Assembly (NCBI GenBank): GCA_029240105.1
Contig: JARBTR010000003.1
Coordinates: forward strand, 56,411-120,410
Source of the DNA: Caryophanales bacterium
GTDB lineage: Bacteria > Bacillota > Bacilli > JARBTR01
Direction: 5' to 3'
DNA length: 64,000 bases
How positions within the stretch are numbered: position 1 is the first letter of the stretch; every line of letters begins with the position of its first letter. Below the pieces are notes generated by a model. It worked only from the letters and a program-made list of their open reading frames with translations. It was not told the DNA's origin and searched no databases. Shown here piece by piece: positions 1 through 64,000 of this stretch. The position numbers were made by a program, and so were the translations under genes.

Positions 1-156
1 AATACAGTCGCTGAAAGAATGTATAGTGTCTTGAGGGAATTTGATCATACTGACGTAAATGTTATTTACGGTGAAACATTTAGTGTGGATGGTATTGGTA
101 GTGCAATTATGAATCGTCTACTAAAGGCAGCAGGGAATCATATTATTACTGAATAA
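1..156 (+). CDS. ywlC: 3' end of threonylcarbamoyl-AMP synthase (YwlC/Sua5 family), truncated by window edge
   Basis: Frame 1 translation NTVAERMYSVLREFDHTDVNVIYGETFSVDGIGSAIMNRLLKAAGNHIITE*; followed by mntP-ywlE as in Bacillus. Confidence 0.7.
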   Translation, partial: NTVAERMYSVLREFDHTDVNVIYGETFSVDGIGSAIMNRLLKAAGNHIITE

Positions 157-247
157 AATCAAAGATGAATAAAAGTTATATCAAACAAGCTCGCAAATAA
201 TTCAAATTACGTATATTCATAAAGGACAACCCATAAGTTTTGTTGAG

Positions 248-811
248 GTGTTCATTTTGAGATATTTTTTTGAAATAGGATCTATTTTTTTACTAGCTAT
301 TGCGTTGGGAATGGATGCGTTTTCTGCTTGTTTAGGCATTGGTCTATATGGACTACGTTTAAGAAAAATTGTTATGATAAGCGTATTAATCGGTTTTTTT
401 CATGCGTTGATGCCTTTTCTTGGAATTGTGATTGGTGGATTCATAAATGGAGTTGTAGGGGAAATTGCTGTAATATCAAGTGGTGTAGTTTTAATTATAA
501 TAGGACTTGAAATGATTTCTTGGCTAATTTTCCCATCACAGAAGAAAGTAAAACCACCAGAAAATTTTGGTTTAATTTTGTTCGTTTTATCTGTAAGTTT
601 GGATAGTTTTTCTGTTGGATTGAGTCTAGGGATGATTGGACTAAGAGTAGCATTTACATTACTTGTTTTTGCGGGTGTAGCTACCATTATGAGTTTTTCT
701 GGTTTGATTTTAGGTAAAAAGATACAAATGATCTTTGGTCAATATGCTTGTGTGATTGGTGGATTCATACTAATCTTATTTGGTTTAAAATTTATACTTG
801 AATATCTTTAA
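248..811 (+). CDS. mntP: Manganese efflux pump MntP (alternative start TTG 257)
   Basis: Six-TM protein with duplicated ALGMDAFS / SVSLDSFSVG motifs; syntenic with ywlD. Confidence 0.85.
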   Translation: MFILRYFFEIGSIFLLAIALGMDAFSACLGIGLYGLRLRKIVMISVLIGFFHALMPFLGIVIGGFINGVVGEIAVISSGVVLIIIGLEMISWLIFPSQKKVKPPENFGLILFVLSVSLDSFSVGLSLGMIGLRVAFTLLVFAGVATIMSFSGLILGKKIQMIFGQYACVIGGFILILFGLKFILEYL

Positions 812-842
812 ATATGTATTATGAAAATTCGGAGAGAATTGA

Positions 843-1277
843 ATGAAAAAAATCCTTTTTGTTTGCACGGGTAATACGTGTAGAAGCCCTATGGCTGAAG
901 CTATTCTAAAGAGCAAAAATATTGCCAATATAGAAGTATGCTCCGCAGGCGTCTACGCTACGGAAGGCGACTTTGCATCCGAGCATGCTAAATCCATATT
1001 GAAGACAAAGAATATGTATTCTGAACATAAATCCAGACGATTATCTAGTGAATTACTCGATTGGGCTACATTCGTTCTTACGATGACTGAAGGGCATAAA
1101 AAAACCATTTTAATGGAGTATCCAGACTTCGCAAAAAAGACCTTTACACTTAAAAATTTTGTAGGAGAAACAAACCATGATATTGCAGATCCATACGGTG
1201 GAACTGAAAATGATTATCTTACAACCTTTCGAGAGTTAGAAAAATTGATAGAGAAACTCATTCAAAAATTAGGCTAG
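843..1277 (+). CDS. ywlE: Low molecular weight phosphatase, protein-arginine-phosphatase type (YwlE)
   Basis: N-terminal VCTGNTCRSPMAE P-loop; C-terminal ADPYGG. Confidence 0.9.
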   Translation: MKKILFVCTGNTCRSPMAEAILKSKNIANIEVCSAGVYATEGDFASEHAKSILKTKNMYSEHKSRRLSSELLDWATFVLTMTEGHKKTILMEYPDFAKKTFTLKNFVGETNHDIADPYGGTENDYLTTFRELEKLIEKLIQKLG

Positions 1278-1330
1278 ATTTGCCATAATAGAGATGAGTA
1301 TAAAAGTAAATGAAAAGAGGAAATGAAAAA

Positions 1331-1771
1331 ATGAAAGTAGCAATTGCATCAGATCACGGAGGAATGAATATCCGTAAAGAAATCATGGCATTAATGGATG
1401 AATTAAATATTGAGTATATAGACTTTGGATGTGAAGCTGGTTGTTCGGTTGATTATCCAGATTACGCAATCCCAGTAGCTGAGAAAGTAGCAAGAGGGGA
1501 CTTTGATAGAGGAATACTAGTTTGTGGAACGGGTATCGGTATGAGTATTGCTGCGAATAAGGTAGAAGGCGTTCGTTGTGCCTTAGTGCATGATTGTTTC
1601 AGTGCACAAGCTACTCGTTCGCACAATGATAGTAATGTTTTAGCAATAGGTGAACGTGTTATAGGACCAGGTCTTGCTCGTGAGATAGCGAGGATTTGGT
1701 TAACCACACCTTTTGATGGTGGTCGTCATGAAACTCGTGTAAGTAAGATTAAAGCTTATGAGGCAAAATAA
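1331..1771 (+). CDS. rpiB: Ribose-5-phosphate isomerase B
   Basis: [11 protein letters not shown]...[20 protein letters not shown] upstream of 1331 favours this start over 1310. Confidence 0.92.
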
Positions 1772-1772
1772 A

Positions 1773-2309
1773 ATGACTACTATAATGGAACAGTTAAAGA
1801 CGTGTTTACATGAATTAAATGCAGAATTTCCAATGAACGAAGAACAGATTCTAGTAATAGGTTGTAGCACAAGTGAGGTTGCGGGTGAGCGTATTGGTAC
1901 TGCAGGTACTGAAGAAGTTGCTGAGACAATTTATAATACATTAATTGAGTTTCAAGAGCACACAAAGGTGCAACTTGCCTTTCAATGTTGTGAACATTTG
2001 AATCGTGCGCTAGTTATTTCTAATAAAACAGCAAAGGAAAATCGGTTGCCACAAGTTAGAGTTGTACCCGCACGAAATGCAGGGGGTGCATTAGCTACTA
2101 TTGCGTATAAAAATCTACCTGATGCAGTCATTGTGGAAAATATTCAAGCAGACGCTGGAATTGACATTGGTGATACGTTTATTGGTATGCATTTAAAACA
2201 AGTAGCAGTGCCGGTTCGGAGTTCAATTAAAGAAATTGGTAAAGCTCACATTTCAATGGCGATGACACGACCAAAACTTATTGGTGGGAATCGTGCTGTA
2301 TATGTATAA
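1773..2309 (+). CDS. ywlG: TIGR01440/UPF0340 family protein (YwlG)
   Basis: [18 protein letters not shown]; synteny between rpiB and glyA. Confidence 0.85.
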
Positions 2310-2457
2310 AAATATGGGGGAATTGGTTTTGTAGCTGATTTCCCTTTTTCAATTTAACCATGTTTAAAACTAACTAGTAAATTTAAGTTTTTCGGTTTAA
2401 AAATAAATCCCTTTCGTGTTACTATAAATTCAGATTTTGATATAGAGGAGCCTGAAA

Positions 2458-3699
2458 ATGGAAAATTTAAAGAAGCACGATCCTGAAATGTATGAAGTTA
2501 TTCAGCAAGAACTTGGAAGACAACGTGGAAAGATAGAATTAATTGCTTCTGAAAATTTTGTTAGTGAGTCCGTAATGGAAGCAATGGGCTCTATCCTTAC
2601 CAATAAATATGCTGAAGGATATCCATCTAAACGTTATTATGGCGGTTGTGAGTTTGTTGACGTGGTAGAAGATATAGCACGAGATCGCGCAAAAGAAATT
2701 TTTGGTGCAGATCATGTAAATGTTCAACCGCATTCAGGTGCACAAGCTAATATGGCTGTGTACTATGCTGTTCTAGAACAAGGGGATACTGTATTAGGGA
2801 TGAATCTTTCCCACGGTGGACACTTGACTCATGGTAGCCCAGTAAATTTTAGTGGTAAACAATATAAATTTGTGGAATACGGTGTGGATGAAAAGACACA
2901 CATGATTGACTATGAAATTGTACGAACAAAAGCGATTGAATGTAGACCAAAGCTTATTGTCGCAGGTGCATCTGCATATCCACGTGCTATAGATTTTGTA
3001 AAATTTAGAGAGATTGCAGACGAAGTTAGTGCATATTTAATGGTTGATATGGCACATATCGCAGGTCTTGTAGCAGCAGGTTTGCATATGAACCCAGTAC
3101 CTTACGCGGACTTTGTAACTACAACAACTCACAAAACATTACGCGGGCCTCGTGGTGGTATGATTCTGTGTAAAGAAGAATATGCAAAGCAAATTGATAA
3201 ATCTATTTTTCCAGGAATTCAAGGTGGCCCACTAATGCATGTTATTGCGGCAAAGGGAGTAGCTTTTAAAGAATGTCTTGAAGACAGTTTTAAAGAATAT
3301 GCTAAGAATATTTTGGCAAATGCAAAGCGTTTAGAAATAGCCTTAACTAAAGAAGGATTTAATCTAGTATCTGGCGGAACAGATAATCATTTGCTATTAA
3401 TTGACGTTCGTTCTACAGGTTTAACAGGTAAAGCAGCTGAACATATTTTAGATGAAATTGGAATTACGTGTAACAAAAATACAATACCATTTGAAACAGC
3501 TAGTCCATTTGTAACAAGTGGAATTAGAATTGGTACAGCAGCTGTAACAACACGTGGATTTGGTTTAGAAGAGATGGATGAAATTGCTGCTATTATGGCT
3601 ATAGCACTTTTAAATAGTGAAAGTGAAGAAATGTTAGCCAAAGCTAAAAATCGTGTTGAGAAATTAACAAGTAAGTTTGAAATGTATCCAAATTATTAG
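2458..3699 (+). CDS. glyA: Serine hydroxymethyltransferase
   Basis: [27 protein letters not shown]-lysine motif. Confidence 0.97.
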
Positions 3700-3703
3700 T
3701 TTT

Positions 3704-3730
3704 AAAAGGTAGGTAAATCCTACCTTTTTT
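3704..3730 (+). terminator. Rho-independent terminator after glyA
   Basis: AAAGGTAGG-taaa-TCCTACC + T6. Confidence 0.85.
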
Positions 3731-3859
3731 GTGTGTTTTAGCTTTTTTTCATGCATTAAATTTTAATGCAGAGTCTTGAACAAACCTTATATTTTCAGTA
3801 CAATAAACCGAGTCTTTTTTAAGACTTAATAGAATATATATTATGGAGGACAAATTTCT

Positions 3860-4489
3860 ATGGCAAAAGTACATGTTTTTGATCACCCACTAATCCAACA
3901 TAAGGTAACTATAATTCGTAAAGTAACGACTGGAACTAGAGAGTTTAGACAACTTGTTGATGAAGTTGCAATGTTAATGGCTTACGAAGTAACGCGTGAT
4001 TTACCTTTAGAGGATGTTGAAATTGAAACTCCAATTTGCAAAACGATTCAAAAACAGATCTCAGGAAAGAAATTAGGTTTGGTTCCGATTCTTCGTGCAG
4101 GTTTAGGAATGGTTGATGGAATGCTTAAAATGATTCCTACTGCAAAAGTTGGACACATAGGTTTGTACCGTGATCACGATACTCTTCAACCAGTAGAATA
4201 CTTTGTAAAGTTACCTTCTGATGTGGAAGAAAGAGAATTTATAGTAGTGGATCCCATGTTAGCGACTGGAGGATCTGCAATTGTAGCCATTCAATCATTA
4301 AAAAATCGTGGTGCAAAAAATATTAAATTTATGTGTTTAATTGCTGCTCCTGAAGGAGTAGAAACATTGAAGGAAGCACACCCTGATGTGGATATTTTTG
4401 TTGCGGTCCTTGATGAAAAACTAAATGAAATTGGCTATATTATTCCCGGACTTGGTGACGCTGGAGATAGATTGTTCGGTACTAAATAA
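3860..4489 (+). CDS. upp: Uracil phosphoribosyltransferase
   Basis: [19 protein letters not shown]; synteny glyA-upp-atpI. Confidence 0.97.
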
Positions 4490-4504
4490 TTAATTTTCAC
4501 AGAG

Positions 4505-4528
4505 CCGAGGTAATGCTCGGTTTTTTTT
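4505..4528 (+). terminator. Terminator after upp
   Basis: CCGAG-gtaatg-CTCGG + T8. Confidence 0.85.
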
Positions 4529-4531
4529 ACG

Positions 4532-4601
4532 CAAATGTGTTTAGCAAATGTGAATATCAAATGTGTAAATAATGTGAACATTTTTTTGTAGCTCAAATGT
4601 G
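4532..4601. repeat. Direct-repeat array CAAATGTG x4 plus one partial AATGTG upstream of atpI
   Basis: CAAATGTG at 4532, 4545, 4558 and 4594; AATGTG at 4571. Confidence 0.75.
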
Positions 4602-4744
4602 GGATTGTTTTCGTCCAATGCCGCATTGACTTTGACAAAAACGTCATGTATCCTTTTTATCAAAAGTGTTTTTTTTGTGAAGGAAATTTTAGTTAAATTA
4701 TTTCATTTGTTTTTCTTCATAGCCAGAAAGATGGTTGGAAAAAT

Positions 4745-5137
4745 ATGTATAATTTAGAAAATGTATTTCAAAGACAAAAAAAAATACTGGTATTACTCAT
4801 TTGCCTTTTTGCAATTCTCTCAGTTGTAACACCATTTAAATTTGAGTTCAGGGGACTATTTATAGGAACTATTGCATCCTTATTTAATCTCTGGATTTCT
4901 ATACATAAAATTATAGGGTTTAAGAAAATGGTGGTTGATGACGGAGAACAAGTATATTCGGTAGGCTTTCTCGAAAGAGTGATTTCCACAGCGATTGCTG
5001 TAGGATTAGCATTTCTTTTTCCGGAATTTCTATCTTTGTACTTTGTAATTACAGGTTTAGTGATGATGCATATCCTCATTGTAATTGATTTTGTAATCTT
5101 CATGATCTTTAGGAAGCAACGAAAGAGAGGTGAATAA
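4745..5137 (+). CDS. atpI: ATP synthase subunit I
   Basis: Small four-TM protein directly upstream of atpB. Confidence 0.8.
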   Translation: MYNLENVFQRQKKILVLLICLFAILSVVTPFKFEFRGLFIGTIASLFNLWISIHKIIGFKKMVVDDGEQVYSVGFLERVISTAIAVGLAFLFPEFLSLYFVITGLVMMHILIVIDFVIFMIFRKQRKRGE

Positions 5138-5854
<717 letters not shown>

Positions 5855-5880
5855 TAAATAAATAAAAAATAATATTTTAG

Positions 5881-6108
<228 letters not shown>

Positions 6109-6122
6109 GAATCCAGTTAATC

Positions 6123-6148
6123 GGCGAAGATCTTTGTTGATCTTCGCC
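6123..6148 (+). promoter_or_regulatory. Perfect intercistronic stem-loop between atpE and atpF
   Basis: GGCGAAGATC-tttgtt-GATCTTCGCC, 10-bp stem; no U-tract follows. Confidence 0.75.
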
Positions 6149-6265
6149 TATTTAAAAAGAAATGAGTTATAACAAATTTATAATTAAGATAAGTTTTAAT
6201 CCTTATTTAACAAAAGCGATTCTTTGAATTTTGCTTTTATTTCGCTTGAAAGGAGTGAAACCAGA

Positions 6266-6805
6266 GTGCTAATTAACTCTTTTGTACTAGGCTCTGAAGC
6301 TGCTGCTGAGCACGCTGCCTTACCATTAAACGTTGGCGACATTTTAATGACAGTAACAGCATTTTTGATTTTATTGTATTTGCTGAAAAAATATGCTTTT
6401 GGTCCGCTGATGGGTGTTATGAAAGAACGTGAAGCACATGTTGCAGATCAAATTGACTCCGCTGAAAAGAGTCGTGAAGAAACTGCTCGTCTTTTAGAAG
6501 AGCAACGTGCTTTATTAAAGCAAAGCCGTCAAGATGCACTTGCTAACATTGAAGAGTCACGAAAAATTGGTGAAAAAGAACGCGAACAAATCGTTACTTT
6601 CGCCCGCCAAGAAGCTGAAAAAATCACTGAAAAAGCAAAATCTGAAATTGAATACCAAACAAATCAAGCTATCCAAGCACTTCGCGAACAAACAGCACAA
6701 CTTTCTGTAGCGATTGCTTCTAAGGTAATTGGTCGTGAATTAAATGTTCAAGATCAACAAAAAATGATTGACGATTTATTACGCGAGGCAGGCGAAGGTA
6801 AATGA
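6266..6805 (+). CDS. atpF: F0F1 ATP synthase subunit b (likely GTG start 6266)
   Basis: TM + coiled coil; AAGGAG before GTG 6266; ORF open from 6224. Confidence 0.93.
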
Positions 6806-7338
6806 GTAATAGAGTAGCGGCAAAACGTTACGCAATCGCCCTTTTCCAACTTGCAAAAGAAAAGAACTTGCTTGAAAGCCTAGAATCAGAAGCTCGTGTT
6901 ATAGGTGAAGTATTTAAAAATGAACAAGAAGCATTTTTGGTTTTTTCTAATCCCAATCTTACTGCTGTAAAGAAAAAGGAGTTCATTACTAATTGTCTTC
7001 CTAATTTGTCAGCTGAATTAAAGAATCTTTTAATGATTCTAGTAGATCGTAAAAGAGAAAGTAGTTTACTAGAAGTTATTGAGTATTTCTTAAAATTGGT
7101 AATTGCAGAAAATGATCAAGAAGAGGCCTTTGTTTACTCTGCTAAACCATTAACAGAATCTGAAGAAAAAGAAATTTCTGCAGTTTTTTCAAAGAAAGTC
7201 GGAAAGAAAGCGTTGCGAATTGAAAACATTGTCCAACCAGAAATGTTGGGAGGGCTTAAAATTCGCATTGGTAACCTAATTTTTGATGGTTCATTAAGTG
7301 GACAATTATCACGCTTACACCGTCATATTCTAAAATAA
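6802..7338 (+). CDS. atpH: F0F1 ATP synthase subunit delta
   Basis: OSCP-like; ATGA overlap with atpF; synteny. Confidence 0.95.
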
Positions 7339-7387
7339 TAAAAATTCGGACTAAAAAATCTGACATCTGTTTGAAAAAGTCATGTAG

Positions 7388-8959
<1,572 letters not shown>

Positions 8960-8989
8960 TAAGTAAGGCAATTTAACAGGAGAAGGTGA

Positions 8990-9856
<867 letters not shown>

Positions 9857-9887
9857 ACAAATGAATTGTTTAATAACGGCACACTGA

Positions 9888-11306
<1,419 letters not shown>

Positions 11307-11333
11307 TCAGGGACCTGAGGAGGCTGAAATATA

Positions 11334-11738
11334 ATGAAAAAATTTCATTTATCTGTGGTAACGCCTGACGGGCCAGTAGTTGATGGGGAATATGAGATTA
11401 TAGTAGCTCAAACTGAAAGTGGAAAGATTGGAATTTTAGCCAATCATATTCCACTAGTTGCCCCACTAATGATAGGTTCTGTTAGTATAAAAAATGAAGA
11501 GAAGAAGCAATGGTTAGCCGTTTCTTCTGGATTCATTGAAGTGAGCGGTAAAAATGTTTCTGTACTAGTTCAATCAGCAGAACTAGCTGATTCAATTGAT
11601 CTAGCTCGCGCAGAAGCGGCGAGAAAACGTGCTGAGGCTCGTGTACAAGCAAAAACATCGGATATAGATATAGCTCGTGCTAATTTAGCGCTTCAAAGGG
11701 CAATAAACCGTATCAACGTTGTAAATCAACATTTATAA
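11334..11738 (+). CDS. atpC: F0F1 ATP synthase subunit epsilon
   Basis: FHLSVVTPDGPV; synteny. Confidence 0.96.
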   Translation: MKKFHLSVVTPDGPVVDGEYEIIVAQTESGKIGILANHIPLVAPLMIGSVSIKNEEKKQWLAVSSGFIEVSGKNVSVLVQSAELADSIDLARAEAARKRAEARVQAKTSDIDIARANLALQRAINRINVVNQHL

Positions 11739-11745
11739 AATTAGT

Positions 11746-11776
11746 AACTCCAAGGACAATTGCCTTGGAGTTTTTT
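11746..11776 (+). terminator. Terminator of atp operon
   Basis: AACTCCAAGG-acaattg-CCTTGGAGTT + T tract. Confidence 0.92.
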
Positions 11777-11906
11777 ATATTTAAAGAACTTGTAATGAAG
11801 TTGTAATTGAATACGCAATAGGGTTTGTCGACACAAAATTTTAACAATGTTATAATGATGTTTAACAAATTTGGAAATACTTTTGGATATGTTAGGAGGA
11901 AACAGC

Positions 11907-12281
11907 ATGTCTTCGTTGAATTGGTATCAAAACAATTACGTAATCGTGCTGGTCTTTTTAATCCTTGGAATATTGTTGCCGATCGTAGCATTATTTTTAG
12001 GGAAATTGTTACGACCGCATAAGCCTATTCATGCAAAATATACAACTTATGAAAGTGGAAATGAACCATTTGGTGATGCTCGAGTTCAGTTTAATGTTCG
12101 CTATTATATGTTCGCACTTATGTTTGTCATTTTTTCAGTTGAAACGATTTTTCTATACCCTTGGGCAGTAGCATATAAAAAACTTGGCGTTTTTGCGTTG
12201 GTAGAGATGCTAGTATTTGTAGTTATGCTTGTAATTGGCCTTGTTTATGCATGGAAAAAGAAGGTGTTAAGATGGACATAA
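11907..12281 (+). CDS. nuoA: NADH-quinone oxidoreductase subunit A
   Basis: [40 protein letters not shown]. Confidence 0.95.
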
Positions 12282-12784
12282 ATTTAGATGGAATTTCACC
12301 AAAAGAAGTAGCAGAATTAGAGAAGAGTGTTATTTTTTCAACAATAGATCAAGTAAAAGCTTGGGCAAGAAGTAATTCGATTTATCCCCTAACTTTTGGT
12401 TTGGCTTGTTGTGCAATCGAGATGATGGCGGTAGGTTCTTCTCATTATGATTTGGATCGGTCTGGCTCCTTCTTTCGTACCTCTCCAAGACAATCTGATT
12501 GTATGATTGTATCAGGAACAGTAACAAAAAAAATGGCTCCAATTTTGCGTAGACTATATGATCAAATGCCAGAACCCAAATGGGTAATTGCAATGGGATC
12601 CTGCGCAACGGCAGGTGGCCCATACATTAAATCTTATAACGTTGTTAACGGCGTCGATAAAATAGTTCCAGTGGATGTGTATATACCAGGGTGTCCGCCT
12701 CATCCTGCAGCATTAATATATGGAATCAATAAGTTAAAAGAAAAAATTCGTTATGAAGCTAAAACAGGTAAGAAGGTGAATTAA
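12272..12784 (+). CDS. nuoB: NADH-quinone oxidoreductase subunit B
   Basis: [27 protein letters not shown] Fe-S ligand pattern. Confidence 0.96.
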
Positions 12785-13699
12785 TTGGCTGATGAGAAGA
12801 ATATTGGAGAATTAAAAAAAGAAGCTGCCGCGAAAGCAAAAGCTGCCGCATTAGCCAAATTAAACCGTGAAAAAGAACAAAAGGATAAGAATACGGTACA
12901 AAAATCTTCTACTAGCGGTCCAGTTGTAAAAATTAATGCAAATGTGAGAAAATCTCAAGAAATTAAAACAAAAATAGACGATGTTGAAAATAAGAAGGAC
13001 TTTGCAAAAGAAAAAGCAACTACGACAGTAAAGGCAAATCCAACCGTTCAACAGACCAAAGGTTCTGCCAAAGAGTATAAGGACGAAGAAAAGGAAAAGG
13101 CTATTGCTTTAGCAAAAGAAAAAGTAGCAGCTGCTGCAAAAGCAAAAGGCACAAGCTCCTCAGTTGCGGGTATTACTAATGAAATTTCTGACAAAAAAAT
13201 TGAAGTGTCATCTGTCAATCAACCGCTACTTGACCTTATAAAGAAGGAAGTAGGGAATAACTTAGGCAGTAATATTATTGAAGAATTATATATTAATAAA
13301 CTGTCAAAGGATATTCCTACACTAATTGTAAATAAAAATAACTTTTATAAACTAGCAAAGGTTCTAAAAGAAAATAAAAATTTAGATTTTGACTACTTTA
13401 ATCATCTGCATGGAACAGACTTCCAAACACATATGGAGGTATACATACAAATTCGATCATATAAAAATGGTTATGATCTTGCTTTAAAAACAAAACTTAA
13501 TCGCGAGTATCCAGAAGTGGACTCGCTTACTTCACTTTGGGAAGGTGCAAGTTGGCCTGAATCTGAAGCTTTTGATTTGTTAGGTATTAAATTTAATGGG
13601 AACCCTGACTTACACCGCATTTTCCTGGGTGAAAGCTGGGTTGGTCATCCTCTTCGGAAAGATTATCAACCATACGAAGAGGAGGTTGTATCAGAATGA
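12785..13699 (+). CDS. nuoC: NADH-quinone oxidoreductase subunit C with about 140-aa Lys/Ala/Glu-rich N-terminal extension (TTG start)
   Basis: C-terminal WPESEAFDLLGIKFNGNPDLHRIFLGESWVGHPLRKDY; low-complexity N-terminus. Confidence 0.93.
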   Translation: MADEKNIGELKKEAAAKAKAAALAKLNREKEQKDKNTVQKSSTSGPVVKINANVRKSQEIKTKIDDVENKKDFAKEKATTTVKANPTVQQTKGSAKEYKDEEKEKAIALAKEKVAAAAKAKGTSSSVAGITNEISDKKIEVSSVNQPLLDLIKKEVGNNLGSNIIEELYINKLSKDIPTLIVNKNNFYKLAKVLKENKNLDFDYFNHLHGTDFQTHMEVYIQIRSYKNGYDLALKTKLNREYPEVDSLTSLWEGASWPESEAFDLLGIKFNGNPDLHRIFLGESWVGHPLRKDYQPYEEEVVSE

Positions 13700-14796
13700 T
13701 TCGCACTGAAGAAATGTTATTAAATGTCGGCCCACAACACCCATCAACCCATGGGGTTTTCAGATTGGTGATTAAAATTGATGGAGAAATTATAACTGAA
13801 GCAAAACCAGTTATCGGTTATCTACACCGAGGAACGGAAAAGCTAGCAGAAAACCTTCAATACACACAAATCATTCCTTACACTGACCGCATGGATTATG
13901 TTTCTGCAATGACAACAAATTATGTGTTTTGTCATGCTGTTGAAACTTTGGCAGGTATTGAGGTGCCAGAAAGAGCAGAATACATTCGTGTAATATCAAT
14001 GGAACTAAGTCGAATTGCTAGTCATCTAGTATGGTTTGGTACCTTCTTGTTGGATCTTGGAGCAGTGAGTCCATTTCTGTTTGCTTTCCGTGAAAGAGAA
14101 ATGATTTTAAACTTTCTGAACGAATTAACTGGTGCCCGTTTGACTTTTAACTACATGCGAGTGGGTGGTGTGAAATGGGATGTTCCTGAAGGTTGGCTAG
14201 AAAAGGTAAAAGATTTCATACCTTATATGCGTGAGCAATTATCAGGATATCATAATTTGGCAATTGGAAATGAAATTGTACAAAGTCGTTTAAAAGGAAT
14301 CGGGAAATATACACCGAAAGAAGCAATCTCTTACTCGTTGAGTGGAGCTAATTTAAGATGTACAGGCATTCATTCAGATGTTAGAAAAATAAAACCTTAC
14401 TCAATTTATGAACATTTCAACTTTAAAGAAGCAATTCGAAATGAAGGAGATTGTTGGTCACGTCTTGAATGTAGAATTGAAGAAATATCAGAGTCTTTAA
14501 ATATAATTGAACAGGCAATTGAGCAGTTTCCGAAAACAGGTGAAATTTTAGGTAAAGTTCCTAAAATTATTAAAGCACCTCCTGGAGAGACATATGTAAG
14601 TATTGAATCCCCTCGCGGAGAAATTAGCTGCTACATTGCAAGTGATGGAAAAAAAGAGCCATATCGTGTGAAATTTAGAAGGCCATCATTTCATAATCTT
14701 CAAATTTTACCAAAATTATTAATTGGTCAAAATATATCAAACCTAATTGTTATTTTAGGCGCGATTGATATTATTCTTGGGGAGGTAGATGGTTAA
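13696..14796 (+). CDS. nuoD: NADH-quinone oxidoreductase subunit D
   Basis: NVGPQHPSTHGVFRLV; YLHRGTEKL. Confidence 0.97.
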   Translation: MIRTEEMLLNVGPQHPSTHGVFRLVIKIDGEIITEAKPVIGYLHRGTEKLAENLQYTQIIPYTDRMDYVSAMTTNYVFCHAVETLAGIEVPERAEYIRVISMELSRIASHLVWFGTFLLDLGAVSPFLFAFREREMILNFLNELTGARLTFNYMRVGGVKWDVPEGWLEKVKDFIPYMREQLSGYHNLAIGNEIVQSRLKGIGKYTPKEAISYSLSGANLRCTGIHSDVRKIKPYSIYEHFNFKEAIRNEGDCWSRLECRIEEISESLNIIEQAIEQFPKTGEILGKVPKIIKAPPGETYVSIESPRGEISCYIASDGKKEPYRVKFRRPSFHNLQILPKLLIGQNISNLIVILGAIDIILGEVDG

Positions 14797-15809
14797 TGAT
14801 ACAGGATTTATTAACTGAATCCCCAGGGTGGGCAAATTTTACCATCTTTTTTCTATTAGCCACAATATTTTTATTGGTAGTCTTAGGGTTTGTAACCTAT
14901 GCAATTCTAGCAGAACGTAAAGTAATGGGTTTTATGCAACTCCGACATGGTCCAAACCAAGTAGGCGGAAGATGGGGCCTTTTACAGACGGTTGCGGATG
15001 TTCTAAAGTTATTATTAAAAGAAGATATCATACCAGCTGCAGCGGATAAAAAGCTGTTCGTTTTAGCACCGATAATTTCGTTTGCACCAGCATTCATGGT
15101 GTGTGCTGTATTGCCTTTTACAGACGCCTTCCAATTTGCTGACATTGGCGTAGGGTTGCTATATTATGTAGCAGTATCAGGGATTTCAACAATTGGTATT
15201 ATAACTGGAGCATGGGCATCTAATAACAAGTATGCCTTACTAGGTGGAATGCGAGCTGTAGCTCAAGTAATTTCCTATGAAATTCCATTGGTAATGTCTG
15301 TGGTCGGGATCATTCTTTTAACGGGAAGTTTGAGTTTAAACAATATTGTTTTAGCACAAGAAGGAAATATGCTTAGTTGGTTTATTGTTATGCAACCAAT
15401 TGGCTTCTGTGTGTTTTTTATATCAGCTTTTGCAGAATTAAATCGTACACCATTTGACTTACCAGAAGCAGAGTCTGAATTAGTAGCGGGATACCATGTT
15501 GAATATTCTGGATTTAGATGGGCATTTTTTATGCTTTCTGAGTACGTATATTTATTTGCAATGTCAGCTTTAATTACAATCTTATATTTAGGTGGCTGGT
15601 GGCCACCAATTGCAGCATTGAGTTTTATACCAGGGGCTGTTTGGTTCGCGGTAAAGTTTGCAGTAATAGTTTTTATTTTTGTATGGACACGATCAACCCT
15701 CCCTCGTGTAAAGGTTGATCAATTAATGGGATTTGCTTGGAAAGTGTTGCTTCCAATTGCTTTAGCAAATATTTTCTTCACAGCAATGCTTCAAACCATT
15801 TTTTCATAG
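14796..15809 (+). CDS. nuoH: NADH-quinone oxidoreductase subunit H
   Basis: AERKVMGFMQLRHGPNQVG; AELNRTPFDLPEAESELVAGYHVEYSG. Confidence 0.97.
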   Translation: MIQDLLTESPGWANFTIFFLLATIFLLVVLGFVTYAILAERKVMGFMQLRHGPNQVGGRWGLLQTVADVLKLLLKEDIIPAAADKKLFVLAPIISFAPAFMVCAVLPFTDAFQFADIGVGLLYYVAVSGISTIGIITGAWASNNKYALLGGMRAVAQVISYEIPLVMSVVGIILLTGSLSLNNIVLAQEGNMLSWFIVMQPIGFCVFFISAFAELNRTPFDLPEAESELVAGYHVEYSGFRWAFFMLSEYVYLFAMSALITILYLGGWWPPIAALSFIPGAVWFAVKFAVIVFIFVWTRSTLPRVKVDQLMGFAWKVLLPIALANIFFTAMLQTIFS

Positions 15810-15844
15810 TTCTATGCTCTAAAAGTAGTTGAGGAGTGTTTTAT

Positions 15845-16264
15845 ATGAGTGGAATTGCTAAAGGGTTTCAATACACCCTCAATCAATTAACAAAAGAAAA
15901 AGTAACATACGATTACCCTAGAAAACCAATCCCTTTACCGGATCGGTTTCGTGGAATTCAAAAATTTCACCCAGAAAAATGTATAGTGTGTAATCAATGT
16001 ATGAGCATATGCCCAACTGGTTGTATTAACCTTACTGGTAAGAAACATCCTGATCCTACAAAGAGAGGGAAAATCATAGACACATATGATTTAAATTTTG
16101 AAACCTGCATTTTATGTGATTTATGTACAGAAGTTTGTCCAACTGGTGCGATTACAATGACTAATAATTTTGAACTAGCAGAATATAGTCGTGATGGTTT
16201 ATTAAAAAATTTACAATGGCTTGATGAAAATGATGAAAATATACGGGAGGAGAGTATACTATGA
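15845..16264 (+). CDS. nuoI: NADH-quinone oxidoreductase subunit I (two 4Fe-4S)
   Basis: CIVCNQCMSICP and CILCDLCTEVCP. Confidence 0.96.
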   Translation: MSGIAKGFQYTLNQLTKEKVTYDYPRKPIPLPDRFRGIQKFHPEKCIVCNQCMSICPTGCINLTGKKHPDPTKRGKIIDTYDLNFETCILCDLCTEVCPTGAITMTNNFELAEYSRDGLLKNLQWLDENDENIREESIL

Positions 16265-16773
16265 GCGGTGAATACATCGTTTTTCTGTTCCTTTCCCTTG
16301 TTGCAGTATCGAGTGGAACACTTATGCTTATATCCAAAAAAGTCATGCATATGATGGTTGCTCTTATTTTTACATTTATTAGCATCTCAGGGATATACAT
16401 TTTACTTTCAGCAGAATTTATAGCAGCAGTTCAAGTGATGGTCTATTCTGGTGCAGTTGCTATCATTATGATTTTTGGGATAATGCTAACAAACCACCAT
16501 GATTCTTCAAGAAATAAAGCTCCATTAATTAGAAGGTTATTAGTTGGAATATCCATAATACTTTTTTCAATATCTATGTATGTTGGCATATCTCATTTAA
16601 AAATTTCATTAGCCGAAGTTGCTTTACATGAAAATAATACAGAAAAAATCGGGATTGCCCTTTTTTCTGATTACGTAATTCCTTTTGAAATTGCTTCCCT
16701 TGTATTGCTTGTTGCTTTAGTAGGGGCAATTGTCATTGCAAAGAATGATAACGTGGAAGGGGGCAATCAGTAA
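16261..16773 (+). CDS. nuoJ: NADH-quinone oxidoreductase subunit J
   Basis: Multi-[21 protein letters not shown]; synteny. Confidence 0.94.
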
Positions 16774-17087
16774 TGGAGAATGTACCTTTACAGGCTTACC
16801 TGCTTCTTGCTCTTGCTCTGTTCTGCATAGGTATGTATGGTGCTTTAACAAAGAAAAATTCTGTTATTGTTTTGATATCTATTGAATTAATGTTAAATGC
16901 AGCGAATATAAATCTTGTTGCTTTCAGCAAATATGGGGTATTACCTTCTATAAATGGTCAGATATTTGCCCTTTTTTCAATTGTTATTGCTGCAGCTCAA
17001 TCAGCTGTAGGAATTGCCATACTAATTGCAGCATACCGCAACAAAAATACGGTCAATATGAATCTGTTTAATAAATTAAAAAATTAA
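16773..17087 (+). CDS. nuoK: NADH-quinone oxidoreductase subunit K
   Basis: [26 protein letters not shown]. Confidence 0.95.
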
Positions 17088-17148
17088 CAATTTTTTAGTG
17101 TCTTATCTTGTTGGTATTGTTTTATAGCAATACGTACATGAAGGGGAA

Positions 17149-19035
17149 ATGAATTTTATGATGGAATTTTCTTGGATTATCCCACTCTTTCCGCTTTTAT
17201 CTTTTGTTTTAATACTTTTTTTTGGGAAAAAATTAAAGCATTTTAGCGCATATTTGGGTATAGGATTTGTTGGAATATCATTTGTTCTATCCATTTTTAC
17301 TTTAATAGAGCGATTTTCAAATCCAACATATAAAAAAGAATTTATTTGGATAAAAATTGGAGAAAGTCATTTAAGTGCTGGGTATGAAGTGAACCAGTTA
17401 AATGCGCTAATGCTATTCATAGTCTCTTTAGTGAGTTTTCTTGTACATATCTACTCTAATGGATATATGAAAGGGGACAAAAGGTTTCCGATTTTTTATG
17501 GGTACCTAGGATTATTCACTGCAGCGATGTTGGCTTTAGTGATATCTCCTAACCTATTACAAATGTACGTTTTCTGGGAGTTAGTAGGGTTAGGATCATT
17601 TCTTCTAATTGGATTTTACAACACGAAGGAAAGTGCAAAAGAAGCTGCAAAAAAAGCCTTTATTATGACAAGAATTGGTGATACAGGTTTTTTAGTGGGG
17701 ATTCTCCTTCTTTACTCAAAAGTTGGTACTTTTAATTTTAACGAGATTTTTTATGCTGTTCAGGCTGGTGTTCTATCTCCACGTGCATTAACGGTTGTAG
17801 GGTTGTTGATTTTTATTGGAGCAATGGGAAAATCAGGCCAATTTCCATTACACACATGGTTACCAGATGCTATGGAAGGACCAACACCTGTTTCGGCATT
17901 AATTCACGCAGCAACAATGGTTGCTGCTGGTGTTTATTTGGTGGCAACAATGTTTCCTCTTTTTGTTGCAAGTAAGACTATACTCCTAATAGTTTCTATT
18001 ATAGGTGGGTTAACTGCAATTTTTGCAGCTTCAATAGGACTAGTACAAAAAGATCTTAAAAAAATTCTTGCCTATTCTACCATAAGTCAATTGGGATATA
18101 TGATGTTGGCTCTTGGTTCTGCAGGATATGTAGCAGGAGTATTTCATCTTACAACACATGCTTTCTTTAAAGCGCTTCTTTTCTTGGCTGCTGGTAGTGT
18201 TATTCACGCTGTTCATACTCAAAATATAGATGAGATGGGTGGCCTTTGGAGAAAAATGAAATTTACCGCACCATTGTTCTTAATTGGGACATTAGCGTTG
18301 ACGGGAATACCGTTATTGTCAGGTTTTTTTAGTAAAGATGAAATCTTGATATCTGTTTGGAATCATGGAAACCCCTTTCTTTTTATCATTGCGATCGTTA
18401 CGGCATTCATGACATCATTCTATATGTTCAGAGTGTTTTTTATCGTATTTTTTGGGGACACTTCTGAGAATTCAAAGCGTGCTCATGAATCTTCCTTATG
18501 GATGATCATACCCATGTTTATTCTAGGAATTTTAGCTGTCGTTTCTGGATATATCAATACTTCATGGTTTGGAACCTATCTAGGTAACTGGATTTTAGAC
18601 GGAAATGAATATATTAAGGGAACTCATGAAAGTGCTTCAACGTGGATTATGTCTTTAGGAGTCATAGTATCAGGTTTAGGAATTTACCTCGCTTGGGAAA
18701 TCTATGTAAGAAAAAATCAAAAATTACTACGATTCGTTAATCCTGAAGGAACTACATATCGAATCTTATCAAATAGGTATTACATGGATGAAATTTATGG
18801 AGTAACTGTTGTTCCGATGACAAGATTTTTTAGCATATTCCTTTCTTTTATAGAAATTGTCTTTGTTAAAGGAATAATGAAATTGGTCGTTTACATTTTT
18901 AGTTTGTTTTCTACTATTTTTATAAAAATTCAAAATGGACAAGCGCAAACCTATGGGGCAATAGCTTTTCTTGGTTTAGCAATTGTCATCTTTCTACTTG
19001 TTTTAACAGGGGGGTATTTTAAATGGATACTATAA
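17149..19035 (+). CDS. nuoL: NADH-quinone oxidoreductase subunit L
   Basis: WELVGLGSFLLIGF; HTWLPDAMEGPTPVSALIHAATMVAAG. Confidence 0.96.
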   Translation: MNFMMEFSWIIPLFPLLSFVLILFFGKKLKHFSAYLGIGFVGISFVLSIFTLIERFSNPTYKKEFIWIKIGESHLSAGYEVNQLNALMLFIVSLVSFLVHIYSNGYMKGDKRFPIFYGYLGLFTAAMLALVISPNLLQMYVFWELVGLGSFLLIGFYNTKESAKEAAKKAFIMTRIGDTGFLVGILLLYSKVGTFNFNEIFYAVQAGVLSPRALTVVGLLIFIGAMGKSGQFPLHTWLPDAMEGPTPVSALIHAATMVAAGVYLVATMFPLFVASKTILLIVSIIGGLTAIFAASIGLVQKDLKKILAYSTISQLGYMMLALGSAGYVAGVFHLTTHAFFKALLFLAAGSVIHAVHTQNIDEMGGLWRKMKFTAPLFLIGTLALTGIPLLSGFFSKDEILISVWNHGNPFLFIIAIVTAFMTSFYMFRVFFIVFFGDTSENSKRAHESSLWMIIPMFILGILAVVSGYINTSWFGTYLGNWILDGNEYIKGTHESASTWIMSLGVIVSGLGIYLAWEIYVRKNQKLLRFVNPEGTTYRILSNRYYMDEIYGVTVVPMTRFFSIFLSFIEIVFVKGIMKLVVYIFSLFSTIFIKIQNGQAQTYGAIAFLGLAIVIFLLVLTGGYFKWIL

Positions 19036-20549
19036 TACTAAATACCCTAATATTTTCTCCTCTTCTTGGAATAGTTCTTTTGTTTTTATGGAAGACAAAA
19101 AATGAAATATCTATAAAATGGGTAGGAGTATTGTCTACAGTTCCAAGTTTAGTTTTATCTATATATCTGTTTTTTGCTACTAAATTTGGAGAAGATCTCT
19201 CTAGATTTTCAATTTCCTATAGGTGGTTTCGTTTTGGTAGAAATGATATAGAGGAACTAGAAAAATTCTTTGCGGTAAATTTTCAATTGAATGTGGATTC
19301 ATTAGCTGTTGTCATGTTGTTACTTACTACTATTATTTCAACTATGGCTGCGTTTTCTATTTTCAAAATTAATAAGAACTTAAAAGGTTTTGTTTCTCTT
19401 TTTCTAGTGTTGGAAACAGGGATGCTGGGTGTTTTTGCGGCTGGAAATATGATTCTGTTTTTCTTATTCTTTGAAATGACATTGATATCCACTTTCTTTT
19501 TAACGGGAAAATGGGGTTATGAACAAAGGGAGAAAGCAGCTTATCGATTTCTAATCTATAACGGTGTGGGATCCGCACTCCTTCTTTTTGTAATCATGAC
19601 TTTACAAGCAAGGTTTGGGACTACTGATATAAGTGTATTAACAAATAATCTTTCTAATATTGGCTTGGAATTAATATCGCCTATTTCTAGTGAATTGAGA
19701 TATGTATTGTTAGGAGCAATCATTCTGGCTTTTGGAATAAAATTACCATCATTCCCTTTTCATTCCTGGGTGTTAAAAATGCATACACAGGCACCTACAC
19801 CTGTTGTTATGTTACATGCAGGCATATTGCTAAAAATAGGTGCGTATGGATTAATTCGATTTGGGCTTGGAATGTTTCCAAATGAATTTAAAGATTTTGC
19901 ACCAATTCTAGCATTCATTGGTGTCTTGAATCTGTTGTTTGGTGCTTTTGTAGCGTTTATTCAAACGGATTTTAGATTTATGATTGCGTATTCTTCTGTT
20001 TCACATATGGGATTTGTTTTGATGGGACTTGGAGCGCTAAACGAGTTAGGTCTAGAAGCAGTAATCTTCACAGTCATCTCGCATGGGTTAATTTCAGCAT
20101 TTATGTTTTATTTAATTGGTATATTACTTGATCGTACAAAAACAACAGAACTTGTTGAAATAGGTGGTCTTAGCCAAAAGGCACCAGTGTTCTCAGGGTT
20201 CTTATTGTTTGGAACCATGGCATTACTTGGACTACCCGGTTTATCAGGTTTTGTAAGTGAGTTCACTAGCTTCTTGGCTCTATTTGAATCACAAAGGCTT
20301 TTAGCGGCGATTGGAACAATTGCAGGTATTCTTACAGCAGTTTTTGCTTTAAGTGCTACTTTAAAAATAACGTATGGTCCTATTAGAGTTCCGGATTCAA
20401 ATGTAGTCATTGAGGATTTGAATTGGCTAGAAAAAATACCATTAACAGTTTTGACTGGTTTAATCGTAATTATGGGTCTCTTACCAAATTTAGTCGGTAG
20501 CGAAGTGCAAGTCGTGATTCATACTCTTATTAACAGGATTTGGGGGTGA
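19023..20549 (+). CDS. nuoM: NADH-quinone oxidoreductase subunit M
   Basis: FPFHSWVLKMHTQAPTPVVMLHAGILLKIGAYG. Confidence 0.95.
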   Translation: MDTIILNTLIFSPLLGIVLLFLWKTKNEISIKWVGVLSTVPSLVLSIYLFFATKFGEDLSRFSISYRWFRFGRNDIEELEKFFAVNFQLNVDSLAVVMLLLTTIISTMAAFSIFKINKNLKGFVSLFLVLETGMLGVFAAGNMILFFLFFEMTLISTFFLTGKWGYEQREKAAYRFLIYNGVGSALLLFVIMTLQARFGTTDISVLTNNLSNIGLELISPISSELRYVLLGAIILAFGIKLPSFPFHSWVLKMHTQAPTPVVMLHAGILLKIGAYGLIRFGLGMFPNEFKDFAPILAFIGVLNLLFGAFVAFIQTDFRFMIAYSSVSHMGFVLMGLGALNELGLEAVIFTVISHGLISAFMFYLIGILLDRTKTTELVEIGGLSQKAPVFSGFLLFGTMALLGLPGLSGFVSEFTSFLALFESQRLLAAIGTIAGILTAVFALSATLKITYGPIRVPDSNVVIEDLNWLEKIPLTVLTGLIVIMGLLPNLVGSEVQVVIHTLINRIWG

Positions 20550-20553
20550 GGAT

Positions 20554-22050
20554 ATGAATTTTCAGGAATTGACCTCTTATTATTGGGGAGCTATGCTGCC
20601 TGAAATAATTATAGTCGCTACGATCGCGTTTCTTGTGGTTGCAGATTTAATAATAGAAAAAAGAAAATATCGTGATAAGTTTGGGTATATAGCTGTACTT
20701 GGCATTCTTCTCTCAATTACATCTTTACTGATACTTTTACCTGACGATAACTATTCTATTTTAAACGATAGTTTCTATTTGGATGGATTATCAAAGGCAT
20801 TTAAATTACTACTACTGCTTGGAACCTTATTGTCCTTGCTACTTGGAGTAGATTTAAAATTATCTAAAGGATTGGATCATGCACGTTCAGAATATTATTA
20901 TCTCTTTTTGTTCGCACTTCTAGGTGGTATGTTTTTATCCTCTAGTAATGATTTAATTACACTTTTTGTATCAATAGAACTGTTATCTATTAGTTCATTC
21001 ATACTTGTTGGTATACAGAATCATAGTCATAAATCTACTGAAGCAGCTTTAAAGTACGTTGTAAATGGTGGGATTTCTTCTGCTATAACACTATTCGGTT
21101 TTAGTTACTTATACGGATTAACGGGATCAACGAAGCTACAAGAAATGGCAAGTTTTTTAGCAGTTCCCCAGTCTACTTCGGTACAGTTAATGCTTGGAAT
21201 TGCTTTTTTACTCATATTGGTGGGTTTATCATTTAAGATTGCTACTTTTCCATTCCAAATGTGGGCACCAGACGCATATGAAGGCGCCAGCACGCCTGTC
21301 ACAGCCTTTCTAAGTGTTGTTTCGAAATCTGCGGGATTTATTTTATTAATTCGAGTTTTTTATACAGTTTTTGTATACGGAAAAACAGGTAATGTTACAG
21401 ATGATAGTTATTTTGAGGTGAACCAATTATTTATTGCTTCGTTGGCTAGTATAACAATGTTGGTAGGGAACTTAGCTGCTATAAAACAGAAACATATTAA
21501 AAGGATGTTGGCATATTCAAGTATAGCTCATGCGGGTTATATACTGGCTGCTTTTTCAGCTAGTAATGCTGTGTTTTCATTTGATGCACTTTGGTTTTAT
21601 TTACTAGCCTATTTGTTTATGTCAATTGGGATATTTGCTGTTATACAACACCTTTCAAATTCATCAGATGACGTTCAAACCACGGTATTTTCAGGATTGT
21701 ATAAGAAATCTCCAGCCCTAGCAATTATTTCTACAATCTTTCTGTTTTCGTTGGCAGGTATACCAGGTACTGCAGGATTTATTGGAAAATTAAACATTTT
21801 TATGGTATTGCTAAATGAACAAGAGGGTTTATTCGTTCTAGCAGGGATCTTATTACTGGCAACAATTGTTTCATACGTTTACTATTTTGGGTTAATGATT
21901 CAAATATTTAATAGAAAAGTTATTGAAAATAAAGTTGAACGAATGTCAATTAATATTAAATTTGTGTTATTAATTTGCCTGATTGGCACTATTTTGTTGG
22001 GAATCTACCCAGCTGTTGCAACAGATTTTTTCCATAGTATTTTATATTAA
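20554..22050 (+). CDS. nuoN: NADH-quinone oxidoreductase subunit N
   Basis: FPFQMWAPDAYEGASTPVTAFLSVVSKSAGF. Confidence 0.96.
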   Translation: MNFQELTSYYWGAMLPEIIIVATIAFLVVADLIIEKRKYRDKFGYIAVLGILLSITSLLILLPDDNYSILNDSFYLDGLSKAFKLLLLLGTLLSLLLGVDLKLSKGLDHARSEYYYLFLFALLGGMFLSSSNDLITLFVSIELLSISSFILVGIQNHSHKSTEAALKYVVNGGISSAITLFGFSYLYGLTGSTKLQEMASFLAVPQSTSVQLMLGIAFLLILVGLSFKIATFPFQMWAPDAYEGASTPVTAFLSVVSKSAGFILLIRVFYTVFVYGKTGNVTDDSYFEVNQLFIASLASITMLVGNLAAIKQKHIKRMLAYSSIAHAGYILAAFSASNAVFSFDALWFYLLAYLFMSIGIFAVIQHLSNSSDDVQTTVFSGLYKKSPALAIISTIFLFSLAGIPGTAGFIGKLNIFMVLLNEQEGLFVLAGILLLATIVSYVYYFGLMIQIFNRKVIENKVERMSINIKFVLLICLIGTILLGIYPAVATDFFHSILY

Positions 22051-22078
22051 GGGAATTGTTTTATATGTTTAGAAAGCG

Positions 22079-22124
22079 GTGGGAGCAAAAGTTTGATTTA
22101 GTCAGACCTGCTCCCAACTTTTTT
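22079..22124 (+). terminator. Terminator of nuo operon
   Basis: GTGGGAGC ... GCTCCCAAC + T6, with an inner GTTTGA/TCAGAC stem. Confidence 0.75.
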
Positions 22125-22153
22125 AACTTAAATAAATACGAGGTGTACAAGCT

Positions 22154-22396
22154 ATGCAAACCAGTGAAATAAATGCTGTAGTTCAAATTTTCATACATCT
22201 TTCGTTTATTGCTATTTCGTGGTGGGCCATTCAGGCAATTCATTTTGAGAAAATTTTACGAAAAAATAAAATTGTTCAAGTAAAGGCCTTGTACATATTA
22301 TTGTCAATTGCGTTGGGTTCGTTAGTAAGTAATTTCTTTTTAAATTATTTACAAATGGGAATTAATTTATCTAGTCTTTTTTATAAAATGTACTAA
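22154..22396 (+). CDS. DUF1146 small membrane protein (YwzB-like)
   Basis: Two-TM protein between respiratory operon and ywmB/murA; synteny. Confidence 0.7.
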   Translation: MQTSEINAVVQIFIHLSFIAISWWAIQAIHFEKILRKNKIVQVKALYILLSIALGSLVSNFFLNYLQMGINLSSLFYKMY

Positions 22397-22462
22397 AATA
22401 CGGTTTGAATTAGGTATGAAATCCATTTCCAAGGAAACACTAAAATTGGGAGTGGATTTTTT

Positions 22463-23155
22463 ATGAAAAGTAAATTTTTATTAACAATGGGGATTGTTTT
22501 TTTATTATTTCTTCAATATTCCTCTACGAATGCACAAACTTCAAATGATATAACAAGGCTTCAAAAGCTTATTAAACAAGTCACACCTAATATCCAAATA
22601 GAACATTGGTCTATTCAAATTCGAGAAAATTTCCAATCATCAGAGATTGAAATGAAGGACCAGATAACTAAGAAATATAAAGGAATTCAATGGTTAGAAA
22701 ATGAAAAGTCAATAAAGGGTACCTTGAAACGATCATCAAATAATTTTTATATTGAATTTATTATTATCCCTATAAAAAAGGGAAATCAAAAAAGAACACT
22801 GGTAATAGGAAATTTTACTGGAGCAAATGAAAAATCTTTGAAAAATGAAATGTTACAATCTTCCATTGTTACCACTTTTTTTACAGGGAAAGCAAAATCT
22901 TTTTCTTGTTTGAAGGGTTCTATTGATGGTAATATGGGAAATGATTTGACATATATAGTTGATGATTTTATAAAAACATTTGATGCAGAAATTATTGAAA
23001 AAGTTTCTGAAAATGGTTTTACTTCAGTGTCTGCCAAGTCTTACTGTTTTTCTGGGGAATTGACAAATCAAATGAATGTGCAGTTAGCATTAAGAAGTTT
23101 ATCAGACCGAACAATAGTAACAGTTGGCACACCCATCATTACTGAGGAATACTAA
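22463..23155 (+). CDS. YwmB family secreted protein
   Basis: Signal peptide, position immediately upstream of murA. Confidence 0.7.
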   Translation: MKSKFLLTMGIVFLLFLQYSSTNAQTSNDITRLQKLIKQVTPNIQIEHWSIQIRENFQSSEIEMKDQITKKYKGIQWLENEKSIKGTLKRSSNNFYIEFIIIPIKKGNQKRTLVIGNFTGANEKSLKNEMLQSSIVTTFFTGKAKSFSCLKGSIDGNMGNDLTYIVDDFIKTFDAEIIEKVSENGFTSVSAKSYCFSGELTNQMNVQLALRSLSDRTIVTVGTPIITEEY

Positions 23156-23229
23156 TAAAACATAAACGTTTAATATGTGTTTTTGACAATGTAAATTAAG
23201 ACTTATTATAAAACGCGGAGGGGACGCTC

Positions 23230-24525
23230 TTGGAAAAATTATTGGTCCGCGGTGGAAATAAATTAGTTGGAACAGTACAAATCGAAGGAGCTAAGAATGC
23301 AGTTTTGCCCATATTAGCGGCGACTTTATTAGCAACAGAAGGTTCGAGTGTACTTTCAAATGTTCCAGAATTATCTGATGTTTTTACTATTAATGAACTA
23401 CTTAAAGCACTAAATGCTACTGTTGAGTTTAATAACAATACTGTAAGAGTAAATGCAGTTGAGAAGTTAGAAGTAGAAACACCTATCGAATATGTTCGAA
23501 AAATGAGGGCCTCTTTTTTTGTTATGGGTTCACTTTTAGCTCGAAATGGGCAAGCAAAGGTTGCTCTCCCTGGTGGTTGTGCGATTGGTTCAAGACCAGT
23601 TGAGTTGCATCTGAAAGGGTTTGAAGCTTTAGGGGCAACAATCAAGGTTGAAAACGGATTCGTGGATGCAATAGTCGAAGATTGCTTAAAAGGTGCGAAT
23701 ATTTACCTTGATTTCCCAAGTGTAGGTGCAACAGAAAACATCATGATGGCAGCCACACTTGCAGTTGGGACTACAGTTATTGAAAATGCAGCGCAAGAAC
23801 CAGAAATTGTTGATTTAGCAAATTTCATCAATAAAATGGGTGGAAAGATTACTGGCGCTGGAACATCAAAAATCTGTATTGAAGGCGTTGACAAACTTGT
23901 GGGCGCAGAACATTCAGTCATATCAGACCGTATTGAAGCTGGAACATTTATGGTTGCAGCAGCTATTACACAAGGGAACGTTCTTATAAAGGGCGCTTTC
24001 AGAGAACAGTTATTTCCTGTTATAGCAAAAATGGAGGAAATGGGTATTACTGTAATTGAGGAAACAGAGGGTCTAAGAGTAATTGGAACGAAGCAATTGC
24101 TACCAACAGATATTAGAACATCTCCACATCCTGGATTTCCTACAGATATGCAATCTCAAATGATGGCGCTACTTCTACATGCAGATGGCACTAGCGTCAT
24201 TACAGAAACTGTTTTTGAAAACCGCTTTATGCATGTTGAAGAATTTCAACGAATGAATGCAGATGTTCGAATAGAAGGACACTCTGTAATTATTCAAGGT
24301 TTAAAAAAATTACAAGGAACAGAAGTTTGTTCAACAGATTTAAGGTCTGCTGCAGCACTTGTTTTAGCTGGATTAATGGCTGAAGGAGAGACTACTGTAA
24401 CGAAACTACTTCATTTAGATCGAGGATATGTAAATTTTCATGGTAAACTTGCTGCATTAGGTGCAGATATTGAACGGGTTCCTGAAATTCAACAAACAGA
24501 AGAGTCAATAGAAGTTGTTGCATAA
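23230..24525 (+). CDS. murA: UDP-N-acetylglucosamine 1-carboxyvinyltransferase
   Basis: [31 protein letters not shown]. Confidence 0.97.
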
Positions 24526-24562
24526 TCTTTTTCTTATGATTTTAGAATTTAATTATATGTTG

Positions 24563-24594
24563 AACTGCCGTAGGTAATTACGGCAGTTTTTTTT
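24563..24594 (+). terminator. Terminator after murA
   Basis: AACTGCCGTA...TTACGGCAGTT + T8. Confidence 0.9.
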
Positions 24595-24778
24595 ATTCTT
24601 GAATCCAAGTTAAATGATTAACAGTTGAAAAAATATTAGAGTATATTCAATTTAAATGATTAATTACTTTCAGTGACCAATAAGGGTTTGAATTATCTTT
24701 TAATCATAAATTGTAACTTTTGAACATATATTTCTAAAATGAGAGCCTTACAACTCTATTAAATGAGGTGAATGTAGA

Positions 24779-25780
24779 TTGAAGAAGATTGTACCGTATG
24801 TACTCATTTCTTTAGCGATTTTTACTATAATTATTGTTCTCCCGGCAACATTAGTGTCTTTTTTTGATGATGGGAAAGCCATTGTCAAATCAGAAAAAGA
24901 GAAGAAAAAGATAAGTATAGATTATGAAAATCAGATTGTCGTTTCTGTTTTTAGAACTCAAAAAAATAGAGTAGAAGAAGTTCCGCTAGAAGAGTATGTT
25001 ACAGGAGTGGTTGCAACTGAAATGCCGGCTAATTTTGAATTAGAAGCATTGAAAGCACAAGCGTTAACTGCAAGAACAAATATTATTCTTTCAAAGATCA
25101 ACGGGCTTAATTCAAAAGACAGTGATGTTTCGGACACTACCAAAGATCAAGTCTATAAAAACAAGGAAGAATTAAAAACGGTTTGGGGTAAAGATTTTTC
25201 TTGGAAATACAAAAAGGTCAGTGATGCTGTGGAGGCAACAAAAGGCGAAATTCTTACATATAATGAAAAGCCAATTACAGCTTCTTTTTTTTCAACCAGC
25301 AATGGGCGAACAGAAAATTCTGAGGAATATTGGTCTACTGCAATGCCTTATTTGAGAAGTGTTGATAGCCCTTGGGATTTGAATTCACCTAAATATCAAA
25401 ATCGAATTTCAGTTAGTGTCACAGATTTTGAGAAGAAATTAAATATCAAATTACCAAACTCTAAAAATGTTGGAACTATTAAAAAGAAAACTTCTGGTGG
25501 TCGAATTGCGGAGTTTATAATTTCTGGAAAGACTTTTACAGGAAGAGAGATTCGAGAGAAGTTAGGGCTCAAATCTACTGATTTTAGTATGTCACGTAAT
25601 GGAGCTGAGATTGTTATAGATACGAAGGGTTATGGTCATGGTGTTGGCATGAGTCAATATGGTGCAAACGGATTAGCAAGTCAAGGAAAAAAGTATTTAG
25701 ATATAATCAATCATTATTATCAAGGCGTTCAAATATCAAAACTAGACAGTATGGATGCGGTAGCTGTATTAATGAAATAA
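24779..25780 (+). CDS. spoIID: Stage II sporulation protein D (TTG start)
   Basis: EEYVTGVVATEMPANFELEALKAQALTART; GYGHGVGMSQYGANGLA. Confidence 0.95.
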   Translation: MKKIVPYVLISLAIFTIIIVLPATLVSFFDDGKAIVKSEKEKKKISIDYENQIVVSVFRTQKNRVEEVPLEEYVTGVVATEMPANFELEALKAQALTARTNIILSKINGLNSKDSDVSDTTKDQVYKNKEELKTVWGKDFSWKYKKVSDAVEATKGEILTYNEKPITASFFSTSNGRTENSEEYWSTAMPYLRSVDSPWDLNSPKYQNRISVSVTDFEKKLNIKLPNSKNVGTIKKKTSGGRIAEFIISGKTFTGREIREKLGLKSTDFSMSRNGAEIVIDTKGYGHGVGMSQYGANGLASQGKKYLDIINHYYQGVQISKLDSMDAVAVLMK

Positions 25781-25855
25781 ATAGATTCAAATTTTTCAGT
25801 ATTATATGTATAGAACTCTTGCAAACTGTTCAGAATGTTTGCAGAGGTGATAGGA

Positions 25856-26611
25856 ATGAGAGAGGAAAATCCTTCTCAATTAGTAAAGAGAAACTCAATT
25901 TTGAGAAAAAAATGGTTTTTACCAAGTATGTACTTAGCGTGTGTTGCTTTGGTAATGGTTGGCGCTTTTTGGTACCAAAGTGAACAAGATGGTCCAGATA
26001 AAACGAAAAATGCAAAAAATGCTGAAGTAAGCAATCATGAACCATCTGTAGAAGTGAATCAGTCTTTTGAAAACTTTGCATTACCATTAACTGATTCTGA
26101 AAATGTCGTAATCAAAAAGCAATTCTACGATATTAACGGAACTGAAGACCAACAAGAGGCTGCTTTGGTCCAGTATGGTGATACATACCAACCGAATACG
26201 GGTGTTGATTATGGTTTAAAGGATAATGCAACCTTTAATGTTCTTGCATCAATGTCTGGTACAGTTACAAGGGTTCAAACCGATCCGCTTTTAGGGAATG
26301 TAGTTGAAATTGAACATGACAAAGGACTTGTTACGCTTTACTCTTCATTATCAGATATCTCTGTTAAAGTAGGAGATAAAGTGAAACAAGGCGCAACCAT
26401 TGCAAAGGCTGGTAAAAGTGAAATTAATGCTGATGCAAACGTACATCTACATTTTGAGATGAGAAAAGATGGTGTCGCTGTAAACCCGATAAGTTTTATT
26501 AAAAAACCTTTAAGCGCTTTAAAGGGCACGGATACGACAAACGCTACTCAATCAAGTGAAGAACAAGGAAAAGAAAAATCTAGTCAAGAAGATTTAGAGC
26601 CAGAAGAATAA
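25856..26611 (+). CDS. spoIIQ: SpoIIQ-like M23-family sporulation protein
   Basis: N-terminal TM, degenerate LytM domain, position after spoIID; ATG 25856 with RBS. Confidence 0.88.
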   Translation: MREENPSQLVKRNSILRKKWFLPSMYLACVALVMVGAFWYQSEQDGPDKTKNAKNAEVSNHEPSVEVNQSFENFALPLTDSENVVIKKQFYDINGTEDQQEAALVQYGDTYQPNTGVDYGLKDNATFNVLASMSGTVTRVQTDPLLGNVVEIEHDKGLVTLYSSLSDISVKVGDKVKQGATIAKAGKSEINADANVHLHFEMRKDGVAVNPISFIKKPLSALKGTDTTNATQSSEEQGKEKSSQEDLEPEE

Positions 26612-26621
26612 AATAAAATTT

Positions 26622-26701
26622 AAAAAGCTCTCTTTTACTATACATTCAAAATGTTAGGCAAAATCTAACATCTTGAGGTGCATAGTATCTGGGGGCTTTT
26701 T
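26622..26701 (+). terminator. Three-tier nested stem-loop at spoIIQ 3' end (terminator with embedded palindromic element)
   Basis: Outer AAAAAGCTCTC(26622-26632)/GGGGGCTTTTT(26691-26701); middle ACTATAC/GCATAGT; inner ATGTTAG/CTAACAT. Confidence 0.7.
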
Positions 26702-26962
26702 AATTTTCTTTTTAATTAAAGTGCTTTTTGATAAGCTGTCTTGTTTTTCGCATATAAACCATTCTTAGGAAATACATTATAACAGGGATGAAAATTGATT
26801 ATTATGTACTTAAAAAACGGAGTGTTTGAGGTGAGAATTGCAAAATATACTGCATCTGAAGCAGTTACTGTAGAATTTCTTTATAAATAAGTTGTCCAAC
26901 CTTTAAAAATTAATCAAGCTCATTTCACACTTTTCTCATCCGAGATTAAGGGGGCGAGATGT

Positions 26963-27229
26963 GTGCACGATTATATTAAGGATCGAACAGTGAAAATTGG
27001 AACTTATCTGGTTAAAACGCAAAAAACAGTTCGTGTAATTGCAAAAGAATTTGGCGTTTCAAAATCAACAGTTCATAAAGATTTAGTCGAAAGACTTCCG
27101 TCTATTCACCCAGATCTTGCAAATGAAGTGAAAGATATTTTGGAATATCACAAAGCAGTTCGACATTTACGTGGTGGAGAGGCAACCAAAATAAAGTACC
27201 GAGGGGTAGGGGAAACAATACATTCATAA
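26963..27229 (+). CDS. spoIIID: Sporulation transcription factor SpoIIID (GTG start)
   Basis: HTH VRVIAKEFGVSKSTVHKDLVERLP; upstream of mbl. Confidence 0.95.
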   Translation: MHDYIKDRTVKIGTYLVKTQKTVRVIAKEFGVSKSTVHKDLVERLPSIHPDLANEVKDILEYHKAVRHLRGGEATKIKYRGVGETIHS

Positions 27230-27240
27230 ACATTTTATGA

Positions 27241-27267
27241 AATCAGCCATTTTTGGCTGATTTTTTT
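27241..27267 (+). terminator. Terminator after spoIIID
   Basis: AATCAGCC-attttt-GGCTGATT + T tract. Confidence 0.88.
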
Positions 27268-27408
27268 ATCAATATAAGTAAGTAATACAAGTCAAACATT
27301 ACTGAGAAAGGCTTAGATTTTGTGGTTTAAGGTATCAATCCACGACAATATGTGATAAAATTTTTTTGATGTCAAATTTAGTATACATAATAGTCGGAGG
27401 ATATAGAA

Positions 27409-28395
27409 ATGCTATCATTTTCGAAAGACATAGGTATTGATTTAGGTACTGCGAACGTACTTATTTATGTAAAAGGACAAGGAATTATTTTAAATGAACC
27501 TTCTGTAGTTGCTATAGATAAAACAACAAATAAAGTTTTAGCTGTTGGTGAAGAAGCAAGAAATATGATTGGGCGTACACCTGGAAATATCATGGCTATT
27601 CGTCCATTGAAAGATGGCGTTATTGCTGATTTTGATGTGACTGAAGAAATGCTCAAACATTTTATCAATAAGTTAAATGTAAAAGGGTTTTTCTCTAAAC
27701 CACGTATCTTAATTTGTTGTCCAACAAATATCACAAGTGTTGAACAAAAAGCCATTCGTGAAGCTGCTCAAAAAGCAGGAAGTAAGGATGTATATCTTGA
27801 GGAAGAGCCGAAAGTTGCAGCCATTGGTGCTGGTATGGATATTTTCCAACCAAGCGGTAATATGGTACTTGATATTGGTGGCGGAACAACAGACATTGCC
27901 GTTCTTTCTATGGGCGATATTGTAACTTCTGCTTCGATAAAAATGGCTGGAGACAAATTTGATTCTGAAATTTTAAATTATATTAAAAGAAAATATAAAT
28001 TGCTAATTGGTGAACGTACAGCCGAGGACATTAAAATCCAAGTGGCAACCGTTTATCCTGGCGCTAGAAACGAAACTATGGAGATTCGTGGTAGAGATTT
28101 AGTTTCTGGGTTACCTCGTTCGATTACAATTAACTCAGCTGAAATCGAAGAAGCTTTACGTGAAGCTGTTGCAGTTATTGTTCACGCATCAAAGAGTGTT
28201 CTTGAGCGTACTCCACCTGAACTTTCTGCGGATATTATAGATCGTGGTGCATTCCTGACTGGTGGAGGAGCCCTATTACACGGTATCGATAAAGTGTTGC
28301 AAGATGAATTGAAAATTCCAGTATTTATTGCTGAAAATCCAATGGATTGTGTTGCAATTGGAACAGGAATTATTCTTGAAAATCTCAAAAAGTAG
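27409..28395 (+). CDS. mbl: MreB-like cell shape protein Mbl
   Basis: IGIDLGTANVLIYVKGQGIILNEPSVVAID; DIGGGTTDIAVLS. Confidence 0.95.
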   Translation: MLSFSKDIGIDLGTANVLIYVKGQGIILNEPSVVAIDKTTNKVLAVGEEARNMIGRTPGNIMAIRPLKDGVIADFDVTEEMLKHFINKLNVKGFFSKPRILICCPTNITSVEQKAIREAAQKAGSKDVYLEEEPKVAAIGAGMDIFQPSGNMVLDIGGGTTDIAVLSMGDIVTSASIKMAGDKFDSEILNYIKRKYKLLIGERTAEDIKIQVATVYPGARNETMEIRGRDLVSGLPRSITINSAEIEEALREAVAVIVHASKSVLERTPPELSADIIDRGAFLTGGGALLHGIDKVLQDELKIPVFIAENPMDCVAIGTGIILENLKK

Positions 28396-28423
28396 AAGGT
28401 TATTCCTTTAGGGAGATTAAAAA

Positions 28424-28792
28424 ATGGTAACAATTCAAGATAAGGAACTAAATCCAAAAGAAGAATCGAGATGGAGTCGAATTGTTTCAGATGGTTCTGA
28501 AGATAGAAAAGAATCAAGAGGAACTCGGAGAAATTATCAGCAGAATTCTAGACAGGAACTAAAAAATCAAAACAAGGAAAGAAAAAAAAGGAATACAGAT
28601 GGTCAATTTTCAGTTCGACTTCGATTAATTCCTGTTTGGTTGCGCCTTGTAATTATTTCAGTTGTTTCTGTAGTAGCTGGTTTAATTGGTGCATACTTTG
28701 GATATGTGGTATTAGGAGATGGAAAAGCTTCAGAGGTTTTCTCTCCAAGCACGTGGCACCATATTTTTGATTTGGTTAACAAAGCAAAATAA
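28424..28792 (+). CDS. EpuA-family protein (often annotated DNA-directed RNA polymerase subunit beta, YwnF/EpuA-like)
   Basis: Basic N-terminus, single TM with PVWLRLVIIS; downstream of mbl. Confidence 0.65.
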   Translation: MVTIQDKELNPKEESRWSRIVSDGSEDRKESRGTRRNYQQNSRQELKNQNKERKKRNTDGQFSVRLRLIPVWLRLVIISVVSVVAGLIGAYFGYVVLGDGKASEVFSPSTWHHIFDLVNKAK

Positions 28793-28803
28793 GAATTATA
28801 GTT

Positions 28804-28826
28804 GAAGCCTTCGGGCTTCTTTTTTA
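28804..28826 (+). terminator. Terminator with UUCG tetraloop
   Basis: GAAGCC-TTCG-GGCTTC + T7. Confidence 0.9.
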
Positions 28827-28994
28827 TTCAAAAATGATTAATAAGTACATTATCTTTATAAAATCGATCATTTTTGTATTAAAAATGGGTAAAAAATATG
28901 CATTATTTCCGCTCAAAATGAATTTATTAGAATTTTAAATTTTAAAACCTCATTGCTAATCTTTAGATATCTAAAAAAGAAATGAGGTGAGAAC

Positions 28995-29366
28995 ATGATT
29001 AATCAAGTCACTTTGGTAGGGCGCCTTACAAAAGATCCTGAAGTTAGGTATACGCCTGAAGGAAAAGCGGTGGCAAATGTTACTTTGGCGGTTTCGAGAA
29101 ATTTCCGTGATCAATCTGGTGAGTATAAAACAGATTTTGTATATTGCATTTTATGGGGCAGGCAAGCAGAGAACACAGCTCTATATTGTAGTAAAGGTTC
29201 GATTGTAGGAATTACAGGAAGAATCTCAACTCGAAAATATGAAAATGCAGAACAGAAAATGGTGTATACAACAGAAATCATTGCAGAGAACGTCCAGTTC
29301 TTAGACAGAAAAAGAAAAGAAGAAGAAACAGCAGAGATAGTTCAAACAGAAGAATGTGAAATGTAG
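28995..29366 (+). CDS. ssb: Single-stranded DNA-binding protein (short, YwpH/SsbB type)
   Basis: MINQVTLVGRLTKDPEVRYTPEGKAVANVTLAVSR; lacks acidic Gly-rich tail. Confidence 0.9.
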   Translation: MINQVTLVGRLTKDPEVRYTPEGKAVANVTLAVSRNFRDQSGEYKTDFVYCILWGRQAENTALYCSKGSIVGITGRISTRKYENAEQKMVYTTEIIAENVQFLDRKRKEEETAEIVQTEECEM

Positions 29367-29373
29367 GTGTCAC

Positions 29374-29562
29374 ATGACAGCAAATAGCGCAACACAAACC
29401 AAGGAAGATATAACAACAAGCTTAATACGAATTGTTGGTCAGGTAAACCGTCGCGTGTCAGACCAAGAAAAACAAATGAAGTTGATTCGAGACACGTTGG
29501 AAATTTTGATTGAAGATATTCGTGATTTCGAAGAAAAATATCAAGTTACTCTCTCGAATTAA
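29374..29562 (+). CDS. Small hypothetical protein coupled to ssb
   Basis: ORF starts just after the ssb stop, ATG 29374 likely. Confidence 0.55.
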   Translation: MTANSATQTKEDITTSLIRIVGQVNRRVSDQEKQMKLIRDTLEILIEDIRDFEEKYQVTLSN

Positions 29563-29671
29563 AAATTGTTGATAAAAATGCAACCTCTCAAATCCCCGTT
29601 TTATCTACATAACTTTTTTAACGTATAAATCCCCAGTAAAAAAACATCACTCCCTGATATTCTTTTACAGT

Positions 29672-29704
29672 AAAAATCTCCCCACTACATGTAGGGGAGA
29701 TTTT
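29672..29704. terminator. Bidirectional terminator
   Basis: AAAATCTCCCC ... GGGGAGATTTT between convergent genes. Confidence 0.85.
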
Positions 29705-32510
29705 CTCGTTTTTCTAGCATTAGAAGTTCTCTTAAATCTTCATTAGAGAGTTTTGAAATCCAATTATCGTTCATTAATAAATCATTTGTTAAGAGCTGCT
29801 TCCTATCTAGGATTTCATTTATTTTTTCTTCTAAAGTTCCAACAGTAATTAATTTGTGCACATGAACAAATTTTGATTGCCCAATACGATGAACTCTGTC
29901 GGTAGCTTGATTTTCTACTGCAGGATTCCACCAACGGTCAAAATGAATCACATGATTTGCTGCTGTTAAGTTCAGACCGGTTCCTCCCGTTTTAAGAGTG
30001 AGAATCAAAATAGCTGTTTTTTTATTTTGAAAATCCTCTATAGCCATTTCTCTGTTTTTCCTTGATACACTACCTCGTATAAATGGGATTTCATACCCAT
30101 ATTTACTCTCAAGTGTCGCTTTGATAATCTCTCCCATTTCTGCAAATTGGGTAAAAATAAGAACACTTTCCTCTTGTTCTCTGATTAAATCCACTAAATC
30201 ACATAACTTATCTAGTTTGCTAGAATGATGTTTTGAGGTATTTGTTTTCTCATCCTTAAAAATAAGCGCTGGATGGTTACAAATCTGTTTTAACCTGGTT
30301 ATCATTTGCAAAACAAGGCCAGCTCGCTCAATTCCATTCCTGCTTTCTATTTTTTCAAGTGTACGATTAACAATTTCCTCGTACATTCTTGTTTGCTCTA
30401 TGGATAAAGGGACATATTCAAGTTGTTCCAGTTTGTCAGGTAAATTAAGAGCGACTTTTTCATCTTTTTTTGTGCGGCGCAGTAAAAATGGTTGAATAAT
30501 TCTTTTAAGTAAAGCTAACTGATTGGGGTCTTTATCTTTTTCGATCTTATAGCAAAATTGCTTTTCGAAATTAAAAAGCGAACCTAAATATCCTTTGTTT
30601 GTAAAGTCAAAGATTGACCAAAGTTCATAAAGTCTATTTTCAATTGGGGTACCAGTCATTGCTATATGATGCCGTGCTTTTAGTTTTCGAGCAGTTCTAG
30701 ATTGTTTTGTATTGGGATTTTTTATATTCTGAGCCTCATCCAAAGCGACTGTGTTCCAATCTATTGACAGGAATTCAAGTTCATCAGGAGACAACAAACT
30801 AAAATTTGTAAGTACAACATCGATACTCTGGTATTCCTCTATAAAGGCAGACTTTCGCGGCCGATTTACTCCATTATGAATTTTCACAATTAATGTAGGA
30901 GCAAATTTTTCAAGTTCTTTTTTCCAATTTCCTAATACAGATGTTGGACAAACTATTAAAGATGGACACTTCTGAGAGTTAGGTGTTTTTTCATTTAATG
31001 AAAGCAAATAGGCAATCAGTTGAACTGTCTTACCTAGTCCCATTTCATCTGCTAAACAACAACCAAAACCCTTTTCTCTTAAATGAAGCATCCAACTCAT
31101 ACCACTAACTTGATAAGGGCGTAATTCACCAATAAAACCCGTCGGGACAGGCAATTGTGGTGTATCGTTATTACTATTTTCGTGTATAGTTGAAAAAAAC
31201 ATATCAAGACTTTTATCAAGATCATAACTAATTTCAATGGAGTCTAATTCAAGAGATGTGTCTACAGTATCAATGTCTCTAGTAAGGTTTTCTTTTAAAA
31301 TATCATGAGCATGGATTCCATTTTCTTTTGCTTTCTGTAACAAATTTTGTAGTCGCTTAATTGCCGCAATATCAAGTGAAACCCACTCGCCGTTTACTAA
31401 ATAAAGAGAAGTTTTGTCATGAATAATTTTATTAAATTCATCCTCTGAAATCTCATGAGAGTTAATGGTTAGCTTCCAATCAAAATCAACAAAAGTGCTA
31501 ATTCCCATTTGTGTTTGAAAACTCTTATTGCTTTTTATTTTTGCTCGCGCCTTAACTCGTGCCTTCGTAACGGACTCCCACCAAATAGGTAGCAATATAG
31601 GTGTTTCAAGCAATAAAAGCACTTCTGCAGCCTCGGTTAGAAATTTCCCAGCTAGTTTGGAATTAAATTTTTCAAAATGAAACCAAGGAAAGGAGAGTTT
31701 CCAACAGTCTATTTGTTCATCAATTATATGAAAGTAGGGGAACCATTCTGAAGGTATCTTTTCTTTATCAGACCAGAAATACTGTAATTCTGGCATTAGA
31801 ATGTCCTGTAACAAAATGTCTAACTTCCATTCATCAGAAAGAGAATCAGAAGTTATATTTGGTTCCACAAGTCGCAAACCTAGATTAAATGGTATTGTAT
31901 GATTTTGATCAAGTTCTTTATTAATTAATGGTGATTTTTCAATAAGTTTTTGGATGTTTATTTTTGAAACATTCTTCTCTAAAAGTAATTGAATTGCCCT
32001 TTTTATCTTTTGAATATATGTCATCTCGTTAAGCGCAGAATTATACCATGCAGTAGCGAAATTCCAAGCAGATTGGTTGTTAATTTTTTGCTCCCAAAAT
32101 GATTCGTGAAATTCTTGATAAAATTCATCAGGCAGATTAAATAGGGTTTCTTTTTCAAATTTTAAAACATCTGGAACAATATTTGTATTTTGAATAGTGT
32201 CATTTAATGCATGTCCTAGCGAGAGACAGAGAGTAGATAAATCATCCCAGTGCCACTCTATTAAGCTGTTAAAAGGTTCGTTTGCAGTGATACGAATCCA
32301 TTCACTCGGAGAAAATCGAATACCTTGTGTACCATCAAGTGTATCTTCTGTATATGAGTTTCCATAAAAACTTTGTGCATCCCATAAGAGAAAGTGATTT
32401 ATCCATTCAAATGGAGGTATTATACTTTCAGTGTCATCACTCGCATATATAAAAAAATGATCATCGGAAATAATGCAGTGAATGGAAATGCTATTTACTT
32501 GATGAAACAT
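29685..32510 (-). CDS. SNF2-family DEAD/DEAH helicase (YwqA-like)
   Basis: LADEMGLGKTVQLIAYLL, DEAQNIKN, TLKTGGTGLNLTAANHVIHFDRWWNPAVENQATDRVHRIGQ. Confidence 0.93.
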   Translation of the reverse strand: MFHQVNSISIHCIISDDHFFIYASDDTESIIPPFEWINHFLLWDAQSFYGNSYTEDTLDGTQGIRFSPSEWIRITANEPFNSLIEWHWDDLSTLCLSLGHALNDTIQNTNIVPDVLKFEKETLFNLPDEFYQEFHESFWEQKINNQSAWNFATAWYNSALNEMTYIQKIKRAIQLLLEKNVSKINIQKLIEKSPLINKELDQNHTIPFNLGLRLVEPNITSDSLSDEWKLDILLQDILMPELQYFWSDKEKIPSEWFPYFHIIDEQIDCWKLSFPWFHFEKFNSKLAGKFLTEAAEVLLLLETPILLPIWWESVTKARVKARAKIKSNKSFQTQMGISTFVDFDWKLTINSHEISEDEFNKIIHDKTSLYLVNGEWVSLDIAAIKRLQNLLQKAKENGIHAHDILKENLTRDIDTVDTSLELDSIEISYDLDKSLDMFFSTIHENSNNDTPQLPVPTGFIGELRPYQVSGMSWMLHLREKGFGCCLADEMGLGKTVQLIAYLLSLNEKTPNSQKCPSLIVCPTSVLGNWKKELEKFAPTLIVKIHNGVNRPRKSAFIEEYQSIDVVLTNFSLLSPDELEFLSIDWNTVALDEAQNIKNPNTKQSRTARKLKARHHIAMTGTPIENRLYELWSIFDFTNKGYLGSLFNFEKQFCYKIEKDKDPNQLALLKRIIQPFLLRRTKKDEKVALNLPDKLEQLEYVPLSIEQTRMYEEIVNRTLEKIESRNGIERAGLVLQMITRLKQICNHPALIFKDEKTNTSKHHSSKLDKLCDLVDLIREQEESVLIFTQFAEMGEIIKATLESKYGYEIPFIRGSVSRKNREMAIEDFQNKKTAILILTLKTGGTGLNLTAANHVIHFDRWWNPAVENQATDRVHRIGQSKFVHVHKLITVGTLEEKINEILDRKQLLTNDLLMNDNWISKLSNEDLRELLMLEKRENLPYM

Positions 32511-34026
32511 ATAGATTCCACCTTTTCAATTCATCTTGGAATGCGCGTAATCGACGATTTTTTTCTATTAAATGATTAAGAAATAAATTCCATTCACTCT
32601 CGCGATTGCAATTGTTATAGATTTCTCTTAGATGATGCAACAATCTTGATGCCTGTCTATAAGAGGCGCGATCCTTTTGTGAAATAAGTAAGTAAATTTC
32701 TCTGTGATAGAAAGGTATTGTTATCTCCGGATGAGTAATTTCGATGGTTTTTATATCGTCAAAATAAAACATTAAATTTCCTTGTTGAGAAATAAAAAGT
32801 AATTCTAACCATTTGGTATAACTCTTCTGATTAAAAAGAAAAGTTAGGTAATCCTTAGATGTTGAAGGTAAATAATCTTTATAAAATTTTTCTAGCAAGT
32901 CAAATCGATTTGATTCCTGAGTAATAATTCGGATTTGTTTGCTAATAATCCGGATTGATAGTTCATTAGAAGACAATGGTTTTAAGAAATCTGAATGCTC
33001 TTTTATAATCCAATCCGCAATTGGAAGCGCTCGAATGTACTCTTTTTTTGAAATAAATTCATCGAAGAGGACGGATATATTTTCAATATGTGTATTGTTA
33101 GTTGATTTTAAAGAGTTTATGGCATCTAAATCTTCTTTATTTGTAAAATATAAATGAACCAATGCCCAAGTATTGAATGTGCTCTTTGGATTTTCTTTTA
33201 AAATCTGAATCTCTTCTACTCTTTGTTTAACAGTTGAAAGGCGAGATGACCATAACAATCGAAAAACTTGCCATTTTGTAGATGAAAATGAAGGTTCTTT
33301 AAAAACCTCGCTTCTTGTTCCTAAAAGTAGGGATGCATGAAATTTATCTGCTTGAAAAAATATAGGGCTTTGACTGTATTGATGAATCATCATTTTAAAC
33401 CGAGTAAAAATTTGTTGATCTAATTGCGTACTGATACCATTTTCAATGAAACTCCAAATATGTTTTAAAGCAGTGAAATAAGCGATAGTCTTATAAAGCA
33501 TTGCCCACTCGTATTCGAGTGGTTCATGAACTTTAATATTTTCATCATAACTAGTTTGCAAACGTTGGAAATTATATTTGTTTATTGCATTTTCGTTAGG
33601 AAAAAGTTCTAATATTTTTTCCTTAAAAAAGAATGTCCATTTTTCATAACTCTGTTCTAATGGTTCTGTAAATTGATTGGAATAAGAACTTTTGGATATT
33701 TGACTATTTTTCCAATCATCTATCAAGGTTGACACACTAGAAAATTGACTAAAATAGTAAAAGAACAAAGCTAGTTTGTGTTCGCACAGCCCCTTGCTTT
33801 CACAGGAACATCTACTTTTATGAGGGTCATATATATTTAGAGAAGCATGATAAATCTTTACCTCAGCTACACTTCCATACAGGTTAGGGCTTTCAAATAC
33901 AACATTATGTACCTGTTCTTGTCTAAAAAGCACAAGTGCTTTTTTTACGATTGTATTTTCTATAGGGGTTATTGGGTTTAGGTTTTTTGTTAGGTAAGTT
34001 AGAAAGATATGAAAATTTGCTTGCAT
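32491..34026 (-). CDS. SWIM zinc finger protein (YwqB-like)
   Basis: SRCSCESKGLCEHKLALFFY SWIM motif; overlaps the downstream SNF2 gene by 20 bp. Confidence 0.85.
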   Translation of the reverse strand: MQANFHIFLTYLTKNLNPITPIENTIVKKALVLFRQEQVHNVVFESPNLYGSVAEVKIYHASLNIYDPHKSRCSCESKGLCEHKLALFFYYFSQFSSVSTLIDDWKNSQISKSSYSNQFTEPLEQSYEKWTFFFKEKILELFPNENAINKYNFQRLQTSYDENIKVHEPLEYEWAMLYKTIAYFTALKHIWSFIENGISTQLDQQIFTRFKMMIHQYSQSPIFFQADKFHASLLLGTRSEVFKEPSFSSTKWQVFRLLWSSRLSTVKQRVEEIQILKENPKSTFNTWALVHLYFTNKEDLDAINSLKSTNNTHIENISVLFDEFISKKEYIRALPIADWIIKEHSDFLKPLSSNELSIRIISKQIRIITQESNRFDLLEKFYKDYLPSTSKDYLTFLFNQKSYTKWLELLFISQQGNLMFYFDDIKTIEITHPEITIPFYHREIYLLISQKDRASYRQASRLLHHLREIYNNCNRESEWNLFLNHLIEKNRRLRAFQDELKRWNLYVSSSK

Positions 34027-34180
34027 AATACACCCTCATGCTTTATTTCTTAAACATTTATCATAACAAAAATTTCATAAATGTTATAATCCCATTAAAA
34101 ATAAATAAAACATATTCAATTAAAAATGTCTGTGTTAGAATGAAAATGTTTCTGAATCTATAATGAATGGAAGTTTTTAA

Positions 34181-35272
34181 ATGTATAACCATGCAATAAT
34201 TGGTTTTATAGTAGCTTTTGTCGTAACAATTATTGCTACACCTTTTGTTATAAAACTTGCAATTTGCCTTAAAGTAACAGACTCGCCCAATGAACGTAAA
34301 ATACATACAAAAGTTATGCCCCGTATGGGTGGCTTTGCAATATTTTTAGGAGTAGCAGCAGGCTTTTTTGCGAGTGGACTGTACAATGAAAAAGTGTTCT
34401 CAATTACAATAGGCGCACTATTAATGATAATTTTGGGATTATTAGATGATAAATTTGGATTAAGTGCAGGAGTTAAACTAACAGTCCAAATTTTGATAGC
34501 AATTCTAGTGGTAAGAAGCGGGCTCTATATTGAGACTTCTCAATTGGGTATTCCTTATTTGGGGGATGTTTCGGTTGAGGGCAGTATTTGGGGAAGCGTT
34601 ATTACAGTCATTTGGATTGTGGGTATTACAAACGCAATTAATTTAATTGATGGTTTAGATGGATTATCAGCAGGTATATCTACCATTGGAATTGGTACAA
34701 TCGCAGTTATGGCATACTCGTTAAATAAAATGTTGATTCTCAGTTTATGCCTTATCATCATGGGTGCGACTATTGCATTTCTGTTTTATAATTTTCACCC
34801 TGCAAAGATTTTTATGGGAGATACAGGCGCTCTCTTCTTGGGTTATTCTATCTCTGTTCTATCGTTAATGGGTGCTTACAAAAGTGTAACGTTATTTAGT
34901 GTTATTGTTCCGCTTATTATTTTAGGTGTCCCAATTTTTGATATGCTAGCAGCGATTTTAAGAAGAATTGCACATAAAAGACCAATTTCATCACCTGATA
35001 AAGGTCATTTGCATCACCGTTTAATTGATCTGGGTCTATCCCAAAGAACAACTGTATTGCTTATTTATGCGTTAGGTCTATTGTTCTCTTCCGCTGCGTT
35101 ACTTTTATCAAAAGCAACACTGTATAACACACTCATTATTCTTGTTTTGTTATTAATAATCCTAGAAATTATTGCCGAGTTTTCAGGTATTGTTCATTCA
35201 GAATATAAACCGATCATTAAATTATTAAAAAAAATCTTTATAAAAAAAGATGCTAGAAAAAGTGAACAATAA
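34181..35272 (+). CDS. tagO: Undecaprenyl-phosphate GlcNAc-1-phosphate transferase (TagO/WecA family)
   Basis: NLIDGLDGLSAGIS; FMGDTGALFLGY; KRPISSPDKGHLHHRLIDLG. Confidence 0.93.
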   Translation: MYNHAIIGFIVAFVVTIIATPFVIKLAICLKVTDSPNERKIHTKVMPRMGGFAIFLGVAAGFFASGLYNEKVFSITIGALLMIILGLLDDKFGLSAGVKLTVQILIAILVVRSGLYIETSQLGIPYLGDVSVEGSIWGSVITVIWIVGITNAINLIDGLDGLSAGISTIGIGTIAVMAYSLNKMLILSLCLIIMGATIAFLFYNFHPAKIFMGDTGALFLGYSISVLSLMGAYKSVTLFSVIVPLIILGVPIFDMLAAILRRIAHKRPISSPDKGHLHHRLIDLGLSQRTTVLLIYALGLLFSSAALLLSKATLYNTLIILVLLLIILEIIAEFSGIVHSEYKPIIKLLKKIFIKKDARKSEQ

Positions 35273-35290
35273 ATTTAAGATGTTCTAATA

Positions 35291-35320
35291 AAAAACCGTG
35301 AGTTTTAAACTCACGGTTTT
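35291..35320. terminator. Bidirectional terminator tagO / LCP gene
   Basis: AAAACCGTGAGTTT..AAACTCACGGTTTT. Confidence 0.88.
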
Positions 35321-35327
35321 ACTTTTA

Positions 35328-36638
35328 TCAATTGTTTTGTGTATCTGAACCATTAGAAGATCCGTTTTCAGGGTCTAAAGGATTAGGTATGGTTCCGTCT
35401 GTTCCACCAGTACCAGTACCAGTACCAGTACCAGTACCAGTACCAGTACCAGTACCAGTACCAGTACCAGTACCAGTACCAGTACCAGTACCAGTACCAG
35501 TACCACCAGTGCCAGTGCCAGTACCAGTACCCGTTCCAGTACCAGTACCAGTGCCAGTACCAGTACCAGTACCAGTGCCAGTACCAGTACCAGTTCCATT
35601 GCCACCTGTTCCACCAGTACTACCAGATGTACCAGTGTTTTGTGTCGACTTGCCTTTTAACAAATCTGCATCAAGATTCTTATAAGCACCTTCATCCTTA
35701 ATTGGTAAACCAAGATGTTCTCGAAGAAGGGTAATTAGACGTATCCGTTCTTCATGTAAGATTACTTGGTAAGAACCACCATTTATAGTTTCGCTTGCAG
35801 CGTTTACTTGCATAGACTCTATATTATTAATCGCAGCAGAATAGGTTTTTCTTAATTTCCACATTTCTTCTAAAGTTAAATTTGTTTTTACGTTTTTTCC
35901 TACAGCCTTGAAGATAGATTGAAATTTCGTGAAGGAAGAAAAATTAGCAGTATCTTGAACTATTTGTTTTATAACAGTTCGTTGTCGTTCCTGTCGACCG
36001 TAATCTCCCCTTGGATCTGAGTAACGTATTCTTACATAAACTAATGCAAAATCACCTGTTAAGTGTTGTTTTCCTTTAGGGAAAACAATTTTATCAACCC
36101 AAATTTTGTATGGATTATCAACAGTTATACCACCTAAGGCGTCTACCATATCTGTAAAACCTTCAAAATTGATTTGTGCAAAGTAATCAATTGGAATATC
36201 CAATAAGTTCTCAACTGTTTTTATCGTTAAGTCCGCTCCACCAATGCTAAAAGCAGAATTGATTTTGGTATAGCCTTTACGGCCAGGTATTTCAACCCGT
36301 GTGTCCCGTGGTATGCTCAACATTTTGACTGTGTTTAACTTTGGGTTAATCGTGACGACAATCATTGTGTCGGATCGGCCTTTGTCACCTTTCCCTGAAG
36401 CTTCAACACCCATTAAAAGTATTGAAATCGGTTCAAGTTTTTCTAGATTTACTGCCTTTTCACGTTTGCTAGATTTCTTTTTATCGACATGAACTTTGTT
36501 CATCATATTTGAAAAGCTAAAATAGAAAAATAATGCGTAAGTCAGTATGCTCAGGAGAAGAACAGAAACGGTTGAAATGATTATGATTTTTTTTCTTCTT
36601 GTACCTTTTTCCTTTACTTTTGCAGTTCTTGAACCCAT
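35328..36638 (-). CDS. LytR-CpsA-Psr (LCP) family cell-wall polymer transferase with C-terminal Gly-Thr repeat tail
   Basis: GRSDTMIVVTINPKLNTVKMLSIPRDTRVEIPG; DYGRQERQRTVI; tail (GT)n. Confidence 0.92.
   Translation of the reverse strand: MGSRTAKVKEKGTRRKKIIIISTVSVLLLSILTYALFFYFSFSNMMNKVHVDKKKSSKREKAVNLEKLEPISILLMGVEASGKGDKGRSDTMIVVTINPKLNTVKMLSIPRDTRVEIPGRKGYTKINSAFSIGGADLTIKTVENLLDIPIDYFAQINFEGFTDMVDALGGITVDNPYKIWVDKIVFPKGKQHLTGDFALVYVRIRYSDPRGDYGRQERQRTVIKQIVQDTANFSSFTKFQSIFKAVGKNVKTNLTLEEMWKLRKTYSAAINNIESMQVNAASETINGGSYQVILHEERIRLITLLREHLGLPIKDEGAYKNLDADLLKGKSTQNTGTSGSTGGTGGNGTGTGTGTGTGTGTGTGTGTGTGTGTGTGTGGTGTGTGTGTGTGTGTGTGTGTGTGTGTGTGTGGTDGTIPNPLDPENGSSNGSDTQNN
35404..35600. repeat. 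Imperfect hexanucleotide microsatellite (CCAGTA)n
   Basis: Tandem ccagta units with few interruptions (ccagtg, cccgtt); encodes GTGTGT on minus strand. Confidence 0.95.
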
Positions 36639-36806
36639 TTATATTCACCTAGATGTCATTTTTTTGTCGAGTAAACATTATAACATGATATAGATTAATT
36701 TTCCTTTAAACTTTAAGGAAGTTTTGAATTTGTTGTGTACAAAACTTTTAAAAATGATTATAAATGTTACTATAAAAATAAAGAAATTTTCATGAGGAGA
36801 ACGATC

Positions 36807-37067
36807 ATGTTAAAAACAAGAACGGACTTTGCCTCACAATCTGATTATAAAAAATATACTCGTTCATCTGAGTTTATGCATACGTATAAAGTCTACGGAA
36901 AAACAGCAGCAGAAATTCAACAAGATATGTGTTTTCCGTGCAATTGGATGCATTTTCTTGAGGCTGCTGTAAAGTTTGTGAACGATAATCCAGCTGCTCG
37001 GGAATATACAGCATTTGATATGTTTGAATTGGTTGATGAAATCATGGAGTATATGTTTAAGGGTTAA
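36807..37067 (+). CDS. Hypothetical protein (86 aa)
   Basis: AGGAG before ATG 36807, followed by terminator. Confidence 0.6.
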   Translation: MLKTRTDFASQSDYKKYTRSSEFMHTYKVYGKTAAEIQQDMCFPCNWMHFLEAAVKFVNDNPAAREYTAFDMFELVDEIMEYMFKG

Positions 37068-37086
37068 ACGAATCTTTATTTATGTG

Positions 37087-37121
37087 AAAAAGAGAAGCTG
37101 CATTTTGTGAGCTTCTCTTTT
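37087..37121 (+). terminator. Terminator
   Basis: AAAAGAGAAGC ... GCTTCTCTTTT. Confidence 0.85.
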
Positions 37122-37162
37122 GTTAAGTTTAAAGTTTTAATTTTTTCTGAAATTGTAGCAAA

Positions 37163-38194
37163 TTAACTGTTCAAATAGAGCGAAATCAACTTCATTGTGT
37201 TGTATACGGAATCATAATGACTTCTTTCCATACCGTGGCTTGCTGAAACGCCAGGGCCAATTAAACCACCCTGAACATCATGGCCTGCTCGTAGAGAAGC
37301 ACTTACATCAGAACCATAAAAAGGGTAAATATCAACAGCATATTTTAAATTGTTTTCTTTTGCTAATTGGATCAATTTGTTTGTAAGTTCATAATCGTAT
37401 GGTCCTGATGAATCCTTTGCGCAAATGGAAACGTCATGTTCCGTACAACTTAAATCCTCCCCGATACAGCCCATGTCCACTGCCAATAATTCACTAATCC
37501 CTTCAGGTAGATGTGCCATTCCATGTCCGACTTCTTCGTAGGTAGAGATAAGGACTTTAACATTATGTTTCGGGATAATTTTGTTGTCTTTTAAATGCTT
37601 CAAAACACCAAAAATAGCCCCTATGGATAGTTTATCATCTAGAAATCGGGATTTTATAAAGTCAGTTTCTGTTATTTCAGTCTTTGTATCGATACAAATG
37701 AAATCCCCATTAGAAATCCCCAGTTTTTCAACTTCTTCTTTGCTTTGAACGACACAGTCCAAACGAACATGCATAGTTTCTTCATTTCGTGCAGCTGTGG
37801 AAGCCTCTTTATGAACATGAATTGCAGGACTGTTCGACAATATGGTTCCCGTATAAACTTTTCCATCACGTGTATAAACTTTACAATATTCAGAGTCTAA
37901 TGTTGGTAATGTGGGACCTCCAATTTTTGTGATAGCTAATGTACCATTTGCCTTAATGGACCGTACCATGAGGCCTAATGTATCAACATGTGCACATAGT
38001 CCAATTATTTTATCTGACTTTCCATTGATTGATATAATGCCATTTCCCTTATTCGTTCTTTCAAAAGTATAGCCAAGTTCTTCTACAAATTTTTGGATTT
38101 TTATCATCACAGTATTTGTAAAGCCAGTAGGGCTGTCTGTTTGCAAAATTTCTTTCGTAAAGCTATACACGTATTGCTTATCAAAATCGATCAT
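37163..38194 (-). CDS. M42 family metallopeptidase / glutamyl aminopeptidase-like
   Basis: GLCAHVDTLG; STYEEVGHGMAHLP; AVDMGCIG; SHGMERSHYDS. Confidence 0.9.
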   Translation of the reverse strand: MIDFDKQYVYSFTKEILQTDSPTGFTNTVMIKIQKFVEELGYTFERTNKGNGIISINGKSDKIIGLCAHVDTLGLMVRSIKANGTLAITKIGGPTLPTLDSEYCKVYTRDGKVYTGTILSNSPAIHVHKEASTAARNEETMHVRLDCVVQSKEEVEKLGISNGDFICIDTKTEITETDFIKSRFLDDKLSIGAIFGVLKHLKDNKIIPKHNVKVLISTYEEVGHGMAHLPEGISELLAVDMGCIGEDLSCTEHDVSICAKDSSGPYDYELTNKLIQLAKENNLKYAVDIYPFYGSDVSASLRAGHDVQGGLIGPGVSASHGMERSHYDSVYNTMKLISLYLNS

Positions 38195-38403
38195 TTAATT
38201 TCCTCCATTTATAGTTTACAGCTAGAGTTATATATATTTTTCCTTATATGAATTTTACATAAAAAAAGAAATAATAGGTAGTTAAATATCTGTTTTTTGG
38301 GATAAGGTTTAAAATAAAAGAGTAACTCAAGATTAAATACATTTTACTGTTTCGAGTCGAGGACTTTCTTAAAAAAATTTTATAAAATTTCTCTCGAAAA
38401 ATG

Positions 38404-38434
38404 TTGACTCTAACGTTGCGTGATAGTATAGGAT
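38404..38434 (+). promoter_or_regulatory. Candidate MerR-type promoter with long spacer and internal dyad
   Basis: TTGACT-N19-TAGGAT; imperfect dyad ACTCTAACG-ttg-CGTGATAGT within the spacer. Confidence 0.5.
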
Positions 38435-38474
38435 GATAGTAGATGTTAGAAAACATCTGATTGGGGGCGATGAT

Positions 38475-39239
38475 GTGTATAAAATCAAACAGGTTGCTGA
38501 GCTAGCTGGTGTGAGTGTCCGGACGCTTCACCACTATGATGATATTGGCTTATTAAAACCTGAGATTGCGCCAAATGGATACCGTTTATATAGTGAAGAT
38601 GATTTTTTAAAATTACAGCAAATATTGTTTTTTAAAGAACTGGATTTTCCACTTGACGAAATTAAACAGATTTTAAACCATCCAGACTTTGACAGAGATA
38701 ATACACTTCGTAAGCATAAACACTTATTAGAGGTCAAAAAGAATCGCCTTGAAAAAATTATAAAAACAGTGGATGATACACTCCATTCATTAAAAGGAGG
38801 AACTAAAATGTCAAAAGAAAAAATGTTTAATTCTTTTAGTATGAAAGAAATAGAAGAACATCAGAAGAAATATGAGAAGGAAGTTGAAGAAAGATGGGGC
38901 GGAACTGATGCGTATACTGAGTCTGTTCGAAAAACAAAAAGCTATACAGAAGCGGATTGGAAACGTATTCATGAGGAAGCTGCAGAAATTACTAAGAAAT
39001 TTATTACTGCAATGGAGATTGGTCCAGATTCTGATTTAGCTATGGAAGCGTGCAAGTTGCATCGCCAACACATTACTGACAGCTATTACAAATGTACCTT
39101 AGAAATCTACCGCGGCCTTGGTGAAATGTATGTAGCTGATGAGCGTTTCACAAAGAATATTGATAAAGCAAAAGAAGGTCTTGCTTCATTTATGCGTGAA
39201 GCGATGATTGTTTATTGCGATAGAGCTGAAGGTAAATAA
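38475..39239 (+). CDS. MerR-family regulator with TipAS-like ligand domain (GTG start)
   Basis: YKIKQVAELAGVSVRTLHHYDDIGLLKP + TipAS-type helical C-terminus. Confidence 0.9.
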   Translation: MYKIKQVAELAGVSVRTLHHYDDIGLLKPEIAPNGYRLYSEDDFLKLQQILFFKELDFPLDEIKQILNHPDFDRDNTLRKHKHLLEVKKNRLEKIIKTVDDTLHSLKGGTKMSKEKMFNSFSMKEIEEHQKKYEKEVEERWGGTDAYTESVRKTKSYTEADWKRIHEEAAEITKKFITAMEIGPDSDLAMEACKLHRQHITDSYYKCTLEIYRGLGEMYVADERFTKNIDKAKEGLASFMREAMIVYCDRAEGK

Positions 39240-39260
39240 GAATTATAAAATACAAATAAG

Positions 39261-39293
39261 AAACGCAGTTTGATTCATTCAACTGCGTTTTTT
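39261..39293 (+). terminator. Terminator
   Basis: AAACGCAGTT ... AACTGCGTTT + T. Confidence 0.88.
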
Positions 39294-39597
39294 GTTGATT
39301 CCTTTTATTTATTGCGCTGTTGGGAGTAATCCTAATGGCGTTTTTTTATGAAGGTAACGGTAAGGGATGTTTTTGATAGGTCAAAGAAAGAGTGATGTTG
39401 AGAGATCGTTTTGTACTAGGAGGATTTGGAATTATCCTTGTTAATTCAGATTGAAAAAGATATTAGTAACAGCTTCAACTGTATTTTATGTAAGAGGATA
39501 TGCCCTCTTACATCAGTAAATTTTTACCTAACATAAAAAATTAAAAAGATGTTCGCTTATTTCAGAAGAATATTTGTGTTAAAATTCGTATAAAATA

Positions 39598-39611
39598 AGA
39601 ATATATGTTCG
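39598..39611. promoter_or_regulatory. Candidate LexA/SOS box
   Basis: AGAATATATGTTCG, 12/14 to CGAACATATGTTCG, upstream of Y-family polymerase. Confidence 0.6.
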
Positions 39612-39652
39612 TATGCGAGATGGAAGTTTAATTCGAAATAAAGGAGAAAAAG

Positions 39653-40927
39653 ATGTTTGATTACAGTCATTTACCAACACAAGATATCCTATGCATCGAT
39701 ATGCGTTCGTTTTATGCAAGTTGCAGCTGTGTCATGCTTAATTTGGATCCGCTTAAAACCCATCTTGCTGTTGTAGGTAGTCTGAAACACCCAGGAAGTG
39801 TCATATTAGCAGCTACTCCGAGTTTAAAAAGGGAATTCGGGATTAAGACGGCATCACGTTTTTATGAAATTCCAGTAGATGATCGAATACACCTTGTAGA
39901 GCCAGCTATGTACACCTATCTCCGTATTTCGAGTGAAATTAGCAGGGTTTTCAATCGATATGCGCCTAAAAAGAATATCTATATTTATAGCGTAGATGAG
40001 GCTTTTATATGTTTAGACGGCACTAAAAAAATTTTTGGATCTGCGGAAGAAGTGGCTGAAAAAATAATAGATGAAATTTTACGTGAATTTGGGTTGGCGT
40101 GTTGTATCGGAATTGGGCCCAATATGCTTCTGTCAAAAATTGCTTTAGATGTTGATGCAAAAAAAACGACGGGAACAAAAGTAGCACGGTGGACTTACGA
40201 AGATGTTCCCCAAAAACTTTGGCCAATTTCTCCACTTCGTGAGATGTGGGGAATAGGTGGTCAAATGCAAAATCACCTAAACGGATTAGGAATATACAGT
40301 GTCGGGGATTTAGCCAACTATGATTTAAAAAAGCTAGAGAAAAAATTTGGTGTTATGGGCAAGCAACTCTATTATCACGCCTGGGGTATTGATTTTTCTG
40401 AGATTGGCGGTACGGTACAACCGCGGAGTCATAGTATTGGAAATGGTCAGATGCTTATGCGTGATTTTTATAAAATAGATGAAATTAAGGTTGCCATTTT
40501 GGAGATGTGCGAAGAGGTTGCGAGAAGAGCGCGTAAACGAGGAGTAGCAGGCAGGACAATTAGTTTAGGTCTTCATTACAGTAAAAAATCGACTCATAAA
40601 GGATTTTATCGTTCCAAAACAATTGAACGTCTAACTTGTGTAACACTTGATATCTATGAGGTGTGTCTTGAGTTATTTAAGGAATTCCATGTGGAAGGCA
40701 TGGCGGTACGCAAAATTCAAATAAGACTTGGAAATTGTGAGACGGATACGGGAGTGTATCAGCTCGATTTGTTTAATGAAAAAAGATACAAACACCGAGA
40801 TATTGGATTTGTAATGGATAGTATTCGAGAAAGATATGGAAAAAATGCTTTACTACGTGCAGTTTCCGCAACAGAAAATGCGACGGCTAAACGAAGAAAT
40901 GCATTAATCGGTGGGCATAGAGCTTAA
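39653..40927 (+). CDS. Y-family DNA polymerase (UvrX/YqjW type)
   Basis: CIDMRSFYASCS; IYIYSVDEAFICLDGT; WGIGGQMQNHL. Confidence 0.92.
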   Translation: MFDYSHLPTQDILCIDMRSFYASCSCVMLNLDPLKTHLAVVGSLKHPGSVILAATPSLKREFGIKTASRFYEIPVDDRIHLVEPAMYTYLRISSEISRVFNRYAPKKNIYIYSVDEAFICLDGTKKIFGSAEEVAEKIIDEILREFGLACCIGIGPNMLLSKIALDVDAKKTTGTKVARWTYEDVPQKLWPISPLREMWGIGGQMQNHLNGLGIYSVGDLANYDLKKLEKKFGVMGKQLYYHAWGIDFSEIGGTVQPRSHSIGNGQMLMRDFYKIDEIKVAILEMCEEVARRARKRGVAGRTISLGLHYSKKSTHKGFYRSKTIERLTCVTLDIYEVCLELFKEFHVEGMAVRKIQIRLGNCETDTGVYQLDLFNEKRYKHRDIGFVMDSIRERYGKNALLRAVSATENATAKRRNALIGGHRA

Positions 40928-40971
40928 ACTATGCAGAATTAAGTGAGTGTAGATAGTCAGGGGGTAAGAGA

Positions 40972-41307
40972 ATGGGAGATAGAGGTTTAATGAAATGGGC
41001 AGCATTCATGATGCCGGAGCATAATACGATGTTAAAAAACTGGAAAAGGGAAGATGATTACGAAGACCGCATTCTACTGTCAGATGAACAATTGGAAGAG
41101 TTAAGTAATAGTTTGAACGAGGCGATTTCTTGTGGCAAACAAGTATGGTTGAAACATTATGTAGAGAAGTTTAAATTTTATCAAAAAGTACATTGTCAAA
41201 TTATTTGTTGTGATCCAATTTATCAAACAATACAAATTAATGTGCTGGATAATGGAGTTACGCAGATAGTCTCGTTAAAGGATATTATGCATATAGAGCT
41301 CATCTAA
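40972..41307 (+). CDS. YolD-like protein
   Basis: DRGLMKWAAFMMPEHNTML, directly after Y-polymerase. Confidence 0.88.
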   Translation: MGDRGLMKWAAFMMPEHNTMLKNWKREDDYEDRILLSDEQLEELSNSLNEAISCGKQVWLKHYVEKFKFYQKVHCQIICCDPIYQTIQINVLDNGVTQIVSLKDIMHIELI

Positions 41308-41354
41308 TAGTTTGTTTAAATTTCAAACTTTAAAAGAAAGGAGAATGGGGTGCT

Positions 41355-41732
41355 TTGATTAACTTAACATCTGAAGAAAGGGATCAATTAGAACAGGGTA
41401 TTTATTTACCGATGATTTTAAGTTTGTTAGAGAGAAATAAAAAACTAGCAGAATTCCACTTTAAAATTAGTGAACCGTTTGTAGCCTTTTTTGATTCCAT
41501 TTCGAAGGACGTTCAAGCGAAACTTCATGAAGTGCATAGATATATGAAGAGACATAGAATGAAAGTATCCGAAGTAGAGCGTGATGATTTATTTACTATC
41601 TATTCCTTTCAAGTACGAGGTTATGAAGAAAGGCATAGTTATTTCAATTTTCACATGAGAAATGAAGTTCAAAGACAACTTACCATGTTTTTATTAGAAA
41701 AAGAACAATCAAATGAGAATGAAAATAAATAA
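41355..41732 (+). CDS. Conserved hypothetical protein (possibly YhjD-like)
   Basis: RBS AAAGGAG and TTG start; family guess from memory only. Confidence 0.45.
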   Translation: MINLTSEERDQLEQGIYLPMILSLLERNKKLAEFHFKISEPFVAFFDSISKDVQAKLHEVHRYMKRHRMKVSEVERDDLFTIYSFQVRGYEERHSYFNFHMRNEVQRQLTMFLLEKEQSNENENK

Positions 41733-41808
41733 TCAAACATCATCCTTTTATGAAATTTAAGTTTTCTTGTAATATAATGTAGGAAACTAGTTACAACATG
41801 GGAGAAGA

Positions 41809-42705
41809 ATGATGAAATCAATAAATGAATTGTTAGAAAAATCAATTGAAAAGAAAGGTGCCGTGATAGCTGTTGCGGTTGCACAAGACGGTCATGTGCT
41901 TGAAGCTGTTAATGAAGCATATCAACTTGGAATTGCAGATTTCAAATTAGTTGGCGATAAACGCGAAATGGAACATATAGCAAAAAGTTTAGAAATAGAT
42001 TTAACGCCATTTGAAATTTTTGATATCCCAGAGGCTATAGAAGCAACATATAAAGCGGTTGAGCTTGTTTCAAATAACAGAGCATCAGCACTTATGAAAG
42101 GACTTGTTGACACATCAATTGTTATGAAGGCCGCTCTTGATAAACAAATAGGGTTACGAACAGATAAAAAACTGAGTCATATAGCTGTTTTTGAAGTCCC
42201 TATGTATCATAAATTAGTGTACGTAACGGATTCTGCTATTAACATTGCACCGGATTTAAATACAAAAAAAGAAATTATTCAAAATGCTGTTGATGCCGTT
42301 CGTAAAACGGGCATCCATCAACCGAAAGTAGCTTTATTAGCTGCTAAAGAAAAAGTAGATGAAAAAATGCCAGTAACATTAGAATATGAGAAACTAGTTG
42401 AAATGAGTAATAATGGAGAGATCGAAAATTCGATTATTGCAGGGCCGTTACCACTTGATGTTGCCGTATCGAAAGATGCTGCAGAAACAAAAAAAGTAGA
42501 AAATCCAGTTTGTGGAGATGCAGATATCTTATTTTGTCCAAATATTGAATCAGGAAATATATTGTATAAATCACTTGCTTTTTTAGCCGATGCCAAAAAT
42601 GGGGGGATTGTCTTGGGGGCAAAGGCACCCATTATTATGACCTCTAGAGCAGATAGCAGTGAGAGTAAATTGATTGCAATTGCACTTGGAACGATTTTTA
42701 ACTAA
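41809..42705 (+). CDS. Phosphate butyryl/acetyltransferase-family protein (Ptb-like)
   Basis: SALMKGLVDTSIVMKAAL; GPLPLDVAVSKDAA; IVLGAKAPIIMTSRADS. Confidence 0.88.
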   Translation: MMKSINELLEKSIEKKGAVIAVAVAQDGHVLEAVNEAYQLGIADFKLVGDKREMEHIAKSLEIDLTPFEIFDIPEAIEATYKAVELVSNNRASALMKGLVDTSIVMKAALDKQIGLRTDKKLSHIAVFEVPMYHKLVYVTDSAINIAPDLNTKKEIIQNAVDAVRKTGIHQPKVALLAAKEKVDEKMPVTLEYEKLVEMSNNGEIENSIIAGPLPLDVAVSKDAAETKKVENPVCGDADILFCPNIESGNILYKSLAFLADAKNGGIVLGAKAPIIMTSRADSSESKLIAIALGTIFN

Positions 42706-42922
42706 TAAAACAGAAAATTTAAAAAGAACAGATTTTGTTCTGAAAAATTTTTTTAAATAGTCTATTTCAACGAAACAAAGTAAAAGATAGGAAAAGTCGA
42801 ACAAATTCAAAATGATGATTCTGTCTGAGTGCACCATTATCAAATGAAATTAGATAAGGAAGTTTAATTCATTACAATCAACTATCCCTTGGATTTGGGA
42901 TGTACATAAAATAAATAAATAT

Positions 42923-43005
42923 AAAAGGAGTAGTTAATGTAAACTGCACCGAATTTGTTAGACAAAAAATCTAACTTAGGTGTGTGTCACAAATGCTACT
43001 CTTTT
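42923..43005. repeat. Palindromic element nested in outer stem (related to 26622-26701)
   Basis: Outer GAGTAG/CTACTC flanked by AAAA/TTTT; middle TGCACC/GGTGTG; inner GTTAGA-caaaaaa-TCTAAC. Confidence 0.65.
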
Positions 43006-43254
43006 CTAATCTAATAATAAACAAAAGAAAATATAGTGTATGTCATGAACTTTTCATAAAAAATTAAGAAAAATAATTTAAAAAAATGATAAAATGAAAA
43101 ACTAGGAATAAAATAGAGGGTGTGTGTCTCTTTTATTGGTAAAATTTATCAATAAAAATGCACTTTGCTTTGCTCATACAAAGAAGAAGACTATAATTTA
43201 AAATGTTCTAGACAATAGTTAAAATGAAGAACATTAAAAAGGAAGCTCTAAAAA

Positions 43255-45240
43255 ATGCTTACATTTATTAAAACTTTAAAAAATCCTAAACAGGTTTTTA
43301 AAAATCATTACTCACTTTTTTCATTAGCGGTTATATTATTTTGGTTTAAATCCTACTTTGCATATCAAACAGAATTTAAACTTGGGGTAGAGGGTTGGTT
43401 TCAACAATTTATTCTTTTAATTAATCCCATTAGTTCTGCGATATTATTTTTTGGCCTTTCATTCCTTTTTAAAGGAAAAGGACAATCAAGAATGTTGATA
43501 TTTATAAATTTTGCCCTATCGTTTTGGTTATATGCCAACATTGTATATTATCGTTTTTACAATGATTTTTTGACATTGCCATCTCTTCTTTCGGCACAAG
43601 ATAACGCAGGTCAACTTTCAGGCAGTGTAATGGCTTTATTAAAATGGTATGACATAACCTATTTCGCAGACTTTTTAATATTGTTTTATTTTGTTCGAAA
43701 AAAGAAAGCGCCTACAATTGAAAAAGATAATATTGTATATCTTAAAAGATACTTGTTTACAGCTATATGCGTATTTCTAATTAATCTTGGTTTAGCGGAA
43801 ATGGATCGCCCACAACTTTTATCCCGTTCATTTGATCGTAACTATTTGGTTAAATATCTAGGTACTTATAATTTTACAATTTATGATATTATTCAAAACA
43901 CCAAATCTATGGCTCAAAACGCATTAGCAAATTCTGAAGATGTAGTTGCTGTTGAAAACTATGTGAAAGCAAATTACGCGGAACCAGATCCAAATTACTT
44001 TGGAAAAGCTAAGGGAAGAAATCTTATTTTAATATCATTGGAATCTCTACAAAACTTTGTAATCGATTACAAGGTGAATGATATGGAAGTATCACCATTT
44101 TTGAATTCATTGTCCAAAGATTCGAATACATTTTATTTCGATAACTTTTTCCATCAGACAGGACAAGGAAAGACATCAGATGCTGAGTTCATGAATGATA
44201 CTTCTTTATTCCCTATGTCTCAAGGTGCTGTATATGTTAATAAAGCTCAAAATGTACAACAAGCATTACCTGCAATTTTAAATCAAGTGGGTTACAATTC
44301 AAATGTTTTCCACGGGAACTATAAAACATTTTGGAATCGAAATGAAATGTACCGTTCAATGGGATACAATAATTTCTTCGATGCTGAATATTACAATATG
44401 ACCGAAGAGAATACAAAAAACTATGGTCTAAAAGATGTTCCGTTTTTTGATGAATCAGTTACAATAATGAAAAAATTGCCACAACCATTTTTTGCAAAAA
44501 TGATTACTTTATCAAATCATTTCCCATTTGGAATGGATGAGGGTGATACGGATTTTCCGGTTCCGGAACTTACTGATGATAGTGTTGTAAACCAATACTT
44601 CCAATCTGTACATTATTTAGATGATGCGTTAAAACAATTTTTTGATAATCTGAAGGCTAATGGACTTTACGATAACTCAATAATTGTTATGTATGGAGAT
44701 CACTACGGTATCTCATCAAATCATGATGAGGCAATGGCGAAAGTTATAGGAAAAGAAGAAGGTGAGGAAATGACACCTTTTGATGAAATTCAACTTCAAC
44801 GTACAGTATTTATGATACACGCACCAGGTATTAAAGCTGGTGTAAATCATAATTACGCTGGTGAAGTTGATATTCGTCCGACAATTCTTCATTTGCTTGG
44901 CATAGACACAAAGAATTATTTAGAAATGGGTTCAGATATGCTTTCGCCTGAACACAACCAAATTGTTCCTTTTAGAAACGGTGATTTTGTATCACCACAA
45001 TATACTTTTGTAGGAGAAAAGTTTTACGATAATCTTACTGGAGAAAAGTTACCAGAAAACCCAGAAGGTGGGGAAGTGATGATTGAGTCTGTAAAAGAAA
45101 GGCTCAATATGTCAGATGAAATTATAGAAAAGAATTTATTGCGTTTTTACACGCCAGCTGGTTTTCTTCCTGTAGATAGACAAAAATATAATTATTTAAA
45201 GCCTACTGAAGAAAAATTGAAGTTTTATAAAACTAAATAA
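43255..45240 (+). CDS. ltaS: LTA synthase family protein (sulfatase)
   Basis: Five-TM N-terminus; NLILISLESLQNFV; FFHQTGQGKTSDAEF; VMYGDHYGIS. Confidence 0.92.
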   Translation: MLTFIKTLKNPKQVFKNHYSLFSLAVILFWFKSYFAYQTEFKLGVEGWFQQFILLINPISSAILFFGLSFLFKGKGQSRMLIFINFALSFWLYANIVYYRFYNDFLTLPSLLSAQDNAGQLSGSVMALLKWYDITYFADFLILFYFVRKKKAPTIEKDNIVYLKRYLFTAICVFLINLGLAEMDRPQLLSRSFDRNYLVKYLGTYNFTIYDIIQNTKSMAQNALANSEDVVAVENYVKANYAEPDPNYFGKAKGRNLILISLESLQNFVIDYKVNDMEVSPFLNSLSKDSNTFYFDNFFHQTGQGKTSDAEFMNDTSLFPMSQGAVYVNKAQNVQQALPAILNQVGYNSNVFHGNYKTFWNRNEMYRSMGYNNFFDAEYYNMTEENTKNYGLKDVPFFDESVTIMKKLPQPFFAKMITLSNHFPFGMDEGDTDFPVPELTDDSVVNQYFQSVHYLDDALKQFFDNLKANGLYDNSIIVMYGDHYGISSNHDEAMAKVIGKEEGEEMTPFDEIQLQRTVFMIHAPGIKAGVNHNYAGEVDIRPTILHLLGIDTKNYLEMGSDMLSPEHNQIVPFRNGDFVSPQYTFVGEKFYDNLTGEKLPENPEGGEVMIESVKERLNMSDEIIEKNLLRFYTPAGFLPVDRQKYNYLKPTEEKLKFYKTK

Positions 45241-45253
45241 AATCAAATTTTTA

Positions 45254-45276
45254 GCGACCTTTTTGGTCGCTTTTTT
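45254..45276 (+). terminator. Terminator after ltaS
   Basis: GCGACC-ttttt-GGTCGC + T6. Confidence 0.9.
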
Positions 45277-45505
45277 CATATTTTATTATTACCAAAAAAA
45301 TTCTATATCTTTACTAACAATTCCTTAGAATAGTCATTGACATTGTAAAAACAACTTGTTATAGTATAGAAAGTTTTGTAGTAAGTAACAATAAGTAATG
45401 TATTTGTAAACATTAGCATATAAAAAAGTGTTGAATTTTTTTGTTTAAATTCAGCTTTATTTTTTGAATTAAAGTTTACTGTTACTTAACTTAATTCTTA
45501 TATTA

Positions 45506-47044
45506 GTGATATTGGTGGTGTCTATGATGGCGAATAATGTTTTGATTAAAAATCGTTTTGAAGATTTAGTAATTAAGAATATAAAAGATAGGCAAGATGC
45601 AACGCCATTGTATGATGCGATGAAAAAACATATATCCAATAATGTCACAGCTTTTGATGTTCCAGGACATAAGAGAAGCGAAAACATTGAACTTTTAGAA
45701 GAATTCGCAGGAAGAGAGCTCCTAAAGTTTGATGTGAACTCTATGCCCAATCTGGACAACTTAAATTACCCTAAAGGTGTGATAGCAGAAGCGCAGGACT
45801 TAATGGCCGAGGCATTTGGAGCTGATCATGCTTTTTTTATCGTTGGTGGCACAACTCAGGCTATACACGCTATGATTTTTTCAGCATGTGGCCCAGGGGA
45901 AAAACTACTTTTACCAAGAAATGTTCATAAAAGTGCAGTTAATGCCATGATTATGGCAGGTGTAACTCCTGTATATATGCATGCTGGTGTTGATGATGAA
46001 TTACAGTTTGTAACAGGGGTTTCATTTGAAACAGCAAAACAGGCAATCGATGAAAATCCGGATGCAAAAGCTATCCTTTTGATCAATCCTACGTATTATG
46101 GTGCCTGCTCACCTTTGAAAGAAATAACAGATTATGCTCATTCTAAAGATATGGTTGTTTTAGTAGATGAGGCACATGGAGCACATCTTCATTTCCATGA
46201 TAAATTGCCTTTAAGTGCAATGACATGTGGAGCAGATATTTCTGCTACAAGTATTCATAAAACGGGTGGTTCTCTAACTCAGTCGTCAGCATTACTTTTA
46301 AAAAATAACCGTATTTCCAAATACTCTGTGCAAAAAGCACTTAATTTATTGCAAACTACAAGCGCTTCTTATTTGTTAATGACAAGTTTAGATATAGCAA
46401 GAAGAAATTTAGCCCTAAACGGAAAAAAACAATTGGATGAGATCATTCAATTAGTAAGCAATGCCCGTGCTTCAATTAATCTGATTCCAGGTCTTTATGC
46501 TTATGGTTTGGAAAAAGTAGGCACGAACGATATCTATTCCTTAGATGAAACAAAGTTGGGTGTTCAGGTATCGGGTTTAGGAATTACGGGATTTGAAGTG
46601 TATGAAATTCTTCGTACTGAATATAACATTCAGCTAGAACTAGCTGACACACATAACATACTTGCTATTATCAGCTTTGGTGATAAAAAAGAAAATTTAG
46701 CTCACTTAGTTGATGCTCTACGTGATTTATCTCAGAAAATAGGAGAGAATAGAGTACTAAATAAGTTTAATGTTCCAAACATTGATCCGGTAATTAAAAT
46801 AGCACCTCGTGAAGCGTTTTTTGCAGATAAGGAGACTGTTTTACTTGAGGAAGCTATTGGAAGAATTTCAGCGGAATCAGTTATGGTGTACCCGCCGGGC
46901 ATACCAATTTTGTCGCCGGGGGAATTAATCACTACTGAGATAGTAGGTTATATTGAATTTCTTAAAACTCAGAAATCACAATTAACAGATATGTCAGATA
47001 AAACTGTAAAAACAATTCAAGTAATTCAGGAGTTTGAAAAATAG
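45506..47044 (+). CDS. speA: Orn/Lys/Arg decarboxylase, SpeA-like arginine decarboxylase (real start possibly ATG 45524)
   Basis: FDVPGHKRS; VDEAHGAHLHFHDKLPLSAMTCGADISATSIHKTGGSLTQSS; VMVYPPGIPILSPGE. Confidence 0.85.
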   Translation: MILVVSMMANNVLIKNRFEDLVIKNIKDRQDATPLYDAMKKHISNNVTAFDVPGHKRSENIELLEEFAGRELLKFDVNSMPNLDNLNYPKGVIAEAQDLMAEAFGADHAFFIVGGTTQAIHAMIFSACGPGEKLLLPRNVHKSAVNAMIMAGVTPVYMHAGVDDELQFVTGVSFETAKQAIDENPDAKAILLINPTYYGACSPLKEITDYAHSKDMVVLVDEAHGAHLHFHDKLPLSAMTCGADISATSIHKTGGSLTQSSALLLKNNRISKYSVQKALNLLQTTSASYLLMTSLDIARRNLALNGKKQLDEIIQLVSNARASINLIPGLYAYGLEKVGTNDIYSLDETKLGVQVSGLGITGFEVYEILRTEYNIQLELADTHNILAIISFGDKKENLAHLVDALRDLSQKIGENRVLNKFNVPNIDPVIKIAPREAFFADKETVLLEEAIGRISAESVMVYPPGIPILSPGELITTEIVGYIEFLKTQKSQLTDMSDKTVKTIQVIQEFEK

Positions 47045-47116
47045 ATAAAATTCTGTTCGAGCCTAAATTACACTTTGGTGCATTTTATGTTTTAAATTAT
47101 GTTAAGGAGTTACTAA

Positions 47117-47974
47117 GTGATGCTGAGTAAACCAGAGATTGGTTATAATGAATGTGAATATGATGTTGCAGATTTAATTGTGTTTGGGTTGCCTTTCGAT
47201 AGCACTACTTCTTTCCGACCCGGAACACGTTTTGCTTCAGCCGCAATACGTAATGAGTTTATTGGAATAGAAAGTTATAGTCCTCTCTTAGATGAAGATT
47301 TAGAGGAAAAAATGATTCATGATCTTGGAGACGTAGAATTACCTTTTGGTCAAATTGAAAGTTCGCTGACAAGCATTCGTAATTGTGCAGCAAAAGTTTA
47401 CTCCGATCAAAAGATTCCATTTGCAATCGGAGGGGAACATCTCGTTTCTCTACCTCTAATTGAGGCAGCTTTTGAAAGATATCCTAATCTAGTGGTCGTT
47501 CATTTAGATGCACACACTGATCTACGAGAAGATTATCTAGGAAATCCCTTTTCACATGCTTCAGTGATGAAACGTTGTCATGACTTTTTAGGGGATGGAA
47601 GAATATTTCAATTCGGAATTAGATCCGGAACAAAAGAAGAATTTCAATTTGCTAAAGACGGACATACTCATCTGCAAAAATTTAATCTAAGTGGTCTTTC
47701 TGAAATATTTAATTCATTTGAAAATACACCTGTATATGTAACGGTGGATCTTGATGTACTTGACCCATCGATTTTCCCAGGTACAGGAACACCTGAGGCT
47801 GGTGGAATTACCTATAAAGAATTGGAACACCTTTTTATTGCGATGCAAGGTATAAATGTAATTGGTGCTGATATCGTAGAACTTTCACCTCATTATGATC
47901 ACAGCGGGGTATCAACAGCAGTTGCTTGTAAAGTTCTTCGCGAAATGATGCTTGCAATTCTAACTAATAAATAA
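47117..47974 (+). CDS. speB: Agmatinase
   Basis: GGEHLVSLP; HLDAHTDLR; YVTVDLDVLDPSIFPGTGTPEAGG. Confidence 0.93.
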   Translation: MMLSKPEIGYNECEYDVADLIVFGLPFDSTTSFRPGTRFASAAIRNEFIGIESYSPLLDEDLEEKMIHDLGDVELPFGQIESSLTSIRNCAAKVYSDQKIPFAIGGEHLVSLPLIEAAFERYPNLVVVHLDAHTDLREDYLGNPFSHASVMKRCHDFLGDGRIFQFGIRSGTKEEFQFAKDGHTHLQKFNLSGLSEIFNSFENTPVYVTVDLDVLDPSIFPGTGTPEAGGITYKELEHLFIAMQGINVIGADIVELSPHYDHSGVSTAVACKVLREMMLAILTNK

Positions 47975-47980
47975 CTATAA

Positions 47981-48014
47981 AAAATCCCGTTTTGATATTT
48001 CAAAACGGGATTTT
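47981..48014. terminator. Bidirectional terminator
   Basis: AAAATCCCGTTTTG-atattt-CAAAACGGGATTTT. Confidence 0.9.
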
Positions 48015-48034
48015 ATCCATATAATAATTAATTT

Positions 48035-48577
48035 CTAAAAAGAAGGGGGAGAAGAAACCCAAAGAACTTTCGCTTCCTGCTTTCCGAAATTTGAAATGTA
48101 ATGATTCACATTAGAATTAAAAGAGAATGTATCTCCTTTACGGGCTTTGAATTTTTTGTTACCTAAATGGATTGTAATAGTACCTTGGAGAACATACCCA
48201 AACTCTTCACCAAAATGAGCTGTCTCTTCTTTGTATCTCCCACCTTGTTGTAGTGTTAGCATAATAGGTTCCATTGAATTTTTTTGTGCGTTTGGTACTA
48301 CCCATTCCAAACTAAAACCAAGTTCCTCGTCTTCTGTTTCGTAGAAATCATTTTTCGTGAAAACAACACGCTCATCTTGGAAATCATCATTAAAAAATTC
48401 TTTTAAACTAGTACCTAGGCATTCCAAGATATCATCAAGTGTAGAGAGAGAAGGGGAAGTTAAATCTCGTTCAAGTTGAGAAATAAAACCCTTAGATAAT
48501 TCGGCTCTAATTGCCAACTCATCTTGAGTTAAATTTTTTTCTTGTCTAAGTCGTTTGATTTTTTGACCAATATTCAT
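48035..48577 (-). CDS. XRE-family regulator with C-terminal cupin (PuuR-like architecture)
   Basis: GQKIKRLRQEKNLTQDELAIRAELSKGFISQLERD + cupin EEFGYVLQGTITIHLG. Confidence 0.9.
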   Translation of the reverse strand: MNIGQKIKRLRQEKNLTQDELAIRAELSKGFISQLERDLTSPSLSTLDDILECLGTSLKEFFNDDFQDERVVFTKNDFYETEDEELGFSLEWVVPNAQKNSMEPIMLTLQQGGRYKEETAHFGEEFGYVLQGTITIHLGNKKFKARKGDTFSFNSNVNHYISNFGKQEAKVLWVSSPPSF

Positions 48578-48766
48578 AAAAAATTCTCCATTAAAAAATC
48601 CTAAGTATTGTACTATTATACCTTATTGACAATTCCTTTCAACTATTGGATAAAAAGCAATTGATTTTAGGTGTATCATACTTTTTCAAAACTGCTAAAT
48701 CCTTTACAGTACACTTTATGTAGTTTTTAATAGTTATAAATAAGAATTTGAAATGAGTGATGCCAT

Positions 48767-49633
48767 GTGGAAGATATCTTTAAACAGCAATTAGCAATTA
48801 CAATAGCGAATGATATGAATAACAATGAAAAAAAAGAAGCTAATGTAATTATTCATTCTTCAGAGCCTATAACAATAGATCGAATAAAGAAAGATTTAAT
48901 AAAGCTAGGCCTAAAAAAAGGAGATATGATACTAGTCCATACTAAATTATCCTCTATTGGCTGGGTCAATGGAGGTCCAATAGCGGTTATTCAAGCACTT
49001 CAGGGGGTTGTCGGAGGAGAAGGAACAATTATAATGCCCACTCAGTCAGGTGGTTTATCAGACCCGTCCAATTGGTGCCGTCCACCAGTGCCAGAATCCT
49101 GGTGGAAAACGATTCGAGAAACTATGCCAGGATATGATCCGAGATATACACCGACAAGGGGTGTTGGTATCGTTCCTGAAATTTTTAGAACTTGCCCAAA
49201 TGTTATTCGAAGTTCTCACCCACAGGTTTCATTTGCTGCGTGGGGAAAACAAGCGGAGAAACTTATGGCTAATCATGAACTTGAAAACGGTCTAGGTGAA
49301 TCATCACCCTTAGCAAAATTATACAGTTCCGAAGCGAAGGTGCTATTTATTGGAACAAGCTATGAAACTCATACATCATTCCATTTAGCAGAATATCGAT
49401 CAAAATGCCGTAAACAAGTAAGATTAGGGACTTCCATTATACATAATGGAAAAAACAAATGGGTATGGTATAAGGACATTGAATTCGATGATGAAATTTT
49501 TGGAAAAATCGGAGAAATATTCGAGCAGAATCATCCAGTTGTAAATGGGAAAATCGGAAATGCTGATTCAAAGTTATTTAATATGGCTGAAAGTGTTGAT
49601 AGTGCAACTAACTATCTAAAAAACTACGTTTAA
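48767..49633 (+). CDS. AAC(3)-family aminoglycoside N-acetyltransferase-like protein
   Basis: GLKKGDMILVHTKLSSIGWVNGGPIAVIQALQGVVGGEGTIIMPTQS; HPQVSFAAWG. Confidence 0.85.
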   Translation: MEDIFKQQLAITIANDMNNNEKKEANVIIHSSEPITIDRIKKDLIKLGLKKGDMILVHTKLSSIGWVNGGPIAVIQALQGVVGGEGTIIMPTQSGGLSDPSNWCRPPVPESWWKTIRETMPGYDPRYTPTRGVGIVPEIFRTCPNVIRSSHPQVSFAAWGKQAEKLMANHELENGLGESSPLAKLYSSEAKVLFIGTSYETHTSFHLAEYRSKCRKQVRLGTSIIHNGKNKWVWYKDIEFDDEIFGKIGEIFEQNHPVVNGKIGNADSKLFNMAESVDSATNYLKNYV

Positions 49634-49726
49634 TCTTTGTAAAAAGAAGTGTTTTTCAATTTTGAGTAATGAAGTATAGAACTACATAACTTCTTCAAAT
49701 TTTTTTGTAATAATGACCTTAGAATA

Positions 49727-49817
49727 AATATACTAACAAAAGGTTTGGTATCTTATTTTAGGTAGTGCTAGGCTAAAGACAACTTGTTTTGTATTTTTAT
49801 TTACAATATACTAACAA
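49727..49817. repeat. Two direct repeats AATATACTAACAA
   Basis: 13-mer at 49727-49739 and 49805-49817 upstream of the CopZ-like gene. Confidence 0.7.
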
Positions 49818-49922
49818 TACCTGTTATAAAGAAAGTTAGTTTCGGTTGAGCCAAAAGTTTAACACACCTACATTGATGCCAGTTTAAGACATCTAATTTA
49901 AATTTAAAGAGGGGACAAAAAA

Positions 49923-50123
49923 ATGCAAACAGTACTAAAAATAGAAGGTATGTCATGCGGACATTGTGAAAAACATGTGAAAAATGCTCTAGAAGAAATT
50001 TCCGGAGTGCAATCAGCATTAGCAAGTCATGTAGAAAAGCAAGTAGTTATAGAACATGACAATGATGTAAATATGGACGAAATCAAAGCGGCCATCGTTG
50101 AAGTTGGATACGAGGTTGTTTAA
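49923..50123 (+). CDS. copZ: HMA-domain copper chaperone (CopZ-like)
   Basis: VLKIEGMSCGHCEKHVKNAL. Confidence 0.88.
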   Translation: MQTVLKIEGMSCGHCEKHVKNALEEISGVQSALASHVEKQVVIEHDNDVNMDEIKAAIVEVGYEVV

Positions 50124-50134
50124 TAAAACAAATG

Positions 50135-50163
50135 AAAATCTCTGCTAAAGCAGGGATTTTTTT
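50135..50163 (+). terminator. Terminator after copZ-like gene
   Basis: AAATCTCTGC-taaa-GCAGGGATTT + T. Confidence 0.88.
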
Positions 50164-50324
50164 ATTTTAGAAAATAATAGAAATTTCATCTTTTTGAATA
50201 ATAATGAGTTCACGTTTTGGTATAATGAAATGATATAAATGAACAAATATATATCATTTCAAAATTAAAGTGTGCTAAAAAAGTTATGTAGCAATAATGT
50301 TATGTTATACAAGGAGAATTTCAA

Positions 50325-51095
50325 GTGAAAATTGGGAAAAGGGATTACATTTACATACATTTAAATGAAGAAGATCATTTTGTGGCTTCTATAGGTTGGA
50401 AAATGCAAAGTTTTATGAAATCAATTCCTTATTCGTTAGCAAATTTGCTTCTTTTAAATCATCACTTTGATGATGTAGAAGAATTTGATCCTAGAACAAA
50501 GATGAATTTTATAAATCAGGAAAGTGTAAATAAGTTTATACAAATGGCTTCGAAAGAAAATGGTTTGTTTAGTTGGTTGGACTTTGAGGATCGAGAAGAT
50601 CTTGGAGAACTAAGCAAAACAGAAATCGCAGAAATACTCTATTTATCACATATGTTAGATCATATTAATGCGCCATTCTTTTCAAAGTTAAACAATAAAT
50701 TTGTGTATCTGACAGATGAAAGCAGTTCATATTCAAAGGTTTACTATCGTAAATGGCAATATTTCATTGATACAATTGGACAGTTTATTTCTAAAAGTCT
50801 AGATGATTTAAGACTTGAAAAGAACTTTTTAGGATTTTCAAAAAGTTCAACATTTGATAGAGTTCCTGCTTCCGTTTTAAGTGAATTGATTCCATTATTT
50901 AAAGAAGGAGTTGTCTTTTCACTCTCTGAAGTTGATCATACAAAAGCAGGGTATGCAATTTCAATTTGGGTGGTTGGAGATTTTCATCATGAGGATGACT
51001 TGTTTGAAGCATCAAGAAAAATTGTTAAGAAAAAGGCAGACGCAGTTTTGACCTTATCAAAGAAAATGAAGACTTGGAATCTTAACTTTTCTTAA
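50325..51095 (+). CDS. Hypothetical protein (256 aa)
   Basis: AAGGAG RBS, long ORF, no recognised motif. Confidence 0.65.
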   Translation: MKIGKRDYIYIHLNEEDHFVASIGWKMQSFMKSIPYSLANLLLLNHHFDDVEEFDPRTKMNFINQESVNKFIQMASKENGLFSWLDFEDREDLGELSKTEIAEILYLSHMLDHINAPFFSKLNNKFVYLTDESSSYSKVYYRKWQYFIDTIGQFISKSLDDLRLEKNFLGFSKSSTFDRVPASVLSELIPLFKEGVVFSLSEVDHTKAGYAISIWVVGDFHHEDDLFEASRKIVKKKADAVLTLSKKMKTWNLNFS

Positions 51096-51204
51096 AAGTT
51101 AGAAGTTTTTATTTAAAAAGTTTTGAATAAAATTTAATAACAAATAAAGTTAAAGATGATAAAATACAATGTACATTTTCTGAGTATATATCGGGGGTTA
51201 AAAT

Positions 51205-52209
51205 ATGAAAACAAAAGTGGCTTTACTATATGGTGGCAAGTCAGCTGAACATGAGGTTTCGCTTTTGACAGCTAAGGCTGTAATTGGAGCATTAGATACA
51301 TGTAAATTTGATATCCATCCAATTTATATAAATAAAAATGGTAAATGGATATCTGGACCGCAATTAGAAACAAAAGTAGAGGATGTTGGGCAATTAGTTT
51401 TCGATACTAAAGAAGAAGGCTCTGCATTAAATGCATTGTCACTTCCAGAAGAAAACAAAAAAGGCTTTGACGTAGTTTTTCCACTTTTGCACGGACCAAA
51501 TGGTGAGGACGGCACAGTTCAAGGGCTTTTGGAATTACTTAACTTACCGTATGTGGGAAATGGTATTCTTGCATCATCTGCCGGTATGGATAAAGTTGTT
51601 ATGAAGAATATTTTTGCGCACGCAGGACTTCCTCAAGTAAAATATGTTCATTACCTTCGTTCAGAATGGAAGGTAGATCCGGCAAAGTGTTACAAAGAAA
51701 TTGAATCTAAATTAGGGTTTCCCTGTTTTGTAAAACCAGCAAATCTTGGTTCGAGTGTTGGAATAAGTAAATGTGCCACCATGGGGGAACTTGAAGAGGC
51801 ATTTAAAGAGGCATTTGAATTCGATCGAAAGATTATTATCGAGGAAGGGGTAATTGGCCGAGAGATTGAAATTGCTGTATTAGGAAATGATGATCCGAAG
51901 TGCTCCGTTCCAGGAGAATTAATTCTTCAAAAAGATTTTTATGACTATCAGGCTAAATACGTTGATGGGAACACTGGATTAGTTATCCCAGCAAATGTAA
52001 CCGAGGCTCAATTTAAAGACCTCGTCGAAATGGCAATTAAGGCTTTTAAATCTCTAGATTGTTCTGGCTTAGTACGCGCGGACTTCTTTTTGACTCAAGA
52101 TGGGAAAGTTTTAATAAATGAGGTAAATACAATGCCTGGATTCACACCGTTTAGTATGTATCCATTGTTGTGGCAAGAATCAGGTCTTTCCTATTCTGAA
52201 TTAATTTAA
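51205..52209 (+). CDS. ddl: D-alanine--D-alanine ligase (short C-terminus)
   Basis: [51 protein letters not shown]. Confidence 0.95.
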
Positions 52210-52251
52210 TGAAAAACAGTTGATAAAGTTTACATTTTAGGGGTTATCTAA

Positions 52252-53610
52252 ATGATTAAGAAAAAGCTGAGTGAAATCGCAGCAATGGTCTCTGGGGAGA
52301 TAAATGAGAAATATGAGGATGTTGTAGTGCAAGGTGTAACAACAGATTCGCGCAATGCTTCTCTTAACAATTTATTTGTCCCCTTGAAAGATGTTCGTAA
52401 TGGTCATGAATTTGTAGAAGACGCATTTCAAAATGGAGTTGCAGCATCTTTTTGGGAAAACGGCTATCCTAACCCGCCCCAAAACAGACCGCTTATTTTT
52501 GTTGAGGATGCTCTTGAGGCTTTGCAAATTTTAGCAGAAAAATATCTAGAGACAATGTCAGCTGTGGTTATTGCTATAACTGGTAGTAACGGAAAAACAT
52601 CAACAAAAGATATGACTGCTGCAGTTTTAAGTCAGACATTTTCAGTTCATAAAACAGTTGGGAATTTTAATAATCATATTGGTCTTCCTTTAACAATTTT
52701 GTCTGCTCCACATGATATTGAAGTGCTTATACTTGAAATGGGTATGAGTGCTAAGGGCGAAATATCATTCTTATCAAATCTTGCAAAACCACATATTGCG
52801 ATTATCACAAACATCGGTGAATCACATATGCTCAACCTTGGTTCGCGAGAAGGAATTGCAGACGCGAAATGTGAAATTATTGAAGGTCTAAATGATGAGG
52901 GTGTTCTTTTCTATAATGGTGATGAAATCTTACTACAAGATCGTTTATCCTCGTTAGCAAGAAAACAGTCTTTTGGATTTGATGATTCTAATGACTTTTA
53001 CCCGATTCAAGTTACTACAAGTCTTGAAAAAACAACTTTTACTATATTTAATCAGGAGTTTGTACTCCCAATACCAGGTGAGCATAACGTTGTAAATGCA
53101 ATAGCTGCAATTGCTATAGGCTGTGAGTTTAATATGTCATGGCAAGAAATTGCAGAGGGCATTAATAATGTTGAACTAACAGGAATGCGTTTAGAAGTAG
53201 TTGAAGGTGCTGCTGGTGAAAAATTAGTAAATGATTCTTATAATGCCAGTCCAACATCAATGAGAGCAGCGGTTCAATTTATACATGATTTACAGGGCTA
53301 TGATCGAAAAATAGTCGTACTTGGCGATATGCTAGAGCTTGGTGACAAAGAAGTTTATTTCCACCGTGAAATAGGTGAATTACTAAAACCTTTAGAAATT
53401 GTATATGTTTTTGCTTATGGACCTTTAGCGGAGAACATTGCTAAAGCTGCCTCTGCAAATTTTGAAGCAGGAAGGGTTTTTCATTTCACAGACAAAACGC
53501 AATTGATTGAAGCTGTAAAAAAGATAAGAAAACCAGGCGATGTTATTTTAGTGAAAGCATCAAGAGGTATGGGCCTCGAAAAAGTTGTCCATGATTTAGA
53601 AAAGGACTAA
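52252..53610 (+). CDS. murF: UDP-N-acetylmuramoyl-tripeptide--D-Ala-D-Ala ligase
   Basis: ITGSNGKTSTKDM; NDSYNASPTSMRAA; ddl-murF synteny. Confidence 0.95.
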   Translation: MIKKKLSEIAAMVSGEINEKYEDVVVQGVTTDSRNASLNNLFVPLKDVRNGHEFVEDAFQNGVAASFWENGYPNPPQNRPLIFVEDALEALQILAEKYLETMSAVVIAITGSNGKTSTKDMTAAVLSQTFSVHKTVGNFNNHIGLPLTILSAPHDIEVLILEMGMSAKGEISFLSNLAKPHIAIITNIGESHMLNLGSREGIADAKCEIIEGLNDEGVLFYNGDEILLQDRLSSLARKQSFGFDDSNDFYPIQVTTSLEKTTFTIFNQEFVLPIPGEHNVVNAIAAIAIGCEFNMSWQEIAEGINNVELTGMRLEVVEGAAGEKLVNDSYNASPTSMRAAVQFIHDLQGYDRKIVVLGDMLELGDKEVYFHREIGELLKPLEIVYVFAYGPLAENIAKAASANFEAGRVFHFTDKTQLIEAVKKIRKPGDVILVKASRGMGLEKVVHDLEKD

Positions 53611-53623
53611 TTGCATGAATACC

Positions 53624-53650
53624 AACCCTGCGAAAACATCGCAGGGTTTT
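53624..53650 (+). terminator. Terminator after murF
   Basis: AACCCTGCG-aaaacat-CGCAGGGTT. Confidence 0.88.
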
Positions 53651-53858
53651 AAAATGGTATAATAAATGGAACAGTTGAATCTTTTATGTTTTAAGAAAAG
53701 GGACATTGTATTTTTTGTAAACTAAATTTTAAAAAGATTAATGGACGCAGGTTTATAAATGTAAATCTTATGTGATAATGAAGTTATAGATAACTTAACT
53801 TTTTTATTTAATCCATTACTATAGTTGTCATTCTTCGAGAGAAAGGGTGGTAGAAAAG

Positions 53859-54596
53859 ATGAAAGGCTGTCTACTTATTCACGGGTTTACTGGTGGAACT
53901 TTTGAGTTAGCCCCACTTGCTCAATTCTTGAAAAATGAGACGAATTGGAAGATTTCTATTCCGACATTGCCGGGACACGGGAATAATAGTAATTATGAAG
54001 GTGTAGAATTCTACCATTGGGTCGAAGCAGCGGAAAAAGAGCTGGTTCAAATGTTTGAAGTGTGTGACGAAGTTTACCTCATTGGCTTTTCAATGGGGGG
54101 AATGATTGCATCTCATTTATCCACTGTTTACCCAGTAAAAAAGTTAGTATTATTAAGTGCAGCATATCATTATGTATCACCGTATAAATTCATGAAGGAA
54201 CTGCTAGAACTTGTTGTTGCATATTTAAAGAACAAGCATCATGATTTAATGATGTATCACCGATTTCAAAATAAGGTGAAAAGAATACCTATAAAAGTTA
54301 CAAGAGAATTTCAAAAACTAGTACACTCTTTTAGATCGGATATACATAAAATTTCCATCCCTACTTTTATAGCGCATGGAATAAACGACAGTATAGTTCC
54401 TACGAGAAGTTCCAAGCAAATTTTTCAGAAAATCAGTTCAGAAGAAAAGCATATTATGTGGATTGATAAATCAAATCATCTTATATGTCTTTGTGAAGAT
54501 AATAAAATACTTTTTGAAAAAATTGTAAAATTCATACAACCGGAAAGTGATTTTTTATCTAAATATAAACCCGAAAAACAATACGCAACCTACTAA
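53859..54596 (+). CDS. Alpha/beta hydrolase, carboxylesterase-like
   Basis: LIHGFTGG; IGFSMGG nucleophile elbow; AHGINDSIVP. Confidence 0.88.
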   Translation: MKGCLLIHGFTGGTFELAPLAQFLKNETNWKISIPTLPGHGNNSNYEGVEFYHWVEAAEKELVQMFEVCDEVYLIGFSMGGMIASHLSTVYPVKKLVLLSAAYHYVSPYKFMKELLELVVAYLKNKHHDLMMYHRFQNKVKRIPIKVTREFQKLVHSFRSDIHKISIPTFIAHGINDSIVPTRSSKQIFQKISSEEKHIMWIDKSNHLICLCEDNKILFEKIVKFIQPESDFLSKYKPEKQYATY

Positions 54597-54691
54597 CGTT
54601 TAAAGTATAAAATATGTGAGTTGCATTATAGAAGCGGAAATGTTAACATTGAGTATTGTATAAACATCAGAACTTAAGTTAAAGCATTGCA

Positions 54692-54721
54692 GCCGCTAAT
54701 CGCAAGCGGCGCTATTTTTTT
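54692..54721 (+). terminator. Terminator
   Basis: GCCGCT ... AGCGGC + T tract. Confidence 0.75.
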
Positions 54722-54940
54722 GTAAATAAGCAGAGTTATAATAATTTCTGCTCTGGGAACTCACACCCAACTTTAGTGACTACTTCAAAGAGAAAAATGT
54801 ACTCTCGCGAAAATGTTCACTAATTTGCGAAACGATTTGTTTTAGAAATTTGAAGGTTAATGACTTTGAATATATATTCTAAGTCTTAGTCACTTAAAGT
54901 TTAATGATGATTATATAGTCAAAATTAAGAGGAGAATTAT

Positions 54941-56647
54941 ATGGTATTATTTAGTGAATTAGGAATTAGTAAAGCGACATTGAAATCGATTGAGAAAATG
55001 GGGTTTGAAGAAGCTACCCCAATTCAAGCAGAAACAATCCCTTTGGCAATTCAAGGGGGAGATGTTATTGGACAAGCGCAAACAGGAACTGGTAAAACAG
55101 CTGCTTTTGGTATTCCAATGATTGATAAAATTGAAACAAAAAAAGATGAAATCCAAGGTTTGGTTATTGCTCCAACTCGTGAATTGGCAATCCAAGTAGC
55201 AGAGGAACTTTATAAACTTGGCAGTGATCGTCGTATTCGCGTATTGAGTGTTTACGGTGGTCAAGATATTTCACGCCAAATTAGAGCGTTGAAAAAAGCA
55301 CCACATATTATTGTGGGTACACCGGGTCGACTTTTAGATCATATCAATAGAAAAACGGTTCGTTTGAATACGGTACAAACTGTAGTGTTAGATGAAGCGG
55401 ATGAAATGTTAAATATGGGATTCATTGAAGATATCGAGTCAATCCTTTCTCAAGTTCCAGCTGAACACCAAACACTTCTGTTCTCTGCAACAATGCCTGA
55501 TCCAATCCGTCGGATTGCAGCTCGTTTTATGGTTGACCCGCAAACTGTCAAAGTAAAAGCGAAAGAAATGACTGGTGAGTCAATCAGTCAATTTTACGTA
55601 CGTGTTGCAGAAAGAGAAAAATTTGATGCGTTTACGCGTTTATTAGATATTCAGCAACCTGAACTAGCGATTGTATTCGGACGTACGAAACGTCGTGTTG
55701 ATGAGTTAATCGAGGCGTTGGCAGTTCGAGGTTATAATGCAGATGGTATCCATGGTGATTTAACACAGGCGCGTCGAATGCAAGTTCTGAAAAAATTCAA
55801 AGATGGTGCAGTCGATATCCTGGTTGCTACAGATGTTGCAGCGCGTGGATTAGATATTTCTGGTGTGTCTCATGTTTATAACTTTGATATACCGCAAGAT
55901 CCAGAATCGTATGTTCACCGTATTGGTCGTACTGGCCGTGCTGGTAAATCAGGTATAGCTATAACTTTTGTAACACCAAGAGAAATGGCTTACCTTGAAA
56001 TTGTGGAAAAAACAACAAATAAAAAAATGGAAAGAATCCAACCGCCAACAGCGACTGATGCAGTTGAAAGTCAACGCAGATCTGCAAAAGAAAAGCTAAT
56101 TGCTTCTGTAATGGCAGATGATCTTTCTTCGTACATGAATTTAGCGCAAGAAATATTAGAAGAAGTTTCTCCAGAACAATTGGTTGCTGCTTGTTTAAAA
56201 CAGTTTATTAAAGAACCAGAAGAAAAGGCAGTTACTATTTCAGAAGAGAGACCGCTTCCATTCCGTCGTTCACCGGGTGAAAGTGGAAGAGGAAGTCGAG
56301 GTCCTCGTGAAGGCGGAAGAGGACGTGAAGGAGAACGAGGTCGTGGATCGCGTGATGGTGGTGCTCGTCGCTCTTATGGAGATAAAGATCGTAAACCAAG
56401 TGGCGATGGAGAACGTCGTTCATTTGGAGACAAGGATCGTAAACCAAGTGGTGATGGGGAACGTCGCCGTCCGTCTGGAGATAGAGAACGTCGCCCTAGC
56501 AGTGGAGGAGGCGAACGTCGTCCGAGTGCTGGTGCAGAACGTCGTATAGGAGATGGTAGTCGTCGTCCTCGTTCAGAGGGTAGCGAGCGAACGTCATCGA
56601 ATGATCGTCCTAGTGGAGAACGTCGTCGTAGAAAACCACAAGAGTAG
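54941..56647 (+). CDS. cshA: DEAD-box RNA helicase CshA-like, Arg/Gly-rich C-terminus
   Basis: [43 protein letters not shown]. Confidence 0.95.
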
Positions 56648-56653
56648 AAATCT

Positions 56654-56691
56654 AAAGACATCTAGACAACTATGTTTAGGTGTCTTTTTTT
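56654..56691 (+). terminator. Terminator after cshA
   Basis: AAAGACATCTA ... TAGGTGTCTTTTTT. Confidence 0.8.
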
Positions 56692-56734
56692 GATATAGTA
56701 GAAACAATCTTTAGAGTTATATTGGAGAAAAAAC

Positions 56735-57088
56735 ATGATTAAAGGTATTGGTATCGATATCATTGAATTAGATAGAATTGACGCTATCTTAGATAAAACA
56801 CCACGATTTTGTGAAAAGATTTTAACAGCAGAAGAAGTCTCTGTTTTTCAATCTCTAGGCACTCGAAGAAGAAAGGTAGAATGGTTTGCAGGAAGGTTTG
56901 CAGCAAAAGAAGCATTTTCAAAGGCGCTTGGCACTGGAATCGGCAAAGAGTTTTCGTTTCAATCTATTTCAATACTAAACGATGTGACCGGTAAGCCTGT
57001 TGTTCATCATAAAACTGGCTTACTAGTACATATCTCAATTTCACATTCAAATACCCATGCTATTGCACAAATAATTTTAGAAGAATAA
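56735..57088 (+). CDS. acpS: Holo-[acyl-carrier-protein] synthase
   Basis: GIGIDIIELDRI; WFAGRFAAKEAFSKALGTGIG. Confidence 0.96.
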   Translation: MIKGIGIDIIELDRIDAILDKTPRFCEKILTAEEVSVFQSLGTRRRKVEWFAGRFAAKEAFSKALGTGIGKEFSFQSISILNDVTGKPVVHHKTGLLVHISISHSNTHAIAQIILEE

Positions 57089-57102
57089 TTTCATACTTAT
57101 AG

Positions 57103-57148
57103 GTCTTGTCTCATATATTCAATAGTGAAGTAGGGACAAGGCTTTTTT
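57103..57148 (+). terminator. Terminator after acpS
   Basis: GTCTTGTCTC ... GGGACAAGGC + T6 (10 pairs including G-U). Confidence 0.75.
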
Positions 57149-57340
57149 ATTATCCAAAGCACTTTTTTAGCACTGAACATGCCGCCTTCACTCTTTTAAA
57201 AAAATCAATCGGGCCATAGTCGGCAGACATTCATAACTAGAGTATAAACATCTAGAGATTTCTTCAAAATCTTCCAGAGTTAACTCGCTAGCGTGAACTG
57301 TCTGGACGCCGATTTCGGCACCTAAAAAAAAGGAGAGTAA

Positions 57341-58348
57341 ATGATGAAAAAACTACTCTATTGCCTCATGATTTTGACTTTGGCGGTGGTCATTTCAGCG
57401 TGTGGGAAAAAGACAAATACCGACATCCGTTCTGAACTAAAAGAGAAAGTGAAGGACATGAAAGGTTACAAAGTCGAAGGAGTTATGAACATCAAAGTAG
57501 GATCTGTACCTCAAACGTATCATGTAGAAGTTTGGTATCAATCACCGAAACAGTATCGAGTAAATTTAAAAAATGAAAATAAGGAACAAAGCCAAATTAT
57601 TCTCAGAAATAAAGAAGGTGTCTTTGTTCTAACGCCAGCACTAAATAAAAGTTTTCATTTCCAGAGTGATTGGCCAGAGAATGGTGGTCAAGCATATTTA
57701 TACCAATCTTTAGTTCAGGATGTTTTGAGTGACAAAAAATCTAAGTTTAAAGAGACAAAAACAGAATATATTTTTGAGACAAAAACAAGGTATGCTAACA
57801 ACAAGGCGCTTCCAATCCAAGAAGTGACTTTTGAAAAGGAATCATTAGCCCCTAAAAAGGTAGTTGTGATGGACTCCGATCGAAATAAACTTGTAACGGT
57901 AACATTTTCAAAAATGGAGTTCGATCCTAAATTTGGAAGCGAAGATTTTAGTGTGAAAAAGAATATGACAGGTGCACAACTTGAGATTCCAGGAGAAAAT
58001 AAGGATACATCGTTCACTGTTAAATATCCTACAGCTAAAATTAAAGATGTTGTCCAAACAGGTGAGAAAACTGTAAAGGCTGCTGATGGTAACCAGGTAG
58101 TATTAACTTTTTCAGGAAAAGATAAAAACTTTACTATTATTGAGAGTAAAGCAGAAGTCTCTAAAGCTGTTTCTTCTGTTCTTGAAAATGGGGATCCTAT
58201 AGACTTAGGTTTCACAGTAGGTACAATAACAGATCACACAGTTTCATGGACATTCGACGGTGTCGATTTCTTGTTGGCTTCCAACAACTTAACGAAAGAA
58301 GAGCTTATAACTGTTGCAGCATCTGTGTATTCAAACGGTGAAAAGTAA
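57341..58348 (+). CDS. LolA-like / DUF4367-type lipoprotein (YdcC-like)
   Basis: Lipobox VISAC; synteny acpS-lipoprotein-alr. Confidence 0.82.
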   Translation: MMKKLLYCLMILTLAVVISACGKKTNTDIRSELKEKVKDMKGYKVEGVMNIKVGSVPQTYHVEVWYQSPKQYRVNLKNENKEQSQIILRNKEGVFVLTPALNKSFHFQSDWPENGGQAYLYQSLVQDVLSDKKSKFKETKTEYIFETKTRYANNKALPIQEVTFEKESLAPKKVVVMDSDRNKLVTVTFSKMEFDPKFGSEDFSVKKNMTGAQLEIPGENKDTSFTVKYPTAKIKDVVQTGEKTVKAADGNQVVLTFSGKDKNFTIIESKAEVSKAVSSVLENGDPIDLGFTVGTITDHTVSWTFDGVDFLLASNNLTKEELITVAASVYSNGEK

Positions 58349-58427
58349 ATTTACTATTAATTTAGATGATAAATACATGAATATATAAATTATCAGATCA
58401 AAATAGAACGTAAATAATTCAGAATAG

Positions 58428-58456
58428 AACAAGCCTTTTTTAGGGCTTGTTTTTTA
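58428..58456 (+). terminator. Terminator
   Basis: AACAAGCC ... GGCTTGTT + T6. Confidence 0.88.
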
Positions 58457-58525
58457 TTGTATTGAATTTATAATTGTATCAAACAAATTTATCAAAATCT
58501 GGGAATCGCAATAAGGGGAAAAACC

Positions 58526-59683
58526 ATGGAACTTCAGGATCTTTATTTTAGAAACACGTGGCTTGAAATTGATTTAGATGCTATTGCACATAATGTTTCT
58601 GAGATGAAGAAACGATTAATGAACAGCGAAAAAATAATTGCAGTTATTAAAGCAAACGCTTATGGACATGGTGATGTTCAGGTTGCGAAGGCCGCGTTAG
58701 AATCTGGTGCCGATTACCTTGCAGTAGCCTTTTTAGATGAAGCTATTTCAATCAGAAGGAAAGGGATAGATGCGCCAACGATAATTTATGGAGCATTATC
58801 ACCAAACTACGTTGAAATTGCTGCGGAGCAAAATTTAACAGTTACTGTCTACAGTAAAAAATGGATTTTAGAAGCTTCACGGATTTTACGAGAAAAAAAT
58901 TTAAGAATAAAAATTCATATCAAAATTGATTCCGGAATGGGGCGCTTAGGGGTAAGATCATCAGAGGAGTTTCATGAAATTTTAAACCTTATTGATTCAG
59001 AAATATTTGAATTAGAGGGTGTATATACTCATTTTTCTACTGCAGATGAATTGGATGAAACTTATGTACATGAACAAGTAGAGATCTTTAAAAAAATTAT
59101 TGATAGTATGCCATGTAAGCCACCAATGATTCACTGTAGCAACTCGGCTGCAGCGTTACGTTTTGAAAACATTCGTTTTACAGCCGTCCGTTTCGGTATT
59201 GGTATGTATGGCTTAACTCCAGCGGTAGGTATAAAAAACCTATTACCGTATGAGTTAAAACCCGCTCTTTCCTTTCATACGAGGTTATCTCAAATTAAAA
59301 AAGTAACTGCTGGGTCTCGAATCAGTTACGGAGCACGGTATCAATCCAAAGAAGATGAGTGGATTGGGACACTTCCTGTTGGCTATGCAGATGGGTGGTT
59401 ACGAAAATTAACTGGACAGGAAGTATTGGTAAACGGAAAGAGAGTACCAATTGTGGGAACCATCTGTATGGATCAGTGTATGATTCGGTTGCCGTTTGAA
59501 ATAGAGAACGGGACTCAGGTTACACTTATTGGTAAAAATGGAAATAATAATATCAGTGTTGAAGAAGTTGCAGAAAGATTAGATACAATCAACTATGAAG
59601 TGGTATGTGGGATTTCAGTACGTGTACCAAGAATTTTTAAAAGAAATGGAAAAATTATTGAAATAAAAAATGGGTTATTTTAG
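58526..59683 (+). CDS. alr: Alanine racemase
   Basis: AVIKANAYGHGDVQVAKAAL; KIDSGMGRLG; GTICMDQCMI. Confidence 0.96.
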   Translation: MELQDLYFRNTWLEIDLDAIAHNVSEMKKRLMNSEKIIAVIKANAYGHGDVQVAKAALESGADYLAVAFLDEAISIRRKGIDAPTIIYGALSPNYVEIAAEQNLTVTVYSKKWILEASRILREKNLRIKIHIKIDSGMGRLGVRSSEEFHEILNLIDSEIFELEGVYTHFSTADELDETYVHEQVEIFKKIIDSMPCKPPMIHCSNSAAALRFENIRFTAVRFGIGMYGLTPAVGIKNLLPYELKPALSFHTRLSQIKKVTAGSRISYGARYQSKEDEWIGTLPVGYADGWLRKLTGQEVLVNGKRVPIVGTICMDQCMIRLPFEIENGTQVTLIGKNGNNNISVEEVAERLDTINYEVVCGISVRVPRIFKRNGKIIEIKNGLF

Positions 59684-59795
59684 ATTGTAAATAATTGTTT
59701 TTTAAAAAGGCTTATTAAATGGAAACGACTTAACATTTAAAAAAATCGCCTGAAACAATCAGGGAATTGTTGGAATTCGATTACAAAATGGAAGA

Positions 59796-59821
59796 AACTC
59801 TGCATATAGCAGGGTTTTTTT
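59796..59821 (+). terminator. Terminator after alr
   Basis: AACTCTGC-atata-GCAGGGTT + T. Confidence 0.85.
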
Positions 59822-59914
59822 AATTATAATAAGGTGTGTATTATGTTTTTATAAATAAACAAAAAATGCTAAAATGAAATCTGAATATTTTTTTACGTTA
59901 AGGGAGATGCAACA

Positions 59915-60154
59915 ATGCCAAAAACGATTTATCAAAATTCTGATAACAGTATAGAAGATTTTTGTTTTGAGGATTTAGATATTTCCCTCTCTCAAACAAC
60001 GAAGGATTTTTTGAAAGAACGTGACATTAAGAAACTGAAAAGCGAACTCCGTCAAGGTTATAAAAGGATGGGAACAATTAACCTTTCAATCGCTGAGGAG
60101 TTTGAATTATTTGGGCCTATTGAAATATCAAGAGGTGCTATTGAAGATGAGTAA
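59915..60154 (+). CDS. ndoAI: MazE/EndoAI-like antitoxin, divergent N-terminus
   Basis: C-terminal [18 protein letters not shown] resembles the toxin-binding segment; overlaps mazF. Confidence 0.8.
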
Positions 60155-60503
60155 AAAAATCAAAAGAGGCGACATCTATTATGCCGATTTGTCTCCAGTT
60201 GTTGGTTCGGAACAGGGCGGTGTTCGCCCGGTTCTTGTAGTACAAAATGATATTGGAAATCGTCACAGTCCCACAGTTATAGTCGCAGCCATCACCGCGC
60301 AAATTCAAAAAGCAAAACTCCCCACGCATGTAGAAATCAAAGCAGACCAATATGGGCTAGAAAAAAACTCAGTTATTCTATTAGAGCAAATCCGAACATT
60401 AGATAAAAAAAGATTAACAGATAAAGTGGCAGAACTTGATCAAGCTATGATGGCTAGAATAAATTTTGCTCTTCAAATATCCATGGGAATGATTGATTTA
60501 TAA
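60147..60503 (+). CDS. ndoA: MazF/EndoA type II toxin mRNA interferase
   Basis: [45 protein letters not shown]. Confidence 0.97.
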
Positions 60504-60551
60504 ACATAACACCATTACTTTTTATTTTTGCAGAAATATATACATATGGTT

Positions 60552-60577
60552 GCTCTCAATAAAAGAGAGCTTTTTTT
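60552..60577 (+). terminator. Terminator after mazEF
   Basis: GCTCTC-aataaaa-GAGAGC + T7. Confidence 0.9.
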
Positions 60578-60796
60578 ATGCCTTTTTTAAATCTGGGGGC
60601 GCGAAACGCAAAGTGAAATAAGGGTCCTAATTATGTTAAACTATTCCAAAACAGTTAAACAATCAATAAGTAGAATATATGGATAGTACTATTTCTAAAT
60701 AGATGATTTTCAGCATAGAGGTTGTCCTTGCAGGAAATGTGGGATTTTTGAACGAATTAGATCTGGGTATTACTTTAAAGGAAGTAGGGTTTTTAA

Positions 60797-62953
60797 ATGT
60801 TATCAGTAGAACAGTTACAAGAAAAAGTTGCAAATGAATTAGAGCTTAAAACCAAACAGGTATTTCAAGTTTTGGCACTATTTGAAGAGGGAAATACAAT
60901 TCCGTTTATTGCGCGTTATCGAAAAGAAATGACAGGATCGTTGGATGAAGTTCAAATCAAAGACATTTCAGATCGTTGGACGTATTTAACAAATTTGGAG
61001 AAACGCAAAGAAGATATTATCAGAAGCATTGAAGAACAAGGAAAACTCACCCCCGAACTTCAAGCTCAAATCGAACAGGCTGAGAAAATGCAGACCATTG
61101 AAGATTTGTATCGCCCTTATAAACAAAAAAGACGTACGAGGGCAACGGTGGCAAAGGAGAATGGTCTTGAACCACTTGCAGAGTGGTTGTTACGTTTACC
61201 TTTAAATGGATCTGTTCATGATCAAGCAGAACAATACATAAATGATAAGGTTGAATCTGTAGAAGCGGCTGTTCAAGGAGCTAAAGATATTATTGCTGAA
61301 ATTATTTCTGATGAGGCGCAATATCGTGATTGGATTCGCCGCGAAACCTCAAAGAATGGATTTTTGTCTACTTCTGTAAAAAATGAAGGGGCAGATGAAA
61401 AGAAGGTTTATGAAATGTATTATGAATACGAAGAGCAGATATCTCGTATTGTACCTCACCGTGTGCTTGCAATAAATCGTGGTGAAAGTGAAGACATTTT
61501 GAGAGTGAGAATTCATACCGATGTTCAGAAAATACTCTCTTACCTAGAAAGAAGGATGATTACAAACGTAAATTCAATAGCAGCGTCACATATTAAAGAT
61601 GCTATTGAAGATAGCTATAAACGTCTAATTGAACCTTCAATTGAGCGTGAAATAAGAAATGAACTATCTGAAGTTGCCGAGGATCGAGCGATTCATATAT
61701 TTTCTGAAAATCTAAGGAATCTTCTTCTGCAGCCTCCTATGAAAGGGAAGATGGTACTTGGTGTGGACCCAGCCTATCGAACAGGTTGCAAAATGGCAGT
61801 GGTTGACTCAACAGGAAAAATGATCGAAATTGCAGTTATATACCCACATACCGTGAGTGATCCGAGTGAAGCGAAAAGAAAATTTATTTCAATTGTAAAT
61901 AAACACAACATTGAAATCGTTACGATTGGAAATGGGACGGCTTCGCGTGAAACCGAGCAATTTGTTGTGGATGCTTTAAAAGAAATTGATCGTAAAGTGT
62001 TTTACATTATTGTAAATGAAGCTGGGGCATCGGTATATTCTGCATCTGAAGTTGCGCGTCAAGAATTTCCAAACCTCCAAGTAGAGGAACGATCTGCAGT
62101 ATCGATTGCAAGACGTCTCCAAGATCCATTAGCAGAATTAGTAAAAATTGATCCGAAATCGGTAGGTGTTGGACAATACCAGCACGATGTAGCTGAAAAG
62201 AAATTAAACGACTCGTTAACTTTTGTAGTTGAAACAGCCGTAAACCAAGTAGGTGTTAATGTAAATACGGCGTCTGTTTCTCTTTTACAACATGTAGCTG
62301 GGCTTTCAAAGTCTGTTGCACAAAACATTGTAAAGCGCCGAGATGAAGAAGGTGCTTACAATAATAGAAGTGAACTAAAAAAAATTCCGCGTCTTGGGGC
62401 TAAAACATATGAACAAGCTATAGGCTTCTTGCGAATTTTAGATGGAAGTGAACCGTTAGATCGAACGCCCATTCATCCGGATCATTATGATGTTGTTCGT
62501 AAACTATTAAAGCAATTAGGGTGTACAACAGATCAATTAGGTACTGCTGAACTTGTGAATGCTTTAAAACAAATTGATATTACAGAGACGGCAAAAGATT
62601 TGGGGATTGGAGAAATAACTTTAATAGATATTTTAGAAGCTCTATCAAAACCCGAACGCGATCTTCGTGAAAAATTCTCAACACCTCTCTTGAAATCAGA
62701 TGTTTTAAAAATAGAAGATTTAAAACCTAGAATGGAACTACAAGGAACTGTGCGTAATGTCGTAGACTTTGGTGCATTCGTTGATATTGGGGTTAAACAA
62801 GATGGTCTTGTTCATATATCTAAATTAAGTTCTAAACGGGTTAAACATCCGATGGAAATTGTTTCTGTAGGTCAGGTTGTAACTGTGTGGATTGAACAAG
62901 TAGATGTACAAAAAGGAAGAATATCATTAACTATGCTGTCGCCTAGGGAATAA
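60797..62953 (+). CDS. tex: Tex-family S1 RNA-binding protein (YdcI)
   Basis: FIARYRKEMTGSLDE; GVDPAYRTGCKMAVVD; C-terminal S1 domain. Confidence 0.95.
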   Translation: MLSVEQLQEKVANELELKTKQVFQVLALFEEGNTIPFIARYRKEMTGSLDEVQIKDISDRWTYLTNLEKRKEDIIRSIEEQGKLTPELQAQIEQAEKMQTIEDLYRPYKQKRRTRATVAKENGLEPLAEWLLRLPLNGSVHDQAEQYINDKVESVEAAVQGAKDIIAEIISDEAQYRDWIRRETSKNGFLSTSVKNEGADEKKVYEMYYEYEEQISRIVPHRVLAINRGESEDILRVRIHTDVQKILSYLERRMITNVNSIAASHIKDAIEDSYKRLIEPSIEREIRNELSEVAEDRAIHIFSENLRNLLLQPPMKGKMVLGVDPAYRTGCKMAVVDSTGKMIEIAVIYPHTVSDPSEAKRKFISIVNKHNIEIVTIGNGTASRETEQFVVDALKEIDRKVFYIIVNEAGASVYSASEVARQEFPNLQVEERSAVSIARRLQDPLAELVKIDPKSVGVGQYQHDVAEKKLNDSLTFVVETAVNQVGVNVNTASVSLLQHVAGLSKSVAQNIVKRRDEEGAYNNRSELKKIPRLGAKTYEQAIGFLRILDGSEPLDRTPIHPDHYDVVRKLLKQLGCTTDQLGTAELVNALKQIDITETAKDLGIGEITLIDILEALSKPERDLREKFSTPLLKSDVLKIEDLKPRMELQGTVRNVVDFGAFVDIGVKQDGLVHISKLSSKRVKHPMEIVSVGQVVTVWIEQVDVQKGRISLTMLSPRE

Positions 62954-62957
62954 ATGT

Positions 62958-62994
62958 TTCGTGTTCGTAAAGTGGCTGACTTTACGAACACGAA
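62958..62994. repeat. Perfect 16-bp inverted repeat between tex and sprT
   Basis: TTCGTGTTCGTAAAGT-ggctg-ACTTTACGAACACGAA. Confidence 0.95.
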
Positions 62995-63018
62995 TTTTAA
63001 TGTGGAAGGAGGAGTAAG

Positions 63019-63462
63019 ATGACAGATTATGAACTTCAAAAAATAGTTGAAGAAATTTCTGAAGAAGTATTTGAAAAACCTTTCTTGCATTCTGTAAAAT
63101 TTAATCCTAAATTACGAACCACTGGTGGGAGATATCTACTTCAGACGAATAATATTGAAATAAATCCGAAATACTATCAAAAGTTTGGTTATTCAGAATT
63201 AGAAGGAATTATTAAACACGAACTCTGTCATTATCACCTCCATCTAGATGGTTTAGGGCATCAACATCGCGATCAAGATTTCAAGAATCTAATCAGCAAG
63301 ACAAAGACACCGAGGTATTGCACTAAACTAAAAGAAAAAAAGATTAACTATATATACCGGTGTTCTAAATGCGGTATTGAATATCGTAGAAACAGAATGG
63401 TAAATTTGAAGAAGTACAGATGTGGAAAGTGTAGAGAAAAGCTAGATTTAGTTAAAATGTAA
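63019..63462 (+). CDS. SprT-like family protein (YdcK)
   Basis: IIKHELCHYHLH metal-binding motif; C-terminal CxxC pairs. Confidence 0.92.
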   Translation: MTDYELQKIVEEISEEVFEKPFLHSVKFNPKLRTTGGRYLLQTNNIEINPKYYQKFGYSELEGIIKHELCHYHLHLDGLGHQHRDQDFKNLISKTKTPRYCTKLKEKKINYIYRCSKCGIEYRRNRMVNLKKYRCGKCREKLDLVKM

Positions 63463-63679
63463 GAAGTTTATTACTATATATAGAGAATAAAAAAACTCTA
63501 AAATTTAATTCTAAAAAACGGTTGACAATCATAACTAGCCCCCATATAATGAAAAAGTTGCTTTTTTAAACAACAGATTTTTAGAGAATTAAACGGGTCA
63601 GCACTCGGATTTTTATAAAAATACATGCTTGACTTTTGAAATGATATCCGTATAATGAAAATACTGTGTTTTCAAACAT

Positions 63680-63754
63680 AGGCCTATCGCCAAGCGGTAA
63701 GGCAACGGATTTTGATTCCGTCATGCGTTGGTTCGAATCCAGCTAGGCCTGCCA
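63680..63754 (+). tRNA. tRNA-Gln (anticodon TTG)
   Basis: AGGCCTA/TAGGCCT acceptor, loop TTTTGAT, encoded CCA. Confidence 0.95.
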
Positions 63755-63884
63755 ATTTATTTCCTGCATAGTGTAATTTTTAAGTAATTAGAAAGTGTTT
63801 ATTAAGACTTCTCCTCGATTAAACTGTCTTCAGTTTTTTGAATAAAAGTCATTCCTTTCCTACCTTGTTACACGATTTATATGC

Positions 63885-63960
63885 GAGCCATTAGCTCAGT
63901 AGGTAGAGCATTTGACTTTTAATCAAAGGGTCGCAGGTTCGAATCCTGCATGGCTCACCA
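63885..63960 (+). tRNA. tRNA-Lys (anticodon TTT)
   Basis: GAGCCAT/ATGGCTC acceptor, loop CTTTTAA, encoded CCA. Confidence 0.95.
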
Positions 63961-63975
63961 TCTTAGTTTGGTTTC

Positions 63976-64000
63976 GCGGTCGTGGCGGAATGGCAGACGC
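63976..64000 (+). tRNA. 5' part of tRNA, probably Leu, cut by window edge
   Basis: GCGGTCGTGGCGGAATGGCAGACGC matches typical tRNA-Leu 5' half. Confidence 0.75.

Follow-up and report, generated by a model that had tools for sequence, protein, structure and literature searches.

Full-length and miniature forms of an IS3-family element common in Bacilli insert preferentially in terminator loops

We find that an element family common in Bacilli inserts preferentially in the loops of intrinsic terminators, both as a full-length insertion sequence (IS) of the IS3 family and as a miniature palindromic form (MITE). In the window, the whole stretch of 64,000 nucleotides analyzed here from a Caryophanales bacterium, the terminator of a spoIIQ-like gene encloses such a palindrome (Table 1), and we interpret this inner segment as an old and now degenerating copy of the non-autonomous palindromic element. 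Taken together, the results make it very probable that a decayed, IS3-derived palindromic MITE occupies the spoIIQ terminator loop and that the transposase of its family targets such loops. A preliminary description of this DNA had proposed either a MITE-like element or an IS remnant, with terminator loops as its target; this proposal is supported by full IS3 elements, by insertion in loops, by 3-4 bp target duplications, and by sites that are free of the IS or carry plain terminators.

Table 1. Nested terminators and their palindromic elements in the window
Feature	Position	Strand	Basis
SpoIIQ-like CDS, M23-type peptidase; host of the element-bearing terminator	25835..26611	+	ORF; 46-50% identity to Neobacillus/Bacillus orthologues
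Outer (host) terminator stem, 5' arm AAAAAGCTCTC	26622..26632	+	Direct reading and predicted fold
Decayed MITE, palindromic, ~52 bp, TACTATACATTC...GAGGTGCATAGTA	26636..26687	.	Direct reading, fold, covariance model, flank pairing
Core hairpin GTTAG-GCAAAAT-CTAAC (GTTAG 26653-26657, CTAAC 26665-26669)	26653..26669	.	Direct reading
Outer terminator stem, 3' arm GGGGGCTTTTT (GGGGGC + U-tract TTTTT)	26691..26701	+	Direct reading and predicted fold
Second copy, outer stem 5' arm AAAAGGAGTAG	42923..42933	+	Direct reading and fold
Second MITE copy, 54 bp, TGTAAACTGCACCGAATTTGTTAGAC...GGTGTGTGTCACA	42938..42991	.	Direct reading, fold, covariance model, flank pairing
Second copy, outer stem 3' arm CTACTCTTTT	42996..43005	+	Direct reading and fold

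The outer arms of the spoIIQ terminator form 11 consecutive pairs, nine Watson-Crick and two G-U (13 in the predicted fold), and end in a U-run, as the preliminary description had stated; its claim that a palindrome of about 50-55 bp splits the terminator loop likewise agrees with the inner palindrome found here. The spacer in its search pattern was given as eight nucleotides, and the actual core spacer is seven. The 80 bases 3' of spoIIQ fold with a minimum free energy of -34.0 kcal/mol, versus -11.9 ± 2.8 kcal/mol for dinucleotide shuffles (z = -8.0). We note that this copy is diverged, with mismatches building up in the inner arms, and that a search for a target duplication at the element boundaries found none left, the ends having been set from the palindrome. 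With no duplication of its own left and no transposase found in the assembly, the insertion of the spoIIQ copy itself is judged from its sister copies. One of these lies in the window, where the recurrence of the same nested arrangement, already pointed out in the preliminary description, is confirmed by reading and by a fold of -26.2 kcal/mol (z = -5.1).

The bare core is not diagnostic of the element. Allowing two mismatches, GTTAG-N7-CTAAC occurs 20 times in the 64-kb window against 24 expected, which is not above chance; core patterns alone (this one and TTAGA-N-TCTAA) were dropped as evidence because of their chance-level frequency, and the signal therefore lies in the whole palindrome together with its nesting. 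With GCACC/GGTG arm patterns added, the core retrieved two more strong nested copies in the genome, and a first covariance model, built from four copies in both reading directions with the outer stems left out, identified 12 credible copies genome-wide. All 12 are intergenic, mostly just downstream of a gene and often 15-60 bp past its stop codon. As in a MITE, the copies are ~50 bp long and without coding capacity, and several occupy unrelated sites. Folding them with their flanks reveals a common inner sequence inside unrelated outer stems, mostly with terminal T-runs, and the outer stems are therefore the terminators of different genes.

This nesting was quantified by pairing the two 25-nt flanks of each copy and permuting the partners 100,000 times. 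Own flanks pair at a mean of -14.4 kcal/mol, versus -5.8 to -5.9 kcal/mol for cross-paired flanks (0/100,000 permutations with refined ends; p = 1e-5, the smallest possible value, in an earlier run). At a nesting threshold of -9 kcal/mol or better, 10 of the 12 copies lie in a terminator-like hairpin and two miss the threshold, so that the further genomic copies by which the preliminary proposal could be checked do exist. Two copies retain exact 3-bp target duplications at TG...CA boundaries (L040, AAT; L051, GAA).

A second covariance model was searched against 400 genomes drawn from the host's class, presumably Bacilli to judge by gene content and SpoIIQ relatives, and at E ≤ 1e-3 the palindrome is present in 109 of them, about a quarter. 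The class-wide loci take two forms, the palindrome being either the left end of a full IS3-family IS or a standalone element of 50-56 bp with both ends complete (TG...CA). The left ends of the ISs and the MITEs are both recognized by one family of covariance models, which reveals related terminal repeats, as between a MITE and its partner. In genome G322 the standalone palindrome stands alongside full IS copies (L094), and in G032 there are several standalone copies (L062, L136, L147) with a loop common to all three; this coexistence, together with the multiple copies per genome, suggests recent mobility.

Neither an IS3-type transposase nor an rve domain was found in the source assembly, which is 84.9% complete and comprises 15 contigs. 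Multi-copy ISs are often missing from draft assemblies. In G244, G008, G156 and G189 many of the palindromes are located 0-270 bases from the end of a contig, which fits a multi-copy IS that breaks short-read assemblies, and such breakage could likewise hide an IS in the source assembly. One locus (L097) at first resembled a fusion of an IS left end with a different gene, but the frame behind that end is closed and the locus was treated as a truncated copy. Remnants of these IS3-family elements also occur on phages: Caldibacillus phage CBP1 (L166, positions 570-646 of the record) contains this group's left-end hairpin with just a short ORF behind it.

The full-length element is 1341-1494 bp long with TG...CA ends, within the 1.2-1.6 kb and with the termini of the IS3 family, and nearly all full copies are bordered by exact 3-4 bp target duplications, also as in IS3 elements. 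Its orfA encodes HTH_28/HTH_Tnp_1 domains and its orfB rve, rve_2 and HTH_21 (PF13518, PF01527, PF00665, PF13333, PF13276), with OrfB matching NCBIfam NF033516 transpos_IS3 at 367.8 bits against a cut-off of 160. The ends read TGAACTGCACCCC... at the left (IRL) and TGAAGTGACCCC... or TGTACTGACCCC... at the right (IRR), and presumably resemble those of E. coli IS150. The left end is the palindrome TGAACTGCACCCCATTTGTTAGACACATCTAACATTTGGAGGTGCAGTTTTTCTATGG, whose predicted hairpin has -26 to -34 kcal/mol; its second arm holds the ribosome-binding sequence GGAGG and leads through a T-tract to the beginning of orfA. Among the carriers named in PLSDB are Brevibacillus brevis pBbsI (83% identical, with half a terminator on either side of the element), Cytobacillus kochii, Paenibacillus larvae, Lysinibacillus fusiformis and Priestia megaterium. 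Beyond Bacilli, the closest annotated transposase relatives found on plasmids include the ISPsy9 and ISKpn1 types, at ~56% protein identity.

For full ISs with two locatable ends, the sequences on either side usually make up a terminator cut in two, e.g., AAAACGCGCTCTC-TTT [IS] TTT-TGGGGAGCGCGTTTT at L090. Across 32 non-redundant full copies (L133 was excluded, its boundary being wrong or unclear), own flanks pair at a mean of -15.3 kcal/mol versus -7.3 kcal/mol when crossed (0/100,000 permutations). In fact, 26 of the 32 pair at -9 kcal/mol or better, against a base rate of 15-27%, and 19 of the 32 reach -15 kcal/mol, a value attained by 2.7% of random sites in the same loci. The 21 standalone elements from other genomes behave similarly (-12.1 versus -6.4 kcal/mol crossed; 0/100,000 permutations), with nine of the 21 missing -9 kcal/mol; L048, with a wrong or unclear boundary, was retained in this test as non-nested. 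Measured on the joined flanks after removal of one duplication, the middle of the target lies no more than 3 nt from the middle of the hairpin loop in 21 of 31 full IS copies and no more than 5 nt away in 24.

These positions could also arise by selection, if the transposase inserted anywhere and only copies in terminator loops survived. Insertion in a loop should not harm the gene, and IS3 elements have been reported as over-represented between convergent gene ends (PMC9208149). However, plain intergenic DNA beside a terminator should be equally harmless, the target duplication is tightly centred in the loop in most copies, and near-identical, probably recent copies within G394, G322 and G155 are nearly all in terminators. 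We therefore regard selection without targeting as quite unlikely and favor targeting of the loop by the transposase.

Sites without the element point the same way. In G027 (L157), a sister species 97% identical upstream, the unbroken terminator AACACTAAGGTTACAATCTTAGTGTT is the empty site of the IS at L134 in G189, where the IS lies in the loop of that terminator with the duplication TAC. At L065 in G384 a standalone MITE sits in the terminator of a ROK-kinase gene, and a plain hairpin follows this gene in the majority of the congeners that retain it. No clean empty site was found for the MITE at L136 in G032, the neighbor species G327 having another MITE nearby and the others being too diverged. 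For spoIIQ itself, a DNA search of 40 class-level relatives found no region orthologous to the 3' region, while in Bacillus sp. USDA818B3_A, Neobacillus fumarioli and N. cucumis the SpoIIQ orthologue is followed by a plain terminator with a short loop and no inner segment, which is the outcome that the preliminary description had named as a check on its proposal.

This bears on the reading of the nested structure as a structured regulatory RNA or domesticated extended terminator, its inner palindrome kept by selection for termination or 3'-end protection. The exclusively intergenic, mostly gene-downstream positions would fit such a role, as would two copies (L041, L044) that are perfect palindromes despite their differing sequences. 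Yet the palindrome has the sequence of IS3-family element ends. There are target duplications, one IS site is empty in a sister species, plain terminators occur at orthologous positions, including those after spoIIQ, and mismatches build up in the inner arms of the window's spoIIQ copy. An Rfam search likewise returned no family matching the palindrome, giving spurious matches only, mostly microRNA models that hit a Gly-Thr repeat in a different gene. Consequently, a conserved regulatory RNA is very unlikely, and a mobile element remains the preferred reading. The gene behind the false microRNA matches is a 436-aa ORF on the reverse strand of the window (35328-36638), LytR/CpsA/Psr-like by reading, whose C-terminal ~80 residues are nearly pure Gly-Thr dipeptides.

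The origin of the miniature form is most legible in foreign genomes, the copies of the source genome being too decayed to settle a hairpin versus a fusion origin copy by copy. Where MITE and full IS occur in one genome, the MITE fits the left-end hairpin of the IS better than a fusion of left and right ends: in G322 it agrees with the hairpin at 48 of 51 positions and with the fusion at 38 of 51, and in G189 at 51 of 56 and 48 of 56. The MITE of G145 agrees with the hairpin at 48 of 55. In G189, 49 bases are identical to the hairpin including its loop, and the inner arm is then completed as a full inverted left repeat. These matches show for three genomes that the MITE sequence derives from the left hairpin, and the MITE probably arose from the left-end hairpin of the IS. 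Template switching within the hairpin may have made a second left-type end and thereby a mobile unit of 51-56 bp.

An alternative is that each copy is an independent leftover of a full IS that lost its middle by internal deletion. Full ISs do occupy terminators, and two copies of the source genome (L035, L051) have one arm that resembles the right IS end (TGAAGTG / CACTTCA). In contrast, deletions would hardly yield the narrow length of the foreign standalone copies (47-56 bp in 19 of 21, the remaining two being shorter with poorly defined ends), the several copies with a common loop in G032, or arms that, in G322, fit the left hairpin clearly better than left plus right. Independent deletion remnants are thus unlikely. 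A REP-like element spread by a Y1 (RAYT-type) transposase would also be a short extragenic palindrome of comparable size; this is extremely improbable, since no Y1_Tnp domain (PF01797) was found in the source genome and the ends and target duplications are of IS3 type. We therefore retain an IS3-derived MITE that probably descends from the left hairpin.

In the resulting model, the MITE is a nearly perfect palindrome of 50-56 bp in which two IS3-family terminal repeats (consensus TGAACTGCACCCCAANTTGTTAGAC) face one another across a loop of 3-10 nt, and the matching autonomous element is the IS3-family IS with an orfA HTH, an orfB rve and the same palindrome as its left end. The IS3 transposase inserts the element in the loop of an intrinsic terminator, duplicating 3-4 bp and splitting the host stem into an outer stem around the element. 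With a MITE, outer stem and inner palindrome would stack as one long hairpin ahead of the original U-tract, and termination is probably preserved because a stable hairpin still precedes that tract. With a full IS, the stem halves would be separated while the left end supplies a hairpin and T-run, which probably serve as a substitute terminator; the same hairpin probably sequesters the ribosome-binding site of orfA. Since the outer stem still closes around a MITE, and a full IS brings its own hairpin and T-run, insertion in a terminator loop probably does little harm to the host and is nearly neutral. MITE birth would consist in completing the inner arm of the left hairpin to an inverted left repeat that the transposase can use as a second end. 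It is possible, though we hold this only tentatively, that the transposase reads the shape of its target (an extruded or transcription-induced hairpin loop) instead of its sequence, that the inserted left-end hairpin replaces the broken terminator, and that MITEs form by template switching.

Hairpin-directed insertion has precedents. Within the IS3 family, IS1397 and ISKpn1 insert in REP palindromes, a target specificity ascribed to the transposase (PMC1525189). IS1397, ISKpn1, ISPsy8 and ISPsy9 share with the present elements an IS3-family transposase and a palindromic target, the ISPsy9 and ISKpn1 types being those related to the Bacilli transposase above, but the IS1397/ISKpn1 group uses one repeated REP sequence, whereas the Bacilli elements use intrinsic terminators of unrelated sequence and have a palindromic MITE. 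An ISKpn1-type IS3 element of Klebsiella (L167:188-245) begins, like the IS described here, with an IRL hairpin that leads into an ATG, and has a REP-like sequence at its right flank; the left-end hairpin architecture thus extends beyond Bacilli. IS1272/TnSha1 (IS1182 family) of staphylococci also targets hairpins, largely terminators, without primary-sequence preference, and reportedly inserts bluntly, removing a portion of the stem and leaving no target duplication (PMC4923244). Its transposase belongs to another family, and here, contrary to the IS1182 pattern, the stem is left whole and the insertion duplicates 3-4 bp.

Small palindromic interspersed repeats are known from Streptococcus pneumoniae as SPRITE, BOX and RUP, SPRITE being terminator-like (PMC3049150). 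SPRITE differs in that it is itself terminator-like, has AAAA/TTTT ends and no established duplication, and has been described neither in the loop of another terminator nor in connection with an IS3 element. ISSau2 of Staphylococcus aureus (IS150 group) is likewise an IS3-family element of Bacilli, with OrfA/OrfB and defined inverted repeats, but the accessible part of its description reports no terminator targeting, left-end hairpin or MITE (PMC5771124). A search confined to the open-access literature found no IS3 branch that targets terminator loops and no palindromic MITE of one; we therefore claim no priority. Terminator targeting as such is already known from the unrelated IS1272.

Terminators are short, diverse in sequence and located after most operons, and for a transposon able to find their loops safe sites are nearly unlimited. 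This IS3 branch and its MITE account for nested terminators of unusual size on which annotation and RNA-family tools are silent, offer a natural tool for loop-directed insertion, and make two questions testable, namely by what means a DDE transposase selects the loop of a hairpin and how an IS end gives rise to a MITE. If shape recognition and terminator replacement hold true, they would amount to a widespread "terminator-for-terminator" strategy in Bacilli, and if the template-switched hairpin has become independent, it would be a transposon of ~51 bp, among the smallest known.
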